The notes: generated by a model not told the origin, from the sequence alone. DNA of 64,000 bases from Crocinitomicaceae bacterium (GCA_014762645.1 JABURP010000087.1:1-64000), one strand, 5' to 3'. Counted from the stretch's first letter, positions 1-64,000 are shown. Numbers and translations: made by a program.

Positions 1-438
1 AGCATTAAATCCTTGAGTATCATTGAAGAAGATTTTTTAAAAAATAAGTTTCCGAAAGCTTATAAGTACTTAAAATCAAATGCTAAAATATTGTCTGAAA
101 GAGATAAAGGGGAAAAGGAATATGAAAAATGGTATGCATATGGGAGAAATCAGGCATTAACATACCATGGCTATAAATTACTTTTTCCGTATATATCAGA
201 AGCTCCATATTTTGTATTCACAGAAGACAAAGACTTTCTTTTCTATAATGGATATGCAATTATATCTAGTTCAAAAAAAGAATTACTCGTACTTCAAAAA
301 ATATTGATGTCAAAAGTATTTTGGTTCTATATCAAATACGCCAGTAAACCTTATTCAAATAATTATTATTCTCTTGCTAAAAACTACATTAAGAATTTTG
401 GAGTTTGTCAATTGACCAGGGAAGAAAAACTACACTGA
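1..438 (+). CDS. DNA methyltransferase/type IIG restriction enzyme, C-terminal fragment
   Basis: The frame is open from the left window edge, so the gene is 5'-truncated by the window. The visible 145 residues match the TaqI/Eco57I-like target-recognition end of N6-adenine methyltransferases: WYAYGRNQ near the start, then LLFPYIS, GYAIIS, LQKILMSKVFWFYIK and SLAKNYIKNFG. The frame stops at 436-438 just after LTREEK. In the -1 frame the next bases encode a typical family ending, KNRSDIDKFLVQKYKL, closing at 519-521. One missing A in the A5 run at 425-429 would explain the break, so this is a frameshifted gene or an assembly indel. The catalytic NPPY region lies outside the window. Family assignment is good; the full enzyme type is inference. 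Confidence 0.75.
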   Translation, partial: SIKSLSIIEEDFLKNKFPKAYKYLKSNAKILSERDKGEKEYEKWYAYGRNQALTYHGYKLLFPYISEAPYFVFTEDKDFLFYNGYAIISSSKKELLVLQKILMSKVFWFYIKYASKPYSNNYYSLAKNYIKNFGVCQLTREEKLH

Positions 439-582
439 GTGCGTTAAAAAATCGATCAGACATAGATAAATTTTTAGTTCAGAAATACAAACTACCAGCT
501 TCAGTACTGGATATAATTTAAACTAGTATCAATTCCTACAAACCCTTAAAATAAAGGGGGAATTTGAGTTTTTTTTAATTCA

Positions 583-999
583 ATGACGAAAAAATTAGTT
601 CTAAATACGTTCAAACAAGAAGGTTTTGATGTTTCAGAAACAGAAACGGCCAATGGAGTAGAGGAGTTGCGCGTTAAAACGCAGGACGGAAAAGTACACC
701 GCATTCTATTACAGGAATTGGATCTTCATGCAAACCGAAACATCAAAATCTTAAAAACGGATTTGGGAGAGCTGAATGATAATCGTTGGATTGCATTGGT
801 TTTGCGTTTACCAGATATGGAACCGACAATTTATTTGATACCGTCCACGGTATTTTCAGAACCTGATGATTTCGTCTTTATCGAGAACAACCAAAACCCA
901 AGACTGGCGCATTTCTCAAATTACGAGATCAAGGTATTCAGAAACGGAATGTCAAAACTGAACGAATATCGTATTGAGAATATGCTCGGTAAATTATAA
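583..999 (+). CDS. Hypothetical protein next to restriction-modification gene
   Basis: A 138-residue soluble protein that I do not recognise with certainty. It has no signal peptide or membrane segment. It begins with a short helical part (LVLNTFKQEGFDVSE), followed by strand-rich sequence with WIALVLRLP and IYLIPSTVF. That order of a charged strand, a 'WIALV' strand and an 'IYLIPS' strand recalls the core of PD-(D/E)XK-like or DUF4365-type proteins, but no convincing nuclease motif is visible. The start is an ATG 62 bp beyond the restored stop of the methyltransferase frame, on the same strand. Location suggests, but does not prove, a restriction-modification accessory. Confidence 0.6.
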   Translation: MTKKLVLNTFKQEGFDVSETETANGVEELRVKTQDGKVHRILLQELDLHANRNIKILKTDLGELNDNRWIALVLRLPDMEPTIYLIPSTVFSEPDDFVFIENNQNPRLAHFSNYEIKVFRNGMSKLNEYRIENMLGKL

Positions 1000-1050
1000 C
1001 GGTTTTCTATTTAACATAACATTTCCCTGTAGAATTGTGCGCAGGAAAAG

Positions 1051-1144
1051 CATGTGTAATTGTGTTCATTAAAGCTGAATATTAGCGTTTATTGAATTTA
1101 TAGGAGATTGTGAGTGATATTTCGTATGAACACAATTTCTCATG
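1051..1144. repeat. Imperfect inverted repeat, 19-bp arms
   Basis: Left arm 1051-1069 and right arm 1126-1144 are reverse complements at 16 of 19 positions. A perfect 12-bp core (AATTGTGTTCAT / ATGAACACAATT) is joined by a three-base mismatch to a matching CATG end. A 56-nt spacer separates the arms, so a long folded hairpin is possible. No T-run follows, which argues against a terminator. No protein-coding context explains it. Confidence 0.6.
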
Positions 1145-1453
1145 CTGTGTGTTGGCAAAAGAGAAAGAATAAAACTGTGCGTGGGAAGAATAAAACCTGT
1201 GCGCTGGCGTGTGGCTGGTTTGAGCGCAAAATTTTCTGTTATTTAAAACAGAAAGATTTTGAAGCAAATGTTGGTGTGCGGCTATTTACCTGAAAGGTGG
1301 AATGCAATGAAGACATAAGGTGTATTATAATTGCCAAAATGATACCATTGAAAAAAAGATCGCGCCGGACTGCGCGCAAATTCAATCTCATTTTATTTTG
1401 AAACAGAACGCTCTTTAGAACGGGCTATTTAGCCGCTAGGCCAAGCGCAATGA

Positions 1454-1471
1454 TCCCGGTAGCTATCGGGA
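1454..1471. repeat. 18-bp palindrome TCCCGGTAGCTATCGGGA
   Basis: The two halves pair at every position except one G:T pair. It sits in the non-coding stretch and lacks a downstream T-run on either strand. It looks like a dispersed intergenic repeat unit, but only one copy is in this window. Confidence 0.5.
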
Positions 1472-1826
1472 GGAGCGCAGACATAATACTTTATTATAAT
1501 TGCTATAAATGCTGGGCTTTGGCCTGATTATTAAATTCATCATTTTGGCTTATAATATATATTATGTTAAATAGGATATTTAACTCCTTTCCCTACTACA
1601 ATACACAACGCTCCTTTTAATACGTTCTAATTAATACCCAATCAGACGACCTAAAGCATATATGATAAGCTCTGAAAAAATTAACCACAGACCAATGCCC
1701 ATCAAAATAATCGATACAATGGCCACCAATAAGCAACCCATACTTCCTTTTTCAAAGTTCACAAAAGAAAGATACTAAATCGTCAAGATAAATTTTCGTG
1801 TACAGCAAAAATGTGTACTTCGCTAT

Positions 1827-2375
1827 TTATACCAATTCGTTATCCAAATACATGTTTTCAAAATGCTTGTCGTACCAAACATTTTTTGTAACAGATTCAC
1901 CTGTTTCTTTATTGTACACATTTAGTTGCTTTACTTCAGGTGAAAAAATAACCAGACTTACCGTTCTGGCACCGTACGTATTGGTATACCGGTGAATATT
2001 TACATCCCGCATGTAGGAGAAATCATTCTTTCCCAGACTCAGGGAGCTTACTTTGATCAGTTCTCTGCCGTCTTTTGAACGGATATAACGTTCCTCTTTC
2101 AATTGGCCTGAAATTGGATGGATCCACGCTTCCTCTGCATCAAAATCGTGTATTTCAGATGCTTGTCCTCTTTCCCAACAGACCAGTAAGACTTCATACT
2201 TATCTGTTTTGGCAATTCTGTTACGGGTGTATTGGTTATCATTCCAGGAATAATAATTTTCAAATTCTTCAGCAGGAATGTCAGTGTGTTTCATAATCTC
2301 AATGACGCAAAAGTCACCGGAGCACATTTCAAGAGCGCGTATTAGCTGCTCTACAGTTTTTATTGGGGCGTTCAT
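1827..2375 (-). CDS. Cysteine dioxygenase-like cupin with degenerate active site
   Basis: The 182 residues follow the cysteine dioxygenase type I fold: YTRNRIA (matching the substrate-binding Arg60 region of mammalian CDO), then LLVCWERGQASEIHDF, GQLKEERY, NIHRYTN and SLVIFSP. In canonical CDO the iron is held by HxH plus a later His. Here the first His (IHD) and the third (NIHR) remain, but the second His of HDH is Phe. The Ser-His-Tyr set near SLHLYSP reads S-V-F, and the Cys93 position is Ala. Fold assignment is strong. Cysteine oxidation to cysteine sulfinate is doubtful. The 5' end of the gene is duplicated as a remnant at 3388-3478. Confidence 0.75.
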   Translation of the reverse strand: MNAPIKTVEQLIRALEMCSGDFCVIEIMKHTDIPAEEFENYYSWNDNQYTRNRIAKTDKYEVLLVCWERGQASEIHDFDAEEAWIHPISGQLKEERYIRSKDGRELIKVSSLSLGKNDFSYMRDVNIHRYTNTYGARTVSLVIFSPEVKQLNVYNKETGESVTKNVWYDKHFENMYLDNELV

Positions 2376-2513
2376 AATTCAGAATTTAAGGTTATACTTA
2401 CTTTACCGACCACCTCTACCCTTACTCATTTACATAAACTTATGCTATTATAAGTACATTCCGAATTACAAATGTTAACTCGTAACATGATAAATATCAG
2501 ACATATAGAACTC

Positions 2514-2690
2514 CTATCCTTCCCTGCTCCAGTCCCTTTCTATGTTCCAGGCTTCATCCCGGTTAGAAAATTCGGTGGGATCAAACTCATCTTTTAGAAA
2601 TTCCATTTCCTGAATGTCTTCTTCAGGTAAGTTTATCTCCTTTCCGTCCTCTGTTGTTTCCAGGCCCCATAGTTTGTAAGTATCTTCTTT
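2514..2690 (-). pseudogene. Truncated copy of the 3485-3796 gene
   Basis: The minus strand encodes about 58 residues (EDTYKLWGLETTEDGKE ... NIERDWSREG, stop at 2514-2516) nearly identical to the C-terminal half of the protein at 3485-3796. DNA identity over roughly 175 bp is about 90 percent by eye. The N-terminal half is missing: upstream sequence changes at about 2695, close to the end of the lipoprotein gene. No start codon fits, so it is read as a remnant of a tandem duplication. Confidence 0.8.
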
Positions 2691-2722
2691 ATAAGTTTGG
2701 GTTTTAAAAAAATTGAAATTAA

Positions 2723-3280
2723 CTAATACAGTATGTCAAACCTTCCATCAGTAATTTGCATTAGTGTATCAGAGGTACAGGCACTATTTTTTAGTATCAA
2801 ACCAAATGTACCGGATATGATGTTTTCTTCGGTATCTAAAAATGAAATATTCACAGTGCCGGGATTATCAGGATCGTGGTAGTAATTACATTTTTGACCT
2901 GAAAAATCAATGTATCCATGTTGTTCAGTTCCCGTGATATCTACAAAATAACTGCCTATTCCGTTTAGAATATAGGCATACAAATAGATTGACTCTAAAT
3001 TGTCATCCGGATCCTCATAAGTTCCTTGAACACTTAACCATTTAGTGTCTTCATTAAAGTTGCCATCTACAGCGATAGGTCCTCCTACAGTAAAATCTAC
3101 ATCTGCAACAAAGGGTTGACCATCTATGTAGCAACCAAAAATATTTTTTCCTTCTGTTGTGGCACATGGTAATTGCCCGTCCCAACAAGTATTGTCAACA
3201 GGCGGATCTTCCTTACAGCTAGGAACAATGCAAATCAAAAGGATTAACATCAAAGTTTTGGGCGCTTTTCCGTAATTCAT
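2723..3280 (-). CDS. Secreted lipoprotein of the DUF6252 type
   Basis: A 185-residue protein with a lipoprotein signal peptide (hydrophobic LMLILLICIVPS followed by Cys), so probably anchored in the outer membrane. The mature part is strand-rich and includes GYIDFSG, NYYHDPDNPGTVNISFLD, ISGTFG and a final TDGRFDILY. The 'SGTF ... DGRFD' ending is typical of DUF6252 lipoproteins of Bacteroidota. The gene lies between the two copies of a duplicated segment, as if inserted between them or carried along with the duplication. Function unknown. Confidence 0.75.
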   Translation of the reverse strand: MNYGKAPKTLMLILLICIVPSCKEDPPVDNTCWDGQLPCATTEGKNIFGCYIDGQPFVADVDFTVGGPIAVDGNFNEDTKWLSVQGTYEDPDDNLESIYLYAYILNGIGSYFVDITGTEQHGYIDFSGQKCNYYHDPDNPGTVNISFLDTEENIISGTFGLILKNSACTSDTLMQITDGRFDILY

Positions 3281-3387
3281 TTTTACTTAGAATTAAAGGA
3301 ACCTTAAGTTAAGTATTGTTTTTCAGGTATCAAAACAATTAATCACCTCGTACTTTTCTAAGCAATTCACTATACACCCGTTTGGTT

Positions 3388-3478
3388 TCAATCTTCAGCG
3401 GGAATGCCAGTATGTTTCAATATCTCAGTGACACAGAAGTCACCGGAGTACATTTCAAGAGCGCGTATAAGTTGTTTA
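3388..3478 (-). pseudogene. Remnant of the 5' end of the cysteine-dioxygenase-like gene
   Basis: The minus strand reads QLIRALEMYSGDFCVTEILKHTGIPAED and then a stop at 3388-3390, which corresponds to residues 10-37 of the intact gene at 1827-2375. It lacks a start codon and everything after residue 37. It follows the stop of the 3485-3796 gene by about 10 bp. It matches the second half of a duplicated two-gene unit. Confidence 0.8.
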
Positions 3479-3484
3479 AACAGA

Positions 3485-3796
3485 TTATCCTTCCCCGCTC
3501 CAGTCTCGTTCTATGTTCCAGGCTTCATCCCAGTTAGAAAATTCGGTGGGATCAAACTCATCTTTTAGAAATTCCATTTCCTGAATGTTTTCTTCTGGTA
3601 AGTTTATCTCTTTTCCGTCCTCGGTTGTTTCCAGGTCCCATAGTTTATAGGTGTCCTCCTCCTCTTTGCTATCCGTATTTTTACGATTGATATCCAACGG
3701 TGCACAGAGTCTCACCTGATTACCTGAATTATTGGCTGAGAAAAGAATTCTTACCTTTTTTCGGTCGCGTATGGCTTTGATAAATTGCTCTTTCAT
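3485..3796 (-). CDS. Small hypothetical protein, possibly WYL-like
   Basis: A 103-residue protein. Its first half, with AIRDRKKVRILFS, VRLCAPLDI and later YKLWDLE, follows the order of a WYL ligand-sensing domain (a basic helix, a short strand, R..P, then a Tyr/Trp-rich strand). The second half is acidic and ends NWDEAWNIERDWSGEG. No helix-turn-helix is attached. A truncated second copy lies at 2514-2690. The pairing of this gene with the dioxygenase-like gene in both copies suggests the two formed an ancestral unit. The WYL reading is tentative. Confidence 0.6.
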   Translation of the reverse strand: MKEQFIKAIRDRKKVRILFSANNSGNQVRLCAPLDINRKNTDSKEEEDTYKLWDLETTEDGKEINLPEENIQEMEFLKDEFDPTEFSNWDEAWNIERDWSGEG

Positions 3797-3895
3797 AACT
3801 CAAATATTTATCCTTACGAATCTCTTTTATTTTACCAGAACAATGAATGACATCTGTCAACCCGCCCTATGACCTTTGTAGACAGCATCTTCTGT

Positions 3896-4609
3896 TCACA
3901 CATACATTTTACTGATCTTTTCAAGTCCGCCCCGATCTTCAATGTGAATAGCCCAACCGTGGGTACTTACGAGGTTTTCGTCGCGCAATTCACTCATGAT
4001 GCGGTTAACCGTTTCTTTAGCAGTTCCTATATAACAGGCCAGGTCGTAACGGGAAAGATAAATGTCTTTTTTTCCTGATCTGGCCGGGTCAAATTTAGTT
4101 TCCAACTCAAGCAAGGCATCTGCCAGTCTTACTTTTACCGGTTTATAGGCCAGATCAGCCATTTTCTCTTCAGCCAGTTTAAGCTCTGCCGAAACAAGTC
4201 GGAGTAACTCTTCAAATAGCTCTGGAGATCCGTGTACGATATTCCAGAATTCCCATCTGGGTACGAAGGAAATTCGGGTATCTTCTAATGCTTCAGCTGT
4301 AGCGCCGTAAGCACTATCTGCCGCAAGATCTACCAAACCGAATGGCTCACCGTTGGAAGCTATCCGCAGGATCTGCTCTTTTCCGTCAATACTTGTTTTG
4401 GTAATTTTTACTTTTCCTTCCAGGATAATATACACGCCTAAGGGAGTTCCGTGCTCGGCATAGATGACTTGTCGCTTTTTATATTGCACAATATCCGCCT
4501 TGCTTTCGAGCTTTTGGCTGAATTCAACTGTGTTGCTAATTGGTTCTGTTTGGATCATGGTATGACTTTTTAGGGGTTCAACAAAGTCTGCGTTTTGCAG
4601 TGATACCAA
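3896..4609 (-). CDS. Crp/Fnr-family transcriptional regulator
   Basis: The 237 residues contain a cyclic-nucleotide-binding-type beta-roll (about residues 25-145: VQYKKRQVIYAEHGTPLGVYIILEGKVKI, GEPFGLVDLA) and a C-terminal winged helix (about 165-230). The recognition helix is in YDLACYIGTAKETVNRIMSELRDE. The Fnr-type N-terminal Cys cluster is absent, so an oxygen-sensing iron-sulfur cluster is unlikely. The effector is not evident. A second Met at residue 18 (4558) could be the true start, since the preceding residues are not conserved in type. It stands alone between the duplicated region and hsp20. Confidence 0.88.
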   Translation of the reverse strand: MVSLQNADFVEPLKSHTMIQTEPISNTVEFSQKLESKADIVQYKKRQVIYAEHGTPLGVYIILEGKVKITKTSIDGKEQILRIASNGEPFGLVDLAADSAYGATAEALEDTRISFVPRWEFWNIVHGSPELFEELLRLVSAELKLAEEKMADLAYKPVKVRLADALLELETKFDPARSGKKDIYLSRYDLACYIGTAKETVNRIMSELRDENLVSTHGWAIHIEDRGGLEKISKMYV

Positions 4610-4912
4610 TCAAGCTTGTTATGGAGTCTTAAAATTGGTTTCTATTTATGTATCTGGCTTTTTCATGATAAATGTTTTTATACTTAAATAGTGTTTTATC
4701 ACCACTATAAGTTAAGGCTATTATTAACTCGAATAAAGTGGTAATGGGTAAAACTGGCTGATTATTTGGTGAATAAGGCTTTTTTTGGGGTCAGTTGAGA
4801 AGCAGGGCCAATACTGTTGCTTTTATAACAAAACAGGCAGAAGATCAACATCTTCCGCCTGACTTTAATTGAGAATTACCGCAGTAACTCCCCCTCTTCT
4901 ATTTGTAAACGA
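4610..4912. other. Intergenic region, Crp/Fnr gene and hsp20
   Basis: About 300 bp. It holds the upstream region of the Crp/Fnr gene and the terminator of hsp20 at its right end. An imperfect inverted repeat (ATCACCACT near 4697 and AGTGGTAAT near 4737) is the only other structure I see. No small gene is apparent. Confidence 0.5.
4830..4861 (-). terminator. Rho-independent terminator of hsp20
   Basis: A 12-bp stem with one mismatch (4834-4845 with 4850-4861) and a 4-nt loop, followed on the minus strand by TTTTGTT. It lies 50 bp beyond the hsp20 stop. Confidence 0.75.
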
Positions 4913-5380
4913 TTACTCTATTGTAATTTCCCTGATGTCTTTTTCAGGTATTGCGATCTTAGGTAAATGCACGCGCAGAATTCCGTTCTTATAATCTGCT
5001 TTTACTTTCTCCGCGTCCACTGTTTCCGGTAAATTGAAAGATCGGTTAAAACTTCGGTAATCGTACTCCCTTCGCGTATATTCTTTTTCTTCTTCTTCGT
5101 TTACCGTCTCTTTTTCTACGGTGATCTCAAGCATGTTGTTGACAATATCCACATGGAAATCTTCTTTCTCCATGCCAGGAGCTGCAATTTCAACCGTATA
5201 TTCCTCTTTTGTTTCACGGATGTTTGTTGCAGGGATTCTGGTGGATGCTTCATTCCACATTTTTAGAGGCTGTGTAAACAAAGATTCTTCCACAAAGGGA
5301 TTAGCTTCAAAAAGGTCTAGCAGATTTGATCTTATGCTCGGAATTTTAGACCCATTCGCTCTTTTCTTTAGTAACGTCAT
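4913..5380 (-). CDS. Small heat shock protein, Hsp20/alpha-crystallin family
   Basis: A 155-residue ATP-independent chaperone that holds unfolding proteins. The alpha-crystallin domain spans about residues 50-145: PATNIRETKEEYTVEIAAPGMEKEDFHVDI, a Glu-rich insertion (EKETVNEEEEKEY), FNRSFNLPETVDAEKVKADYKNGILRVHLPK. GILRVHLPK matches the family signature GxLxxxLPK. The C-terminal tail carries IREITIE, in the place of the usual IxI/V oligomerisation motif. Length is normal. It has its own terminator, so it is probably monocistronic. Confidence 0.93.
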   Translation of the reverse strand: MTLLKKRANGSKIPSIRSNLLDLFEANPFVEESLFTQPLKMWNEASTRIPATNIRETKEEYTVEIAAPGMEKEDFHVDIVNNMLEITVEKETVNEEEEKEYTRREYDYRSFNRSFNLPETVDAEKVKADYKNGILRVHLPKIAIPEKDIREITIE

Positions 5381-5641
5381 AATCTCAAATTTTTAAGGTT
5401 AGTCCGCAATGACCTTCATTGCTTTTCATGTATAAAAATAGAAGAGCTAAAAGTCTAAAGCAATGACTTAGGTTACTGAAAATAGTGATCCTCGTTACTG
5501 TTTTTGAAATGAGATTTGGTGTGCAGTAGTATTGATTGAACCCGCAAGAGATCAACACAATAACGTTGGTTGATTAAATTGAATATTTCGTAGATTTCTG
5601 AAGTGAGATCGTAAAGAAATAAGTATATTCATTTTTCAGAG

Positions 5642-6034
5642 ATGGTTGCCATCAGAGAAAATACAGAAAACAGGATAATTACGGATAAATTTGAAGGTTA
5701 TTGGTTCGATAAAGACACCCTTTATTTAAGGTATTATGAGGGCGTAGATATCACCTTAGCAGATGTGGAGGTTTCTATTCAATTTCAGAAAAAACAAGGC
5801 CTAAACACAGATCATTGTCGTATAATACATGCGGAGAAATATGTAACCATTTCGAAAGAAGCCCGTGAATATGTTCAGGATAATGCGCCAACGGTGAAAG
5901 CAGATGCTTATGTGGTTCCTTCCCTTCCGTTGAAGATTATTTTCAATTTATATTCAAAATTGCGCAAGAACACTAATCCCATTAAGGCTTTTGATTATCT
6001 GGAAGACGCGCTGTCCTGGTTGAAGAAAATGTAA
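5642..6034 (+). CDS. STAS-like protein, paralogue 1
   Basis: A 130-residue protein with an alternating strand/helix pattern and a terminal helix of the form KAFDYLEDALSWLKKM. The pattern matches the small STAS/SpoIIAA-like proteins common in Bacteroidota. Two further members in this window (44455-44838 and 48759-49130) share length, layout and the ending 'F...ExAxxWL'. No conserved phosphorylatable Ser is obvious. A role in a partner-switching or signalling pathway is only inferred. The upstream region contains one AACGTTGGT word at 5562-5570 without the spacing seen at the LytTR promoters. Confidence 0.65.
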   Translation: MVAIRENTENRIITDKFEGYWFDKDTLYLRYYEGVDITLADVEVSIQFQKKQGLNTDHCRIIHAEKYVTISKEAREYVQDNAPTVKADAYVVPSLPLKIIFNLYSKLRKNTNPIKAFDYLEDALSWLKKM

Positions 6035-6056
6035 AAGGGAGCCTCATAACGGAGTA

Positions 6057-6064
6057 TAACTTTG
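6057..6064 (+). promoter_or_regulatory. -7 promoter element TAACTTTG
   Basis: A perfect match to the Bacteroidota -7 consensus TAnnTTTG. It overlaps the first possible start codon (TTG, 6062-6064) of the pseudouridine synthase, which would then lie upstream of the transcript. No convincing -33 TTTG was found. Confidence 0.4.
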
Positions 6065-6781
6065 TCCGAAACCCTAGATAAATATGAGCTTTTGTACGAG
6101 GATAGCGAACTGATCCTGGTGAATAAACCCAGTAATTTATTGGTGCATCACTCGCATTACGCAAGAAATATCAGAGAAGAGAGTCTTGTTCAGCTACTGC
6201 GTCAACGGGGAGATATATACCCGGTTCACCGCCTGGACAGAAAAACCTCCGGCATTATGGTGTTTGCAAGGAATCAGTCTTCCGCTAAGTTCTTGCAGGA
6301 TCAATTTGAGCGCAATGAAATAACAAAGACGTACTTTGCATTGGTAAGAGGATATGTTGAAGCACAGGGAAGTGTTGATACACCTGTTAAAAATGAAGAT
6401 ACCGGAAAGTACCGGGAAGCACTAACGCACTACGAATCCATAGCACAGGTTGAGGCTGATTTTCCTGTAGCGCCCTACCCTAGTGCCAGATATAGCTTGT
6501 TGCGTTTAACTCCAAAAACCGGAAGAATGCATCAGTTGCGTAAACACATGAATAAGATTGCACATCCAATTATAGGTGATACGAAATATGGAAACAGGCA
6601 TCACAATCACACGTTTAAAGACAGATTTGGACATTCCAGGCTATATCTTCACGCACATAAATTGAGTTTTACGCACCCTGAAAGTGGACAGAAGCTAACA
6701 TTTAAAGCGGGTTTCCCGAAATTTTGGAAGGAAGACCTGACGGTACTTGGGTTTCAAGAAATAAACCTAGATGATTTATAA
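6062..6781 (+). CDS. RluA-family RNA pseudouridine synthase, TruC-like
   Basis: Converts a uridine in structured RNA to pseudouridine. Visible motifs: LILVNKPSNLLVHHS at the start, then VHRLDRKTSGIMVFA carrying the catalytic Asp, followed by KTYFALVRG and MHQLRKHMNKIAHPIIGD. The 239-residue length and lack of an S4 domain fit the TruC (tRNA position 65) branch. The first in-frame start is a TTG that lies inside a -7 promoter element. A second TTG at 6092 would begin the protein at YEDSELILVNKP, close to where the family normally starts. It converges with the GNAT gene, overlapping by 6 bp. The substrate is inferred. Confidence 0.85.
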   Translation: MSETLDKYELLYEDSELILVNKPSNLLVHHSHYARNIREESLVQLLRQRGDIYPVHRLDRKTSGIMVFARNQSSAKFLQDQFERNEITKTYFALVRGYVEAQGSVDTPVKNEDTGKYREALTHYESIAQVEADFPVAPYPSARYSLLRLTPKTGRMHQLRKHMNKIAHPIIGDTKYGNRHHNHTFKDRFGHSRLYLHAHKLSFTHPESGQKLTFKAGFPKFWKEDLTVLGFQEINLDDL

Positions 6782-7303
6782 CTTCTTGAGGTAACAATCA
6801 AAAACTGAAGGCGTTTTAAGTAGATCTATCTTTTCAGGATACAGGTCTTCAAGGGATATTTCTTTGACGAGTTCATACCCCATACGTTTGTACCATTGCG
6901 AAATGACTTCTTTTGCTTCTACCTTTTCTTTGATCGGCCTTAACACTTCAATATGAATGAAATCACCGCCTTTGGATTTAATAATTTGCTCTACCTCCTC
7001 TACCAGTTTGCGCCCAATTCCTTTTCCTTTCTCGTTGAAATCAGCCGCTAACAAACTGAATGACCAGGTATTGTCCTTTAAGTGATAGTATCTAATTCCA
7101 CCCACTATTTTACCTCCAAGAAGTGCTATAATCACTTCGTCCCGGTCAATACATTTCAGGAATTCCTTGCGTTCCATGCGCACATAGCCTTCACCCCACA
7201 TTACTTTTTCAGTTTCTTCGTACGCATGGGTAATGATCTGATACAAGCGTTCAAACTGCTCGTCTGTCAAACGGAATTGGTTGGCTGAGAAAAGGGATAG
7301 CAT
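6776..7303 (-). CDS. GNAT-family N-acetyltransferase
   Basis: A 175-residue acetyltransferase. Acetyl-CoA-binding motif A is visible as SLLAADFNEKGKGIGRKLVEEVEQ, followed by HIEVLRPIKEKVEAKEVISQWYKRMGYELV, the usual C-terminal part of the fold. The start is set at ATG 7303. The longer frame beginning at 7330 would have to use a codon inside the terminator of the upstream TPR gene (7306-7344). Substrate unknown. Confidence 0.8.
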   Translation of the reverse strand: MLSLFSANQFRLTDEQFERLYQIITHAYEETEKVMWGEGYVRMERKEFLKCIDRDEVIIALLGGKIVGGIRYYHLKDNTWSFSLLAADFNEKGKGIGRKLVEEVEQIIKSKGGDFIHIEVLRPIKEKVEAKEVISQWYKRMGYELVKEISLEDLYPEKIDLLKTPSVFDCYLKKL

Positions 7304-7305
7304 AT

Positions 7306-7344
7306 AAAAAAAACAAATCCTGACACCCATGAAGGGCGCCAGGA
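7306..7344 (-). terminator. Rho-independent terminator of the TPR gene
   Basis: An 11-bp stem (7318-7328 with 7334-7344). Two apparent mismatches are G:U pairs in the minus-strand RNA. A T-rich tract (7306-7317) follows. It fixes the start of the next gene downstream. Confidence 0.8.
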
Positions 7345-7369
7345 ATTTTATAATGATTATCGATTACAA

Positions 7370-8578
7370 TTACTGACCTGCGTCACAATCGGAAGCTTTT
7401 TGTTTCATGTCTTTAAATTTCTCTACATCCCCTACTTTACCATAAGCATCTCTCAATGCTACTTTGTAGGTACATTCTTCCGGAGAAGCGTCAACTGCCT
7501 GCTCTAAATAGGGTACAGACTTTTTAAAGAACTCTTTCGATTCAGCAACCATAGAGTCGTAATTGGGATCACCAAACTCTAATGTGTTGGCTTCGTTATT
7601 TAAATCTGCCCCTTTGTTAAAGTAAAGACCTCCAAGCGCTGAAAGCACATTTCCATCCTTTGGATTGATTTCCAATGCTTTCAGATATGATTTTTCCGCA
7701 TTTTCAAAATCATCCATGTTTTCATAGATGGTTCCTGCAGTATAAATCAACTGCACGTTTTCCGGATCCAACTCAATGGCATCATTTAGTGCTTTAATTG
7801 CTTCTTCTTTTCTGTCTGTACCAATGTAGAAATTGATCAATTCAACAAGGATATCTTTGTTATTCGGATAACGTTGGATTTGTTTTTTGATCATTGCCTC
7901 TGCTTCTTCATTTTTTCCAAGGTTTTGAAGAGATTGCGAGTAATAATATGTACTTGAAGATGGTAAATAACCCATTTCAACTGTTTTCCCAAACGCCTCA
8001 GCCGCATCTTCCATTAGCGTATCAACCTGGAAAGCAGCCAAACCACCGTAATAGTAGTTCAACGAATCTGTAATTCCCATTACATCTGCAAATGTTGCTG
8101 CTGTAAGTAAAGCCGAGGCAGCTTCTCCCCACTTTTCCTCTTCGTACATTTTAACGCCAAGTTGAGCACTTTGAACTCTAAGTTGGTTGCAAAACTGATC
8201 AATATCTTCATGATATCTTCCCTTCTCGTCAACCTCTTTAGATCTTTTAAGCGCAGCCAGTGCCTCTGTAAAAGCTTTTTCAACGTCTACATTTTTCAAC
8301 TCTTCGTCCCCTGCAAGTTGAGCTGCCATAGGTATGTTGATGTAGATCATTCCGTAGTACATCAATGTTTTAGGGTCGTCTTTTGTGTCTTCATGCACAT
8401 AAGATTTGTCTATAAATTCTTTGGCATCCTTTAGCTCTGCAACGGCCGTTTCATAGTCACCTTGCATTAAGTTGGATTTATAGTTCTTGTAAGCGATACC
8501 CGCACTACTCGTGTTTCCTTTTTGTGAAAAAGTTACTGTGGCAAAACCTATGGCCACGATTAGCAAAAATTTCTTCAT
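7370..8578 (-). CDS. Exported tetratricopeptide-repeat protein
   Basis: A 402-residue protein with a signal peptide (KKFLLIVAIGFATVTFS), so probably periplasmic. It is built from TPR-type helical pairs. The clearest are around residues 225-320: EEAEAMIKKQIQRYPNNKDILVELINFYIG, KEEAIKALNDAIELDPENVQLIYTAGTIY and ENAEKSYLKALEINPKDGNVLSALGGLYF. There is no enzymatic domain. The gene lies 160 bp beyond gyrA on the same strand, but a gyrA terminator lies between. Such proteins act as scaffolds; the partner is unknown. Confidence 0.85.
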   Translation of the reverse strand: MKKFLLIVAIGFATVTFSQKGNTSSAGIAYKNYKSNLMQGDYETAVAELKDAKEFIDKSYVHEDTKDDPKTLMYYGMIYINIPMAAQLAGDEELKNVDVEKAFTEALAALKRSKEVDEKGRYHEDIDQFCNQLRVQSAQLGVKMYEEEKWGEAASALLTAATFADVMGITDSLNYYYGGLAAFQVDTLMEDAAEAFGKTVEMGYLPSSSTYYYSQSLQNLGKNEEAEAMIKKQIQRYPNNKDILVELINFYIGTDRKEEAIKALNDAIELDPENVQLIYTAGTIYENMDDFENAEKSYLKALEINPKDGNVLSALGGLYFNKGADLNNEANTLEFGDPNYDSMVAESKEFFKKSVPYLEQAVDASPEECTYKVALRDAYGKVGDVEKFKDMKQKASDCDAGQ

Positions 8579-8662
8579 TGTTGTTCTTTGTTTTTATAAT
8601 TGATGCAAAAAACTCGCATTTTTCACATGTAGTTCAATTTTTATGCCACGCAGGGTTGGTAT

Positions 8663-8693
8663 AAAAAAATAATCCCGCCATTGCTAGCGGGAT
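8663..8693 (-). terminator. Rho-independent terminator of gyrA
   Basis: Stem ATCCCGC/GCGGGAT (8672-8678 with 8687-8693) with an 8-nt loop, followed on the minus strand by a T-run at 8663-8669. It lies about 50 bp beyond the gyrA stop. Confidence 0.8.
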
Positions 8694-8740
8694 CAAAATT
8701 AATCAATGCCTTTGAAATATTTAAATATTTCGGCAATTGT

Positions 8741-11272
8741 TTATTCTTCTTCGTTAGATGCTGAGTCTTCAGCCTCTCCTTCAGGTCCGTTTTCAGTTCC
8801 TTCAGGTGAATCGGCTTCTTCCTCTTCTTCATCATCACGGTAAACTTTAGCAACCGCCGCAATTTCATCATTATCACGCAGGGTAATAACTTTCACGCCT
8901 TGTGTTGCTCTTCCCATTACACGAAGTTCATCCACGTGCATACGAATAGTAATACCGTTTTTGGTGATGATCATCAAATCGTCATCATCTGTCACGTTCT
9001 TCATAGCGATAAGACTACCCGTTTTCTCCGTAATGTTAATGGTTTTAACCCCTTTTCCACCACGGTTTGTGATTCGGTAATCCGCTACTTCAGATCGCTT
9101 ACCAAAACCATTAGAAGAAACGACAAGAACATTTGCATCTTCATTTTCAACGCAAATCATTCCGACCACTTCATCCTTATTGTTGGCAAGTGTTATTCCA
9201 CGAACTCCAGAAGCTGTTCTTCCCATAAAACGAACTTTTTCTTCGTTAAATCGGATAGCTTTACCTGACTTCAGGGCCATCATGATCTCCATTTTGCCAT
9301 TTGTCAGTTTTGCTTCAAGCAATTCATCTCCTTCTCGGATACTAATTGCGTTGATACCATTTGTTCTTGGTCTCGAGTAAGCTTCCAGTTTAGTTTTCTT
9401 GATCACACCTTTCTTCGTACACATCACAATATACTTGTCTTCAATGTACTCTTCATCTTTCAGGTCCTTCACATTAATAAACGCCTTAATAGAATCGTCC
9501 TGTTCAATGTTGATCAGGTTTTGAAGTGCTCTACCTTTGGCGTTTTTAGCACCCTCAGGGACTTCAAAAATTCTCATCCAGAAACACTTACCTTTTTCAG
9601 TAAAGATCAACAACCAGTTGTGGTTGGTCGATACAAATAAATGCTCCAGGAAGTCTTTATCTCGGGTAGCAGCACCTTTAGCTCCTACTCCTCCTCTACT
9701 TTGAACGCGATATTCAGCAAGAGATGTACGTTTGATATATCCGGCGTGTGAAATGGATACAACAACCTCTTCGTTCGGAATAAGGTCTTCAATTCGCATT
9801 TCGTTCGCAGAGTATTCGATTATAGATCTTCGTTCGTCTCCGTATTTCTCTTTTACTTCATTCAATTCATCCTTGATGATTTCCATTCGCCTGTCTTCGT
9901 TGCTCAGGATATCTTTCAAGTCAGCAATCTTCTTAATAAGGTCGTCGTATTCAGCTCTCAGTTTATCTTGCTCCAGACCGGTAAGTTGTCTTAATCGCAT
10001 TTCTACGATTGCTCTGGCCTGAATTTCACTCAGTTCAAAGCGACTAACTAGTTTGTCTCTTGCTTCGTCCGGACTTTTTGAGGCTCTGATCAGTTTGATC
10101 ACTTCATCAATGTTGTCAGAAGCTATAATTAAACCTTCTAGGATATGCGCTCTTTCTTCAGCCTTGCGGAGTTCGAATTTGGTTCTTCGAATCACTACCT
10201 CATGTCTATGTTCTACGAAGTGGTAGATCATATCCTTGAGATTTAACATCTCCGGTCGTCCATGCACTAAGGCAATATTATTAACTGAAAATGAGGTCTG
10301 TAGATATGTGTATTTAAACAACTTGTTTAATACCACATTCGGTATTGCATCACGTTTAAGTTCATAAACAATACGCATTCCGTTACGGTCAGACTCATCA
10401 CGTAAATCCGAGATACCGTCAATTTTTCCTTCATTTACCAGATCAGCTGTTTTCTTGATCATGTCAGCTTTATTCACCTGGTAAGGAATTTCAGTAACGA
10501 TAATTGCTTCTTTTCCTTCTCTGATTTCTTCGATAACGGCTTTTGCACGCATCACTATACGCCCTTTTCCGGTTTCGAAAGCATCTTTCACTCCTTCATA
10601 TCCATATATAATACCTCCGGTAGGAAAGTCAGGAGCTTTGATATAATTCATCAACTCCTCAATTTCAATATCTCTGTTATCTATATAGGCAATCGTTCCG
10701 TCAACCACCTCTGTAAGGTTATGTGGTGGCATATTCGTTGCCATACCTACTGCGATACCTGCTGCTCCGTTTACAAGGAGGTTTGGTATCTTGGTTGGAA
10801 GAACGGATGGTTCTTCTAAGGAATCGTCAAAATTTGGAGTAAAATCAACAGTTTCTTTGTCCAGGTCGGCCAACATCTCCTCTGCAATCTTTTGCAATCG
10901 CGACTCTGTATAACGCATTGCTGCGGGGCTGTCACCATCTACTGATCCAAAGTTACCTTGTCCGTCTACCAATGGATAACGCAACGACCATGGTTGTGCC
11001 ATACGCACCATTGTATCATATACAGAAGAATCTCCATGCGGGTGATACTTACCCAGCACATCCCCGACAATCCTTGCGGATTTCTTATAAGGACGGTTTG
11101 AAAATACTCCGAGATCCTGCATACCGTACAACACCCTTCTGTGAACCGGTTTAAAACCGTCTCTAACATCCGGTAAGGCACGTGATACGATCACCGACAT
11201 TGAATAATCAATGTAGGCGGACTTCATTTCATCCTCAATGTTGATTTTAATTATTTTTTCTCCCTCTGCCAT
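8741..11272 (-). CDS. gyrA: DNA gyrase subunit A
   Basis: The breakage-reunion subunit of gyrase, 843 residues. The catalytic Tyr is residue 121 ([10 protein letters not shown]). The quinolone-determining stretch [12 protein letters not shown] keeps Ser82 and Asp86 (E. coli 83 and 87), so no classical resistance change is present. The C-terminal beta-pinwheel (about residues 510-810) carries a GyrA-box-like [11 protein letters not shown]. The protein ends in a very acidic tail ([10 protein letters not shown] ... SASNEEE), of a kind known to modulate supercoiling in other gyrases. It is divergent from clpC across 466 bp. The very different subunit at 32374-35127 is topoisomerase IV. Confidence 0.97.
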
Positions 11273-11738
11273 AAATTAGTTTTGGTTTGTATTTTTCCTG
11301 AATCTAACCTCTTTATCAACGCATTATAATTCGTTAAATAAAGTTCCCTAAATAGTTCCCTGTTTTGCTTCAAAATTAATGGAGATTGTCAATGTATCAA
11401 CTTCATTTAGAACAAGCTCACAACCTACAGGACAGGAACTTTAACAAGACGTCAAATCCAAGGGTCGAAAATACACATTTCATAGCGATAAAATGTCATG
11501 TCATAATGGCGACTTATTAACAAAAAATGGCATAAAAAACTCTTTATTAACAATCGGAACGGAATTTGTGCTTGTTAATTTTGAAATTATGATATTTATC
11601 GAGTATTTTAGTTAAAATGTCGATTCCCATAGAATTGCTGTAACAATACACTCGATATTATTGTTATACTTAATACGTACAACCGCGTCCGCTTTAATAT
11701 AATGTAATCGCAGGCGTTACTATACGACAAACGAAAAT
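11273..11738. other. Divergent intergenic region, gyrA/clpC
   Basis: A 466-bp AT-rich region that should hold promoters for both genes. A TAATTTTG word at 11576-11583 fits the -7 consensus for the clpC direction. At 11494-11513 lies TGTCATGTCATAATGGCGAC, a compact repeat of TGTCAT with a GGC/GAC flank, possibly a stress-regulator site. No CIRCE element or small gene is visible. Confidence 0.45.
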
Positions 11739-14282
11739 ATGAATGCAAATTTTTCAGCTAGAGCCAAAGATGTACTTTCTTACAGTAGAGAGGAAGCGTT
11801 GAGACTTGGAAATGATTATCTGGGTGTGGAGCACATCCTTTTGGGAATTCTAAGAGAAGGAGAAGGTTTGGCCATTAAATTATTAAAAGAGTTTCAGGTT
11901 GATCTTGGACAGATTCGCGTTGAATTGGAAAAGACACTTAAAGAAACACGGGTTAAGAGTATTACCGCCAATAATATTCCTCTGGTTAGACAAGCAGAGA
12001 AGGTGCTTAAGATTACTTATCTTGAGGCCAAATTATTTAAAAGTGCTAAAGTGGGTACAGAACACATCCTTTTAGCTATTTTGAGAGAAGAAAACAATAT
12101 CGCCACACGTATTTTAAATAAGTATGGCGTGATTTACGAAAACGTTAAAGAAGAATTAGAAGCAATGATTGAAGAAGAATCCTACCCTAAAGCAGAATTT
12201 CCGGGAGACACAGCAGATGATAATCCCGAAGGTGGGAGTTCAAGTTATGGATCAGGCGGAGCCAAGAGATCCGGTGACTCAAAATCGAAAACACCGGTAC
12301 TGGATAATTTCGGAAGAGATTTAACAGCAATGGCCGAGCAGAACAAGCTTGATCCTATAGTAGGGAGGGTTAATGAAATAGAACGTGTTTCACAGATCCT
12401 TTCCAGAAGAAAGAAGAACAACCCTATCCTAATTGGGGAACCTGGTGTAGGTAAATCAGCCATTGCAGAAGGCCTGGCCTTAAGAATTGTTCAAAAGAAG
12501 GTGTCTCGTGTGCTGTTTGGCAAGCGAATTATCTCTTTGGACCTTGCATCACTTGTTGCCGGAACGAAATACAGAGGGCAGTTTGAAGAGCGAATGAAAG
12601 CCGTCATGAACGAACTGGAGAAGTCCAGAGATATTATTCTGTTTATTGACGAGATCCACACCATTATTGGTGCAGGTGGAGCTTCGGGCTCACTGGATGC
12701 TTCAAACATGTTTAAACCTGCTCTTGCCAGAGGTGAAATTCAAGTAATTGGTGCAACTACACTGGATGAATACAGACAGTATGTAGAGAAAGACGGTGCT
12801 TTGGAGCGAAGATTCCAAAAAGTACTTGTTGAGCCAACGACAATGGAGCAAACCATTAAGATCCTTAATAACATTAAAGAGCGATACGAAGATCATCACT
12901 CTGTAACCTATACGGATGAAGCAATTGAAGCATGTGTGAAACTTACAGATAGATACGTGTCTGATAGAAACCTTCCGGATAAGGCCATTGATGCCCTGGA
13001 TGAAGTAGGATCACGCGTACACATTACCAATATCAATGTACCAAAAGAGATTGTTGAGTTAGAGAAGAAGATTGAAGACATTAAGGAAGAAAAAGGTAAT
13101 GTGATTAAAAGTCAGCAGTATGAAAAGGCAGCTGAACTCAGAGATACCGAAAAGAAATTAATTGACGAACTGGAGAAGGAACAGAAGAAATGGGAAGAAG
13201 AGTCCAAAGCACATAGGATCACCGTAACGGAATCACACGTAGCGGAAGTAGTTTCTATGATGACTGGTATCCCACTTCAAAAGGTTTCTGAATCTGAGCA
13301 CGGAAAGATTATGAATCTTGGCGAGACGATCAAAGGAAAAGTGATCGGTCAGGATGAAGCTGTGGCTAAAGTGGTCAAAGCCATTCAAAGAAACCGTGCC
13401 GGATTAAAGGATCCAAACAAACCGATTGGATCGTTTTTCTTCCTGGGGCCAACAGGAGTTGGTAAAACACAGTTGGCAAAAGTACTGGCCCGAACATTGT
13501 TCGATTCAGACGACGCGTTAATCAGAATTGACATGTCAGAATACATGGAAAAGTTTTCTGTCTCCAGATTGGTGGGAGCGCCTCCGGGATACGTTGGATA
13601 CGAAGAAGGTGGTCAGTTAACCGAGAAAGTAAGGAGAAAGCCCTACTCTATTGTATTACTGGATGAAATTGAAAAAGCACACCCGGATGTATTCAATATG
13701 CTGTTACAGGCATTGGATGACGGACACATGACAGATGGACTTGGTCGTAAGATTGACTTTAAAAACACCATCTTAATTATGACGTCAAATATCGGTGCAC
13801 GTCAGTTGGCAGATTTTGGAACCGGAGTTGGATTTGGTACAAAAGCGCAAAAAGATCAGGAAGACGATAATACACAAAAAGTGATTCATAATGCACTTAA
13901 GAAAGCATTCTCACCGGAATTCCTGAACAGAATTGATGATATGATCGTGTTTAATTCGTTGAAGAAAGACGATATCAACAAGATCATTGAAATTGAACTG
14001 GAAGATCTTTATGGCAGAATTAACGAACTTGGTTATCAGATCAAGATTACGAAACCTGCTAAAGACTTTATTGCTGACAAGGGATATGATGAAAAGTTTG
14101 GTGCCCGTCCATTAAAACGAGCCATCCAAAAGTATGTCGAGGATCCGTTAGCAGAGGAAATTATCAATGCTTCCCTGGCTGAAGGCGACACGATCACCAT
14201 TGATCTGGACAAGAAAAAAGAAGAGATCAAAATCAAGATTGAAAAGCCGAAAAGCAAGAAAGAAGAAAAGAAAAGTGAATAA
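11739..14282 (+). CDS. clpC: ATP-dependent Clp protease ATP-binding subunit ClpC
   Basis: A Hsp100 unfoldase that feeds proteins to ClpP. It has two N-terminal Clp-N repeats (about residues 1-145), a Gly/Ser linker, AAA+ domain 1 with Walker A GEPGVGKS near residue 232 and Walker B ILFIDEIH, a UvrB/UvrC-like coiled insert (KSQQYEKAAELRDTEKKL), AAA+ domain 2 with Walker A GPTGVGKT near residue 570, and the C-terminal small domain (KFGARPLKRAIQKYVEDPLAEEI). The middle insert and 847-residue length indicate ClpC rather than ClpA or ClpB. A Lys/Glu-rich tail closes the protein. It has its own terminator. Confidence 0.96.
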   Translation: MNANFSARAKDVLSYSREEALRLGNDYLGVEHILLGILREGEGLAIKLLKEFQVDLGQIRVELEKTLKETRVKSITANNIPLVRQAEKVLKITYLEAKLFKSAKVGTEHILLAILREENNIATRILNKYGVIYENVKEELEAMIEEESYPKAEFPGDTADDNPEGGSSSYGSGGAKRSGDSKSKTPVLDNFGRDLTAMAEQNKLDPIVGRVNEIERVSQILSRRKKNNPILIGEPGVGKSAIAEGLALRIVQKKVSRVLFGKRIISLDLASLVAGTKYRGQFEERMKAVMNELEKSRDIILFIDEIHTIIGAGGASGSLDASNMFKPALARGEIQVIGATTLDEYRQYVEKDGALERRFQKVLVEPTTMEQTIKILNNIKERYEDHHSVTYTDEAIEACVKLTDRYVSDRNLPDKAIDALDEVGSRVHITNINVPKEIVELEKKIEDIKEEKGNVIKSQQYEKAAELRDTEKKLIDELEKEQKKWEEESKAHRITVTESHVAEVVSMMTGIPLQKVSESEHGKIMNLGETIKGKVIGQDEAVAKVVKAIQRNRAGLKDPNKPIGSFFFLGPTGVGKTQLAKVLARTLFDSDDALIRIDMSEYMEKFSVSRLVGAPPGYVGYEEGGQLTEKVRRKPYSIVLLDEIEKAHPDVFNMLLQALDDGHMTDGLGRKIDFKNTILIMTSNIGARQLADFGTGVGFGTKAQKDQEDDNTQKVIHNALKKAFSPEFLNRIDDMIVFNSLKKDDINKIIEIELEDLYGRINELGYQIKITKPAKDFIADKGYDEKFGARPLKRAIQKYVEDPLAEEIINASLAEGDTITIDLDKKKEEIKIKIEKPKSKKEEKKSE

Positions 14283-14288
14283 ATAGAA

Positions 14289-14316
14289 AGCCCCGAATTG
14301 ATCGGGGCTTTTTTTA
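14289..14316 (+). terminator. Rho-independent terminator of clpC
   Basis: Stem AGCCCCGA/TCGGGGCT (14289-14296 with 14302-14309), loop ATTGA, then seven further T after the stem. It starts 7 bp after the clpC stop. Confidence 0.9.
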
Positions 14317-14325
14317 TATGCAATT

Positions 14326-14856
14326 CTATCCTTCCGTGACTTCTCTTCTTCTCAAAACCATTGCTGATATCAGACTAATTATAAACCCAATAATGGCAAC
14401 AGTCAGGAACATCAGAATAAATCCAAAATAAGGGTAATCACTAATCATGGCTTGCATGCTTTCCATTTCTTCAACCTTCTGTTGCAATTCTTCCCCGGAA
14501 TAAGTTGCTTCATACTGTTGAATCATTTCATCATAATACTCGGAATAGAAATCCGGATTGATGAATGTGGTATAGACCGTATCAAAGATTCCGAAGAGGA
14601 ATGCCGGAAAAAGTGTAATAAGCATTCCTGTTCCAAGTGCTCTCCAAAAAGAGATTTTACCATTTAACGCTTCGTTCCTGTAACTACGAATTCCGAAAAA
14701 AACAAAGACCAGGGAAACGATTATACTCAGGTATCCAAAAACCTCTTGCGTAGCCATATCGGCTTCAGCTCCACTCATAATTGCAAAGGAAACCCAAAAA
14801 AATACTACCAGGACCAATCCGGAAATCAACCCATATCTCAATACTGCTTTTTTCAT
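14326..14856 (-). CDS. DUF4199 membrane protein
   Basis: A 176-residue inner-membrane protein with about four hydrophobic segments: residues 10-28, 42-58, 73-95 and 145-168. A soluble, Glu/Gln-rich loop lies between the third and fourth (DFYSEYYDEMIQQYEATYSGEELQQKVEEMESMQ). This topology, with KISFWRALGTGM before the third segment, is typical of DUF4199 of Bacteroidota. It precedes no overlapping gene, but lies just downstream of a membrane-anchored LuxR regulator on the same strand, a frequent pairing. Function unknown. Confidence 0.8.
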   Translation of the reverse strand: MKKAVLRYGLISGLVLVVFFWVSFAIMSGAEADMATQEVFGYLSIIVSLVFVFFGIRSYRNEALNGKISFWRALGTGMLITLFPAFLFGIFDTVYTTFINPDFYSEYYDEMIQQYEATYSGEELQQKVEEMESMQAMISDYPYFGFILMFLTVAIIGFIISLISAMVLRRREVTEG

Positions 14857-14951
14857 AATTAATGCGTTTTAAATATTTTCTCCAAAGCTATGGGGCATCT
14901 CCGTGAGTGTCTATTTTTATCAGTATGATTTGAGTAGTACTAAAGTATGAA

Positions 14952-15377
14952 TCACTGATTTTTTACAAGTTTCATCTCTTTGCTCTTCAGAATTGCCTGG
15001 GGTCTTCGTTGTACTTTCAATTTAGTGTAAATATTCGAGACATGTGTCTTAACAGTACTTTCCGAGACAAACAATTTGTCGGCAATTTCTTTATTGCTCA
15101 AACCATTTGCAAGTTCTTGCAAAACTTCCTGCTCACGATCACTTATGTTCAGTTCCTTTAATTTCTGGTGATCAATCTGCCCATATTCTAAACCGGTTTC
15201 TTTAGAGGTGAGTTGTTTTTTTCTAAAATACAAGCCGATAAAAAAGAACAGAATCGCAGCCACTGAAACCACAACCTCCATAGTAATATCCCCTTCAAAG
15301 AATTTGTATTTCCCCAATTGAAATAAAGCAAGTAGTGCTGCAATCAACAAGCCGAATGACAATACTGTTTTGGTCAT
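14952..15377 (-). CDS. Membrane-anchored LuxR-type transcriptional regulator
   Basis: A 141-residue protein. Two transmembrane segments (about residues 3-20 and 31-49) are followed by a cytoplasmic LuxR helix-turn-helix: LNISDREQEVLQELANGLSNKEIADKLFVSESTVKTHVSNIYTKLKVQRR. There is no receiver domain. Such proteins may bind DNA while tethered to the membrane. It overlaps the upstream transporter gene by 4 bp (15374-15377), so the two are translationally coupled, and the DUF4199 gene follows after 95 bp. Confidence 0.85.
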   Translation of the reverse strand: MTKTVLSFGLLIAALLALFQLGKYKFFEGDITMEVVVSVAAILFFFIGLYFRKKQLTSKETGLEYGQIDHQKLKELNISDREQEVLQELANGLSNKEIADKLFVSESTVKTHVSNIYTKLKVQRRPQAILKSKEMKLVKNQ

Positions 15378-16075
15378 TTTTTATTGAGATCAATCTCCTG
15401 ATTTACTTCTAAATTAAAGTGTTTTTTGATGATAAATACGAATAGGTATAAAAAAGGAGTATCCCCTGCAGCCACAATCACTTTCCACAGAAAACTACTG
15501 GTGAAAATGGTCCAGAACACGGCCCAATCCAGTGCGTTAAAAGCGCAAAGCAATACCAACACCGTCACTGTGTCAATAAGTTGAGAAGTAAGCGTAGAGA
15601 AGTTATTTCTTAACCAAAGGTGTTTTCCCTTTGTGAGTCGTTTCCAAAAATGGTAGATTTTGATATCAATAAATTGCGCCAGTAAATACGCAATCATAGA
15701 AGCTGTGACTGAAATACCTGCCAATCCGAATACGCGGTGAAATTGCTCATCATTCACAGGAGATTGACTGTCCGCCGGGATAATATCTGCAACGTAGGTC
15801 AATGCTATTACAAAAATTGCACAAACAAGGCCCACCTTTACTACATCATTCGCCCGTTTTTCACCATAGATTTCGGAAATGAGATCTGTTACCAGAAACG
15901 TTAACGGATAAGGTATTAAGCCAACGGAAATTGTAATCGTGATGCTGTTAAACATTTCCCAGGAGATAAACTTGAGGAAGATCAAATTACAGGACACCAA
16001 CAAGGCAATAAATATTCCCCCTAACATCAAGTAGAGGAATCTGGCCTGGTTATATTTTTGAGGACTAAGCTCCAC
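15374..16075 (-). CDS. Queuosine precursor transporter (VUT family)
   Basis: A 233-residue polytopic membrane protein with about six hydrophobic segments. Family marks: LLVSCNLIFLKFI, the polar motif FLVTDLISEIYGEKRANDVV and LIDTVTVLVLL. It imports a 7-deazaguanine precursor of the tRNA base queuosine (the YhhQ role in E. coli). Family assignment is firm; the exact substrate (preQ0 or preQ1) is not visible. First gene of a short minus-strand cluster with the LuxR regulator. Confidence 0.87.
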   Translation of the reverse strand: MELSPQKYNQARFLYLMLGGIFIALLVSCNLIFLKFISWEMFNSITITISVGLIPYPLTFLVTDLISEIYGEKRANDVVKVGLVCAIFVIALTYVADIIPADSQSPVNDEQFHRVFGLAGISVTASMIAYLLAQFIDIKIYHFWKRLTKGKHLWLRNNFSTLTSQLIDTVTVLVLLCAFNALDWAVFWTIFTSSFLWKVIVAAGDTPFLYLFVFIIKKHFNLEVNQEIDLNKK

Positions 16076-16155
16076 GAATAAGTAGCCAATATAGGCATTT
16101 CTGAAATTTGGAATATATGTTCGAGAGGAATGTCCTTAAAATCTGAAAGTTCATT

Positions 16156-16163
16156 TATATTTG
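16156..16163 (+). promoter_or_regulatory. -7 promoter element TATATTTG
   Basis: A perfect TAnnTTTG match 28 bp before ATG 16192. The predicted transcript start near 16170 would exclude the in-frame TTG at 16168 as start codon. Confidence 0.45.
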
Positions 16164-16191
16164 TGAGTTGCAAAAGGAAAAAATCAGAAAG

Positions 16192-17277
16192 ATGAGATTG
16201 GCACAAATTGCTCGAAAAGTACAGATTAAACCTGCAGAGGTTCGCTCTTTTATTAAGGAGAAGTTTGGTGTTGAACTGGATTCGGATCCAAACATCAAAT
16301 TGGATGATGATCAGGTTAATGCTGTTTTAGAGCACTTTAAAGTAGAAGATACTGAGGAAGTCAAACAAGTTGAGAAAGAAAAGGAAGCGACGGTAGATGA
16401 AATTCCTATTGATCCAACCGTGGATACCGACATAGAAACGCTTAAAGAAGTGGCGGAAGAAGAGGCTGGTGACACAACGGTTGAAATTCCTGATGTAACC
16501 AGTGAAGATACGTCATCATCAGATACAGATGATTCCGACAAGGCCGAAAGTGACTCGGAACCCGAATCAAAGGAACGCAAGGTAGTTCCTATCCAAACAG
16601 CAGAAGGAGAAGACGAAGATCAAGAGGCAAAGTCAGAAGACCCAGAGTCATTTGAAGAAGTAGAAGTTGATCCGGATGCAGAAATAATCACGGCGCAGGT
16701 TGATAAACTCGAAGGAGTAAAGGTAATTGGGAAGATTGATCTCCTGGGAGATCCACCCCCTGAAGAAGAGTTACCTACTTCTGATGCCATAGAAGATGAA
16801 ATTGATGCCCTTGACGGGGAAGTAGACACCTCTGAATTCCCTGATTTGACAGAAGAGAACACAGATGAGGAAAAAGAGGCGATTTTTGCTGAGTTGGATG
16901 CCCAGATGGAACAGAAGACGGGTAAAGATGAAGTGAAAAAAGTCACTAATGAAGCCTCTGAGGTGAAGGAAAACATGGATGAGGAGGAGGAAGAATACTC
17001 TATCTATAAAGATAAGCAGGGAAGATACAGGTTCACTGCTGAGCAGAAGAGAAATCGTGAAGTAAGCCTGGCCCAGAAGGCAGAAAGGGACAGAATTGAA
17101 GCGCTGAAGAAAAAGAAGAAACGTCACTATGAGAAGAATGTAGCGGCTAAGGTTCAAAAACCACCATCCAAGCAAAAGCAGAATAAGAATAAATCAATTA
17201 AAAAGGCAGCAGAGAAATCACAAAAAGAGGAGCCAAAAGGATTGTGGCAAAAATTTCTCAACTGGCTCAATGATTAA
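16192..17277 (+). CDS. Acidic, low-complexity protein with IF2-N-like head
   Basis: About 361 residues from ATG 16192; AAGGAAAAAATCAG provides a purine-rich site just upstream. Residues 1-50 (MRLAQIARKVQIKPAEVRSF, IKEKFGVELD) resemble the small IF2 N-terminal helical domain. Residues 55-275 are a long Glu/Asp-rich, probably disordered region. The last 95 residues turn strongly basic (ALKKKKKRHYEKN, KQKQNKNKSIKKA) and end with an amphipathic GLWQKFLNWLND. The charge reversal suggests an intramolecular or nucleic-acid-regulated interaction. Function unknown. It overlaps the convergent kinase gene by 4 bp. Confidence 0.75.
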   Translation: MRLAQIARKVQIKPAEVRSFIKEKFGVELDSDPNIKLDDDQVNAVLEHFKVEDTEEVKQVEKEKEATVDEIPIDPTVDTDIETLKEVAEEEAGDTTVEIPDVTSEDTSSSDTDDSDKAESDSEPESKERKVVPIQTAEGEDEDQEAKSEDPESFEEVEVDPDAEIITAQVDKLEGVKVIGKIDLLGDPPPEEELPTSDAIEDEIDALDGEVDTSEFPDLTEENTDEEKEAIFAELDAQMEQKTGKDEVKKVTNEASEVKENMDEEEEEYSIYKDKQGRYRFTAEQKRNREVSLAQKAERDRIEALKKKKKRHYEKNVAAKVQKPPSKQKQNKNKSIKKAAEKSQKEEPKGLWQKFLNWLND

Positions 17278-18269
17278 GACTTGAACACCAAATTAAATTC
17301 GGTGCCATGTTGAAAATCATAACTGTATTTTCCGTCCAGTTGTTGTGCCAGACCATCTATTAACGAAAGGCCCATTGAATCTTTATCCATCTCTGTTTCA
17401 AGATTAAAACCTTTTCCATAGTCTGAAATGGTAATGATATACACGCCGTCATCATCCCGCAACTTGCACAATAATTTTTGATCCGTCGATAAGGCGTGTT
17501 TAAATGAATTGGTTACTACTTCATTCACAATAAGGCCACAAGGTATTGCAATGTCAAGGAGTACTTTAGCATCTTCAAAATCAAGAATGATATCGATATT
17601 TCTTTCTTTGGCATTAAATAGAGAGGCGACTTGCCGCACTACTTTTGCAAGGTATTCTCCTAGCTGTATGTCTTGCAATGACGATTTTCCGCTCAACGTG
17701 TTATGTGCTTCAGACAAGACGGATAAACGAGTTTGAAAATCAATAATAAAGTCTTCAAAATTTACTTCAGTTACTTTTCCTTGTTGCAACCTTAGCATTC
17801 CCTGTATAATAGAAAGATTATTCTTTACCCGGTGATGTACTTCTTTCAGTAATATCTCTTTTTCCGCAATAATTTGTTTTAGCTTTTTGGCACTTTCTTT
17901 ACTGGAGGTGATGTCCTTACTATTGGATGCATAACCGATCGGGTTGCCGTTTTTGTCTGTGATAATCTGAACGTGAAGTAAGGCGTCAAATGTCGTATTA
18001 TCCTTCCGCCGTTGAACTAACTCACCATGCCAAAAACCTTTATTGATCAGGTCATTCACAATGTCTTCTGTATTATGTGTAAGATGACTGTTAAACACAT
18101 CAACGTTTTGACCTATGAGTTCATCTCCTTCGTAGCCATACAGCTCATTAGCAGCCGGATTTACGAATTCAACGACTCCAGTCATATTAGCAAAAACAAT
18201 GGCATCCCAATTGTTTTCAATGATGTTTTTATACAAAAGCGATCGGTCCTTATCGTGAGAGTTTTCCAA
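17274..18269 (-). CDS. PAS-domain sensor histidine kinase, HisKA_2 type
   Basis: A 331-residue soluble kinase. A PAS/PAC sensor domain covers about residues 8-125 (IENNWDAIVFANMTGVVEFVNPAANELYGY, IGYASNSKDITSSKE). The dimerisation/phosphoacceptor box is LLKEVHHRVKNNLSIIQGML, with the His of HHRVKNN as the likely site. The HATPase domain follows with NEVVTNSFKHA and ISDYGKGF. No receiver or transmembrane segment is present. No response regulator is adjacent, so it is an orphan kinase. Confidence 0.88.
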   Translation of the reverse strand: MENSHDKDRSLLYKNIIENNWDAIVFANMTGVVEFVNPAANELYGYEGDELIGQNVDVFNSHLTHNTEDIVNDLINKGFWHGELVQRRKDNTTFDALLHVQIITDKNGNPIGYASNSKDITSSKESAKKLKQIIAEKEILLKEVHHRVKNNLSIIQGMLRLQQGKVTEVNFEDFIIDFQTRLSVLSEAHNTLSGKSSLQDIQLGEYLAKVVRQVASLFNAKERNIDIILDFEDAKVLLDIAIPCGLIVNEVVTNSFKHALSTDQKLLCKLRDDDGVYIITISDYGKGFNLETEMDKDSMGLSLIDGLAQQLDGKYSYDFQHGTEFNLVFKS

Positions 18270-18354
18270 GGTAAACAGTTATGAAATTCAGCTAAATCTA
18301 GTAAAATGATAGACAATATCAAGCATCAAATTTCAAGATGCTGACAACCAGTAA

Positions 18355-21300
18355 TTAACGAATAATCACAATGGGGAAATCTTGCCCAAAACTATAGGAC
18401 GTAGGATATTGAGGGCTACCTCGATAGGTCTCGGAAAGTTCAGGAACCCGATCTTCAACGTAAGATTTGATCTCATTCACGGTTATTTTTTGGTCACCAT
18501 TATCACCAAGCTCACCTGAAATTATTTCAAGTAATGCATACGTAAACAAACCGTGCTTGAGGTTACCTACCTCATTGGCGTACTGTGCATCCTGTGAAGC
18601 TGTCAAAAAGAATGTACCAGTACTGCGAGCTAGTTGGGCCAATGCTTTCTCTCTTCCATCCCCACGGGTTGCAAAACTATTTAGCGCTCCTCCGGAATGA
18701 CAGGCATCCAGAATGAAGAGTTGTTTTTCAGCAGAGATTTCCATAGAGAACTTCATTAAGTCTTGTGCCGAAATAGCTAAATCGTTCAACATACTTACAT
18801 CACCATAAAGATTTGTCACGTCATGTGTCACAATATAAAAATCTGAATCTGCAGGGTCTTTTGCATAACTCATGACGCCATGCCCGGCATAATAAAACAA
18901 GAACACATCTTCTGGTCCTATTGCTTCTTTTATTTCTTTAAAAGTAGACGTGATAGTTGCTTTTGTGGCATCTGAATTAGTAATTGAGTATTCGAATATT
19001 TTATGGAACAAGGTGTCCCCGCCTTTTGAAATCGCTTTGGTGAAAGACTTTGAATCATTTACAGCATAATCCAGGTCATACTTTGGGTTTTTGTAATCAT
19101 TAATACCGATTGATAGGATGTAAAGATCAGTTTCTGCAGCCTCTCCGTCAAATTCTACATTTATTCGAATAGGCGCAGATTCGGTTCGATCCGAGTTAAT
19201 CACAACACCGGATATTTCGTTATTTCCATCTGACAGAGGGATTTCATAGGATCGAATATCCTTATCACCACCGCGAAATACAACTTCCTTTTCAAGGGCT
19301 TCTGCCACCACAAGCTTGCCATTATTGTAAACCCTAATCTCCTGAAGTGTTTTATCCATGCTGTTTATCTGTATACCTAACGGCAGTGTATTTCTCTTCC
19401 AGCGGTAAACAGAATCATGTTCAACAGGAATAGACCTTTTGTTGGATTCGGTGAGATGAAATGCAATCAACGGAGAACTTTCTATTAGTTCTTGAATGTT
19501 TTCACCGGTATCATTAAATGATTCACCAGCATTGATACGTTTAATCAATCCGGGCGAAAAATATTTATCAAAAAGTGAACTAACCGGTACTACTTCCAAT
19601 CCGCTTACATAGTTTACCAGTTCCAGTGCTTTTGCTGATCCATCAAAGTAACCATTACTCGTAGTAGATAACCACTCACTCCTTGAAATCTGAATCCTCG
19701 AATACTTTTCTTTGAATGTGTCCAGGTTCCAAACTTTAACAATCCCTTCTACGCTCTCTGAGATGAGTTCTTTACCATCAGATGTAAACTCCAGACAGGT
19801 TACCGGATTGTTATGGCCATAAAGCGTTTGCACTACTACATTTTTAATCGGATCCCAAAGAATGATCTTATTATCCGCACCACCTGAGGCAACAAATCTA
19901 CCATTCGGGTCCCAGGAAACAGCATAAACTGAACCGGTGTGACCATTCATTTTACCGAGAAGCATTCCTGTTAACACATCCCATACTTTGACATGACCAT
20001 CCCAATTGACCGTTGCCAGTTTTCTTCCATCCGGAGAAAATGCGAAATCTGCAACGATACTTGTATTTCCCACTAGATCTCGAAAGCTTTCAAGTGCGTC
20101 AATTTCATAGAAGTTGAAATTATTCTTGAGGTTGCCGGAGACTATGTACAAATCATTGGGCGTAAAACCTATGGAATAAGGTGAGTTGCCTCCGGTATCC
20201 TTAAAATTGACCTGACCTTCTTTTAAATCCCAAAGGGCAAAAGTCCCGTCCCAGCTCGCTGACACTAACTTAGTACCATCACTATTAAATTTAATTTCAA
20301 AAATCAGGTTCTGATGATACCCCAGGTCTTTTATCTCCTTACCGCTTTCAACATCCCATAATTTAATATGACGATCACCACCAGCCGTTGCCAATATTTT
20401 TCCATCCGGTGAAAAATCAAAGGCCAAAACGACTTTAGAATGTCCTTTAAACGCCCTTTCGACCTTGCCTGTTGAAAGCTCTATCATCATGGCAATTGAA
20501 TCCACGTTTCCTATCACGATATATTTATTGTCAGGACTTAGCGCGAAACCTCTATTCAGACTGATAAACTCCAGGATGCCTTCATCTGTCCAATTACTAT
20601 AGCTATAACGCAATCCATCATCCCGTTTTTTATTGAGATATCCTTTAAGGGAACCTTGTTTTCTACCGGTTTTTACGTTCCAAATATCTGCCGAATTTTC
20701 TTCACCAGGCAGCACAATGTATTGTCCATCCTGACTAAAATTAACATCAAAATAGTCCAGCTTGTCGTGTGAAACTTCGAGTGTTTTCTTACCGCTATTG
20801 GTTTGGTAGGCATACACCGTTCCGTTTACATTGACAAGAACGTGATCATCCGTTGGAGAGAATTTCAACATAGTGGGGCGGTCTCGGACCTGGTTTAAGG
20901 AACGAATCTTTTTGCCTGAGCGCGCATCCCAAAGGATCGCGTCTACTCTATTTGACATTGTAACGATATACTTTCCGGAATGACTCCAGGCCAATTTCGT
21001 GTTGCATCCATCACAACGTTCATCCGAATCCGGATCAACTAGTTCCGCAATTTCATTACCAGTCTCCGCATCAAAAATCTTTGCAAATAACTTGGAAGAA
21101 CTTAGGGCAATTTTTGATCCGTCCGGACTAAAACCCATGCCAAACACTTTATCAAAAGGAATGTGAAGTAAGGTGTCTCCGGATAAGAGATCAAATACTT
21201 CAGCACCTTTATAGCCTGAGGTGTGCAGAATTTTCGTTCCGGTTGGGTCGATTATATTTCTTTGATAAAATGAAGAGTAGTTTTTCTTGTACTCCCCTAT

Positions 21301-21753
21301 TCTACTGCCTGTTTTTGTATCAAAAATGTGGACTTCATTTTTGTCAAACATCAGGACGTGATCTCCATTGCTGCTAAAGTAAGCTTGCCGAATTTCATTG
21401 TCCGGCATCTCCCATGAATTAATAAGGTTCCCGGTTTTTACATCATATAGTTTGATGGAATGATCAGCAGAGGCAGACAAAATCTGGTTGCCGTCATTAC
21501 TAAATTCTACCGACCACACAGCAGATGTGTGACGATTAAAATTTCTGATTTCCTTTCCGGTAATAATGTTCCATAGAATGATGGAATTATCAAAACCAGC
21601 AGTAACCGCAAATTTACCCGAAGGATGAATGTCTGCGGCAGTGACGTACTTTGAATGTCCTTTTTGAAGAACGGTCTCCAGAGGATAGTTTTCCTGACCA
21701 AAAACGTTTACTGCGTAAGTTATCGCGACAAGTAGAAATAGATATCTATTCAT
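18355..21753 (-). CDS. Exported WD40-repeat caspase (orthocaspase-like, peptidase C14)
   Basis: An 1132-residue protein with a signal peptide (NRYLFLLVAITYAVNVFG). Residues about 30-690 hold roughly a dozen WD40 units (HPSGKFAVTAGFDNSIILWN, FSPDGKILATAGGDRHIKLW), enough for two propellers. A linker with an Ig-like strand pattern follows (about 760-870). The C-terminal caspase-fold domain (about 875-1132) carries both catalytic residues: His in FYYAGHG near 954 and Cys in LDACHSG near 1017. These enzymes cut after basic residues in studied orthocaspases. Periplasmic or surface location follows from the signal peptide; no sorting domain is visible. It is alone on its strand. Confidence 0.9.
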   Translation of the reverse strand: MNRYLFLLVAITYAVNVFGQENYPLETVLQKGHSKYVTAADIHPSGKFAVTAGFDNSIILWNIITGKEIRNFNRHTSAVWSVEFSNDGNQILSASADHSIKLYDVKTGNLINSWEMPDNEIRQAYFSSNGDHVLMFDKNEVHIFDTKTGSRIGEYKKNYSSFYQRNIIDPTGTKILHTSGYKGAEVFDLLSGDTLLHIPFDKVFGMGFSPDGSKIALSSSKLFAKIFDAETGNEIAELVDPDSDERCDGCNTKLAWSHSGKYIVTMSNRVDAILWDARSGKKIRSLNQVRDRPTMLKFSPTDDHVLVNVNGTVYAYQTNSGKKTLEVSHDKLDYFDVNFSQDGQYIVLPGEENSADIWNVKTGRKQGSLKGYLNKKRDDGLRYSYSNWTDEGILEFISLNRGFALSPDNKYIVIGNVDSIAMMIELSTGKVERAFKGHSKVVLAFDFSPDGKILATAGGDRHIKLWDVESGKEIKDLGYHQNLIFEIKFNSDGTKLVSASWDGTFALWDLKEGQVNFKDTGGNSPYSIGFTPNDLYIVSGNLKNNFNFYEIDALESFRDLVGNTSIVADFAFSPDGRKLATVNWDGHVKVWDVLTGMLLGKMNGHTGSVYAVSWDPNGRFVASGGADNKIILWDPIKNVVVQTLYGHNNPVTCLEFTSDGKELISESVEGIVKVWNLDTFKEKYSRIQISRSEWLSTTSNGYFDGSAKALELVNYVSGLEVVPVSSLFDKYFSPGLIKRINAGESFNDTGENIQELIESSPLIAFHLTESNKRSIPVEHDSVYRWKRNTLPLGIQINSMDKTLQEIRVYNNGKLVVAEALEKEVVFRGGDKDIRSYEIPLSDGNNEISGVVINSDRTESAPIRINVEFDGEAAETDLYILSIGINDYKNPKYDLDYAVNDSKSFTKAISKGGDTLFHKIFEYSITNSDATKATITSTFKEIKEAIGPEDVFLFYYAGHGVMSYAKDPADSDFYIVTHDVTNLYGDVSMLNDLAISAQDLMKFSMEISAEKQLFILDACHSGGALNSFATRGDGREKALAQLARSTGTFFLTASQDAQYANEVGNLKHGLFTYALLEIISGELGDNGDQKITVNEIKSYVEDRVPELSETYRGSPQYPTSYSFGQDFPIVIIR

Positions 21754-22012
21754 TTGATTTCAAAGGGATAATGTTAACCAATCAAATATACGGTTTTACG
21801 AATCATTTTTAATCATATTTGCTTAAAACTCAATCACAAAAACTTGGAGACTCTAGTCTGGTTCAGAGCCATGTGATTAGTATTGTGGTTTGTTGAATGA
21901 CTAAGAAAACTTCCTACTTAATGTACTCTGTATTGTTGCACAAAAGATTTCAGGATGGATAACGATTAACAAACTGAACGAAACTAACCTTCAGTTGTAG
22001 GTATTAGCAGAT

Positions 22013-22273
22013 ATGAATCAATCTATATTAATATTACTACTAACCTTTTTAGGGTGCTCATATAATTCTTCAGATACTTTTGAGGTTAACAATGATGTAC
22101 CCGATAAAATTGGAAGATGCCCGGAAGGCCATACGGACCATGTTATTCCAATAGTTTACGGAATGCCTGATGAAGATATGTTTACCCGAGCCGATTCTGG
22201 TTTAATCTACCTAGCTGGTTGTGAACTTTCAGATGAAACGTACTGGTGCAAACAACATGAAATTGCTTTTTAA
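22013..22273 (+). CDS. Small Cys-containing lipoprotein
   Basis: An 86-residue protein with a lipoprotein signal (ILILLLTFLGC). The mature part contains CPEGHTDHVIPIVYGMP, AGCELSD and YWCKQHEIAF. This is a recognisable small family with the spacing C-x2-GH ... PIVYG ... GC ... W-C-x2-C. In this member the last Cys is replaced by His, which could still bind metal. It is convergent with the pirin gene, stops 5 bp apart. Function unknown. Confidence 0.65.
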   Translation: MNQSILILLLTFLGCSYNSSDTFEVNNDVPDKIGRCPEGHTDHVIPIVYGMPDEDMFTRADSGLIYLAGCELSDETYWCKQHEIAF

Positions 22274-22278
22274 TTCCA

Positions 22279-22986
22279 CTACTGATTCATTGGGACTTCC
22301 ATAAGCAAGAATCTGCTGTCTTTTTTTACCTGGAATTCAACGGAATCTGCCTCTTCAATTCCAAAACCATCTCTTGGCTCAATAATATTTCCCTTTATAT
22401 CAAGCTGACCATCTATTAAAAAGACGAACAATCCATTTTCCGGCGTGTGTAGCTCGTATGTAAACGTTTCACCTTCTTCAAATACGCCATGGTTGAACCA
22501 TGAATTGGAATGAATCCAGGAACCCGCGTCCTCTTCATTGGGAGATACTATCTGCTGTAAAACATTCTTATCAAAGGAGAATTTGATCTGGTCATATCTT
22601 GGTTCTACACCTTTTTTATTGGGAATGACCCAAATCTGTGTAATGTTAGTCGCTTCTTTGGCATGTGCATTTGCTTCTGAATGTAGCACTCCCGTTCCCG
22701 CTGACATAACCTGAACTTCTCCACTTTTAATAACGCCTTCGTTTCCCATACTGTCTTTGTGCTCAAGGGCACCCTCTAGAGGGACAGTTATAATCTCCAT
22801 ATTGTTATGAGGATGGGTAGGAAAACCGGTTCCTCCCTGAATAATATCATCATTCAGTACCCGTAGTGATCCAAAACCCATTCTGTCGGGATGATAGTAA
22901 TTGGCAAAATTAAACATGTGATGGGCGTTTAGCCATCCATGATCCATGTGTCCTCTGTCGTTGGCCTTAATATGTGTGATTTTCAT
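22279..22986 (-). CDS. Pirin-family protein
   Basis: A 235-residue two-cupin protein of the YhhW/pirin type. The metal ligands are visible in FPTHPHNNMEIITVPLEGALEHKD (HxH ... E) with a further His in GVLHSE. The N-terminal MDHGWLNAHHMFNFANYYHP is the family's opening motif. Bacterial pirins can act as quercetin dioxygenases or redox sensors; the natural substrate is not known. It starts 1 bp after the stop of the FMN reductase gene, so the two are cotranscribed, which suits a redox or quinone-related role. Confidence 0.92.
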   Translation of the reverse strand: MKITHIKANDRGHMDHGWLNAHHMFNFANYYHPDRMGFGSLRVLNDDIIQGGTGFPTHPHNNMEIITVPLEGALEHKDSMGNEGVIKSGEVQVMSAGTGVLHSEANAHAKEATNITQIWVIPNKKGVEPRYDQIKFSFDKNVLQQIVSPNEEDAGSWIHSNSWFNHGVFEEGETFTYELHTPENGLFVFLIDGQLDIKGNIIEPRDGFGIEEADSVEFQVKKDSRFLLMEVPMNQ

Positions 22987-22987
22987 T

Positions 22988-23539
22988 TTATACCTCGCTT
23001 TCTAATTTCTTTATCAGATCTTTCAATTTTTGATCTAATTCCTGATCCGTAATTTTCCCATCTTCAAAATTATGATTGAAGGAGGGTAAAGAGAACTTAC
23101 CTATCAACTTTGGTTTTCCGAAAGACAGAAGATATTCAACATGTTCAATTGAACGCGTGGCGCCACCTTTCCCAGGGGATGTGGAAAGCAATAACAAAGG
23201 TTTATCTTCAAAATACCTTGGTTCATCTTCAAAGATATGTAGGTGCACCCTACTCAACCAATCCAAAATACTCTTCAAAAATGCAGGTGGTATATGGTTG
23301 TGCTCAGGTGTACTGACAACGAATCCATCATAATTTCTAAACTTCTTAACCAGTTTCTGAATTGACTCAGGTGATGTGATTTCCTTTTCTATATCTACAG
23401 AAAACATGGGAGGCTCGTAATCCTCCAGGTTAATAATTTCAGTTTCGGCTTCTTTAATGTTGTCTGCTACATACTGAATCAACTTCTTATTAATAGAAGT
23501 GGAACTGTTACTGCCTGCAAATAATAATATCTTCTTCAT
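22988..23539 (-). CDS. NADPH-dependent FMN reductase-like flavoprotein
   Basis: A 183-residue flavodoxin-like protein. FAGSNSSTSINKKLI at the N-terminus binds the flavin phosphate, and GFVVSTPEHNHIPPAFLKSILDWLSR followed by LLLSTSPGKGGA is the NADPH_dep_FMN_red core. It reduces flavins, quinones or azo compounds. Upstream partner of the pirin gene in a two-gene operon with a 1-bp gap. Confidence 0.9.
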   Translation of the reverse strand: MKKILLFAGSNSSTSINKKLIQYVADNIKEAETEIINLEDYEPPMFSVDIEKEITSPESIQKLVKKFRNYDGFVVSTPEHNHIPPAFLKSILDWLSRVHLHIFEDEPRYFEDKPLLLLSTSPGKGGATRSIEHVEYLLSFGKPKLIGKFSLPSFNHNFEDGKITDQELDQKLKDLIKKLESEV

Positions 23540-23657
23540 TTTGTATCTTCTTTCGTATCCTTTAATGTAAATCTACTCTAATTTACTGCTTAGGATAATC
23601 AGAATTTTTGATAAAGCCATAGATAAGAACTATGAACTCCTTACTTATTAATATCCA

Positions 23658-24239
23658 TTATTTTTTTCGGGATTCCAAAATTTCCAACACATCAGAGAAC
23701 TGAAATCCTTTTGCTCGTAGTAAGATCAGGTAGTGAAACAAAAGATCTGCGGATTCATTAAGAAACAAGTTGTCATTGTTATCCTTTGCTTCTATGACGA
23801 CTTCTACAGCTTCTTCTCCCACTTTTTGGGCGATTTTATTTAGTCCTTTTTGGAACAGGCTTGCTACATACGAGCTTTTATCATCTTCCATTATTCGATT
23901 AATGATTGTTTCTTCCAAATACCTTATAGTGTCTTGTTCAGCTTTCCCCCAACAGGTAGCAGTGCCTGTGTGACAGACCGGACCGGTTGGATTAACCTGA
24001 ACAAGTAATGTATCGTTGTCACAATCATTTTTAATGTTTACCAAATGAAGGACGTTGCCACTACTCTCCCCTTTTATCCATAACCGCTCTTTAGACCGGG
24101 AATAGAAAGTAACTTTTTTGGAGCTACAAGTTTGATCATAAGCCTCCTGATTCATATACCCCATCATGAGCACATCTTTGGTTCGTGCATCCTGAATTAT
24201 GGCGGGAATTAATCCTCTTTCATCAAATTTCAGTTTCAT
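23658..24239 (-). CDS. hisIE: Phosphoribosyl-AMP cyclohydrolase / phosphoribosyl-ATP pyrophosphatase
   Basis: A bifunctional enzyme for steps 2 and 3 of histidine synthesis, 193 residues. The cyclohydrolase half (about 1-100) has the metal motif DCDNDT and the Cys pair in CHTGTATCW. The pyrophosphohydrolase half (about 105-193) has [20 protein letters not shown]. The fused arrangement is usual. Last gene of the his operon; its start overlaps hisF by 4 bp. Confidence 0.96.
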
Positions 24240-24991
24240 ATTCTAACGTTTATATCGCAGTTTGCCAATTGTGTCTTGAGATCTTGAATTTTTATTTGAC
24301 CATAGTGAAATACAGATGCCGCGAGTGCTGCATCACATTTTCCAAGCAAGAAAGCATCCCGGAAATCCTCGATACTTCCCGCACCACCAGAAGCGATTAT
24401 GGGAACATTTACAACTGCTCTCAATTGTGCTAACTGCTCGTTTGCAAACCCCAACTTGGTTCCGTCATTATCCATACTTGTAAAAAGGATTTCTCCGGCC
24501 CCTCGGTCTACTCCCTCCTTAACCCAGTCAAATAAATCAAGACTTGTAGCAACGGTTCCTCCTGCAAGGTGAATCATCCAGCGATTTTCGATTTCCTTAG
24601 CATCTATAGCAAGCACAATGCATTGATTCCCAAATGCCTTTGCTAATCTGTTTATCAAATCCGGATCCTTCACTGCAGCCGAATTAACAGATACCTTATC
24701 GGCTCCTGCTTTTAGTAATAAACCAACATCCTCTACAGATGAAATTCCACCACCTACGGTGAATGGAATGTTTACCTCTTTAGCTACCAATGTTACGGTA
24801 TCCAGCAGTGTTTTACGTTTATCCTGCGTAGCTGAAATATCCAGGAAAACGAGTTCGTCTGCCCCTTCCTCAGAATAACGCTTTGCCAGTTCTACCGGAT
24901 CACCTGCATCCCTCAGGGAAGTAAAATTCACCCCCTTCACAGTTCGTCCATCTTTGATATCCAGACAAGGGATAATTCGTTTAGTCAACAT
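24236..24991 (-). CDS. hisF: Imidazole glycerol phosphate synthase, cyclase subunit
   Basis: A 251-residue TIM barrel that uses ammonia from HisH to form IGP and AICAR. Catalytic Asp residues are in [17 protein letters not shown] and [12 protein letters not shown]. Phosphate-binding loops [10 protein letters not shown] and [11 protein letters not shown] are present. It overlaps hisA by 11 bp and hisIE by 4 bp, which supports translational coupling. Confidence 0.97.
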
Positions 24992-25700
24992 AATTACCTA
25001 ATTCTTTTAAAGTTATTTTTCCCTCATAGATGGCTTTTCCTATGATCACTCCCGAAACACCAATCTCTTTTAGTTTTTTCAAATCATCAACAGATGATAT
25101 ACCTCCGGATGCAATTACACGCAATTCTGGAAATTCTAACACCAACCTTTCGTACATATTGAATGATGGTCCTTGTAGCATGCCATCCGTAGCGATATCG
25201 GTACTAATTAAAGAACGTATACCCTGCTTGTGATAAGCCGTTACAAATTCGAATAGGTCCTTTCCTGTTTGTTCTTTCCAGCCATTTATAGCAATGCGGT
25301 TTTCTTTGACATCTGCACCAAGTATGAGTTTGTCAGAACCATATTTCACCATCCATTCTTCCACTTTTTCGGGTTCCTTAACTGCAATACTACCTACAGT
25401 GACTTGTTTTGCCCCACAGTTAAATGCCAGATCAATGTCTTTATCCGTTTTAATGCCGCCTCCGAAGTCTACTTCAAGGCTGGTGCCGCTACAAATTTCT
25501 TCAAGAATCCTACTATTTACAATATGATCTGTCTTAGCACCATCCAAATCTACCAGGTGTAGGTACTTTACCCCGGCATCTTCAAATGATTTAGCCACCT
25601 CCAGGGGGTATTTACTATACACCCGTTGCTTACTATAATCCCCTTGTGATAATCTTACACATTGGCCGTTAATGATATCTATTGCTGGTATTAATCGCAT
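24981..25700 (-). CDS. hisA: ProFAR isomerase
   Basis: A 239-residue TIM-barrel isomerase (1-(5-phosphoribosyl)-5-[(5-phosphoribosylamino)methylideneamino]imidazole-4-carboxamide isomerase). Catalytic Asp in [18 protein letters not shown] and the second acid in [13 protein letters not shown]. Phosphate loops [10 protein letters not shown] and [11 protein letters not shown]. It overlaps hisH by 10 bp upstream and hisF by 11 bp downstream. Confidence 0.97.
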
Positions 25701-26278
25701 AATTCAATAAAATTTTTCAATACTATTTCTCCTGTTGCACTACTCTTTTCCGGGTGAAACTGACAACCAAAAAAGTTGTCCTTCTCCATGGCAGCTGAAA
25801 AAGGAATCCCATATTCTGTGATTAAACTTGTTGATTGGTTCACGGGTGCATAATAGCTATGGACAAAGTAGAAGTACGAATTATCTGGTACTCCTCTAAA
25901 CAACCTGCCCTCACTCCTGACTCCTTTGTTCCACCCAATTTGTGGAACGCGCACACCGGAATTAAACTTTTGCACGTTTGCGTCAAAAATTCCCAAGCCA
26001 CTTATGTTTCCTTCTTCTGTTGATTTACACATGAGTTGCATACCCAGACATATTCCAAGAACCGGTTGTTTCAGTGTTGGGATAAAATCCACTAGATCCT
26101 TTTCCTGCAATGATTTCATGGCGTTTTCAGCATGCCCAACACCTGGAAAAACAATTCCGTCAGCCGATAAAAGAAGATCCTTGTCATTTGTTAATATGGA
26201 TGGGCAGTTCAACCGGTCAAGTGCGAATTGGACAGATCGGGTATTTCCTGCACCGTAATCTATTATGGCAATTTTCAT
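25691..26278 (-). CDS. hisH: Imidazole glycerol phosphate synthase, glutaminase subunit
   Basis: A 195-residue class I glutamine amidotransferase. Catalytic triad: Cys in GICLGMQLM, His and Glu in CQFHPEKS. The N-terminal [11 protein letters not shown] and [12 protein letters not shown] are family marks. It supplies ammonia to HisF. It overlaps hisB by 4 bp and hisA by 10 bp. Confidence 0.97.
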
Positions 26279-27369
26279 ATTAATCCCTTTGTTGTAGGCA
26301 GTATCATCTTTTCTTTATCTTGTTTTATAGCCATTTTTATGGCTCTTGCAAAAGCCTTGAATATGGCTTCTATCTTGTGGTGTTCGTTGATCCCCTCTGC
26401 TTTTATGTTCAGGTTGCACCTGGCAGCATCAGAAAACGACTTGAAAAAATGGTAAAACATTTCTGTTGGCACATCACCAATCTTCTCTCGTTGAAAACTA
26501 ACATCCCACTCTATCCAACTTCTTCCACCAAAGTCAATGGCTACCTGTGCCAGGCAATCGTCCATGGGTAAACAAAAACCGTGACGCTCAATGCCTGCCT
26601 TCGTTCCGAGTGCTTCATTAAATGCGAAACCCAAGGTAATTGCTGTATCTTCAATGGTGTGGTGTTCATCAATTTCCAAATCACCCTTAGCCCTTATGTT
26701 CAGGTCAATACTGCCGTGTCTGGCAATCTGATCTAACATGTGGTCAAAGAAATTTAACCCCGTACTGATTTGAGCCACTCCGGAGCCATTCAAGTCTAAC
26801 TCCACTCTAATGTCAGTTTCAGAAGTTCTTCGCGTTAGTTGCGATTTTCTTGAGACCTGTATCAAATACTCATAAATCTCTTTCCAACCACTGAATGACC
26901 CTTTATCTCGCTTATTATCGGATATTAATATTCCCTGGCAGCCAAGGTTTTCAGCCAGTTTCATATCTGAATCACGATCACCGATCACGAAGGAATTTGT
27001 GAGGTCATAGTCGCCTTTCAAGAACTTTTGTAGCAATCCTGTGCCTGGTTTTCTAGTGTCCAGGTTATCTTCCGGGAAGCTGCGGTCAATCAGCACTTCA
27101 GAGAACGAAACACCTTCATTTTCAAAGCATTTGATCATTTTATTTTGAACGGGCCAAAAGGTGTTTTCCGGAAATGACGGCGTTCCTAATCCATCCTGGT
27201 TCGTTACGAGCACTAATTCATAGTTGAACTCTTCTGCTATTTTTCCCAGGTATTTGAATACTCCTGGCAGGAATTCAAGTTTCTCCAATGAATCCACTTG
27301 AAAAGTAATTGGTGGCTCTACTATGAGTGTACCATCTCTATCTATAAACAATACTTTTTTCATTTTCAA
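26275..27369 (-). CDS. hisB: Histidinol-phosphatase / imidazoleglycerol-phosphate dehydratase
   Basis: A 364-residue bifunctional enzyme. The N-terminal HAD phosphatase (about 1-165) starts [13 protein letters not shown] with the nucleophilic Asp. The C-terminal dehydratase (about 170-364) has the His-rich metal motifs [11 protein letters not shown] and [17 protein letters not shown]. The fusion follows the enteric and Bacteroidota pattern. It overlaps hisC by 32 bp, the longest overlap of the operon; a start at the second Met ([11 protein letters not shown]) would shorten this by 6 bp. Confidence 0.97.
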
Positions 27370-28393
27370 ATATTTTAAGCGTGTTGATTAATTGTTCGTT
27401 TTCCTTTGGCGTGCCTACACTTATCCGTAAGCAGTTGTCACAGTTGAATTGTTCAAACCGTTTCCTTACGACTATCTTATTTTCGAGTAGATACCTGTAA
27501 ATTTCGGATGCTTCGTGAAAACGAACCAGTAAGAAGTTAGCATCTGAAGGAAAAACCTTCTGCACTGTTTTCATTGTTTGCAGGTTTTTAGATAGCTGAT
27601 CTCTTTCCCGTTTCAATATATCTACCTGACTTTTAGTAATTGTCAAATCTTGAAGTGCATCTAACCCTGCTTTTTGCGTAAGTCCGTTTACATTGTAAGG
27701 AGGCTTAATTCTATTTAATACGGCGATTATCTGTTTCGAAGCCCAGGCCATACCCAGACGAAGTGATGCTAGTCCAAAAGCTTTTGAAAATGTTTGGATA
27801 ACAACTAGTTGAGGATAAACACTTAAACTATTAGTCCAAGAAGATTTATCAGAAAAATCGATATACGCTTCGTCTATTACAACGATTCCGTTAAAAGCCG
27901 CGAGGAATTTTTCTACTTCACTTTTATCCAGTGAATTACCGGTTGGATTATTCGGTGAGCAGAAAAAAGCCAGTTTTGTATTCGTATCGATAGCGTTTAA
28001 TACATCTACCGCATTAAAGCGGAAATTTGAATCAAGTCCTACTTCACGGTAATCGACGTTGTTAATGTCGCAACAAACGCGGTACATTCCGTAGGAAGGC
28101 TTTAACCCGATTACGTTGTCTACCCCTGGTTCACAGAACACACGAATTATTAGATCGATTAATTCATCACTTCCATTTCCCAGCAGGAGATTTTCAGTGT
28201 TCAATCCTCTGTACCCTGCTATAGCCCGTTTCAATTCAGTTTGATAAGGGTCTGGATATCTGTTTACCCCGTTATTAAAAGGGTTTTCGTTAGCATCCAA
28301 CTGAATATAATCCGATCCGTCAAACTCATCTCTTGCGCTTGAGTAAGTGGTAAGATTCCGTATATTTTCTCGTATCAGTTCTTCAATTTTCAT
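27338..28393 (-). CDS. hisC: Histidinol-phosphate aminotransferase
   Basis: A 351-residue fold-type I PLP enzyme. The Schiff-base Lys is in [20 protein letters not shown]. Also visible are [34 protein letters not shown] and the C-terminal [15 protein letters not shown]. It transfers an amino group from glutamate to imidazole-acetol phosphate. It overlaps hisD by 11 bp and hisB by 32 bp. Confidence 0.97.
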
Positions 28394-29675
28394 CTTCTAT
28401 ACTTTTTAATCGAATTGACACTGCGTTTTTGTGCGCTATTAAATGCTCAGCCTCCGCCATAACTTCTATGGTGGGTCCCAGGTTTTGTAAACCTTCCCGG
28501 GATATTTCCTGAAATGTGATCTTTTTTATGAATGCGTCCAGGTTAACGCCGCTATAATTGCGTGCAAAGCCATTGGTTGGTAATGTATGATTGGTCCCGG
28601 ATGCGTAATCACCTGCGCTTTCGGGAGTGTAATTCCCAATAAAAACCGAACCTGCGTTTATCAATTGATTAATGAATAGCGTATTATTCATGGTGCAAAG
28701 AATCAGGTGTTCGGGCGCATATTTGTTCATGACGTCAATGGCACTTTCGGTCGTTTCAAGGACAATTATGCGCGAATTCTCGAGTGATTTAAGTGCTAAT
28801 TGTCGTCTGGGTAAGTTTTTCAACTGATATTCGACGGCGCTATTGATTTTCTTCGCAAGCTCGAGACTTTCTACAATACAAACTGCCTGGCTATCTACTC
28901 CGTGTTCGGCTTGAGACAAGATATCAGAGGCTACATAATCAGCATTGGCGCTTTCATCTGCGATAATCATGATCTCCGAAGGACCTGCAGGCATATCAAT
29001 TGCAACATTAAACTGCTGAGCTTTTAACTTAGCTGCTGTCACGAATTGATTTCCCGGACCAAAAATTTTGTAGACAGCAGGAATGCTCTCCGTTCCTAAG
29101 GTCATGGCAGCAATGGCTTGTGCACCACCAACCTTGAATACAGTCTTGACACCAGAAACTTGTGCGGCGTAGAGGATGTGTGGATCAATAGTTCCGTTTA
29201 AACCAGGAGGTGTACAAAGAATCACTTCGCGGCATTGGGCTATTTGGGCTGGAATAGCGAGCATAAGTACCGTTGAAAACAAAGGCGCAGTTCCACCGGG
29301 GATATATATCCCTACCCTTTCAATACCACGACCTTCCTGCCAGCACTTCACTCCTGGACTTGTTTCAACTATTGTTGACCGCAATTCCTGTGCTTCGTGA
29401 AATATTCTGATGTTTTGAGCCGCTTTTTTGATTGCAGCTTTTGTGGCAGTCTTGATTTTACCACTTGCTGCATTGATTTCATTCTCAGAAACCTTGATAT
29501 CAGTGAGTTTTACTTTGTCGAATTGAAGTGAATACGCTCTCAACGCCTGATCTTTCCTGTTCCTGACATTTTCAAATATCTCATCAATAAGTGGAAGAAT
29601 TTCCTCATTGGAAATTGCCGGTCGCTCGCAATCCTTCAGTATTTCAACAATTGATTTATTTACCAGTATTTTCAT
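28383..29675 (-). CDS. hisD: Histidinol dehydrogenase
   Basis: A 430-residue zinc enzyme that oxidises histidinol to histidine in two NAD-dependent steps. Motifs: ERVGIYIPGGTAPLFSTVLML, KVGGAQAIAAMTLGTESIP, DMPAGPSEIMIIADESAN, the zinc-binding Gln and His in LSQAEHGVDSQA, and YAPEHLIL. It overlaps hisG by 1 bp (29675) and hisC by 11 bp. Confidence 0.97.
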   Translation of the reverse strand: MKILVNKSIVEILKDCERPAISNEEILPLIDEIFENVRNRKDQALRAYSLQFDKVKLTDIKVSENEINAASGKIKTATKAAIKKAAQNIRIFHEAQELRSTIVETSPGVKCWQEGRGIERVGIYIPGGTAPLFSTVLMLAIPAQIAQCREVILCTPPGLNGTIDPHILYAAQVSGVKTVFKVGGAQAIAAMTLGTESIPAVYKIFGPGNQFVTAAKLKAQQFNVAIDMPAGPSEIMIIADESANADYVASDILSQAEHGVDSQAVCIVESLELAKKINSAVEYQLKNLPRRQLALKSLENSRIIVLETTESAIDVMNKYAPEHLILCTMNNTLFINQLINAGSVFIGNYTPESAGDYASGTNHTLPTNGFARNYSGVNLDAFIKKITFQEISREGLQNLGPTIEVMAEAEHLIAHKNAVSIRLKSIEDEN

Positions 29676-30532
29676 TACTCAATAATTTTTTCAATTGGTG
29701 CAACGAGAATACCCTCGGCACCAGCATCTTTTAATTGATCAATCACTTCCCAAAAGTCATTTTCATCTATCACGGTGTGTAATGAACTCCACCCTTCTTT
29801 TGCTAACGGAAGTATGGTGGGGCTTTTAAGCACAGGAAGCAAAGCTGCAACATCCGAAATTTTTTCATTCGGTACGTTCATGAGAATGTATTTGGATGTT
29901 TTGGCACGAAGAACGGCTCTGATTCGAAAATTTAGTTTGTCAATCAGCAACCTGATTTCAGCAGTTGGATTGGGTTCTTCAACGAGCACTGCCTCTGACT
30001 TCAGAATAACATTTGTTTCTTTTAATCCATTTTTAAAGAGCGTACTTCCTGTGCTCACAATGTCACAAATAGCATCTGCCAGACCAATATTTGGAGCAAT
30101 TTCCACCGATCCGGAAATTTTGTGTACACGTGTTTCAATCCCATATTCTGAAAAGTACCTGGCGAGCGTGTTTGGATAGGAAGTAGCTATTTTCTTTCCC
30201 TCGAAGTAATTAATGTCTGCAACATCAATGTCCTTAGGTACAGCTAGCGAAACCCGGCATTTGGAGAAATTTAGTTTACTTATCACCTCCAGTTGGCTTT
30301 CAGTTTCGTACAGCACATTTTCTCCAATTATGCCCAGGTTAACTATTCCATCCTGTACATATTTTGGGATATCGGAATTTCTCAGATAGTAGACTTCCAA
30401 TGGGAAATTGGATGCTTCCGCTTTTAACTGATCCTTTCCGTTATCAATTGAAATTCCGCATTGTTTCAGAAGTTTCAGGCTGTCGTCCTTTAGCCTTCCT
30501 GATTTTTGAATTGCGATTTTTAGTTTACTCAC
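29675..30532 (-). CDS. hisG: ATP phosphoribosyltransferase (long form)
   Basis: First enzyme of histidine synthesis and its feedback-controlled step. The GTG start at 30532 (VSKLKIAIQKSGRL) is preferred. The frame runs back to an ATG at 30586, but that codon lies inside the attenuator stem. From the GTG it is about 285 residues, the HisG-L length, with a C-terminal regulatory domain (about 215-285, VIDQLKDAGAEGILVAPIEKIIE). Phosphate loop DIVSTGSTLFKNGL is visible. Expression is governed by the leader peptide and attenuator at 30575-30692. Confidence 0.95.
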   Translation of the reverse strand: MSKLKIAIQKSGRLKDDSLKLLKQCGISIDNGKDQLKAEASNFPLEVYYLRNSDIPKYVQDGIVNLGIIGENVLYETESQLEVISKLNFSKCRVSLAVPKDIDVADINYFEGKKIATSYPNTLARYFSEYGIETRVHKISGSVEIAPNIGLADAICDIVSTGSTLFKNGLKETNVILKSEAVLVEEPNPTAEIRLLIDKLNFRIRAVLRAKTSKYILMNVPNEKISDVAALLPVLKSPTILPLAKEGWSSLHTVIDENDFWEVIDQLKDAGAEGILVAPIEKIIE

Positions 30533-30574
30533 AGTTTTAAAAATGTGTCTGAGCAAACAGGAAGGACCTTGAAA

Positions 30575-30604
30575 CAAAAAACCCATCTGATTGCTCAGAC
30601 GGGT
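30575..30604 (-). terminator. his operon attenuator (Rho-independent terminator)
   Basis: On the minus strand ACCCGTCTGA pairs with TCAGATGGGT (10 bp, one G:U) around a GCAA tetraloop, followed by TTTTTT. It lies between the his leader peptide and hisG. The 5' arm can instead pair with sequence overlapping the end of the leader peptide (about 30640-30657), giving a plausible antiterminator. It can also pair with a downstream copy at 30547-30556. Confidence 0.9.
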
Positions 30605-30647
30605 TAGTAATGTTATCTATTTTTTACACATATCACTTCCTCCCTGC

Positions 30648-30692
30648 CTAAGCGCAAGTAATGAAATGATGATGATGTAAATTTGTGTTCAT
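30648..30692 (-). CDS. hisL: his operon leader peptide
   Basis: ATG at 30692, then the 14-codon peptide MNTNLHHHHFITCA and TAG. Four consecutive His codons make it a histidine-supply sensor. When charged tRNA-His is short the ribosome should stall at the His codons and leave the segment around the TAG codon free to pair with the terminator arm. When histidine is plentiful the ribosome reaches the stop, masks that segment and the terminator forms. The distance from stop codon to terminator stem (44 nt) suits this. A TACATTTG -7 element lies 18 bp upstream. Confidence 0.88.
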   Translation of the reverse strand: MNTNLHHHHFITCA

Positions 30693-30709
30693 TGTTTCAA
30701 TTCTAGGTT

Positions 30710-30717
30710 CAAATGTA
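30710..30717 (-). promoter_or_regulatory. -7 promoter element of the his operon (TACATTTG)
   Basis: A perfect TAnnTTTG match on the minus strand, placing transcription start near 30703, about 11 nt before the leader ATG. A clear -33 TTTG is not seen. Confidence 0.55.
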
Positions 30718-30769
30718 ATACAAGTATTTTAAAAAATTCACTCTCTGTAAAAAAATCTATTCCTTAAAA

Positions 30770-30806
30770 CAAAAATCCCTGGCCTCTTTATTCAAGAAAC
30801 CAGGGT
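30770..30806 (-). terminator. Terminator downstream of the small membrane protein gene
   Basis: CCCTGG (30777-30782) pairs with CCAGGG (30800-30805), with partial pairing inside, and the minus strand continues with ATTTTTGTTTT. It separates the 30862-31263 gene from the his promoter. Confidence 0.65.
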
Positions 30807-30861
30807 TATCACTCACCTTAAGTAATGAAATCTAAAAAATAGATTCACCAATCAAAAGATC

Positions 30862-31263
30862 TTAAAATAAAGTAGCCATGGGCTCAGACCATGAAACTAA
30901 ATGATATATTATCACGCAAATGTCAATTATACAGGCAATAATTACGGTCCATAGTAAGATTCTCATTGGTGCAACTGCAAGAATCATAACCAATGAAGCC
31001 ATTGTAGGGATAATTAGAATTGCTATTTCTACTGGACTGGTCATTGCTCCCAACCCTACAGCAGTTCCTGCCAATACTCCAATTAACAATAATGCTATTG
31101 CATAAATTCCGTATCGGTTAAAATTATACTCTCCAACCAGAGCATCTAACCATTTAATTCCTGAAAATTCTTCCGGACCTTTGACTTTTGCAGGAGTAGA
31201 AACATGTACTTCTTTACCAACTGTTGTAGTCTTTGATCCTGTTATACTTGTTGACTGCGACAT
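30862..31263 (-). CDS. Small membrane protein, unknown function
   Basis: About 133 residues from ATG 31263 (MSQSTSITGSK), which has AAGAAGAACT directly upstream; the longer frame from 31290 lacks such a site. A Ser/Thr-rich cytoplasmic-looking head (about 35 residues) is followed by a short soluble part (GIKWLDALVGEYNFNRYG) and three hydrophobic segments (YAIALLLIGVLAGTAVGLG, VEIAILIIPTMASLVMILA, ILLWTVIIACIIDICVIIY). No family recognised. It has its own terminator. Confidence 0.65.
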   Translation of the reverse strand: MSQSTSITGSKTTTVGKEVHVSTPAKVKGPEEFSGIKWLDALVGEYNFNRYGIYAIALLLIGVLAGTAVGLGAMTSPVEIAILIIPTMASLVMILAVAPMRILLWTVIIACIIDICVIIYHLVSWSEPMATLF

Positions 31264-31376
31264 AGTTCTTCTTATTTTGTACTTCACCAAAATTAAGGGA
31301 GAACAAGCTGAGAAATAATGACGCTCAACACGTTAGAATATGACTTTTGTCAGTTTTTGACTTATTGTAGTGTTAA

Positions 31377-32399
31377 TCAATTAGATAGGCGATATTCAAA
31401 GACTGCTACTTTACCTTCTTTACCTGAAAAATAGAGTTTGTCTTCCCCCACGCGAACCGAGTAATATGTTTCTGCTGTCAGTAGATTCCAATTTTCACCT
31501 TTATTGATTGAATAATATGTTGCTATTCTTCCAGTAGCCACCAGGAATGACGCATCTTTGTTGCCGTGTACACATGAGGTGTATCCACCAAGTCCTTTTC
31601 CTCGCTCTTCCCAGGTTTTTCCTCCATCAGGAGTATAGAAACATATTTTTTCATTGTCATCTGGATTTTGATAGCTTCCACCAATTATTATTCCTTCGTT
31701 TTCGCTCCAAAAGTACATACTGTAGATACCATAAGAATCTCCGGGTTTGATAGGAGTTGGTCGGATTGTCCAACTTTTCCCCATGTCATAGGAGCAATAA
31801 AGTCTGGCGGTATCAGACATCCCTGTACCTATATAAATCGTTGATTCACCTACTGCAGCTATTCCTGTTCCACTTGCTGCAAAACCTGCTTCGTTGGGAA
31901 GCGCATACGGTAAGCTCTCAGAATTTAATGGTCGCCAGATCTCTCCTCCATCAAGTGTCACCATTACTATGAATTTCCCATTCACCGGATCAGCATAAGC
32001 CACGCCTCTTTGATCATCCCAAAATGCCAAACCGTCAATAAAAACACCTGAACGATCATACACGAGTTTTACTGATCTTCTATCTGCAGAAACCTTCCAT
32101 ATTTTTCCCTGATCTCCAGAATTAATAAATATCATACTGCCATCAGAGCGAACATAAACATCTCTTAAATCAGTTCCGCCTTTTAAACTGTCCGTTGTTT
32201 GCTGAAAATCATTAGAAAATATAGAATAGACACCATCCTTTCCACCTACGACAAATCCGTTATCTGTGTGATAGAGGGCCCGGGAGTGTTTACCTATTTG
32301 ATTATATCCTTCGAATACTTTTTTTACCTGGACCGGACTACATGAGAACAGAACGAAAAAACTCAGTAAAATGCTAAAATAGAGAAGCCTGTGAGTCAT
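31377..32399 (-). CDS. BNR/YCF48-like beta-propeller lipoprotein
   Basis: A 340-residue lipoprotein (LLSFFVLFSC). The mature part is a six- or seven-bladed propeller with BNR-like Asp-box units: VTLDGGEIWRPLN, SYDMGKSWTIRP, TPDGGKTWEER and SINKGENWNLL. This is the sialidase/photosystem-II-stability-type repeat found in many exported Bacteroidota proteins. It overlaps the topoisomerase IV A gene by 26 bp, so it is probably its translationally coupled distal partner, though no functional link is evident. Confidence 0.82.
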   Translation of the reverse strand: MTHRLLYFSILLSFFVLFSCSPVQVKKVFEGYNQIGKHSRALYHTDNGFVVGGKDGVYSIFSNDFQQTTDSLKGGTDLRDVYVRSDGSMIFINSGDQGKIWKVSADRRSVKLVYDRSGVFIDGLAFWDDQRGVAYADPVNGKFIVMVTLDGGEIWRPLNSESLPYALPNEAGFAASGTGIAAVGESTIYIGTGMSDTARLYCSYDMGKSWTIRPTPIKPGDSYGIYSMYFWSENEGIIIGGSYQNPDDNEKICFYTPDGGKTWEERGKGLGGYTSCVHGNKDASFLVATGRIATYYSINKGENWNLLTAETYYSVRVGEDKLYFSGKEGKVAVFEYRLSN

Positions 32400-35127
32400 C
32401 TTCCGGATCTTTAATCGGATTTTTCTTCTTGCCTTTGGCCTTTTTTCCTTCAGCTTTGATATCCCATTCTACTTCAACGGGAGCATCACCATCATTCTTC
32501 AGTTCCTGTTCCTGATCGTCTTCTGAATCATCATCATTTTCAGCAGTAGTGATTTCTTCGTTATCCTCTTCTTCATCTTCAGTATCAGGCCATGGTTCTT
32601 CTCCTTCAATGCCACCAATGAGTTCTATGTCTTTAACAGCTAGTTTTGTTAATTGATTTCCTTGAGTTTTCATTCCCTTAACGTCTATGAACTCCTCAAG
32701 GTCAATGATTTTATCAGGAAGGTTTTTGGTTTCCTTTAACCGCTTATTAAAGATGATTTTTGCTTTTGGTTTGTATGCCGTTGATACAACGTCCAAATGA
32801 GAGCCTTCAGTTTCTGAAATAAATGACGTTTTCTTATCCGATTTAACTTCCACCAGAAAACGCTTGACAAAATGCAATTCTTTCTCTCCATCATAATAAA
32901 CAACAGAAAGCGGTCGATCCGGATGCCATTTTTCAATGTGGATCAGGTTATCTGCAAACCTATTGGAAAGGTCAAAATTTGTAATACGCAGTTCGCCTGA
33001 CTCGAATAAAGTTAGTAGCTTGTCGTCTCCTTTGAATTTCCCAAGGAATTTACCTCTGCCATCTACATTTAATCTTTTAACTACATCATCCCACCAAATC
33101 TTTCTGGCTGCTAACGTAGATTCTCCTACTTCTTTCTGAACAACCTTAGAAACTATCTCTTTAGTTACTCGATTACCAGCTGCTCCCCTACCTTTGATGA
33201 GTAAATCTCCGAAATCAATATCAAATTTCACACGTTTCAGATGAGGCCGTGGTCTGAGCTGAACCTGCACCACTTCACGTTCGCCATTCGGATGATAGGA
33301 GAAGTAAAATACTTTAGAGCCTTTGGTACCCTTAGTTAGGTCGTATTCCTTATCCCGCGTTATACTTTTTACGGCAAACCTCTTCATCATGGTTGGACCG
33401 CCTTCTTTTCCGTCGCGGTAGATCATGTGATAAATAGTTCGTTGATCGCCTTTTTTCCAAACAGTACAGTGAATAATGCCTTTGCCGACAAATTTCTTAT
33501 CAGCAATTTTGGTTACCATCATTTTTCCTGACTTGAAGAAGACGATCACATCATCCAGATCACTACAATCTTTCACAAACTCCGCACCTCTCAATCCCCA
33601 ACCAATAAATCCTTCTTTTTTATCAACGTATAATTTCTTATTGGCCACCACCACTTTTTGAACAGCAATACTATCGAAAGCTCTAATTTCAGTTTTACGT
33701 TCTTTTCCTTCACCAAATTTCTTTTTGAGGTCTTTGAAATAATCAATGGCAAAATCGACAATATGCTTGAGGTTGTGGGCAATTTCTTTTAACTCTTCTT
33801 CCAAAGATTCAATGAACGTATCCGCTTTATCTGAATCGTGTTTGGTGATCCTACGCATTTTGATTTCCAGCAAACGCTTGATGTCATCATCTGTAACCTC
33901 TCTTTTGAGATGCTTAATGTGAGGTTTCAGCAATTTATGTGTAACCTCAATGGCTTCTTCATACGTTTTACCATCAAATTCAATATATATCTTCTGTTCA
34001 ATGAAAATCTTTTCCAGCGAAGCAAAATGCCATTGTTCCTCTAGCTCCCCTTTTCTAATCTCCAATTCCAGCTTAAGAAGTTCAACCGTTTTGTCGGTAT
34101 TGATCTTAAGGATTTCATCTACAGATAAGAAAAGCGGCTTATTGTCTACTATCACGGATGTATTTGGTGAGATAGACATTTCACAGTTGGTAAATGCGTA
34201 AAGCGCGTCAATTGTTTTATCAGGAGATACACCGGTTCCCAGGTTGATCAAGATTTCTACTTCGGCAGCTGTATTGTCCTCAATCTTCTTAACCTTAATT
34301 TTCCCTTTTTCGTTTGCCTTAATAATAGAGTCGATCAAAGTACCCGTAGTAGTTCCAAACGGAATTTCAGTAATCTTTAAGGTTTTGTTATCGACTTTTT
34401 CAATACGCGCTCTAATTCTTACTTTTCCACCACGTTGGCCACCGTTATAATTGGAAAAATCAGCCATTCCGCCTTGAGGAAAATCAGGTAATATTTTGGA
34501 TTTTTTTCCTCTCAAAATATCTACCGAAGCATCTATAAGTTCATTAAAATTATGCGGCATTACCTTACAGGCCATTCCTACCGCAATACCTTCAGCACCC
34601 TGGGCGAGTAATAATGGAAACTTAACGGGTAATAATATAGGTTCTTTGTTTCGTCCATCATAAGAAGGAGCCCACTCCGTTGTTTTTGCATTAAAAACGA
34701 CGTGAAGTGCAAATTTTGAGAGCCTTGCTTCAATATAACGGGGTGCCGCGGATGAATCACCAGTAAGGATGTTTCCCCAGTTTCCCTGTGTATCAATCAG
34801 CAAGTCTTTTTGGCCCATTTGAACCATAGCATCACCGATAGAAGCATCTCCGTGAGGGTGATACTTCATGGTGTTACCTATGACGTTCGCAACTTTATTA
34901 TAACGACCATCATCCATTTCTTTCATGGAATGCATAATTCGCCGTTGAACCGGTTTAAAACCGTCCAATAAAGCAGGAACTGCTCTTTCAAGAATTACAT
35001 AAGATGCGTAATCAAGGAACCAATCCTTGTACATTCCGGACAAAGGGATTATTCCACCCTCTTCCCTGCCATCTTCGTTTGATGAACTGGATTCTTCTTC
35101 CTGATATGATTCGTTCTCCTCTGACAT
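32374..35127 (-). CDS. parC: DNA topoisomerase IV subunit A (Bacteroidota ParC type)
   Basis: A 917-residue type IIA topoisomerase A subunit. It has an acidic Ser-rich N-tail, then ILERAVPALLDGFKPVQRRIMHSM, NTMKYHPHGDASIGDAMVQMGQ and the catalytic Tyr in SSAAPRYIEARLSKFA. The C-terminal region lacks the GyrA box (QRRGGKG), so decatenation rather than supercoiling is expected. The last residues are strongly acidic, then Lys-rich, and end DDSQASLF, resembling a sliding-clamp-binding peptide. Its partner ParE is encoded 4.5 kb upstream on the same strand. Distinct from gyrA at 8741. Confidence 0.93.
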   Translation of the reverse strand: MSEENESYQEEESSSSNEDGREEGGIIPLSGMYKDWFLDYASYVILERAVPALLDGFKPVQRRIMHSMKEMDDGRYNKVANVIGNTMKYHPHGDASIGDAMVQMGQKDLLIDTQGNWGNILTGDSSAAPRYIEARLSKFALHVVFNAKTTEWAPSYDGRNKEPILLPVKFPLLLAQGAEGIAVGMACKVMPHNFNELIDASVDILRGKKSKILPDFPQGGMADFSNYNGGQRGGKVRIRARIEKVDNKTLKITEIPFGTTTGTLIDSIIKANEKGKIKVKKIEDNTAAEVEILINLGTGVSPDKTIDALYAFTNCEMSISPNTSVIVDNKPLFLSVDEILKINTDKTVELLKLELEIRKGELEEQWHFASLEKIFIEQKIYIEFDGKTYEEAIEVTHKLLKPHIKHLKREVTDDDIKRLLEIKMRRITKHDSDKADTFIESLEEELKEIAHNLKHIVDFAIDYFKDLKKKFGEGKERKTEIRAFDSIAVQKVVVANKKLYVDKKEGFIGWGLRGAEFVKDCSDLDDVIVFFKSGKMMVTKIADKKFVGKGIIHCTVWKKGDQRTIYHMIYRDGKEGGPTMMKRFAVKSITRDKEYDLTKGTKGSKVFYFSYHPNGEREVVQVQLRPRPHLKRVKFDIDFGDLLIKGRGAAGNRVTKEIVSKVVQKEVGESTLAARKIWWDDVVKRLNVDGRGKFLGKFKGDDKLLTLFESGELRITNFDLSNRFADNLIHIEKWHPDRPLSVVYYDGEKELHFVKRFLVEVKSDKKTSFISETEGSHLDVVSTAYKPKAKIIFNKRLKETKNLPDKIIDLEEFIDVKGMKTQGNQLTKLAVKDIELIGGIEGEEPWPDTEDEEEDNEEITTAENDDDSEDDQEQELKNDGDAPVEVEWDIKAEGKKAKGKKKNPIKDPEDDSQASLF

Positions 35128-35209
35128 AATAAATCGACCTTCAAAAATAGTAAGAAGTGACTGATATTATTTGAGTAAAAGGCAGGAGTTATCAACAGTT
35201 TTGTATGAG

Positions 35210-36340
35210 CTATTCACGTCTTTTCAGTTGAAAACCGCTAAAAAAGACAATAATTGCGATTAACAAGACTATAATTAAGAGATTTCGCCAAATATAATAA
35301 GAGGTGGATGAAGAACTTGTTGTCACTTCTGATTGTTCGCCGGGCAGTTTTCTTTCTTCAATATTGACAAGTACAGAATCTTGAAGATTAGCATACGCCT
35401 CTTGATACTTTCTTGCGCTAGGTTCATCTCCCAGGGTTCTGTACAGCAAGGCTAAAACATAGTAATTGTCTTTCCTTTCTTTTTTGAGATTAAATTCCTG
35501 CGCCAGGCGAAGTCCTTCTTGTGCATGTTTTTCTGCTAGATCCAAATTTCCTGCTGCGATATATACACGTGAAATTTCTGCTCTGGCATAAGATTCCCAC
35601 CTAAAATCATTCAACCTTTCAAACCGAGTTATTGCAGATCGGTACAATCTCAAGCTCTTGTTGATGTCTCCAATCAGAAAGTTATAATGAGCAATTGAAG
35701 TTAAGGCAGCGTTTGAAGTGTTCATGTAGTTATTCTCTTCTTCAATCTCTTCCACTTGCTGGTACATTTCGAGGGCTTTTAAGGTATCTCCTATATCCTC
35801 ATACATACTACCGCTATAGGCACTGAGATCTGAGACCAATTGATCATTATTCTGCTTACGCGCTAAATCAATAGCCTTATTGTTCCATTCAATGGCAAGT
35901 TGATAGTTGTGAACAGAGGAATAAACAAAGGAATAACCGCGATAGGCACGTATGATGCCCTCCTGGGAATTCAATTCTTCAGCAAGTCGCAAAGCTTCAT
36001 CATAATAACGGATGCCTTTTTTAAACTCCAAATAATACGACACATAAATATGTGCAATGGAGAAAGCGGCATCCATTTCTCCTACTTTATAATCAATCTC
36101 TTTTGATAAATCCCTGGCCAGGTTGGCATAAGTTAAACTGATCGGGAAATCGCTAACCGCAAGATACTCATCAGCTAAGGCCAGGTAAGTATCGACCGTT
36201 TGAGCATCCTTATTCTGAAGTGTGAGAATTAGAATGAGTGAATCAAGTTTTGTTGAATCTATCGTTTGCGCTTTTGATACAGGAGACCAAAATAACGCAC
36301 AAACTAAAAGAAGTGTTATATCTCTGATTTTCAATCTCAA
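35210..36340 (-). CDS. TPR protein with C-terminal membrane anchor, no kinase domain
   Basis: A 376-residue protein with a signal peptide and about six TPR units (GIIRAYRGYSFVYSSVHNYQLAIEWNNKAIDLA, LTSIAHYNFLIGDINKSLRLYRSAI, ARAEISRVYIAAGNLDLAEKHAQEGL). One transmembrane helix (LLIIVLLIAIIVFFSGF) is followed by only LKRRE. The layout equals the sensor half of TPR-membrane-LytS kinases such as the one at 62428, but the kinase half is missing. It may be a partner subunit or a truncated sensor. It lies between parC and a T9SS gene on the same strand. Confidence 0.8.
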   Translation of the reverse strand: MRLKIRDITLLLVCALFWSPVSKAQTIDSTKLDSLILILTLQNKDAQTVDTYLALADEYLAVSDFPISLTYANLARDLSKEIDYKVGEMDAAFSIAHIYVSYYLEFKKGIRYYDEALRLAEELNSQEGIIRAYRGYSFVYSSVHNYQLAIEWNNKAIDLARKQNNDQLVSDLSAYSGSMYEDIGDTLKALEMYQQVEEIEEENNYMNTSNAALTSIAHYNFLIGDINKSLRLYRSAITRFERLNDFRWESYARAEISRVYIAAGNLDLAEKHAQEGLRLAQEFNLKKERKDNYYVLALLYRTLGDEPSARKYQEAYANLQDSVLVNIEERKLPGEQSEVTTSSSSTSYYIWRNLLIIVLLIAIIVFFSGFQLKRRE

Positions 36341-36466
36341 TCCGGTTCGATTTAGAGGTTCAATATTGCCGTCAAAGGTAATGATTATCGATTCCTCTCA
36401 CTAGTCTATAGTTATAATTTCGACCTAAATCGAATTAAAATAGATGAATGCGGCAGGTATAAACAT

Positions 36467-36491
36467 AAAAACCTCCCCACGAGTGAGGAGG
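36467..36491 (-). terminator. Terminator of the T9SS type B cargo gene
   Basis: CCTCCCC (36472-36478) pairs with GTGAGGAGG's GAGGAGG part (36485-36491), 7 bp with one G:U on the minus strand, followed by TTTTTATG. Confidence 0.65.
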
Positions 36492-36638
36492 CTGCCATTT
36501 GATGCGATCATTAATAAATGATGAGATTAATTGGCGATTAATCTGATCTTAAACAAGAAACAATCGTACCAAAAAGTAGCCTCTTGAGTAAAGCGACAGA
36601 GACAATGAGTGAAATGTCGTTAAAAAAAAATTAACAGT

Positions 36639-38399
36639 TTATTTGACCAGCTGGATCCAACCTTTAACAGTTCCGGTTTCTTCAGATTCTGCTATAAAGA
36701 AGTAAGTGCCGGGCGGTGAATTTCGTTCGCCGTAGGTTCCATCCCAATATAGTTCCACATTATCGTAATTGTCTGTATAATAAACCCTGTCTCCCCAGCG
36801 GTTAAATATAGAAACGGAATTTGGGTATAGTGTTCCATCAAGAAAATCCAGAACGAGAAAGTCGTTTACGCCGTCATTATTAGGAGAGAACGCGTAATGC
36901 TCGGCAGGAATTATCAATTCAATCGTATCACAGTTCTGGTCGAGTTCTGCCAAAGCTGTATCCAGTACTTTGCAATAGTCCTGTTGAATTTCAACGAGAT
37001 ATTGTGTGGTTAGCAAGGGCGTTACTTCCTGTATACTACTGGTAACATCTGCTCCAGAATCCAGTCCGGAAACCCAGTAATAACTGTTGCCGCCTGATGC
37101 TTCAAGGGTTAAGGTATCTCCAGGACAAAAAACTCCTCCTCCGGTGACCTCAGTAGGAGTAGGCGCCACTACCTCAATATCTACAAAGATGGCATTATTT
37201 GCCTGGTTGAATTGTTCAGTTGAAAAAATGATAATAGACACGGTTCCAGGTGAATTGAGTACTGCGTTTGCCTGAAAATGCTCAACTGTATCTCCTTGCA
37301 CAAGGTTGCCAACCCATGTTATAGTGTCTCCAAACAGTGCCGATCCACCTGCCAGTACCTGAAAACCTGGGTTGGTTGCAATTCCGGTTCCAACATTAGC
37401 GAAAGTAAAAGAAAATACGAAGGGTTGGCCTACACAAACGGTATCCGGCCCGGTATATTCAAGGGCTGCAATATCTTCCACACCACCAGGTGATCTGTAA
37501 ATTGAGCCGTTTGCACCGCAAAGATAAGCTATGGTTTGGTTCGCAACATAGACATCAATATAAAGATTCGTCATTCCAGTTGGTGTTGCTATCCAGGTTG
37601 TACCACCATCAGTAGTTTCTAATACTGCATCATTTTCTCCAGCTACTATTCCATGTGTTGCATTCGTAAAATGTACGGTATAAAGATGATTTGAAACACC
37701 ACTAGGAACCATGTTCCATGTTAATCCTGTGTCAGTCGATTGAAATATTGCTCCACTACTCCCTACTACAATCAGTTTAGTACTAGTAACAGCATAAATA
37801 TCCCATAGAGTGATTGAAGTACTTATATTTGGTAATGTAACCCAGGTAATACCACCGTCAAGGGTTTTTGAAATTGAGCCCAACCCTCCAACACAAAAAC
37901 CAACTGAATTAGAAACGAAATCCATAGACTCTGGTGAAAATCCACCAACAATTGTAGAGTCCCAGCTGACACCTCCATCATCTGTATACAAGACGTCATT
38001 ATCTCTTAGGATGAATAAGCGACCGTTATTGTAATGTATATTATCACACGGTTTTAGCGAATTATCATACACCATATCCCAACTCAAACTTCCGTCTGTT
38101 GTCTTAAAAACAGTTCCGCCGGTATCACATATATAACCAGTATTGATATCTACAAAATGAAGTCCGACTATGATTTCTGTTGTAGGAGAATTAACAGCTA
38201 CCCAGTCGGTACCACCATTAAGGGTTTTTAGAATTGTCCCTCCCCAACCCACAGAATAACCTTCAAAATTATTGAGGAACTGGATGCAATTTAACTGATT
38301 AGTTGTTGGGGTAGTTTGTTGGGACCAGGTATAATTCTGTGCCTTTACGGGCAAGGCAATTACGCAGATGAAGATTACTAAAGGGATAATAGTTTTCAC
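36639..38399 (-). CDS. Secreted YCF48/BNR-repeat protein with T9SS type B sorting domain
   Basis: A 586-residue cell-surface or secreted protein. A signal peptide (IIPLVIFICVIALPVKAQ) precedes about six YCF48/BNR units (LNGGTDWVAVN, TDGSLSWDMVYD, LDGGITWVTLP, TDTGLTWNMVP, TDGGTTWIATP). A CARDB-like adhesive domain covers about 320-410. The end (about 500-586: YAFSPNNDGVNDFLVLDFLDG, IFNRWGDRVYYTDNY, PPGTYFFIAE) is the gliding-motility-associated CHU_C/type B C-terminal domain used by the type IX secretion system. Function of the mature protein is unknown. Confidence 0.9.
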   Translation of the reverse strand: MKTIIPLVIFICVIALPVKAQNYTWSQQTTPTTNQLNCIQFLNNFEGYSVGWGGTILKTLNGGTDWVAVNSPTTEIIVGLHFVDINTGYICDTGGTVFKTTDGSLSWDMVYDNSLKPCDNIHYNNGRLFILRDNDVLYTDDGGVSWDSTIVGGFSPESMDFVSNSVGFCVGGLGSISKTLDGGITWVTLPNISTSITLWDIYAVTSTKLIVVGSSGAIFQSTDTGLTWNMVPSGVSNHLYTVHFTNATHGIVAGENDAVLETTDGGTTWIATPTGMTNLYIDVYVANQTIAYLCGANGSIYRSPGGVEDIAALEYTGPDTVCVGQPFVFSFTFANVGTGIATNPGFQVLAGGSALFGDTITWVGNLVQGDTVEHFQANAVLNSPGTVSIIIFSTEQFNQANNAIFVDIEVVAPTPTEVTGGGVFCPGDTLTLEASGGNSYYWVSGLDSGADVTSSIQEVTPLLTTQYLVEIQQDYCKVLDTALAELDQNCDTIELIIPAEHYAFSPNNDGVNDFLVLDFLDGTLYPNSVSIFNRWGDRVYYTDNYDNVELYWDGTYGERNSPPGTYFFIAESEETGTVKGWIQLVK

Positions 38400-38428
38400 G
38401 GTTCAAAAATAAAAATCAAAAGAGATTT

Positions 38429-38851
38429 TTACAAGCTCTTACATTCGGTAAAAGAGTTAATTGTTAAATCTTCTTCAACCACATAGACGCCAATTTCAAG
38501 GCAATAGTTTGTTACCCCACTAGGATTTATTTCTAATTCGCCCTCGAAGTTCCCGTCTTTAGTAATGTCGGCCTGTGTAAATACTGGGGTTGCGCCATTG
38601 ACAGATATGCTCACATCAATGTGTGTTGGCTTTAAATCAGGTGCTTTGTTTTCAGGTATGGAATACAGAAACCTCACTTTCTGATCGTTGTTACTATTGG
38701 TGTAGATGTATACATCATCATACACCCACCATTGATCTCCTGCATATTCTGGATCAAAAATATTTGTGTTGGCAGTTTCAACTTCGTCTATCTTTTTTAG
38801 ACAGGAGCTAAAAAGCAGTAAAATCCCGATAATAATTGAAACGTTTTTCAT
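38429..38851 (-). CDS. Lipoprotein, unknown function
   Basis: About 140 residues from ATG 38851, giving MKNVSIIIGILLLFSSC, a clean lipoprotein signal. Longer starts would lie inside the upstream gene and spoil the signal peptide. The mature part (DQWWVYDDVYIYTNSNNDQKV, THIDVSISVNGATPVF) is strand-rich. The start overlaps the stop of the 38848-39576 gene by 4 bp, so the pair is coupled. No family recognised. Confidence 0.75.
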   Translation of the reverse strand: MKNVSIIIGILLLFSSCLKKIDEVETANTNIFDPEYAGDQWWVYDDVYIYTNSNNDQKVRFLYSIPENKAPDLKPTHIDVSISVNGATPVFTQADITKDGNFEGELEINPSGVTNYCLEIGVYVVEEDLTINSFTECKSL

Positions 38852-39576
38852 CCGAACCTCCATTTTATACCACATGATAATGGCGTGGCGTACCATGAGA
38901 ACTTATCTTTAAACGGACTTGGAGCATAAAATTCCGGTTCAGAATTGTTCTTTTTAAATTGCCTGTATGTATATATCGTTGTACCAAGCGCAGCAGCAGT
39001 TAATCCTAGTGTTGAATAGAATATGATACGTTGACGATTGTATTTGGCATTGTGCTCTTCCATGTTCGCTTTGTGCAATACTGCTTCCTGATAACTTGGT
39101 GCCGAAAAGTATAGATCAATGTCCTGGAAGACTTTCTTTCTTGTTGTATATGAATTGATCATAAATGCACCTGATGTCAGGGCAGATGCAAGCGTTAAAC
39201 TAAGTGGCACCGTCAATGACTTATGAAATTTCATGCGATACTCCTTATAATCACTTTCAAATTGCTGCCGCTCATTAGAGATAACCATCTTTACATATTT
39301 CCTGGTTAAGCTGTCTTTATAAACATCAAATTCAACAAGATTTGTGACATAGCCCGGCGACCATATTTTAGCGGTATGATGCCCTGGTGGCAATTGACAC
39401 TTGTATAGTTTGAGATACATGGTATCATCAATTACAATTTCAAAATAACCATTGTCGACATCTACCAGAAAATGAACATCTCCCATAGCTGGTTTGTCCA
39501 CCGGATCAAGAGTATCGGACTGGCTATATACGGATGAAACCGCTAAAACTGCAATTAAAAGGATAAACGATCGCAT
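38848..39576 (-). CDS. Envelope protein with PEGA-like domain and central helices
   Basis: A 242-residue protein with a signal peptide (SFILLIAVLAVSSVYS). Residues about 35-100 look like a PEGA-type beta domain (VDNGYFEIVIDDTMYLKLYKCQLPPGHHTAKIWSPGY). Two hydrophobic helices follow (SLTVPLSLTLASALTSGAFMI and IIFYSTLGLTAAALGTTIYTY), with a charged helical loop between, and a Trp/Tyr-rich end. It is probably anchored in the envelope. Coupled to the downstream lipoprotein by a 4-bp overlap. Function unknown. Confidence 0.7.
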   Translation of the reverse strand: MRSFILLIAVLAVSSVYSQSDTLDPVDKPAMGDVHFLVDVDNGYFEIVIDDTMYLKLYKCQLPPGHHTAKIWSPGYVTNLVEFDVYKDSLTRKYVKMVISNERQQFESDYKEYRMKFHKSLTVPLSLTLASALTSGAFMINSYTTRKKVFQDIDLYFSAPSYQEAVLHKANMEEHNAKYNRQRIIFYSTLGLTAAALGTTIYTYRQFKKNNSEPEFYAPSPFKDKFSWYATPLSCGIKWRFG

Positions 39577-39638
39577 GGTACTAATTTAATGGATTCTACA
39601 CTAAATACCACTTACCCTCCTTGAAATGATAAGATTGT

Positions 39639-41495
39639 TTAGTCTTCGGTAGCAATTACAGCCTCTTCTATGCGTAAGTTATCAATGATGAATTCCTGAC
39701 GATCCTGGGTGTTTTTACCCATGTAGAACTGCAGTACATCTTCAATTTTTGCGTCCTTACCTATTATAACAGGATCCAGACGTATCTCATCCCCAATAAA
39801 GTTCTTAAATTCATCTGGTGAAATCTCTCCTAGTCCTTTGAAACGAGTTATTTCCGGGTTTTTACCCAGGTTAGCAATGGCATCTACTCTTTCTTCCTCA
39901 GAATAACAATACCTTGTTTCTTTCTTATTTCTCACCCTGAATAAAGGTGTTTGAAGTATATAAACGTGGCCACCCCTAACGAGTTCAGGAAAAAATTGTA
40001 AAAAGAATGTTAGCAGTAAAAGGCGGATGTGCATACCGTCAACATCTGCATCCGTTGCTATAACGACATTGTTATATCGAAGTCCTTCAATTCCATCCTC
40101 AATGTTCAAAGCAGCCTGAAGTAGATTGAATTCCTCATTTTCATAAACTACTTTCTTAGTTAACCCATAAGAATTTAAAGGTTTTCCACGCAAACTAAAC
40201 ACGGCTTGTGTATTGACATCTCTGGATTTCGTGATAGAACCACTCGCAGAATCCCCCTCAGTAATAAAGATAGTAGATTCCTTTCTTTTATCATTTTTGG
40301 TATCATTATAATGCGCACGGCAATCACGTAATTTTTTATTGTGCAAACTGGCTTTTTTAGCACGTTCCCGGGCCAATTTACGAATCCCTGACAGCTCTTT
40401 TCTTTCTTTTTCAGATTGTTTAATCTTCTTTTCAAGAATTTCAGCTGTTTCGGAATGCTTGTGTAAAAAGTTATCGAGCTTCACCTTCAAAAAGTCATTA
40501 ATAAAGGCACGCATTGACTTACCATTTGGCTCAATTTCCTGTGAACCTAATTTCGTTTTAGTCTGCGACTCAAACACCGGTTCTATAACTTTAACTGACA
40601 CAGCCGCCACAATTGATTGTCTGATATCTACGGCGTCATAGTTTTTGCCATAAAAATCCTTAATCACTTTTGCTACAGAACCTCTGAACTCGGATAAATG
40701 CGTTCCGCCTTGTGTTGTGTGCTGACCATTCACGAAGGAATAATAATTCTCTCCGTAACTCCTTACGTGGGTAATTGCCACTTCTATATCTTCGCCCTCC
40801 AAATGAATAATTGGATAGAGTGCTTCACTCTCCATGTTATCCTCCAATAGATCCTTCAGTCCATTTTCAGATAAGAACTTTTCACCATTAAAGTAAATGG
40901 CAAGCCCACGATTGAGATAGCAATAATTCCAAAAAAGCTTTTCAAGATAAGCTGCGCGGAACTTATAATTTTTAAAGATTTCCGAATCAGGAATAAACTC
41001 TATAAAGGTTCCGTTACGTTCATCCGTTTTTTCAATGTCTGATTCTTCAATCAGTTCACCGTATTTGAAAACGGCTCTTTTCTTCTCTCCGTCTCTATAG
41101 GACTCAACGATAAAGTGCTCTGCAAGAGCGTTTACGGCTTTTGTACCAACCCCATTAAGACCAACAGACTTTTTAAAGGCCTTGGAGTCGTACTTACCTC
41201 CTGTGTTTATTTTTGACACACAATCAACGACCTTACCGAGTGGAATTCCTCGTCCGAAATCACGAACATAAGTCACCCCATCTTTTATTTTAATGTTGAT
41301 GCGTTTACCATTACCCATGACGAACTCGTCAATGGAGTTATCAATAATTTCTTTAACAAGCACGTATATTCCGTCATCAGCTGCGGAACCATCTCCCAGT
41401 TTACCAATGTACATACCTGGCCTAAGCCGGATATGCTCTTTCCAGTCAAGGGAGCGAATATTTTCTTCTGTGTAGTCGGTTTGTTGTTTCGCCAT
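39639..41495 (-). CDS. parE: DNA topoisomerase IV subunit B
   Basis: A 618-residue ATPase subunit. Bergerat-fold ATP site: [24 protein letters not shown] and [16 protein letters not shown]. Transducer Lys region [14 protein letters not shown] domain: [11 protein letters not shown] and the metal-binding [19 protein letters not shown]. The final [20 protein letters not shown] is the family's DNA-gate contact. Short length without a GyrB insertion, and the nearby parC, support topoisomerase IV. Four unrelated genes separate it from parC. Confidence 0.93.
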
Positions 41496-41673
41496 CTTCG
41501 ATCAATTTCTCTTCAATACAGACGTCATTTGCCTGCAGTGCTGACAAATTTAACACTCTTGTGCATACCAGAGTACTGGCTGTACAACAGAATATTAACA
41601 AAATATCCTGCATATTAACTATCGTCATCAAAATATAAGCGGAAACTATTCGTTTTTCTTGCGACCGAATTGT

Positions 41674-41681
41674 TAATTTTG
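41674..41681 (+). promoter_or_regulatory. -7 promoter element TAATTTTG
   Basis: A perfect TAnnTTTG match whose end is 5 bp before the TTG start of the TonB-dependent receptor. The predicted transcription start falls on or next to the start codon, so the mRNA may be leaderless. Confidence 0.45.
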
Positions 41682-41686
41682 GACGC

Positions 41687-44386
41687 TTGAAACACCTGCT
41701 GCATATATTATTCTTACTCCTCTCTGCTACTAGTTTTGGGCAAATGGTTACACTTACCGGGAAGATTATAGATGAAGAGGGTGCTGGTGTTCCCGGGGTT
41801 TACATAATAGTTGACGGTCAACAAGGAATATTTGGGCCAACTGACGAGCAAGGTGTTTTTAAAATTGAATTGGCTCCAAATGACACCTATGTACTTCGAA
41901 GCAAGTTTCAAAAAAAAGAAACCCTACTTAGAACAGTTAAGGTTGGTGAGGACAATATCTTTCTTGGCACTTTCTTACTTGAGGGTAAAACTTTAGATGT
42001 TGTCCCTTTCGAGTTTAAGCGGCCCGGTGATTTTGTTGATTTCTTTCCCAAAGTTGATTTAAACAGGCTGCCGAGCGCCACTGGAAACGCAGAGGATTTT
42101 ATTAAATTGGTTGGGCTCGGTGTCTCTTCAAATAATGAACTTACCTCAAATTATAATGTACGTGGAGGGAATTATGATGAAAACCTTATTTATGTCAATG
42201 GAATTCAAATTTACCGACCATTTCTAGTCCGTTCTGGACAACAAGAAGGATTGAGCTTTATTAACAGTTCATTTGTTGAGAATATCTATTTTTCTGCAGG
42301 TGGTTTTGATGCGTATTATGGAGACAAGCTTTCCTCTGTTTTAGATATTACCTACCGGGAACCGACGAGCTTCGGTGGTAGTGCTCAGGCGAGTCTAATG
42401 GGGGGTCAGGCTCATCTTGAAAGCATTTTTGCAAAAAAGCGCGGGAATATTATTGCAGGGGCCAGATATAGAGCCAATTCCTACCTCTTAAATAGTTTGC
42501 CCACACAAGGGGATTATAACCCTACCTTTTTTGATGCACAATTATTAAGTAACTATTATCTCAACTATGATAACGAGAATCGTTATGCTAAGTTGTTTGT
42601 GCTAGGACACTACTCTACCAACAATTATCGCTTTGTCCCAGCAACCAGAAACACTACCTGGGGAACCGTGAATGAAGCCTATCAACTAAGGGTATTCTTT
42701 GAAGGACAGGAAGAGACAAAATTCAAAACCTTTACGGCAGCCACAGGAGTGAACTGGAGAAACAGTAAGCGATTTAAGATGGATTTTGTGGCGTCCGTTT
42801 TTCATTCCATAGAAAGCGAACATTTTGATATTTTGGGCGAGTATTGGATCAACCAGCTAGAAACAGATCCATCCAAAGAAGAGTTTGGGGATTCAACCAG
42901 CAATGTTGGTGTTGGAGGATTTCTGGATCATGCGCGTAACGACTTAAATGTTTGGATTGGCAATGTATATACAAATGCACGCTATGATTTTAAATACAAG
43001 AACAAAGAACTCAAGAATAATGTGGACCTTCGGACATTTGGTGAAATGCGTTGGGGTGCAAAAGCGCAATATGAATTGTTTAATGATAATTTGAGTGAGT
43101 GGCACCTGATTGATTCTGCCGGCTATTCTATTCCACTAGGAGACCCTGATGTTATTGAGCTCAAAGAAGTGATTAAGCAGAACAACCAGGTGGAAGGGTT
43201 TCGTTTTACGGGCCATTTTCAATTTTCACAAAATTGGGTAAGAAGCAAGGATATTGAAGTGTCGTTGCGTAAAAAAATACGAACCGATTCCGGTAAAACT
43301 TTGATACATGTTAATCAGTTAATCAGACAAAGTCCGGACAAAATTTCCCTCACTTTTGGTACCAGAGGTGGTTATCGAACTGTCAATAAGGAATATTGGG
43401 TGACTCCGCGAATGAGCATTACGTACACACCTCGGTCATATATCTTACATAAAGATTCAACGATTACCAGGAGAAACATGAAGTTCCGATTCGCTAGCGG
43501 GTTATACTATCAACCGCCACTGTATCGTACCATGAGAGGAATTTTAGGTGACCTGAACACGGATGTGGTTTCACAAAAATCCTGGCACAACGTCATTGGA
43601 GCCGACATCTATTTCAAAATGTGGGGAAGACCATTCAAATTTGTTACAGAAGCATATTATAAATATATGTGGGATGTGGTTCCCTATGAAATTGACAACG
43701 TCCGCATTCGTTATTATGCTGAAAACAGTGCTGTTGCCTATGCCTATGGTGTAGATGCTAAAATACACGGTGAGTTTATTCCTGGCGTTGAGTCTTTCTT
43801 TAGAATTGGGCTATTGCGAACAGAAGAAGATATCTTAAATGATGAGTATTACCTCTATCTAAATTCAGATGGTGACACAATTTTACCAGGGTATACTTTT
43901 AATGATGTGGCTACTGATTCCTTGTTGCAGGTTCCCGGGTATATTCCAAGGCCAACCGATCAACTTTTGACATTTTCATTGTTCTTTCAGGACCAAATGC
44001 CTGGCATACCTAACTTTAAAGTTTCCACGAATTTACTTGTTGGAACCCCTCTACCCTACGGTCCGCCAACGTATGAGCGATATAAAGACGTTTTAAGATC
44101 AAACGCATATATTCGCCTGGATCTTGGGTTTATGTACGACTTTATTGGGCCGGACAATCCCTATCGTCAAAGAGAGAAAAAGAAAGCGAACTTAGACAAA
44201 CCCGACAGAAAGAGATTCTTTTCTAATTTCGAACAAATTACAGTTAGCCTAGACGCGTTTAACTTACTCGGGATCAAGAACATTATCTCTTATCAGTGGC
44301 TGCAGGATATTGCCGGGCGTTATTATGCAATCCCTAATCATCTCACCGGACGTAGGGTAAACATTCGTTTAATCGTTAAATTTTAA
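41687..44386 (+). CDS. TonB-dependent receptor-like outer membrane protein
   Basis: An 899-residue outer-membrane beta-barrel. Signal peptide KHLLHILFLLLSATSFG; then a CarboxypepD_reg-like domain (TGKIIDEEGAGVPGVYIIVDGQ, about 22-100). A plug domain follows (NYNVRGGNYDENLIYVNGIQIYRPFL, NIYFSAGGFDAYYGDKLSSVLDITYRE), then the barrel to the C-terminal aromatic/Phe end (GRRVNIRLIVKF). The start is TTG; the signal peptide fits exactly. No SusD-like partner follows, so it is not a classical SusCD pair. The ligand is unknown. Confidence 0.88.
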   Translation: MKHLLHILFLLLSATSFGQMVTLTGKIIDEEGAGVPGVYIIVDGQQGIFGPTDEQGVFKIELAPNDTYVLRSKFQKKETLLRTVKVGEDNIFLGTFLLEGKTLDVVPFEFKRPGDFVDFFPKVDLNRLPSATGNAEDFIKLVGLGVSSNNELTSNYNVRGGNYDENLIYVNGIQIYRPFLVRSGQQEGLSFINSSFVENIYFSAGGFDAYYGDKLSSVLDITYREPTSFGGSAQASLMGGQAHLESIFAKKRGNIIAGARYRANSYLLNSLPTQGDYNPTFFDAQLLSNYYLNYDNENRYAKLFVLGHYSTNNYRFVPATRNTTWGTVNEAYQLRVFFEGQEETKFKTFTAATGVNWRNSKRFKMDFVASVFHSIESEHFDILGEYWINQLETDPSKEEFGDSTSNVGVGGFLDHARNDLNVWIGNVYTNARYDFKYKNKELKNNVDLRTFGEMRWGAKAQYELFNDNLSEWHLIDSAGYSIPLGDPDVIELKEVIKQNNQVEGFRFTGHFQFSQNWVRSKDIEVSLRKKIRTDSGKTLIHVNQLIRQSPDKISLTFGTRGGYRTVNKEYWVTPRMSITYTPRSYILHKDSTITRRNMKFRFASGLYYQPPLYRTMRGILGDLNTDVVSQKSWHNVIGADIYFKMWGRPFKFVTEAYYKYMWDVVPYEIDNVRIRYYAENSAVAYAYGVDAKIHGEFIPGVESFFRIGLLRTEEDILNDEYYLYLNSDGDTILPGYTFNDVATDSLLQVPGYIPRPTDQLLTFSLFFQDQMPGIPNFKVSTNLLVGTPLPYGPPTYERYKDVLRSNAYIRLDLGFMYDFIGPDNPYRQREKKKANLDKPDRKRFFSNFEQITVSLDAFNLLGIKNIISYQWLQDIAGRYYAIPNHLTGRRVNIRLIVKF

Positions 44387-44454
44387 CTCTTCGTCGACAA
44401 AATAATAGTCTTTATTGATTTATTTTGGTATATTGAAGTAGTAATCAGCCGATT

Positions 44455-44838
44455 ATGAAAACTACTTCAAAAAGAGAGACCACAACATTAAACATCATCT
44501 TATTTGATAATGGCATTGCCAGTTTTCGTGCTAAACCTTCTATGACCAGAGAATTTACATTGAAAGATGTACGGGAAATTCATGCTGAAATAATAACTTT
44601 TAATAGAGTCAATCGGCTATTTTTAATACACATAGAAAATGGAATGTACTCCCTAGAAGCAAGAAAGTACTTAGCGAATGTGGAAAAAACTTTAGCAGAT
44701 AAAATTGCCATGGTGGCACAAAAGCCCTTACAGAAGGTGGTGGGAAATTTCTTTTTAGGAATAAATCGTCCGCCGATTCCTATAAAACTATTTACTAATC
44801 AGGATGAGGCTAAAGAGTGGTTGCTCTTAAAAGCTTAA
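44455..44838 (+). CDS. STAS-like protein, paralogue 2
   Basis: A 127-residue protein with the same layout as those at 5642 and 48759: a short strand pair, LKDVREIHAEIITFN, RLFLIHIENG, EARKYLANVEKTLADKIAMVAQ and the terminal PIKLFTNQDEAKEWLLLKA. The family resembles STAS/SpoIIAA-like proteins. No phosphorylation site can be assigned. It follows the receptor gene after 68 bp and converges with the dehydrogenase gene (4-bp overlap). Confidence 0.65.
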   Translation: MKTTSKRETTTLNIILFDNGIASFRAKPSMTREFTLKDVREIHAEIITFNRVNRLFLIHIENGMYSLEARKYLANVEKTLADKIAMVAQKPLQKVVGNFFLGINRPPIPIKLFTNQDEAKEWLLLKA

Positions 44839-46346
44839 ACTGGGCGAAGTTCTTTAGGGAAATTTTGAAACGTTACCGGACGAATCCATCTTTTAATAGA
44901 ATGAACACCAACAGCCGTGAATCTGGAATCTGTTGAAGCAGGATACGGTCCTCCATGAGTCATGGCTTCGGTGACTTCAACCCCGGTTGGAACACCGTTG
45001 TAAATTAATCTACCAACTCTTTGACTTAGCGCTTTCACTATTGGTTTAAAATCTTCAAAATCTTCTTTTTCAACAATTACTGTTCCGGTCAGTTGCCCTT
45101 CTATATGTTCTATTATCTCCTGGATTTGTTGAAGGTTTTTGCATTTAATAATTATAGCATAAGGACCAAATACTTCGTGATGCAAAGTTGGGTTACTAAA
45201 GAACGTTGTTCCGTCAACCGTTGCAATAGTTTGCTTTCCGTAATTTGGTTTGACATCATGGGCTTCAGTAAGTACAGCTACATTATTTTGTTCAATAGCC
45301 AATTGTCTGTTTGACTCATAGTTGTTTTCAATGGAGGGATTTAACATTACCGTTGAATCTTTCAGAGCAATTTTCTGAGAGAGTTGAACCGCAAATTCAT
45401 CTAGCTCACTAGAATCAATACCGAAGAGTAAGCCAGGTTTTGTGCAAAATTGACCCGTACCATTTGTAATTGATTCCGCATACATTTCCACCCATTTTTT
45501 AAGATCAGTTTTTAACGCATTAGAAGAAATGACCACTGGATTAACACTTCCCATTTCTGCAAAAACAGGTATGGGCTCCTCTCTAGATGCAGCCAAATCA
45601 TAAAGCGCTCTCCCTCCTTTGATACTACCGGTAAATCCAACAGCTTTCAATTTAGGGTGCTGTACGATTTGCTTTCCAACATCTATTCCTCCACTGTTTA
45701 GATTTGAAAATATACCTGGAGGTAAGTCTACGTCTTCAATTGCCCTAACAATAGCAGAAGCAACTAACTCACCCGTTCCCGCATGCATAGGATGACTTTT
45801 TACAATTACCGGACATCCAGCAGCGAATGCGCTAGCGGTATCACCACCAGCCGTGGAATAAGCAAGTGGAAAATTACTGGCACCAAATACAGCAACAGGA
45901 CCGATTGGTATATGTGTTTTGTACAAACTAGGTTTAGGCTTAGGTAACCTATTCGGTTCTGCTTCTTCTACAAACGTTCCTCTCCAGTCATTCTTTGAAA
46001 TGAAATCTGCAAACATGTTTAATTGATGAAGGGTTCTGCTCCTTTCAGCTCTTGCTCTGTTTAACGGAAGTCCAGATTCCATCTTGTACACATTTAATAA
46101 TTCATCACCAAGCGCTTCAATTTGCTGAGCAATAGCACGAAGAAATTTGGCACGAATATCGTCCGGACAAACGGTGAATAGTTCAAAAGCTTCAACGGCT
46201 TCTTGCATGGCGGAATTTACTTCATCAGCCGTTGCTTCAAAAAAATCCCATTCATTGTCCAGGTTGAGTTCAGGGTTAAAAGTCTTGAATGTATTGGCTC
46301 CTGTATTACTGAATTTTCCAGCAACGATATTTTTTCCTGTGATCAT
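44835..46346 (-). CDS. Alpha-ketoglutarate semialdehyde (2,5-dioxovalerate) dehydrogenase-like
   Basis: A 503-residue NAD(P)-dependent aldehyde dehydrogenase. Catalytic Cys in NGTGQFCTKPGLLF, Glu in VFAEMGSVNP, and the cofactor stretch VGFTGSIKGGRALYD. The opening FGASNFPLAYSTAGGDTASAFAAGCPVIVKSHP and the long GTGQFCTKP variant place it in the KGSADH branch, which oxidises 2,5-dioxopentanoate to 2-oxoglutarate in hydroxyproline, pentose or glucarate breakdown. No other pathway gene is adjacent, so the pathway is uncertain. Confidence 0.88.
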   Translation of the reverse strand: MITGKNIVAGKFSNTGANTFKTFNPELNLDNEWDFFEATADEVNSAMQEAVEAFELFTVCPDDIRAKFLRAIAQQIEALGDELLNVYKMESGLPLNRARAERSRTLHQLNMFADFISKNDWRGTFVEEAEPNRLPKPKPSLYKTHIPIGPVAVFGASNFPLAYSTAGGDTASAFAAGCPVIVKSHPMHAGTGELVASAIVRAIEDVDLPPGIFSNLNSGGIDVGKQIVQHPKLKAVGFTGSIKGGRALYDLAASREEPIPVFAEMGSVNPVVISSNALKTDLKKWVEMYAESITNGTGQFCTKPGLLFGIDSSELDEFAVQLSQKIALKDSTVMLNPSIENNYESNRQLAIEQNNVAVLTEAHDVKPNYGKQTIATVDGTTFFSNPTLHHEVFGPYAIIIKCKNLQQIQEIIEHIEGQLTGTVIVEKEDFEDFKPIVKALSQRVGRLIYNGVPTGVEVTEAMTHGGPYPASTDSRFTAVGVHSIKRWIRPVTFQNFPKELRPV

Positions 46347-46435
46347 ATGGATTGAGGTTTTTCTAAAAAATACAGATTCTAAGATAAGAAATCAAGGAGT
46401 GTTTAATCAATTCTTTTACAAATTGTCAGGACAAG

Positions 46436-46463
46436 AAAAAACCCCTCCAAGGAATGGAGAGGT
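46436..46463 (-). terminator. Terminator of the stand-alone LuxR gene
   Basis: A 9-bp stem (46441-46449 with 46455-46463, one G:U on the minus strand) with a 5-nt loop, followed by TTTTTT. It lies about 100 bp beyond the LuxR-domain gene. Confidence 0.75.
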
Positions 46464-46561
46464 TCATCCGGGTAAAAATAAGTAACTCTATACACATTAC
46501 TTAAACCCTGCTTATTGCAAACCAAATTTTTATGCGATTAAATATCTCAAATGTTTTTATT

Positions 46562-46783
46562 TCAAACTTTCACAATTCCATTTCTAATAGCGTACAGCAA
46601 AACGCCACAAGCATTTTTAGCGCCGACCTTTTCTCTAATTACAGAACGGTACCCCTCCACTGTTCTCACTCCTCTACACAACGAATCTGCAATTTCTTTT
46701 GATGTACGTTCTTCACTCATTAACTGTATAACTTTAATTTCAATTTCAGACAAGTCAGCTTTGTTGTTCATTTCATTAGTCAT
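46562..46783 (-). CDS. Stand-alone LuxR-type helix-turn-helix protein
   Basis: About 73 residues from ATG 46783 (MTNEMNNKADLSEIE), essentially only a LuxR DNA-binding domain: IEIKVIQLMSEERTSKEIADSLCRGVRTVEGYRSVIREKVGAKN, ending in LLYAIRNGIVKV. This end is nearly the same as that of the full response regulator next door (LVAYALRNGIVT), so it may be a derived fragment or a competitor for its sites. The frame extends back to 46870, but a TAATTTTG -7 element at 46868-46875 makes the shorter start likelier. Confidence 0.7.
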   Translation of the reverse strand: MTNEMNNKADLSEIEIKVIQLMSEERTSKEIADSLCRGVRTVEGYRSVIREKVGAKNACGVLLYAIRNGIVKV

Positions 46784-46901
46784 TAATGTTATTCCAATAA
46801 GTAGCCTGTTCAAGAGGGACACCAAAGCAATATTCCTAGTGAATTTTTCTGGCGGTGGCAGTGGGATCAAAATTAATAGAGGAACACACCCTATAAAAGA
46901 G

Positions 46902-46966
46902 TGAATTCACCTGATTACATGAGTGATTTTACCTAATTATATGAGAATAAACATTCAATTAGGTGA
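46902..46966. promoter_or_regulatory. Operator-like cluster: two 22-bp tandem repeats plus inverted copy
   Basis: Unit 1 (46902-46923) and unit 2 (46924-46945) are adjacent direct repeats matching at 18 of 22 positions, with core ACCTRATTA followed by ATGAG. An inverted third copy of the core (46952-46966, TCACCTAATTGAATG on the minus strand) overlaps the end of the response-regulator gene. The cluster is just upstream of the -7 element of the stand-alone LuxR gene. A 22-bp period is about two helical turns, as expected for cooperative binding. Confidence 0.6.
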
Positions 46967-47648
46967 CAATGCCATTTCGCAGGGCGTAGGCAACTAATTC
47001 AATGGAGTTCTTCACCTGCAATTTTTGAATAAGATGCTGTCGGTGATTACCAACTGTACGTGTAGATATGTTAAGCTGTGCTGATATTTCTTTATCCGTA
47101 TAACCGGCGGTGATTCGCTTTAATACTTCATATTCGCGTTTGGTGATATCCACATCCAGGTTCTTACTTTGCGTGCTGAGGAAAGTAGTATAGGTGTGAT
47201 TCGTTTCATCAGTAGCCTGTCCGGATATCAGCAACTGAGATACTTCGTTGCAGTAGTATTGCTTATAGTCGTAAACGGTTTTAATCGCTTTTGTCAATTC
47301 TTCTATGCCTGCGGATTTCAACAGATAACCCAATGCCCCCGCTTTCAGAATTTCTTTGATAATAAATTCTTCTTTATGCATAGTCAGTGCAAGAATTCGT
47401 GGATTACCAAGTTTTGCCTTTAGGGTTTTGGTTACTTCTATACAGTCTTTTAGTGGTAGGTTAACATCCAGTAGAATGATATCATAATCGTCAGATGTTG
47501 CCTTGAATATAGCCTCTACTCCATCAGAAGCTTCATCAATATCTGCTTCAAACGAATTTTGCTTGGAGAGCATTAACTTGATCCCGTTCCTAACAATAAT
47601 GTGATCGTCCGCGAAAAGTATCTTAATCTTTTTCATTTGTGTATACAA
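46959..47648 (-). CDS. Response regulator, NarL/FixJ type
   Basis: A 229-residue two-domain regulator. Receiver domain (about 6-125): acidic pair in FADDHIIVRNG, phospho-Asp in YDIILLDVNLPLKD, Thr in ALTMHKEE, Lys in GYLLKSAGIEE. LuxR DNA-binding domain (about 163-225): ITKREYEVLKRITAGYTDKEISAQLNISTRTVGNHRQHLIQKLQVKN. It overlaps the cognate kinase gene by 26 bp and is the last gene of the oxoamine-synthase operon. Confidence 0.93.
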   Translation of the reverse strand: MYTQMKKIKILFADDHIIVRNGIKLMLSKQNSFEADIDEASDGVEAIFKATSDDYDIILLDVNLPLKDCIEVTKTLKAKLGNPRILALTMHKEEFIIKEILKAGALGYLLKSAGIEELTKAIKTVYDYKQYYCNEVSQLLISGQATDETNHTYTTFLSTQSKNLDVDITKREYEVLKRITAGYTDKEISAQLNISTRTVGNHRQHLIQKLQVKNSIELVAYALRNGIVT

Positions 47649-48762
47649 AACGTAAATGGGTGCCTTTTCCAGGCGACGAGTAATAATTAAATTTTGATTT
47701 TATTGCATTTAAACGTGACTTTATATTATCAATCCCGTTGCCGGCAGAAATCTTTGATAAATTAAATCCTTTACCATTGTCTGAGAGACTGAATAATATC
47801 TGATGATTGTCTTTTTTTATCTTCAGGTTAATTTTAGTCGCATTGGCGTGTTTAAGGCTATTATTTATAAATTCCTGAAATACCCTAAAAATAATTTTCT
47901 CGTCGTCTTTTGGAATGTAAAGTTCTTCATTTTCAAAGTCATAAACAATTTCTTGTAATGGTTTTAACCGTTTACAAAGTTCTTCTAGCGCAAACAAGAG
48001 GTTAACATTTTCCAACGATTTGGGCAAAAGGTCATAGGACAAATCCCGGATGTTTTGCAGAGCCTGATCAAGGACGTCTTTACATTCATTGAATATTTCC
48101 GTGTGCTCTTTGGATTCATCCATATAATCCAGCGTGTCAATGTACATCTTCACCGCATTTAATTCTTGCCCCAAAGAATCATGAAGGTCATAGGCCAGTT
48201 GATGTCTGACTTTTTCTTCTGCGGTGACAATAGCACGTAAGGTTCGGTTTTCTTGTTTAATTTTTTCCGTAATATCTTTAGCAATAAAGAGATATCCTCC
48301 CTGGTAACCGTCTGTGTAAATCTGAGATATGGTGCAACTGGCAGGAAAAGTAGATGCTTGATTTACAGAAATATCTGAATCAAAAGTTATGGAACCGGGT
48401 TGGTTATCAGATTGATTTAAGTCCTTATCAGGAATAGATTTTACAAAAGCCAGCAATTGCATGCCTTTGAGTGCTTCTTTATGAACACCCAATTTTTCAC
48501 TGGCCATGTCGTTGGTATCGGTAATAACAAGATTGCTATCCGTTACTATTAATATGTCGGAAATTGCATCAAATAGGCTTTCAAAGTAATCCCGCGAAAT
48601 GGTAGTTTGCTCAAGTTCTTCCCCTAACATATTAATACCCGAAACAATAATGTCCCGGGCATCAAGATTTTCGGATTGTGTAAGCCTCCGAGAGAAATCC
48701 CGATTCGCAAAGGCTATGATTACCTCCTGTATCTCTTCTATATCAACAACTTCTGCCTTCAT
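47623..48762 (-). CDS. PAS-containing sensor histidine kinase, NarX/HisKA_3 type
   Basis: A 379-residue soluble kinase. An N-terminal stretch (FANRDFSRRL ... INMLGEELEQTTISRDYFESLFD) has a HAMP-like feel, followed by PAS (about 65-170). The HisKA_3 box is RHQLAYDLHDSLGQELNAVKMYI, with the phospho-His in DLHD. HATPase: VFQEFINNSLKHANATKI, DNGKGFN and GNGIDNIKSRL. No transmembrane helix is visible, so the signal is sensed inside the cell or through the STAS-like partner. It overlaps the STAS gene by 4 bp and its regulator by 26 bp. Confidence 0.92.
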   Translation of the reverse strand: MKAEVVDIEEIQEVIIAFANRDFSRRLTQSENLDARDIIVSGINMLGEELEQTTISRDYFESLFDAISDILIVTDSNLVITDTNDMASEKLGVHKEALKGMQLLAFVKSIPDKDLNQSDNQPGSITFDSDISVNQASTFPASCTISQIYTDGYQGGYLFIAKDITEKIKQENRTLRAIVTAEEKVRHQLAYDLHDSLGQELNAVKMYIDTLDYMDESKEHTEIFNECKDVLDQALQNIRDLSYDLLPKSLENVNLLFALEELCKRLKPLQEIVYDFENEELYIPKDDEKIIFRVFQEFINNSLKHANATKINLKIKKDNHQILFSLSDNGKGFNLSKISAGNGIDNIKSRLNAIKSKFNYYSSPGKGTHLRFVYTNEKD

Positions 48763-49130
48763 TTATATTGTGATAGCCATTCGATCGCCTTTTCACGATT
48801 ATTAAATGCTCTAACAATAGTATATTGTTCCTTAAGATTAACACGAATAAGAAAATTTGCCATGAAAGAAGTTAGCATTGAGTCAGTGAAAATAGCAGCC
48901 GCTGAAATATATTCCGCGCCTTCCTTTGAACCAAAGTAATTCCTAGCTTCTTTCGTCATTTTATTGACACCTCGTGCATCAACAAATATTGGGCGATTTT
49001 TATATTCACTAATAACTTTTCTTGTTTCTACAACTTCTTTTGCAACTTCAAGATCTATTATTATACCTTCTTTATACTTTCCAAATACAATTCCGTTTTC
49101 AATATAAAAATCTGCAGGTGAGTCATCCAT
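48759..49130 (-). CDS. STAS-like protein, paralogue 3, in the oxoamine-synthase operon
   Basis: A 123-residue protein: FYIENGIVFGKYKEGIIIDLEVAKEVVETRKVISEYKNRPIFVDARGVNKMTKEARNYF (split here for description: a strand pair, a helix, then a PIFVDARG strand), ending AFNNREKAIEWLSQYK. It shares the family layout of the proteins at 5642 and 44455. It overlaps the upstream synthase by 8 bp and the kinase by 4 bp. Its place between enzyme and kinase suggests a signal-transfer or switch role, which is inference. Confidence 0.7.
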   Translation of the reverse strand: MDDSPADFYIENGIVFGKYKEGIIIDLEVAKEVVETRKVISEYKNRPIFVDARGVNKMTKEARNYFGSKEGAEYISAAAIFTDSMLTSFMANFLIRVNLKEQYTIVRAFNNREKAIEWLSQYK

Positions 49131-51543
49131 TAAACGTCATTTTAACACTGATATTGCTGAGCAATTCCATGTTATACTGGTCTTTTACACTAACAAAAGC
49201 CTTTTTGGAAATTTGCTCTGCTCCAAATTTACGTTTTTCTAAATCAGCAGACAAGCCCATGCAAATCTCATTTTTATTTAGTTCGATTGCCCTGGAAACA
49301 GCCTGAAATAAAATTTGTTTATAGAGTTTAAATTTTTGATTATAGTCGTAATTCAGACCTAATAATACCGGATAATACCTGTTTTTTGATTTATAGCAAC
49401 AGCCTATCCCTACCAATTTATTATCTATATACAAACAAATGTATTCCCATTGATTGCTTTCAGACATCAACTTCATTATTTTTTCAGGATAAGGATAGAG
49501 ATTAATACCAAAATTTACATTGGAAACATTTCTATAAAGCTCGTAACCATCTTGAATCTCATTAAACGAAAGCTCTGATTTAAACTTAACTTCAATATCA
49601 GGTAGATAGGTGAACACATCATCACGGATATGCTTTCTCTTCTTTCCGCTTAGATTATCATAATACCGTTCAATCGAACAAGGCAACGATTTAACAATAT
49701 TTGTATTGGGCATATCAATACTAAAAAATCCTAACTCATGGAAAACATGATTTATGTCTTCATCATCTAAGGCGAAATCTCTAAGAATAATACTATTACA
49801 CTGTTCTTTGTCCTCAATATTATAAACTGTTTCGATCATAAGACCAATGGCATTTTTCCAATGTATATTTTGCCTTTGAATGAATAAATGATCTCCTTCA
49901 GTGAACAAGCTCCCCATAGATAGAGTTTTGCTGCTCAGGTAATACTTGTTATTTTTTCTTTCATCTTCAACAATCTTTGAGATATCCGACTGAGCCAACA
50001 AATCATCCTTAAACAAACCTGAAGTGAAGAATGTTGCCAGGATTAGTTCATTTCCTTCTGTTACAAGTATGTAATGGAATTTCCAGTTTTCTTCCGGGAG
50101 ATCATTCCCTGAAAATGCGCGCTCCATAAGTTCCAGCGCTTCCCAATCAAAGTTTCCTTTATCTGCAAAAGCTGAATCCCAGAGTTTCTTGTCAATATCT
50201 TTAATCGTTTCAAAAGTTTGAACCGTTAAATCTGATTCTGTTTCTTTTAGAATAGGCTCTTTAACTTTCTCTTCTTCAATTAAAGGCAATCGGAAAGCCT
50301 TTCGTACATCATTGAGCGTTTTCCCCTCTTCTTCCAGTGCTTTTGGATGATGATATATAATTGCTTCACAAAAAGATCGGATCTGTTCTTCTGTGTTGTG
50401 ATTGGTAATGGTAAATCTCAATCCGGTATTTTTCACCGGAACTGCAGGAAACATACCAATATTCATATAATAGCCTTCGTCAATAAGGCGTTTATTAAAG
50501 TTATACCCAACATTAGGTTGACCTGTTCCAATAAAATAAATTGGTGTTTCCGGGTTGGATAACACTGGTATATCTGTTTGAGAAAGAATTGAGTTTGCAA
50601 GACTCAATTTATTCTTTAATTCGTTTTGTATCTCATAAATCTCATCAGATAGATGAAGTTTAGCAGCACCTATTGCCGCCCCTAGCATTGGTGGTGGCAT
50701 TGGATGAGAATAAGCTAGTGGTCCACCGTGTAATATTAGTTTATCATACCATGATTTCTCTGGAAATACAGCAATTCCTCCCATTGTTCCAAAACCTTTG
50801 GCAAGCGTTGAAATATACATGGTCTTCTCATTCTTCAAACAATCTTCATAGATCCTTCCGCAACCATTCTTCCCATACCAACTCATTCCATGTGCATCAT
50901 CCACATAAAGGTGCAGCTTGTCGTATTTTGCCATCAGTGCATTTATATCTTCTATTGGGGCCGTATCACCGTACATGGAATAAACGCCGTCAATCACATA
51001 CCAGATTTTGTCATGTTTATCGTATAGAGACTTTACTTTGTGTTCAAGCATTTCCAGGTTGCTGTGCCTGATCATTTCAATAGGAACACCTTTTGCAGCC
51101 ATTTGCTGTGCAATTGTCTGCATACTAATATGTGCTTGTTGGTCTAAAATGATGGCGTCATTATGCCCCACAATTATCGGTATTACGCTCATGTGAGCCA
51201 TTGTAGTAGAAGTAAATGCTATAACGCTCTTCCCTAAAAAGATTTCAGACAAGTATTCTTCCAGTTTGTAATTCTCTTTTGAAACGAGATAAGTTCTTGA
51301 CACTGAAAATTGTGTGCCGTAACGTCTGGTGTAATCAAGTGATTCCTGAATGACTTTAGGATGTGTTTCCAACCCCATATATCCACACGTACCGAAATTC
51401 ACATGTTCTTTATCATTTATTAGAACTGTATCCCCCTTCCATTCAGACCCCTCATATTCTAACTGTAATACTCCTCTTTTTTTAGCTTCACTTAATATGT
51501 CATTAATTGTGTCTACAAAATTGTGATGATTGATTTTTGCCAT
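49123..51543 (-). CDS. Alpha-oxoamine synthase fused to a GNAT-like acyltransferase domain
   Basis: An 806-residue fusion. Residues about 1-410 form a fold-type I PLP enzyme of the alpha-oxoamine synthase group (BioF, KBL, serine palmitoyltransferase, CqsA). Visible are NFGTCGYMGLETHPKV, DQQAHISMQ (ring-stacking His), YVDDAHGMSWYGKNGCG (Asp near 214) and STLAKGFGTMGG (PLP Lys near 249). These enzymes condense an acyl-CoA with an amino acid. Residues about 430-806 are a divergent GNAT/FemAB-like region (KRKHIRDDV ... NKLVGIGCCY ... YPVLLGLNYDYNQKFKLYKQILFQAVSRAIE). First gene of a four-gene overlapping operon with STAS, kinase and regulator. Confidence 0.88.
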   Translation of the reverse strand: MAKINHHNFVDTINDILSEAKKRGVLQLEYEGSEWKGDTVLINDKEHVNFGTCGYMGLETHPKVIQESLDYTRRYGTQFSVSRTYLVSKENYKLEEYLSEIFLGKSVIAFTSTTMAHMSVIPIIVGHNDAIILDQQAHISMQTIAQQMAAKGVPIEMIRHSNLEMLEHKVKSLYDKHDKIWYVIDGVYSMYGDTAPIEDINALMAKYDKLHLYVDDAHGMSWYGKNGCGRIYEDCLKNEKTMYISTLAKGFGTMGGIAVFPEKSWYDKLILHGGPLAYSHPMPPPMLGAAIGAAKLHLSDEIYEIQNELKNKLSLANSILSQTDIPVLSNPETPIYFIGTGQPNVGYNFNKRLIDEGYYMNIGMFPAVPVKNTGLRFTITNHNTEEQIRSFCEAIIYHHPKALEEEGKTLNDVRKAFRLPLIEEEKVKEPILKETESDLTVQTFETIKDIDKKLWDSAFADKGNFDWEALELMERAFSGNDLPEENWKFHYILVTEGNELILATFFTSGLFKDDLLAQSDISKIVEDERKNNKYYLSSKTLSMGSLFTEGDHLFIQRQNIHWKNAIGLMIETVYNIEDKEQCNSIILRDFALDDEDINHVFHELGFFSIDMPNTNIVKSLPCSIERYYDNLSGKKRKHIRDDVFTYLPDIEVKFKSELSFNEIQDGYELYRNVSNVNFGINLYPYPEKIMKLMSESNQWEYICLYIDNKLVGIGCCYKSKNRYYPVLLGLNYDYNQKFKLYKQILFQAVSRAIELNKNEICMGLSADLEKRKFGAEQISKKAFVSVKDQYNMELLSNISVKMTFNG

Positions 51544-51586
51544 GTCTATTGGTTAATTGTTGTTTAGTCTAGTTAATACAAATTCT

Positions 51587-51606
51587 CGCTCAAACGTTTT
51601 TGAACG
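51587..51606. promoter_or_regulatory. Dyad CGCTCAAA-N4-TTTGAACG upstream of the oxoamine synthase
   Basis: An 8-bp inverted repeat with one mismatch and a 4-bp centre, 44 bp upstream of the synthase start, next to a weak -7-like AGAATTTG on the minus strand (51579-51586). Spacing and size suit a dimeric regulator such as the operon's own NarL-type protein. Confidence 0.45.
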
Positions 51607-51690
51607 AGGTAATACGTAATCCTTTTAATTTTCGTTTTTGGGTTAGATTTTAAGTCTTAACGTGAGGAGTCAATAAAAGGGAAGTTAGAC

Positions 51691-52074
51691 TTATGTTTTT
51701 ATTATCAATTCAATAGCACATTCAAGTAACTGCTTTACCAAAAGATCGTTATCAATTGGTTTTGTAAGAATTGCATAATGCGGTATATCGTTTAGTTTTT
51801 CGGCTGCAATTTTTTCTGAAGTATTTGACACAAATATTATTCTCGTGCTATTTCCAGCTAGTGCTTTTGCAACATCAAAACCATCTTTTTCACCCTTTAA
51901 TTGACTGTCCAACAACAGCACATCTGGATGACGATCATAAGTGAGTTTTATTGCTTCATCAAAATTTCCACCTGTTCCAACAACTTCAAACCCTAACCTT
52001 TTCACTATACTGGTTAGTGAAAGGCGTGTAATAAATTCATTTTCAATTATTCCTACTCTCATAGATAGATTCAA
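51691..52074 (-). CDS. Single-domain response regulator (receiver only)
   Basis: A 127-residue CheY-like receiver. Phospho-Asp in DVLLLDSQLKGEKDG, Ser in IIFVSNTSEK, Lys in YAILTKPIDND. The acidic pair is IENEF, with one Asn. Met5 (MRVGIIENE, 52062) may be the true start. No output domain is present, so it may relay or absorb phosphoryl groups from nearby kinases. A terminator at 52093-52125 lies upstream, separating it from the membrane-protein gene, and the oxoamine operon follows. Confidence 0.88.
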   Translation of the reverse strand: MNLSMRVGIIENEFITRLSLTSIVKRLGFEVVGTGGNFDEAIKLTYDRHPDVLLLDSQLKGEKDGFDVAKALAGNSTRIIFVSNTSEKIAAEKLNDIPHYAILTKPIDNDLLVKQLLECAIELIIKT

Positions 52075-52092
52075 AATGCCAATGGATAATCC

Positions 52093-52125
52093 AAAAAAAG
52101 CACCTACCTCATTGGGTAAGTGCTT
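52093..52125 (-). terminator. Terminator between the 52251 gene and the receiver gene
   Basis: AAGCAC (52098-52103) pairs with GTGCTT (52120-52125), extended inside by TACC/GGTA, and is followed on the minus strand by TTTTTTT. It is very close to the receiver start, so it could also act as an attenuator. Confidence 0.65.
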
Positions 52126-52160
52126 CGCAAGGTATAGACTCCATTAGGATTCTACAATGC

Positions 52161-52202
52161 GTGAATCAACTCATTTTAGCCCCTGTGTGTGAGTTAATTC
52201 AC
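52161..52202. repeat. 13-bp inverted repeat downstream of the 52251 gene
   Basis: GTGAATCAACTCA (52161-52173) and TGAGTTAATTCAC (52190-52202) are reverse complements at 12 of 13 positions, with a 16-nt spacer. It lacks its own T-run. It may be the operator of the receiver gene or an mRNA 3' structure. Confidence 0.5.
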
Positions 52203-52250
52203 TTATATAATACTACAGGTGATGGGTTTACAGGGCTCATTATCAATCTA

Positions 52251-52955
52251 CTAGTAGGCCCAATATTTTGGGTGTTCCCAGTTCTTTTTCAATTTGTATT
52301 TCAATCCAACGCTTAGCGCTTCAAAAGACCATAATGAACCTTCAAAATTAGCCCATAACTGATCTGTTAGTCTGAAGTTTAATCCTATTGGTGTGAACCC
52401 TGTATACATTTTAAAATTACCTGGTAGCAACCTTCTCATCTGATCGTTTTGAATCATGTCAAAGTTCATGTCATTATAAACCAGCCCTACGTTTAATTGC
52501 ATGTATCCCTCAATATTTTTTCTTCTAAAGAAATTGAGTTTAGGCTTAATAAATACAAATGCTTGTTGGTTTTGAAGGTTGGCGCCATTCAGTTTAATAT
52601 TATTTCTTGTATAACCAATGGTGTATGCCAGGCTCATTATCTCATCCAGGTAAATTTCGTGACTGAAGGACAGGCTCGGCCTGACCCGGGGAAAGATAAA
52701 TGATTCTGTTTCTGGGTTTCGGTGATCTCTAAGAACTTGCTCAACATAGAAGTTTTCAGTTGAAATTCCAGATGAAAATTTGATAACATGTTTGTAGTTA
52801 TAAACATTTGCTCTGTGTGCAATTTCAACTTGTTCTGCAGCATAAGCTGAATCTACGTTAATATACTCTGATGCTTCTACCGGTTTTTGTCCAAATGAAA
52901 CTTTTACAGTTAATCCGAAAAGTAAAATTAGTGCTAGTGTCAATGTTGTCTTCAT
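52251..52955 (-). CDS. Outer-membrane beta-barrel-like protein, LytTR regulon
   Basis: A 234-residue exported protein (signal KTTLTLALILLFGLTVKVSFG). The mature part alternates hydrophobic and polar residues in amphipathic strands (IEGYMQLNVGLVYNDMNFDM, PIGLNFRLTDQLWANFEGSL, EALSVGLKYKLKKNW), typical of a small porin-like barrel. No family recognised. Its promoter carries two LytTR-like half-sites at 53022-53030 and 53043-53051 (see that entry). Confidence 0.7.
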   Translation of the reverse strand: MKTTLTLALILLFGLTVKVSFGQKPVEASEYINVDSAYAAEQVEIAHRANVYNYKHVIKFSSGISTENFYVEQVLRDHRNPETESFIFPRVRPSLSFSHEIYLDEIMSLAYTIGYTRNNIKLNGANLQNQQAFVFIKPKLNFFRRKNIEGYMQLNVGLVYNDMNFDMIQNDQMRRLLPGNFKMYTGFTPIGLNFRLTDQLWANFEGSLWSFEALSVGLKYKLKKNWEHPKYWAY

Positions 52956-52980
52956 GATAATTTCGTTTTTTAATTTAGTA

Positions 52981-53051
52981 CTAAGCTACGGCTCAAATAC
53001 CGCCTATTTTAGTGGCGGTTTCCCAACGTTCAGGTTGAATATCCCAACGGG
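52981..53051 (-). promoter_or_regulatory. LytTR-type promoter A (drives 52251 gene)
   Basis: Read on the minus strand, half-sites CCCGTTGGG (53043-53051) and AACGTTGGG (53022-53030) are direct repeats 21 bp apart. Both follow the LytTR consensus [TA][AC][CA]GTTN[AG][TG] with at most one deviation. The proximal one is separated by exactly 33 bp from TAGCTTAG (52981-52988), a one-mismatch -7 element. No -33 TTTG is present, as expected for an activator-dependent promoter. Confidence 0.7.
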
Positions 53052-53170
53052 TTAATCCCCCGTATATCAAGTGAATGGAGGTGTTGTCTTGATGAATAAT
53101 CAGGGTAGTCGAAATGAGTTTTTAGATTACTTACTGGCAGGTGCTGGGAGTATATATTGTATACATATAA

Positions 53171-53204
53171 AAAGAAGAAGCCGGGTTAAACTCAACCCGG
53201 CTTC
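53171..53204 (-). terminator. Terminator of the T9SS type A cargo gene
   Basis: A perfect 11-bp stem GAAGCCGGGTT/AACCCGGCTTC (53177-53187 with 53194-53204) with a 6-nt loop, followed by TTCTTTTT on the minus strand. Confidence 0.85.
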
Positions 53205-53260
53205 ATTCATGAACACTGACACAACTAACTATTCATTTTAAGACAATAGTGTTCTAACTT

Positions 53261-55603
53261 TTAACGATATAATACTTTGTTTGTCTGGTTTAGTCCATTG
53301 TCAGATTGGATAACTACAATTAATAGCTGTTGTGGAATATCTGACAATTGTACCTGGTCGTAATTTGCTTGTATATTTTGAGTGTGTAGTAGTTGACCAT
53401 TTACATTGTAAAGCTTAACACTAGCGTTGCTGTCGTGTCCTTCAATATTCAACACTTGATTGTTTAGGTACATCTGAATCATTTCATGTTCAATTTCACC
53501 AGCATTAAGTGTAGACATCACCACTATGTTTTTATCTTCCATGACATAGCAGTCAGGACTTTGGTAAGCGTATAGCGTTGCCGTATATACACCTGCACTG
53601 TAAAACTGAACAGTTAGATCTGTTTGAGTACTTGTTGGGTTTGTTTCAACTTCCCATGTGTAGTAATCTGCATTCTGAGATGTGTTGATAAGATCTACTT
53701 CAACAAATTCATTTGATATATAAAGAGTGTCAGCTGACAGATCGAAGTCTGCAATAATTGGTGACGGTTGATCAATCACGATTGTGTCTATCGTCAATCC
53801 GCAAAGTTGATCGTCAGTTTCCACCATGTAGATTCCCTGACCAAGGTTATCGAATGATGTAATCTGATTTACATTTGTTTCTTGTTGAATTACCCCACCC
53901 CACTGGTCAGTTAATGTTACATCATATAACGTATTAGTGTTTTTACCAACGTTAATATGACCGTCATTTGTATTATAGCAAGTAGCATTATATCCTTCCA
54001 CGTACAACGGCGCTCCAACTTTGATTCGAAACCTTGCAACCGTAGTAGTATCTGACAAGTCAACTGTAAGCTGCATGTTGTCATATAAGGGATATGTGTT
54101 ACCCGTAAACATGTCTTCTAAAATCAGACACTGGCTATCTGTAAAGCTTGATACATCTTCAAATGTTAAAGTATGTTGTCCTGATACACCTGCTTTTGCG
54201 TAAAGTAGTACTTCTGCTTCTTGTACTGGTATCTGGTTGATTGAATATATTTCTGATCCACCGTCAATTTTTGTGTAAGCAACCGGATTATACCCATTTG
54301 ACTCGTTGAATTTGTACGCATCCATGCTGCCGTCAAATCCCATTGTAGCATTTGGGTTTGCTTTTAAAACAGTTTGATCCGAAGCATTACCTTTTGTCAA
54401 AGTAATCGACATATAAGTAGGTCCGTTCTGCTGTTTTAAAAATGTTCCGTTGTCAGCTGATTTTGCACTTTGAGGTATTACCAATTCAGCGTTTGTAGAA
54501 GTTGCTTTCACCCAGAAAGACTGACAAGAAGAAATAATGTTTGATCCACCATTTGTAGAAATTCCATCTACATAAGTTGCGTAAGCTTCCAGATTAGGAT
54601 TCCAGATATATACTGCGTTGTTTACCCCAGTTCTAGTTATATCCGGGCTGTCAAAATCAATAGCAGATGCAAAAGGATTAGCAACGTATGACCATCCGTC
54701 ATCATCTGATCCTGAACTTGTATAACTTACAGGTAGTGAAACGCTTCCACTGTTTACTTCACCTTTAAAATCTACGGTGTTACCGTACAAGCTTGCTGTT
54801 CCAATGTATGCCATAAAGCCTTGTCCGGCACCTATAGTGTCATTTGCTGAATTAGGAGCGTAATATCCATAAGAACCTAAGCCACTCACTGTCTCATCAT
54901 AGAAGTATATCGAAACAAAAGGATAGCTTGGATAAGTTGAACCTGTATATCCTGATGTCCACATATCATCATTTAATTGTGCAAGTGTGGCATTTTTAAC
55001 TGGGCTCCCTAAGAATCTCCAATCGGATGAATCAACCTGAATGCTCTTTCTAACCGTAACATCTCCAGAAATAGACCCGACAATTGGCCCAATTGAACCT
55101 TCATTGTTAGGTCCAGACAGTAGCGTCAATGCATCATTCGTTGAAAATTGACCAGATAAAACATTAAGTCTGTGCTCAATAAAAGTTGTTCCATTTGATA
55201 TTTGAACCCCCGCTGCATTATCAATATCCAGGTTGTAAAAGTTTTGCGTTCCTGAAATTGTCTGTTGCTGAGTTCCTTTAAATGAAACTTTACTTGTTCC
55301 CGGCTCAATAAGTCCGTTGTTTGTAAAATCTCCGGTTATAACAACGCTATAGATTCCAAAATCAACTGTTGCCCCGGAATTGATAGTAAAGTCATCAATA
55401 CTAACATCATCATCCAAAACAAGTTGATAGGTTGAGCTATCTATTGCTATTGGGTCTCCGGATCCTGGTATCTGGTTTAATGACCAGTTTCCTGCTGTAC
55501 TCCAGTTGTTATTTACTGTCCCTTGCCAGTGATTCACTGTCTGGGCATGATTGATTGAGAATGAACTCAATGCTAAAGTTAAAGTATACACTAATCGTCT
55601 CAT
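53261..55603 (-). CDS. Secreted surface protein with T9SS type A sorting domain
   Basis: About 780 residues from ATG 55603 (MRRLVYTLTLALSSFSINHAQ, a good signal peptide); the longer frame from 55636 adds charged residues before it. The N-terminal part (NHWQGTVNNNWSTAGNWSLNQ, IPGSGDPIAIDS, VVITGDFTNNGLIEPGTSKV) is a repetitive beta-helix-like region. Ig/PKD-like domains follow (IIADFDLSADTLYISNEFVEV, YTWEVETNP). The final about 75 residues (VLNIEGHDSNASVKLYNVNG, LLHTQNIQ, DQVQLSDIPQQ, NKVLYR) are a type A T9SS sorting domain. Possible adhesin. Its promoter has a LytTR half-site 33 bp from its -7 box. Confidence 0.88.
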   Translation of the reverse strand: MRRLVYTLTLALSSFSINHAQTVNHWQGTVNNNWSTAGNWSLNQIPGSGDPIAIDSSTYQLVLDDDVSIDDFTINSGATVDFGIYSVVITGDFTNNGLIEPGTSKVSFKGTQQQTISGTQNFYNLDIDNAAGVQISNGTTFIEHRLNVLSGQFSTNDALTLLSGPNNEGSIGPIVGSISGDVTVRKSIQVDSSDWRFLGSPVKNATLAQLNDDMWTSGYTGSTYPSYPFVSIYFYDETVSGLGSYGYYAPNSANDTIGAGQGFMAYIGTASLYGNTVDFKGEVNSGSVSLPVSYTSSGSDDDGWSYVANPFASAIDFDSPDITRTGVNNAVYIWNPNLEAYATYVDGISTNGGSNIISSCQSFWVKATSTNAELVIPQSAKSADNGTFLKQQNGPTYMSITLTKGNASDQTVLKANPNATMGFDGSMDAYKFNESNGYNPVAYTKIDGGSEIYSINQIPVQEAEVLLYAKAGVSGQHTLTFEDVSSFTDSQCLILEDMFTGNTYPLYDNMQLTVDLSDTTTVARFRIKVGAPLYVEGYNATCYNTNDGHINVGKNTNTLYDVTLTDQWGGVIQQETNVNQITSFDNLGQGIYMVETDDQLCGLTIDTIVIDQPSPIIADFDLSADTLYISNEFVEVDLINTSQNADYYTWEVETNPTSTQTDLTVQFYSAGVYTATLYAYQSPDCYVMEDKNIVVMSTLNAGEIEHEMIQMYLNNQVLNIEGHDSNASVKLYNVNGQLLHTQNIQANYDQVQLSDIPQQLLIVVIQSDNGLNQTNKVLYR

Positions 55604-55633
55604 AATTATAGTTTTTTGTGTTTTTGTTTGAGA

Positions 55634-55703
55634 CAAATTTCAGGGTAAACCTCTGGAGGACAGCGGTGAGATTTCCCAACGCACAGGATTACTTTCCAAG
55701 CGT
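55634..55703 (-). promoter_or_regulatory. LytTR-type promoter B-minus (drives 53261 gene)
   Basis: On the minus strand TGCGTTGGG (55675-55683) fits the LytTR half-site with one deviation. It lies exactly 33 bp from GAAATTTG (55634-55641), a one-mismatch -7 box. A degenerate second copy (ACGCTTGGA, 55695-55703) lies 20 bp further upstream. Confidence 0.6.
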
Positions 55704-55739
55704 GGTTTTCAATTTCCGTTCGATAACTACGCGATTTTT

Positions 55740-55852
55740 TACGTTAATTTGTGAAATCGCTACGTTAATTTGTGAAATCGCTACGTTGGGAAACTGAGAT
55801 AGGCTCTTATAAACGTGTTAAGGGTTAACTCTACGGTTAATAATTACATTTA
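55740..55852 (+). promoter_or_regulatory. LytTR-type promoter B-plus with three phased half-sites (drives 55919 gene)
   Basis: TACGTTAAT at 55740-55748 and 55761-55769, and TACGTTGGG at 55782-55790, all match the LytTR consensus and are 21 bp apart. The first two lie in an exact 21-bp tandem repeat (55740-55781). The -7 box TACATTTA (55845-55852, one mismatch) is 54 bp from the last half-site, that is 33 plus one 21-bp period. Confidence 0.65.
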
Positions 55853-55918
55853 CATTGGTGTTACACGGGGGAATTGGATTGGACAGTATTATTTGAACAA
55901 TGGCAAAAACATGTGTAG

Positions 55919-57409
55919 ATGAGTAATCACGAAATAAGTCTTACCAAACCCGAACTGACTGTACTCCATTTGGAGGATAATCCATTTGATGCCCGGTTGG
56001 TTTCTTTTTGTCTTGAAGAAGCATTTGATGATTTAACGCTTTACCAGGTTAAGACCAGAAAAGAATTTCTTAAAGGACTTGAATCTGAATCTTTTGATAT
56101 CATTCTCTCTGATTATAACGTTCCTGAATTTAATAATACGGATGCGCTAGACCTTGCCAGTGCAATATGTCCGGACGTACCTTTTATATATGTCACCGGT
56201 GCATTGGGTGAAAAAAAAGCTGTCAATGTATTAAAAGCGGGAGCTACGGATTATGTAATCAAAGGAAATCTTGACAAGCTCCCTTTAGCTATCATCAGAG
56301 CGTTGAAAGAAGCTGAGCAACGAGAACAAAAAGCCTTAATTGAAGAGCAAATCAAAAGTCAGAATAGACTTTTTAAAGAACTGCAACGTGTTGCGGAAAT
56401 TGTAATTTGGGAATATAATTTTGAGGATGAAGAAACATATTGGTCTGAAGAAGCCGCCAGTATTTTTGGAATGGAATATGAAGATTTACCTGGTTTTTTA
56501 GATTCGATTGAATATTATAAGGATGAATTTAAATCAAAAATAAGAGATGTTGTTTCAGCTTCACGTTCATGGAAGATGAAATGGGATCTTGATGCTGTTC
56601 TCATCACAGACTTAGGAGAAGAAAAGTGGGTGCGATTAATTGGATATCCGGTAATAGAAAATGAGAGAATTGTCAAATTTCGTGGGTTGATCATGGATAT
56701 CGATTCGAGAAAACAAATCAGTTTGGAGTTGAAAGAAAAGCACATTGAATCACTGAAGTATCAATCTATGCTTTTGAGCACCCAAATTAATCCGCACTTT
56801 ATTTTTAATGCACTTAATTCGGTGCAATTGTATATCCTGGATCAAAATGTAGAGCCTGCACTAAATTTCCTCTCAGATTTTTCGGTACTGATGAGAGGCA
56901 TGTTAAACAACTCCATGAAAAGCTATATTCCTCTTAAAGCTGAAATTGAATGGCTCAGTAAGTATATGGACATTGAAAAAATCAGGTTTTCTGACAAATT
57001 TGATTACAGTTTTGAAATTGCAGATGACGTTTCTGTTGAAGAGTTCATGATTCCGACAATGTTATTACAGCCTTTTGTAGAGAATGCAATATTACATGGT
57101 ATTGGTCCAATGGAGTCAGGAGGAATGATAACGATATCCTTTGAAAGAGATGAAGAATATATTATGTGTATCATAGATGATAACGGGGTTGGAAGAGAAG
57201 AGGCAGAAAAGCTTAAAAGCACAAAAGAAGAAGTCAAGCGCCATAAGTCGTACGGAGTAAATATAACAAAAACCAAAATTGAGGTATTGAGCGATTTGGA
57301 AAGCAAGAAATTTGATTATCACGTTGAGGATAAAATGGGGAAAGATGGTACACCAGAAGGAACGGCCATACATATTTCCTTCCCGTTAATGTTAAAGCAG
57401 GATAATTGA
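55919..57409 (+). CDS. Receiver-PAS-LytS-type histidine kinase
   Basis: A 496-residue soluble hybrid. N-terminal receiver (about 10-130): VLHLEDNPFDARLV, phospho-Asp in DIILSDYNVPEF, Thr in IYVTGAL, Lys in YVIKGNLDK (KG instead of KP). A PAS-like domain covers about 150-270. LytS-type kinase: STQINPHFIFNALNSVQLYIL with the phospho-His, then the N-box QPFVENAILHGIGPM and DDNGVGREEAE. It is the likely active kinase for the LytTR regulators encoded convergently, stops 12 bp apart. Its promoter has three LytTR half-sites, suggesting feedback. Confidence 0.9.
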   Translation: MSNHEISLTKPELTVLHLEDNPFDARLVSFCLEEAFDDLTLYQVKTRKEFLKGLESESFDIILSDYNVPEFNNTDALDLASAICPDVPFIYVTGALGEKKAVNVLKAGATDYVIKGNLDKLPLAIIRALKEAEQREQKALIEEQIKSQNRLFKELQRVAEIVIWEYNFEDEETYWSEEAASIFGMEYEDLPGFLDSIEYYKDEFKSKIRDVVSASRSWKMKWDLDAVLITDLGEEKWVRLIGYPVIENERIVKFRGLIMDIDSRKQISLELKEKHIESLKYQSMLLSTQINPHFIFNALNSVQLYILDQNVEPALNFLSDFSVLMRGMLNNSMKSYIPLKAEIEWLSKYMDIEKIRFSDKFDYSFEIADDVSVEEFMIPTMLLQPFVENAILHGIGPMESGGMITISFERDEEYIMCIIDDNGVGREEAEKLKSTKEEVKRHKSYGVNITKTKIEVLSDLESKKFDYHVEDKMGKDGTPEGTAIHISFPLMLKQDN

Positions 57410-57420
57410 TCGATTCACAA

Positions 57421-58230
57421 TTAGTTGTCTGAGATATTTAATTGCTTCAAAACTACTTCCGTTTGCTTTAGTTTGGTCAGTAATAATTGTCTTCTTCTAA
57501 CGGCAACTTCTAATTTAGTTCCATCAGATAAATGAACCATTGGACCATCTTCGTTCGTATATTTTGTGATACAATCCAGGTTGACAATGTGAGATTTATG
57601 AATTCTGTAGAAATCAGATGAAGGCAGAAGCGCTTCAACATCTTTAAGCAATTTTGACACCTTGATTTGGTTTCCTTTGACAAAATGAACAATGGTATAT
57701 GTTTTATCCGCTTCACACCATAGGATATCATCTATTTGAATAATCTGAATTCCATCATCCGTACTAAGTGCTATTTTTTCAAAGTCAAGTTTACTGTCTA
57801 GACTACTTTCTTTGAGAACCTTGAATTTTTTGAGGTTTTGGTCCGGTAGTTTATTTCGTTCTTTTATGCGACTTTTAGCCTTGGCTATCGCCAGTTTTAA
57901 TTCCTTAAGATTTATAGGTTTCAGCAAGTAATCCAACGCTGCGTACTTAATTGCTTTCAACGCATACTCGGAATGAGCTGTTGTAAATACCACTACAAAT
58001 GGTGGTGCCTCGAATTTATCCAGTAGCTTAAAACCATCATTACCTGGCATTTCAATATCCAGAAATACCAGGTCCGGTGTGTTGTCTTCAATAAGTTCAA
58101 TTGCTTCCTCTACAGAAGAAGCTAATCCTGTCACCTTCACATCCGGACAAAATCCATGAATCATCTTTTCCAATACCACCTGGTTTTGCGGTTCGTCATC
58201 TACTATAATACAACTTAATAACTCGCTCAT
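57421..58230 (-). CDS. LytTR-family response regulator 1
   Basis: About 269 residues from ATG 58230 (MSELLSCIIVDDE); the frame reaches 58278 but the extra 16 residues do not belong to the receiver fold. Receiver: phospho-Asp in DLVFLDIEMPGNDGF, Thr in VVVFTTAHSEYALKAI, Lys in DYLLKPINLKE. LytTR DNA-binding domain (about 160-258): GIQIIQIDDILWCEADKTYT, FYRIHKSHIVNLDCITKY and VAVRRRQLLLTKL. LytTR proteins bind direct repeats with a 21-22 bp period, which are present at nearby promoters. Distal gene of the operon, 150 bp after the second regulator. Confidence 0.94.
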   Translation of the reverse strand: MSELLSCIIVDDEPQNQVVLEKMIHGFCPDVKVTGLASSVEEAIELIEDNTPDLVFLDIEMPGNDGFKLLDKFEAPPFVVVFTTAHSEYALKAIKYAALDYLLKPINLKELKLAIAKAKSRIKERNKLPDQNLKKFKVLKESSLDSKLDFEKIALSTDDGIQIIQIDDILWCEADKTYTIVHFVKGNQIKVSKLLKDVEALLPSSDFYRIHKSHIVNLDCITKYTNEDGPMVHLSDGTKLEVAVRRRQLLLTKLKQTEVVLKQLNISDN

Positions 58231-58317
58231 AAATCTGTAATTAACGTCGTTGTCTAATTCGTTTGAGTTGTATGTCAACAGAAAGTTACGAATAATGAGC
58301 CTGATATAAGAATTTAA

Positions 58318-58339
58318 CGGGAAAATACCGTATTTCCCG
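58318..58339. repeat. 22-bp palindrome between the two LytTR genes
   Basis: CGGGAAAATAC followed by CGTATTTCCCG: the arms are reverse complements apart from one extra A. No T-run follows on the minus strand (TTAAATTC), so it is a weak terminator at best. It may be an operator or an mRNA processing hairpin that sets the ratio of the two regulators. Confidence 0.5.
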
Positions 58340-58384
58340 CAATGCTTATTTTAACGAAATGATTGATTATGAATGGTTAAGAAT

Positions 58385-59137
58385 TTAACTTATCCCGAGG
58401 GCCTGGACCACATCATCTTTCCTTCGAACCGCAACGTTCACAAGAGATCCATCCGACATCACCAAATCGCCACCTTTTCCCTTTATATATTTTACAACAT
58501 GATTAAGGTTGACAATATTTGATTTATGAACTTTGAGAAAGTTTGATTGAGAAAGGATATCCTGATATTCAGACATGGGTTTTGAAATATGAACCTTTTT
58601 ATTATTAACCATGTGAAACTTACAGTAAGCTCTATCGGCTTCACACCGTATAATATCCTTGACATCAAAAAACTCCATACCGTCAGCAGTAGGCAATGCA
58701 ATTTTGGAAAAATTGAACTCTTTGTCCTGGCGGTTTGTTCTTAGTACATCTATTTGTTGTTGAACAGATGAATTATCAGACTTTGACTCGATACATTTGT
58801 TGACAGCTAGTTTGAGTTCCTCTACGTTAATAGGTTTGAGCAAATAATCCATTGCAGCATATTTAATGGCTTTAATTGCATAAACTGCATGCGCGGTTGT
58901 AAAGATGACTTTGAAGTTTGTATTTTCAAGCGATTCAAGTAAATCAAAGCCACTGCCACCAGGCATTTCAACATCCAAAAAAACCATCTCTGGCTTTTTT
59001 TCTTCTATTAGGGTTTTGGCTTCCTTGATGTTAGATGCTATCCCTTTAATCGACACATTAGGACAGAACATCTCCAACATTTTTGCTATGGATTCTCTTA
59101 CCGGTTTTTCATCATCAACGATTACGCAACTTATCAT
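58385..59137 (-). CDS. LytTR-family response regulator 2
   Basis: A 250-residue regulator. Receiver: ISCVIVDDEKPVRES, phospho-Asp in EMVFLDVEMPGGSGF, Thr in VIFTTAHAVYAIKAI, Lys in DYLLKPINVEE. LytTR domain (about 145-245): GMEFFDVKDIIRCEADRAYC, FLKVHKSNIVNLNHVVKY, VNVAVRRKDDVVQAL. Very similar to the regulator at 57421, so the pair arose by duplication; both receivers keep their phosphorylation residues. It starts 9 bp after the pseudokinase gene. Confidence 0.94.
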   Translation of the reverse strand: MISCVIVDDEKPVRESIAKMLEMFCPNVSIKGIASNIKEAKTLIEEKKPEMVFLDVEMPGGSGFDLLESLENTNFKVIFTTAHAVYAIKAIKYAAMDYLLKPINVEELKLAVNKCIESKSDNSSVQQQIDVLRTNRQDKEFNFSKIALPTADGMEFFDVKDIIRCEADRAYCKFHMVNNKKVHISKPMSEYQDILSQSNFLKVHKSNIVNLNHVVKYIKGKGGDLVMSDGSLVNVAVRRKDDVVQALGIS

Positions 59138-59146
59138 ATAGTCTAA

Positions 59147-59812
59147 TTAGTGATCCAAGAGCAACGGGAATGACAATATAGTTTTTGTTCCCATTGGCTC
59201 ACCATTCGGACTATGAATATAGTCAACTTCTATATTATATTCACCTTCGTAGTTATTGAAAATGTCTTTTCTTACTTCATCCAACAAAGCCAAAGTTTCT
59301 TTTTGACCTGTTTTAAGATGCTTTTCTTTGAATGCATGAGCTTCCGGGTTTTGGTCAACAATATCGCATCCTACCGTTTCATCATCTATTTTATAAAAAT
59401 GAAGTTCAAGTGAGCCATTGGAGAAGTGCTTACTAAAACGGTTCTCTATTTGTAGGTCAACGCAATGATGAATCAACATGGGGGGAATTAACAGTGTATC
59501 TGGATCTAATCCGTCATTCAGGTATAACTCCACATTAAATTCATTAGATGATGAGTTTGCAATTAATGACACGTACCCCTGTAGAAAGTCCAATTCCTCC
59601 AAAACGCGGATGTATTTTAAAGTTGTATGTTTTACCGCCATCCGGCTTAAATTGTTAAACCTCGTAAGCAAGTTCAAAACGGCTTCGGTATCGTTTTTCA
59701 ACAAATTATGTTGTACTACTGTCAGCCCATGCTGAATGAGGTTTGACCAAAATTTGGAGCAATAGTATATGGGTAGGCTTCCTTTATTAAGTGTTGTGTT
59801 TTTATTTTTCAT
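59147..59812 (-). CDS. Degenerate LytS-type histidine kinase (probable pseudokinase)
   Basis: A 221-residue soluble protein colinear with the LytS kinase core. KFWSNLIQHGLTVVQHNLL stands where INPHFIFNALNSVQ should be; AVLNLLTRFNNLSRMAVKHT matches ALNFLSDFSVLMRGMLNNS; LEELDFLQGYVSLI matches the E..WL.KY..IE helix; IPPMLIHHCVDLQIENRF stands in place of IPTMLLQPFVENAILHG. The phospho-His of NPHF and the N-box Asn are lost and no DNGxG motif is seen, while the overall length is kept. It overlaps the SprB-repeat gene by 11 bp. It probably acts as a binding partner of the regulators or of the true kinase. Confidence 0.75.
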   Translation of the reverse strand: MKNKNTTLNKGSLPIYYCSKFWSNLIQHGLTVVQHNLLKNDTEAVLNLLTRFNNLSRMAVKHTTLKYIRVLEELDFLQGYVSLIANSSSNEFNVELYLNDGLDPDTLLIPPMLIHHCVDLQIENRFSKHFSNGSLELHFYKIDDETVGCDIVDQNPEAHAFKEKHLKTGQKETLALLDEVRKDIFNNYEGEYNIEVDYIHSPNGEPMGTKTILSFPLLLDH

Positions 59813-60368
59813 AGTTAATATTCACTTCTTCGTATTCAAAAATTTGCACCATTTCTTCCAGTTTACAGTCGGATGCGTTACATATTTGAATGGTGTAGAT
59901 ACCCGGCTGAAGAGAGGTGACAGTTTCCCAATCGGTCATTTCTCCATTAACTGAAAAGTCATACGTATTAATGAAATCAAGTGGAGCACATGGGTCTTTA
60001 TGTGTAATATGATCAAGAATCCATTGGTGATCTTCCATATTTCGTTGATCTTCCAGTTGAATTGAAGTAAACGTACGGTTACCTGCGGCATCAATTACAT
60101 CAACAAAATATACGCCGCTTGCCAAATTTGTGGCGTTGGTTGAATATTGATTGGGAAATGTGTTCCATATACAGGTATAGGGAGCTTGCCCACCTACTAT
60201 TTCAATTGAGATAGCTCCGTCCTGTACTTCAGGACAACTGGGTTTAATAAGTTCCACCACCTTAATGGAGAGTGTTGAACTATTGCTCGTGGTATCCACG
60301 CTAGGATCATTTGTGGCGAATGACGCTATGCCAATTAGCATCAGTGCGGTTAAAAGTGTCGTTTTCAT
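59802..60368 (-). CDS. Secreted SprB-repeat protein, first gene of the LytTR operon
   Basis: A 188-residue exported protein (signal KTTLLTALMLIGIASFA). It has one clear SprB repeat: IKPSCPEVQDGAISIEIVGG, QAPYTCIWN, TNATNLASGVYFVDVIDAAGN. A second weaker unit runs from about 120 (FSVNGEMTDWETVTSLQPGIYTIQICNASDCK). SprB repeats occur in gliding adhesins. There is no T9SS sorting domain, so it may stay in the periplasm. It overlaps the pseudokinase gene by 11 bp, and its promoter has LytTR half-sites. Confidence 0.82.
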   Translation of the reverse strand: MKTTLLTALMLIGIASFATNDPSVDTTSNSSTLSIKVVELIKPSCPEVQDGAISIEIVGGQAPYTCIWNTFPNQYSTNATNLASGVYFVDVIDAAGNRTFTSIQLEDQRNMEDHQWILDHITHKDPCAPLDFINTYDFSVNGEMTDWETVTSLQPGIYTIQICNASDCKLEEMVQIFEYEEVNINYEK

Positions 60369-60390
60369 TGTGTGTTCTTTTTTGTTAGTA

Positions 60391-60461
60391 CAAAACTATG
60401 TCAACTGTGATGGTTGAACAGGTGTTCTTTTCCCTGAGTAGAGAATCAATTTCCCAACGTT
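60391..60461 (-). promoter_or_regulatory. LytTR-type promoter C-minus (drives the LytTR operon)
   Basis: On the minus strand AACGTTGGG (60453-60461) fits the consensus fully. A weaker copy TACTCAGGG (60432-60440) lies 21 bp closer to the gene and is separated by exactly 33 bp from the perfect -7 element TAGTTTTG (60391-60398). The arrangement implies autoregulation of the operon. Confidence 0.65.
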
Positions 60462-60500
60462 ACACTATTCTTTTCCAGAAGTTTATACCCCATCTTAAAA

Positions 60501-60571
60501 CACAGTAGGAAAGCCAAGTTCAACGTTGGGTAACTCACTATTATTAATTGTACAATGCTCCTATACTTTTA
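60501..60571 (+). promoter_or_regulatory. LytTR-type promoter C-plus (drives the SpoIIE gene)
   Basis: AACGTTGGG (60522-60530) fits the consensus fully and lies exactly 33 bp upstream of TACTTTTA (60564-60571), a one-mismatch -7 element. A degenerate copy (CACAGTAGG, 60501-60509) is 21 bp further upstream. Transcription should begin near 60578, which favours ATG 60590 as the start codon. Confidence 0.65.
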
Positions 60572-60589
60572 CCTCATAAACCACTAATT

Positions 60590-61423
60590 ATGGACACTCA
60601 CATATCACTTAGAAAGATGTTTACAACGAATCAATATCAGCAGGATGACCTATTTAATCCACGGGATTCTGTACGAGACATTCTGGATGGCATAGATTAC
60701 GCTTTTCACATCCAAAAAAGTATACTACCAGAAGGAAGCAGTTTAAACAAGCATTTTGAGCAGTTCATATTGTTTAAGCCAAAAGAAGTAGTAGGTGGAG
60801 ACTTTTATTGGATGGATGAACTCAACAGTAAATACATTAGTATTTGTGCGGATTGTACCGGTCACGGTGTTCCAGGCGCGCTTTTAACCATGTTGGGATA
60901 TCAAATGATAGAAAATATCACTCGGGATATGAGAATTTTTGATCCGGGAGAGATATTGAATCATCTGCACCGGCAATTCTTACGCATATTTTCTTCAGAA
61001 GGGGCTCTGACACACCAGGGTATGGATGTATCAGTTTGTGTTTATGATTTAGATAAAAAAACATTGGCCTATGCCTGTGCCAAGAGCAATATTCTTATGG
61101 AGATAAACAATGAACTTTACCGACTTAAAGGCAGTCATGTATCTATTGGAGATCCTTTCAATAAAGAACATCTATATACTACAAAGTATGTGTCCATAAA
61201 TCAACCAGCCTGGATGTTTCAGTTCACAGATGGGATTATCGATCAGTTTGGTGGGGAGAGAGATAAAAAATTCAAGTTAACCAACCTCAAAAAACTATTG
61301 GATACAAACTTAACACTACACTCCAAAGAATACGGTGAGACCATTTGGGAGTCTCTGAAATTCTGGAAAGAATCCAAGGATCAGACAGACGATATTACTT
61401 TAATTGGAACCCGATTGAAATGA
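60590..61423 (+). CDS. SpoIIE/PP2C-type serine phosphatase
   Basis: About 277 residues from ATG 60590 (MDTHISLRKMF); the upstream ATG at 60548 would precede the predicted transcript start. After a short N-terminal helix (YAFHIQKSILP) comes the phosphatase domain: LFKPKEVVGGDFYWMD, CADCTGHGVPGALLTMLG, FQFTDGIIDQFGGERDKKF and QTDDITLIGTRLK, with the metal-binding Asp residues. There is no sensor domain. In other bacteria such phosphatases act on anti-sigma antagonists (STAS proteins); three STAS-like proteins are encoded in this window, but the link is speculative. Confidence 0.9.
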   Translation: MDTHISLRKMFTTNQYQQDDLFNPRDSVRDILDGIDYAFHIQKSILPEGSSLNKHFEQFILFKPKEVVGGDFYWMDELNSKYISICADCTGHGVPGALLTMLGYQMIENITRDMRIFDPGEILNHLHRQFLRIFSSEGALTHQGMDVSVCVYDLDKKTLAYACAKSNILMEINNELYRLKGSHVSIGDPFNKEHLYTTKYVSINQPAWMFQFTDGIIDQFGGERDKKFKLTNLKKLLDTNLTLHSKEYGETIWESLKFWKESKDQTDDITLIGTRLK

Positions 61424-61450
61424 AAAAAACCGTAGAAATACGGTTTTTTT
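61423..61450 (+). terminator. Terminator of the SpoIIE phosphatase gene
   Basis: AAAACCGTA pairs with TACGGTTTT around a GAAA tetraloop (61435-61438), with flanking A and T runs. It begins at the stop codon, so it may work in both directions. Confidence 0.85.
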
Positions 61451-61571
61451 CACAACATCTTTTCTCTAATTTAGTGCTGTGTTTTGAATGACACTAACCC
61501 TTTTGAATCTCAATCATGATTTCATGGATAGGGTTATAGATTTCAAAACTCACCAATTCCTTATAGAGAGG

Positions 61572-61607
61572 GGCGTTCCGTGCAAGCGGAACGCCTTTAT
61601 TGTTTTT
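61572..61607 (+). terminator. Orphan terminator, possible small RNA end
   Basis: GGCGTTCCG (61572-61580) pairs with CGGAACGCC (61587-61595), 9 bp with a 6-nt loop, followed on the plus strand by TTTATTGTTTTT. The minus strand continues with CCCTCTC, so it points rightwards. No plus-strand gene lies between it and the previous terminator. A small RNA of about 110 nt (from near 61490, with TAACCC and GGGTTA arms) could end here. Confidence 0.55.
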
Positions 61608-61622
61608 GATTTCACTAATTCA

Positions 61623-62222
61623 TTACCTTGGATCCTCATCACAACCCTCTCCTACTGTTGTGTAACACTCATGAGTATTGATGTCCTTTATAGTTTTTGG
61701 GATTACCACTACATAATAGTTTCTGGACGTTTCAACCTCTTCTTCCTGATAGCGCGCTCCGCCGGTGCACCTTTTGTAAAATGTATTTACGAACATCAAT
61801 TGTAGTGTATCACTGGATGAATTTACAGCAGCTTCCTGAAAGATGGATGAACGCTCTTTATACCGTTTATAAGTGACTTCCTTTTCATAGAAAATGTATA
61901 CTTTTTGACTTGCCCAATCTATGGTCAGTAACGTGTCGCCAATTAATCGGTCATAGGCTTGTTTCGTAGTTATCAACTGACCTGAATAGATCGAATCTTT
62001 TAATGTGCTTTGATTTCTCGATTGATAGTATTTTGTGTCGTTATATTCTGTGATTTCTCGGAAAATGAACAACTTTTGAAGCTTGATCCTATTGAAATTA
62101 TTTTCAGACAATACACAAGGATTTTCCCCTTTATTAACAGCCGCATAATTAGCAGCCTTATCTTGCGCCCTCACTAAAGGACCTAGCAAACAACAAACCA
62201 ATATGACGTTAAATAGTTTCAT
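61623..62222 (-). CDS. Exported protein, unknown function
   Basis: A 199-residue protein with a signal peptide (KLFNVILVCCLLGPLVRA). The mature part has NFNRIKLQKLFIFREITEYND, VYIFYEKEVTYKRYKERSSIF, LQLMFVNTFYKRCTGGARY and NYYVVVIPKTIKDINTHECY. Several Cys residues near the end could form disulfides. No family recognised. It lies alone on its strand. Confidence 0.65.
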   Translation of the reverse strand: MKLFNVILVCCLLGPLVRAQDKAANYAAVNKGENPCVLSENNFNRIKLQKLFIFREITEYNDTKYYQSRNQSTLKDSIYSGQLITTKQAYDRLIGDTLLTIDWASQKVYIFYEKEVTYKRYKERSSIFQEAAVNSSSDTLQLMFVNTFYKRCTGGARYQEEEVETSRNYYVVVIPKTIKDINTHECYTTVGEGCDEDPR

Positions 62223-62427
62223 CTGGATGAATAAAAATACAAATAGCGCACCAAAATTGTTTAGTGACTTTATGTTGTTTTCTTCAAGGAGAAGTTAATC
62301 AATCGCCTTTTTACATAATTTCTTCTAACATGACTCATTTAAAATCATCATTCCATAGATTTCAATAAATCATATAATTGATTTTCAATACATTTAGAAT
62401 ATTAATAGATAAATAGGATTGTTTTAA

Positions 62428-64000
62428 ATGTCAATTAGCCGATTTACATCTTTCTTACTTTTTTACACTACCATTTTGGCTTATGCACAACCAAATGAAA
62501 GCGGGGGAAGTGTTGAATCTCAGATATCAGCCTTAATGAATGAAGGTGCGCTATTAAATGAACAGGGAGAATTTGACCGTGCAGAGGCGAAGTTTAATGA
62601 AGTCCTTACGCTTGCAATCACAAATGATAATATCCCACAAGTTATTAATGCACTCATTAATCTGGGGCACGCCTACTTTAATCAAAGTAAGAATGAGGAA
62701 GCATTATACGCTTATATGAAGGCAATGGTTATTGCAGAACAAGATGGAACACCTACCCAAATAGGTACGCTTCATAATAGTATAGGAAATGTTTACTTCA
62801 AACAAGGTTTGATGGACAATGCGCTAGAACACTACTTACTATCAATTGAAATTAGAACCAATAGCAACAACATTAAAGGCTTATCATCTTGTTACAATGG
62901 TATTGGTGCAATTTATGTTAAAAAAGAAGATTATGATAAAGCTGAAAACTACTTTATAAAATCATTGGAGTACAAAATAGCATTTCTTGACTCAACAGGT
63001 ATTGCCAGTAGTAATAAGAATCTTGGATCTGTGTACTACAAACAAGGAAAGTATGACCTGGCACTTATGAAATATATGAACTCACTCAGTATTGAGAAGC
63101 GTTTAGATATTAAGTCAAAAATGCCTTCTTCCTATTATAATATAGGAATCACTTATTATGCCATGGATATGTATGACCCTGCAATTGCATATATCGATTC
63201 AAGTTTAAGTATTGCAGAAGAAATTGGTTATACCAAAGGGATACTTCAGGCCAATCAGGCTCTTTCTGAGGTGTATGAAAACATGAACAATAAAGACAAG
63301 GCCCTTAGTTATTACAAACAATATGTTAAAGTCAAGGATAGTATACAATTGACACGAAACCAAGACGCGTTAGTTGCAATTGAAACCAAATACGAAATTG
63401 AACGCGCAAAACAGGAAACTCAGCTTTTAAATCATCAAGTCAAAATTAAATCACTTGAATTGAGTAGAAACAAGAATATTTTAATCGCAACGATAACAAC
63501 GTTTTCATTGCTATTGTTGATGGCGTATCTGTTTTATCGAAACAAACGGTTGTCCTCCAAGAAAAAATTGGTTGAGTTGGATCAGCAATTGTTGCGTGCC
63601 CAAATAAACCCACATTTTCTGTTCAACTCACTAAACTCTATTCAGAATTATTTTCTTAACAATGAAAGTAAAAAGGCAAACAAATATCTGTCTGAATTCA
63701 GTATACTCATGCGGCAAATTCTAGATAGCTCCTCTACAACCATGCATAGTATTCAGGAAGAACTTGATTTCACAAAGCGCTATTTAAACCTTGAACAAGC
63801 AAGATTAGTAGACAAATTTGATTATGAAATTGAAGTTGACGAAAAAATGGATGTAACAAACACGCTCATTCCAGCATTGATATTTCAACCATTCGTTGAA
63901 AACTCCATATGGCATGGTATATCTCCTTTAAATTCAAGAGGTTTGGTAGAATTACAGCTTATCAAAGAACAAGATGAAATTAAGTGTATAATTAAAGATA
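62428..64000 (+). CDS. TPR-transmembrane LytS-type histidine kinase (3' end outside window)
   Basis: ATG 62428; the frame is open to the window end. A signal-anchor (FTSFLLFYTTILAYA) is followed by about seven TPR units (LINLGHAYFNQSKNEEALYAY, YNGIGAIYVKKEDYDKAENYF and others). A coiled-coil stretch leads to a transmembrane helix near residues 350-370. The kinase core follows: RAQINPHFLFNSLNSIQNYFL with the phospho-His, and QPFVENSIWHGISPL as N-box. It is a periplasmic-TPR sensor kinase intact as far as visible. It probably signals to LytTR regulators, but none is adjacent on its side. TAGGATTG near 62413 is a possible weak -7 element. Confidence 0.88.
   Translation, partial: MSISRFTSFLLFYTTILAYAQPNESGGSVESQISALMNEGALLNEQGEFDRAEAKFNEVLTLAITNDNIPQVINALINLGHAYFNQSKNEEALYAYMKAMVIAEQDGTPTQIGTLHNSIGNVYFKQGLMDNALEHYLLSIEIRTNSNNIKGLSSCYNGIGAIYVKKEDYDKAENYFIKSLEYKIAFLDSTGIASSNKNLGSVYYKQGKYDLALMKYMNSLSIEKRLDIKSKMPSSYYNIGITYYAMDMYDPAIAYIDSSLSIAEEIGYTKGILQANQALSEVYENMNNKDKALSYYKQYVKVKDSIQLTRNQDALVAIETKYEIERAKQETQLLNHQVKIKSLELSRNKNILIATITTFSLLLLMAYLFYRNKRLSSKKKLVELDQQLLRAQINPHFLFNSLNSIQNYFLNNESKKANKYLSEFSILMRQILDSSSTTMHSIQEELDFTKRYLNLEQARLVDKFDYEIEVDEKMDVTNTLIPALIFQPFVENSIWHGISPLNSRGLVELQLIKEQDEIKCIIKD

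Follow-up and report, generated by a model that had tools for sequence, protein, structure and literature searches.

The locus examined here lies in the window, a 64,000-nucleotide stretch of DNA from Crocinitomicaceae bacterium (GCA_014762645.1 JABURP010000087.1:1-64000), and combines two LytTR response regulators with a LytS-type kinase, a SpoIIE-type phosphatase and secreted proteins. A sequence-only reading had proposed that short repeated half-sites, placed at a fixed distance from a -7 box in five promoters (A, B-minus, B-plus, C-minus and C-plus), make this locus a local LytTR regulon. The question is whether these repeats are more than a chance pattern and, if so, which regulator acts through them and in which direction.

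Results

Genes of the locus

Both regulators, encoded at 57421 and 58385, contain a receiver followed by a LytTR domain above the gathering score, the domain order of LytTR response regulators; the phospho-Asp, Thr and Lys residues are invariant in the receivers of the LytTR response regulators. The two proteins are paralogues within one locus and are 46% identical. The kinase encoded at 55919-57409 scored 74.8 bits with PF06580 and has intact NPHFIFN and VENAI motifs, so that a PF06580 kinase stands beside a regulator as in LytS/LytTR two-component systems. The C-minus operon encodes the secreted protein, the pseudokinase, LytTR1 and LytTR2; it lacks the gene order that characterizes the LytTR Regulatory Systems (LRS), in which a membrane inhibitor comes after the LytTR regulator. 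The phospho-His and N-box motifs are lost in the pseudokinase and likewise in its counterpart in a related genome, G171 (L120:6365-7069), and the protein thus seems to be retained for a purpose.

The protein downstream of promoter A gave no match in Pfam or NCBIfam, and a 30% identical homologue adjoins the orthologous LytTR gene in L071. Its description as a barrel protein agrees with an all-beta predicted structure, but the model is of low confidence (pLDDT 43). The large protein downstream of B-minus is likely to be a T9SS surface protein as had been suggested, although its sorting-domain matches (E 0.001) are below the cut-off.

Two neighbouring genes were also recorded. A DUF7793 (SpoIIAA-like) protein is encoded at 48759-49130 (minus strand), and further DUF7793 proteins at L069:18051-18446 and L071:14247-14684; in these three genomes they lie near LytTR/SpoIIE or LytTR loci, and the protein is possibly a partner-switch protein for the SpoIIE phosphatase. 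The gene at 49123-51543 (minus strand), which encodes a BioF/serine-palmitoyltransferase-like enzyme fused to a GNAT domain, adjoins the DUF7793 gene and a PAS-HisKA_3 kinase.

Table 1. Genes, half-sites and -7 boxes of the LytTR locus, numbered as in the window
Feature	Position	Strand	Details
Predicted target of promoter A	52251..52955	-	Secreted 234-aa protein, possibly beta-barrel
Promoter A -7 box TAGCTTAG	52981..52988	-	33 bp past proximal half-site; 1 mismatch to TAnnTTTG
Promoter A half-sites	53022..53051	-	AACGTTGGG 53022-53030, CCCGTTGGG 53043-53051; 21-bp period
Predicted target of promoter B-minus	53261..55603	-	Large secreted protein, probable T9SS cargo; start MRRLVYTL at 55603
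Promoter B-minus -7 box GAAATTTG	55634..55641	-	33 bp past proximal half-site
Promoter B-minus half-sites	55675..55704	-	TGCGTTGGG 55675-55683, CACGCTTGG 55696-55704
B-plus array	55740..55790	+	TACGTTAAT, TACGTTAAT, TACGTTGGG; three TACGTT half-sites, perfect 21-bp period
Candidate B-plus -7 box TACATTTA	55845..55852	+	Uncertain; 54 bp after TACGTTGGG
REC-PAS-LytS-type histidine kinase	55919..57409	+	PF00072, PF06580
LytTR response regulator 2 (paralogue)	57421..58230	-	PF00072 75.9 bits, PF04397 66.3 bits
LytTR response regulator 1	58385..59137	-	PF00072 82.3 bits, PF04397 49.5 bits
Degenerate LytS-type kinase (pseudokinase)	59147..59812	-	In C-minus operon
First gene of C-minus operon	59802..60368	-	Secreted protein, weak SprB repeat (PF13573 E 1e-4, below cut-off)
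Promoter C-minus -7 box TAGTTTTG	60391..60398	-	Exact TAnnTTTG, 33 bp past proximal half-site
Promoter C-minus half-sites	60432..60482	-	TACTCAGGG 60432-60440, AACGTTGGG 60453-60461, weak ACTTCTGGA 60474-60482; 21-bp period
Promoter C-plus half-sites	60501..60530	+	CACAGTAGG 60501-60509, AACGTTGGG 60522-60530
Promoter C-plus -7 box TACTTTTA	60564..60571	+	33 bp past proximal half-site
Predicted target of promoter C-plus	60590..61423	+	SpoIIE-type (PP2C) phosphatase; PF07228 65.9 bits

Half-sites and boxes of the promoters

Every half-site and box in the window was located by script after direct reading of the sequence, and the coordinates given by the sequence-only reading all proved correct. 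At B-minus the one half-site that it had listed was found in place, but the distal half-site had been missed. The results showed that A, B-minus, C-minus and C-plus each combine a pair of half-sites at a 21-bp period with a TAnnTTTG-like box, and that the gap of 33 bp claimed between the two elements is exact in all four. The boxes match TAnnTTTG at five or six of six positions: the C-minus box is exact (6/6), whereas the other boxes have one mismatch. From the box position mapped in Flavobacterium psychrophilum (-12 to -5; PMC9723704), leaders of about 14-26 nt are predicted for these four promoters.

The word originally proposed for the half-site, [AT]ACGTT(GGG/AAT), fits some of the half-sites but not A-distal, B-minus, C-minus-proximal or C-plus-distal. 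It was replaced by (A)CGTTnGGAAA, which takes in the distal half-sites and those of the relatives, suggesting that the common core is better written in this form. The C-minus proximal half-site fits through its GGGAAA part only, and this part is regarded as a genuine portion of the half-site because the relatives show it. Two 9-bp direct repeats with 11-13 bp between them, the arrangement of LytTR sites, were found at all five promoters, and in four of the five the proximal repeat lies 33 bp upstream of the box, within the 32-34 bp known for LytTR sites and -10/-7 boxes. Strict 9-N12-9 matches to [TA][AC][CA]GTTN[AG][TG] occur in the B-plus array only; the other pairs deviate at one or more positions, yet the ACGTTnGG core agrees.

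B-plus differs from the other four. There is no recognizable half-site 33 bp before its candidate box (proximal score -12.8 with the composite matrix described below), so that a 33-bp promoter with a degenerate proximal half-site is unsupported, and the explanation of its 54-bp gap as 33+21 is arithmetic, not evidence. B-plus is thus unproven as a promoter of the regulon. The evidence for the claimed membership is good for the operon of LytTR1, the gene of the SpoIIE phosphatase and those of the large secreted and the small outer-membrane-like proteins, but membership is unproven for the REC-PAS-LytS kinase downstream of B-plus. If the B-plus box is of the sigma-A type as in F. psychrophilum, a leader of about 62 nt would be predicted. 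The 21-bp unit TACGTTAATTTGTGAAATCGC is perfectly duplicated in tandem at 55740-55781 (plus strand), which looks like a recent gain of a LytTR half-site.

Chance controls and whole-genome search

CGTTGGGWWA occurred 31 times in the genome compared to 25 times in the reversed control; six of the 31 fall within these 7.6 kb, and the matches elsewhere were rejected as regulon members because most are inside open frames and the count equals that of the control. Pairs of half-sites gave a different result: the half-site consensus alone found four 21-bp pairs in the window and none in 240 kb of reversed loci. The mean box match was 5.25 of 6 at 33 bp compared to 1.61 (sd 0.71) over spacings of 10-80 bp, a peak that is not independent by itself because the earlier reader had chosen the box position; independent support for this position comes from the relatives.

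The genome (4.23 Mb) was then searched for 21-bp pairs with up to three mismatches and without regard to a box, giving nine pairs compared to four in the control. Four of the nine are those of this locus; all four are intergenic and are followed by a box at 33 bp. The remaining five fall within open frames of 264-602 aa, and the box match at that distance is 1-3 of 6. Pairs with a box are confined to this locus, and the regulon therefore looks local in this genome. When TGGGWAA-N-TAnnTTTG was searched over four genomes, the excess at 33 bp was weak (8/90, with about 3 expected), since one half-site is too short a pattern on its own; all three matches inside LytTR loci were at 33 bp.

Orthologous loci in relatives

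The search of 399 genomes from the order gave orthologues of the 58385 regulator in 10 others: G171 at 69% identity and, at 51-56%, G066, G055, G116, G022, G112, G122, G084, G010 and G092. A composite matrix (half-site, 21, half-site, 33, box) was used, from which the loci of G066, G112, G122, G084 and G092 were held out; G084, G112 and G122 belong to one genus, so that the held-out loci are not fully independent. The composite was present in nine of the 10 orthologous loci with scores of 21-41, compared to a control maximum of 14.9 (544 kb, both strands), and the boxes (TAAATTTG, TAGGTTTG, TACATTTG, TAAGTTTG, GAAGTTTG or AAAATTTG) lie exactly 33 bp from the half-site. G022 has a clear 21-bp pair, whose best box lies 44 bp away.

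In G171 a single intergenic region has the composite on each strand, facing a homologue of the SpoIIE phosphatase on one side and a pseudokinase-LytTR operon on the other, the same divergent arrangement as C-plus/C-minus in the window. A homologue of the large secreted protein lies downstream of a composite of the same type in L126. Recurrent targets are SpoIIE proteins (the window, G171, G010 and G002), LytTR operons and, in G092, a homologue of the large surface protein. Direct observation covers the sites with their two spacings, their confinement to this locus within this genome, and the conservation of sites and targets near orthologous regulators.

Order-wide scan

With up to three mismatches, the composite was found 55 times in the 399 genomes compared to twice for the reversed pattern. 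When the distance between half-site and box was left free (31 values) in genus g18 of the same family, 21 matches were obtained, six at 33 bp, five at 32 bp and three at 36 bp; the expectation that the 33-bp spacing is commoner than others was therefore borne out, with 11 of the 21 at 32-33 bp. When the distance between half-sites was left free (31 values, 399 genomes), 10 of 16 matches were at exactly 21 bp. Taken together, the whole-genome search, phylogenetic footprinting and order-wide scan lend good support to a local LytTR regulon of fixed 21-bp and 33-bp geometry.

The genes downstream of the order-wide matches mostly encode secreted proteins, kinases, receivers, SpoIIE proteins and LytTR regulators, and start codons are usually 23-60 bp from the start of the box. 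A -33 TTG is present in only two of 13 spacers. Outside the orthologous loci, 13 of 47 match regions have a LytTR gene within about 10 kb compared to about 3 expected, a figure that is our own estimate from gene counts (4-33 LytTR genes per genome) and region lengths. These counts are of PF04397 matches in 18 genomes and show that LytTR regulators are numerous in this group.

The regions L177-L223, mainly from genus g18, show composites scattered over several contigs per genome and often far from a LytTR gene. The site is therefore not diagnostic of a 58385-type regulator, and the composite is private neither to this locus nor to this regulator; in g18 genomes it appears dispersed.

Discussion

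The locus is likely to be a self-regulating LytTR two-component regulon in which the 58385 regulator directly activates sigma-A promoters. The neighbourhood and the intact motifs suggest that the LytS-type kinase 55919 phosphorylates the 58385 regulator, and possibly its paralogue 57421 too. Two LytTR monomers of the activated regulator would bind head-to-tail on (A)CGTTnGGAAA half-sites, which, being 21 bp or two helical turns apart, would share one face of the DNA. The proximal half-site, at about -54 to -46 from the predicted start, precedes the -7 box by 33 bp, and from there the bound regulator would recruit sigma-A RNA polymerase to promoters that have no -33 element. The predicted outputs are its own operon (secreted protein, pseudokinase, LytTR1 and LytTR2) and the divergent SpoIIE phosphatase, together with the large secreted surface protein and the small outer-membrane-like protein. 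We infer from sequence that the regulator binds these sites, that it activates instead of repressing, and that it contacts RNA polymerase. The regulators, the phosphatase and the secreted surface proteins are probably switched on jointly through sites at one exact promoter distance.

The conserved sites accompany orthologues of 58385, and this regulator is most likely the activator of the regulon. Control of the same LytTR sites by its paralogue 57421 or by a LytTR protein encoded elsewhere is unlikely, even though the genome has 16 PF04397 matches, relatives carry the composite away from any LytTR gene, and the B-plus half-sites (TACGTTAAT) differ as if another regulator reads them: this locus is the only place in the window's genome where pairs are followed by a box, and the composite stands at nine of the 10 loci with 58385 orthologues, most of which have no second adjacent LytTR gene.

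The direction of regulation is unreadable from the half-sites themselves, and they might be repressor operators of the same regulators. This is quite improbable, as the sites do not overlap the -33/-7 region but precede it by one fixed distance, in promoters without a -33 element, which is the geometry of an activator, and the layout matches LytTR systems that auto-activate (PMC6193735). That an order-seeking reader had picked chance patterns might be argued from a proposed word that fits only some half-sites and from a promoter A box that had been found by prediction, but it is hardly credible in view of the composite in held-out orthologous loci, the order-wide ratio of 55 to 2 and the unconstrained peaks at 32-33 bp and 21 bp.

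The direct activation by the 58385 regulator proposed here can be compared with known systems. In Table 3 of PMC6193735, the distance from the proximal repeat to the -10 hexamer is, by addition, 32-34 bp in 20 of 20 promoters (nine at 33 bp, eight at 32 bp and three at 34 bp), most repeats being 9-12-9 and 10 bp upstream of a -35 element that lies about 17 bp from the -10; among the 20 are two Bacteroides promoters with 34 bp to TATCTTTG. The repeats and distance in the window match these values, and the 33-bp rule is therefore known LytTR geometry. The LRS (HdrRM, BrsRM and relatives; PMC6193735), which have been shown to auto-activate, resemble the window in their 9-bp direct repeats 12 bp apart, in the 32-34 bp to the -10 and in the autoregulation proposed here. 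However, they pair a LytTR protein with a membrane inhibitor, whereas in the window the regulator carries a receiver domain and its gene neighbours encode a LytS kinase, a pseudokinase, a SpoIIE phosphatase and secreted proteins; the half-sites also differ (ACGTTnGGAAA compared to ACCACTTAC in LRS), and the window locus has several targets.

In the LytS/LytTR two-component systems (such as YpdA/YpdB, PMC4847170; VirR; AgrA), a receiver-LytTR regulator and a LytS-type kinase occur together as in the window, and the sites are likewise direct repeats, 9-11 nt long with 11-13 nt between them. Compared with these systems, the targets in the window are Bacteroidota surface proteins and the promoter carries a TAnnTTTG -7 box. 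We found no experimentally tested LytS/LytTR member of the window's lineage in the literature, and in the open-access literature no LytTR target site worked out in these bacteria except the two Bacteroides promoters (PMC6193735). The -7 box is shared with flavobacterial sigma-A promoters (PMC9723704), but the window promoters have no consistent -33 element and instead show a predicted upstream activator site at a fixed distance. Promoter type, T9SS domains and relatives all point to the Bacteroidota, probably the Flavobacteriales. The present analysis adds the GGAAA extension of the half-site, the multi-promoter local regulon with surface protein and phosphatase targets, and its spread through the order.

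Relative to LytTR sites, the Bacteroidota -7 box sits where the -10 box does in other phyla. With a site model of exact spacing that has been checked against relatives, regulons can be predicted and simple reporter tests designed. It is conceivable, at slightly less than even chances, that the composite, with its pair of ACGTTnGGAAA half-sites at a 21-bp period followed after 33 bp by TAnnTTTG, serves the order as a general and predictive promoter grammar that several LytTR paralogues read. If so, such regulons would be local in the window's genome and spread along the chromosome in another genus of its family, and regulons of secreted and signalling proteins could be called from sequence alone.
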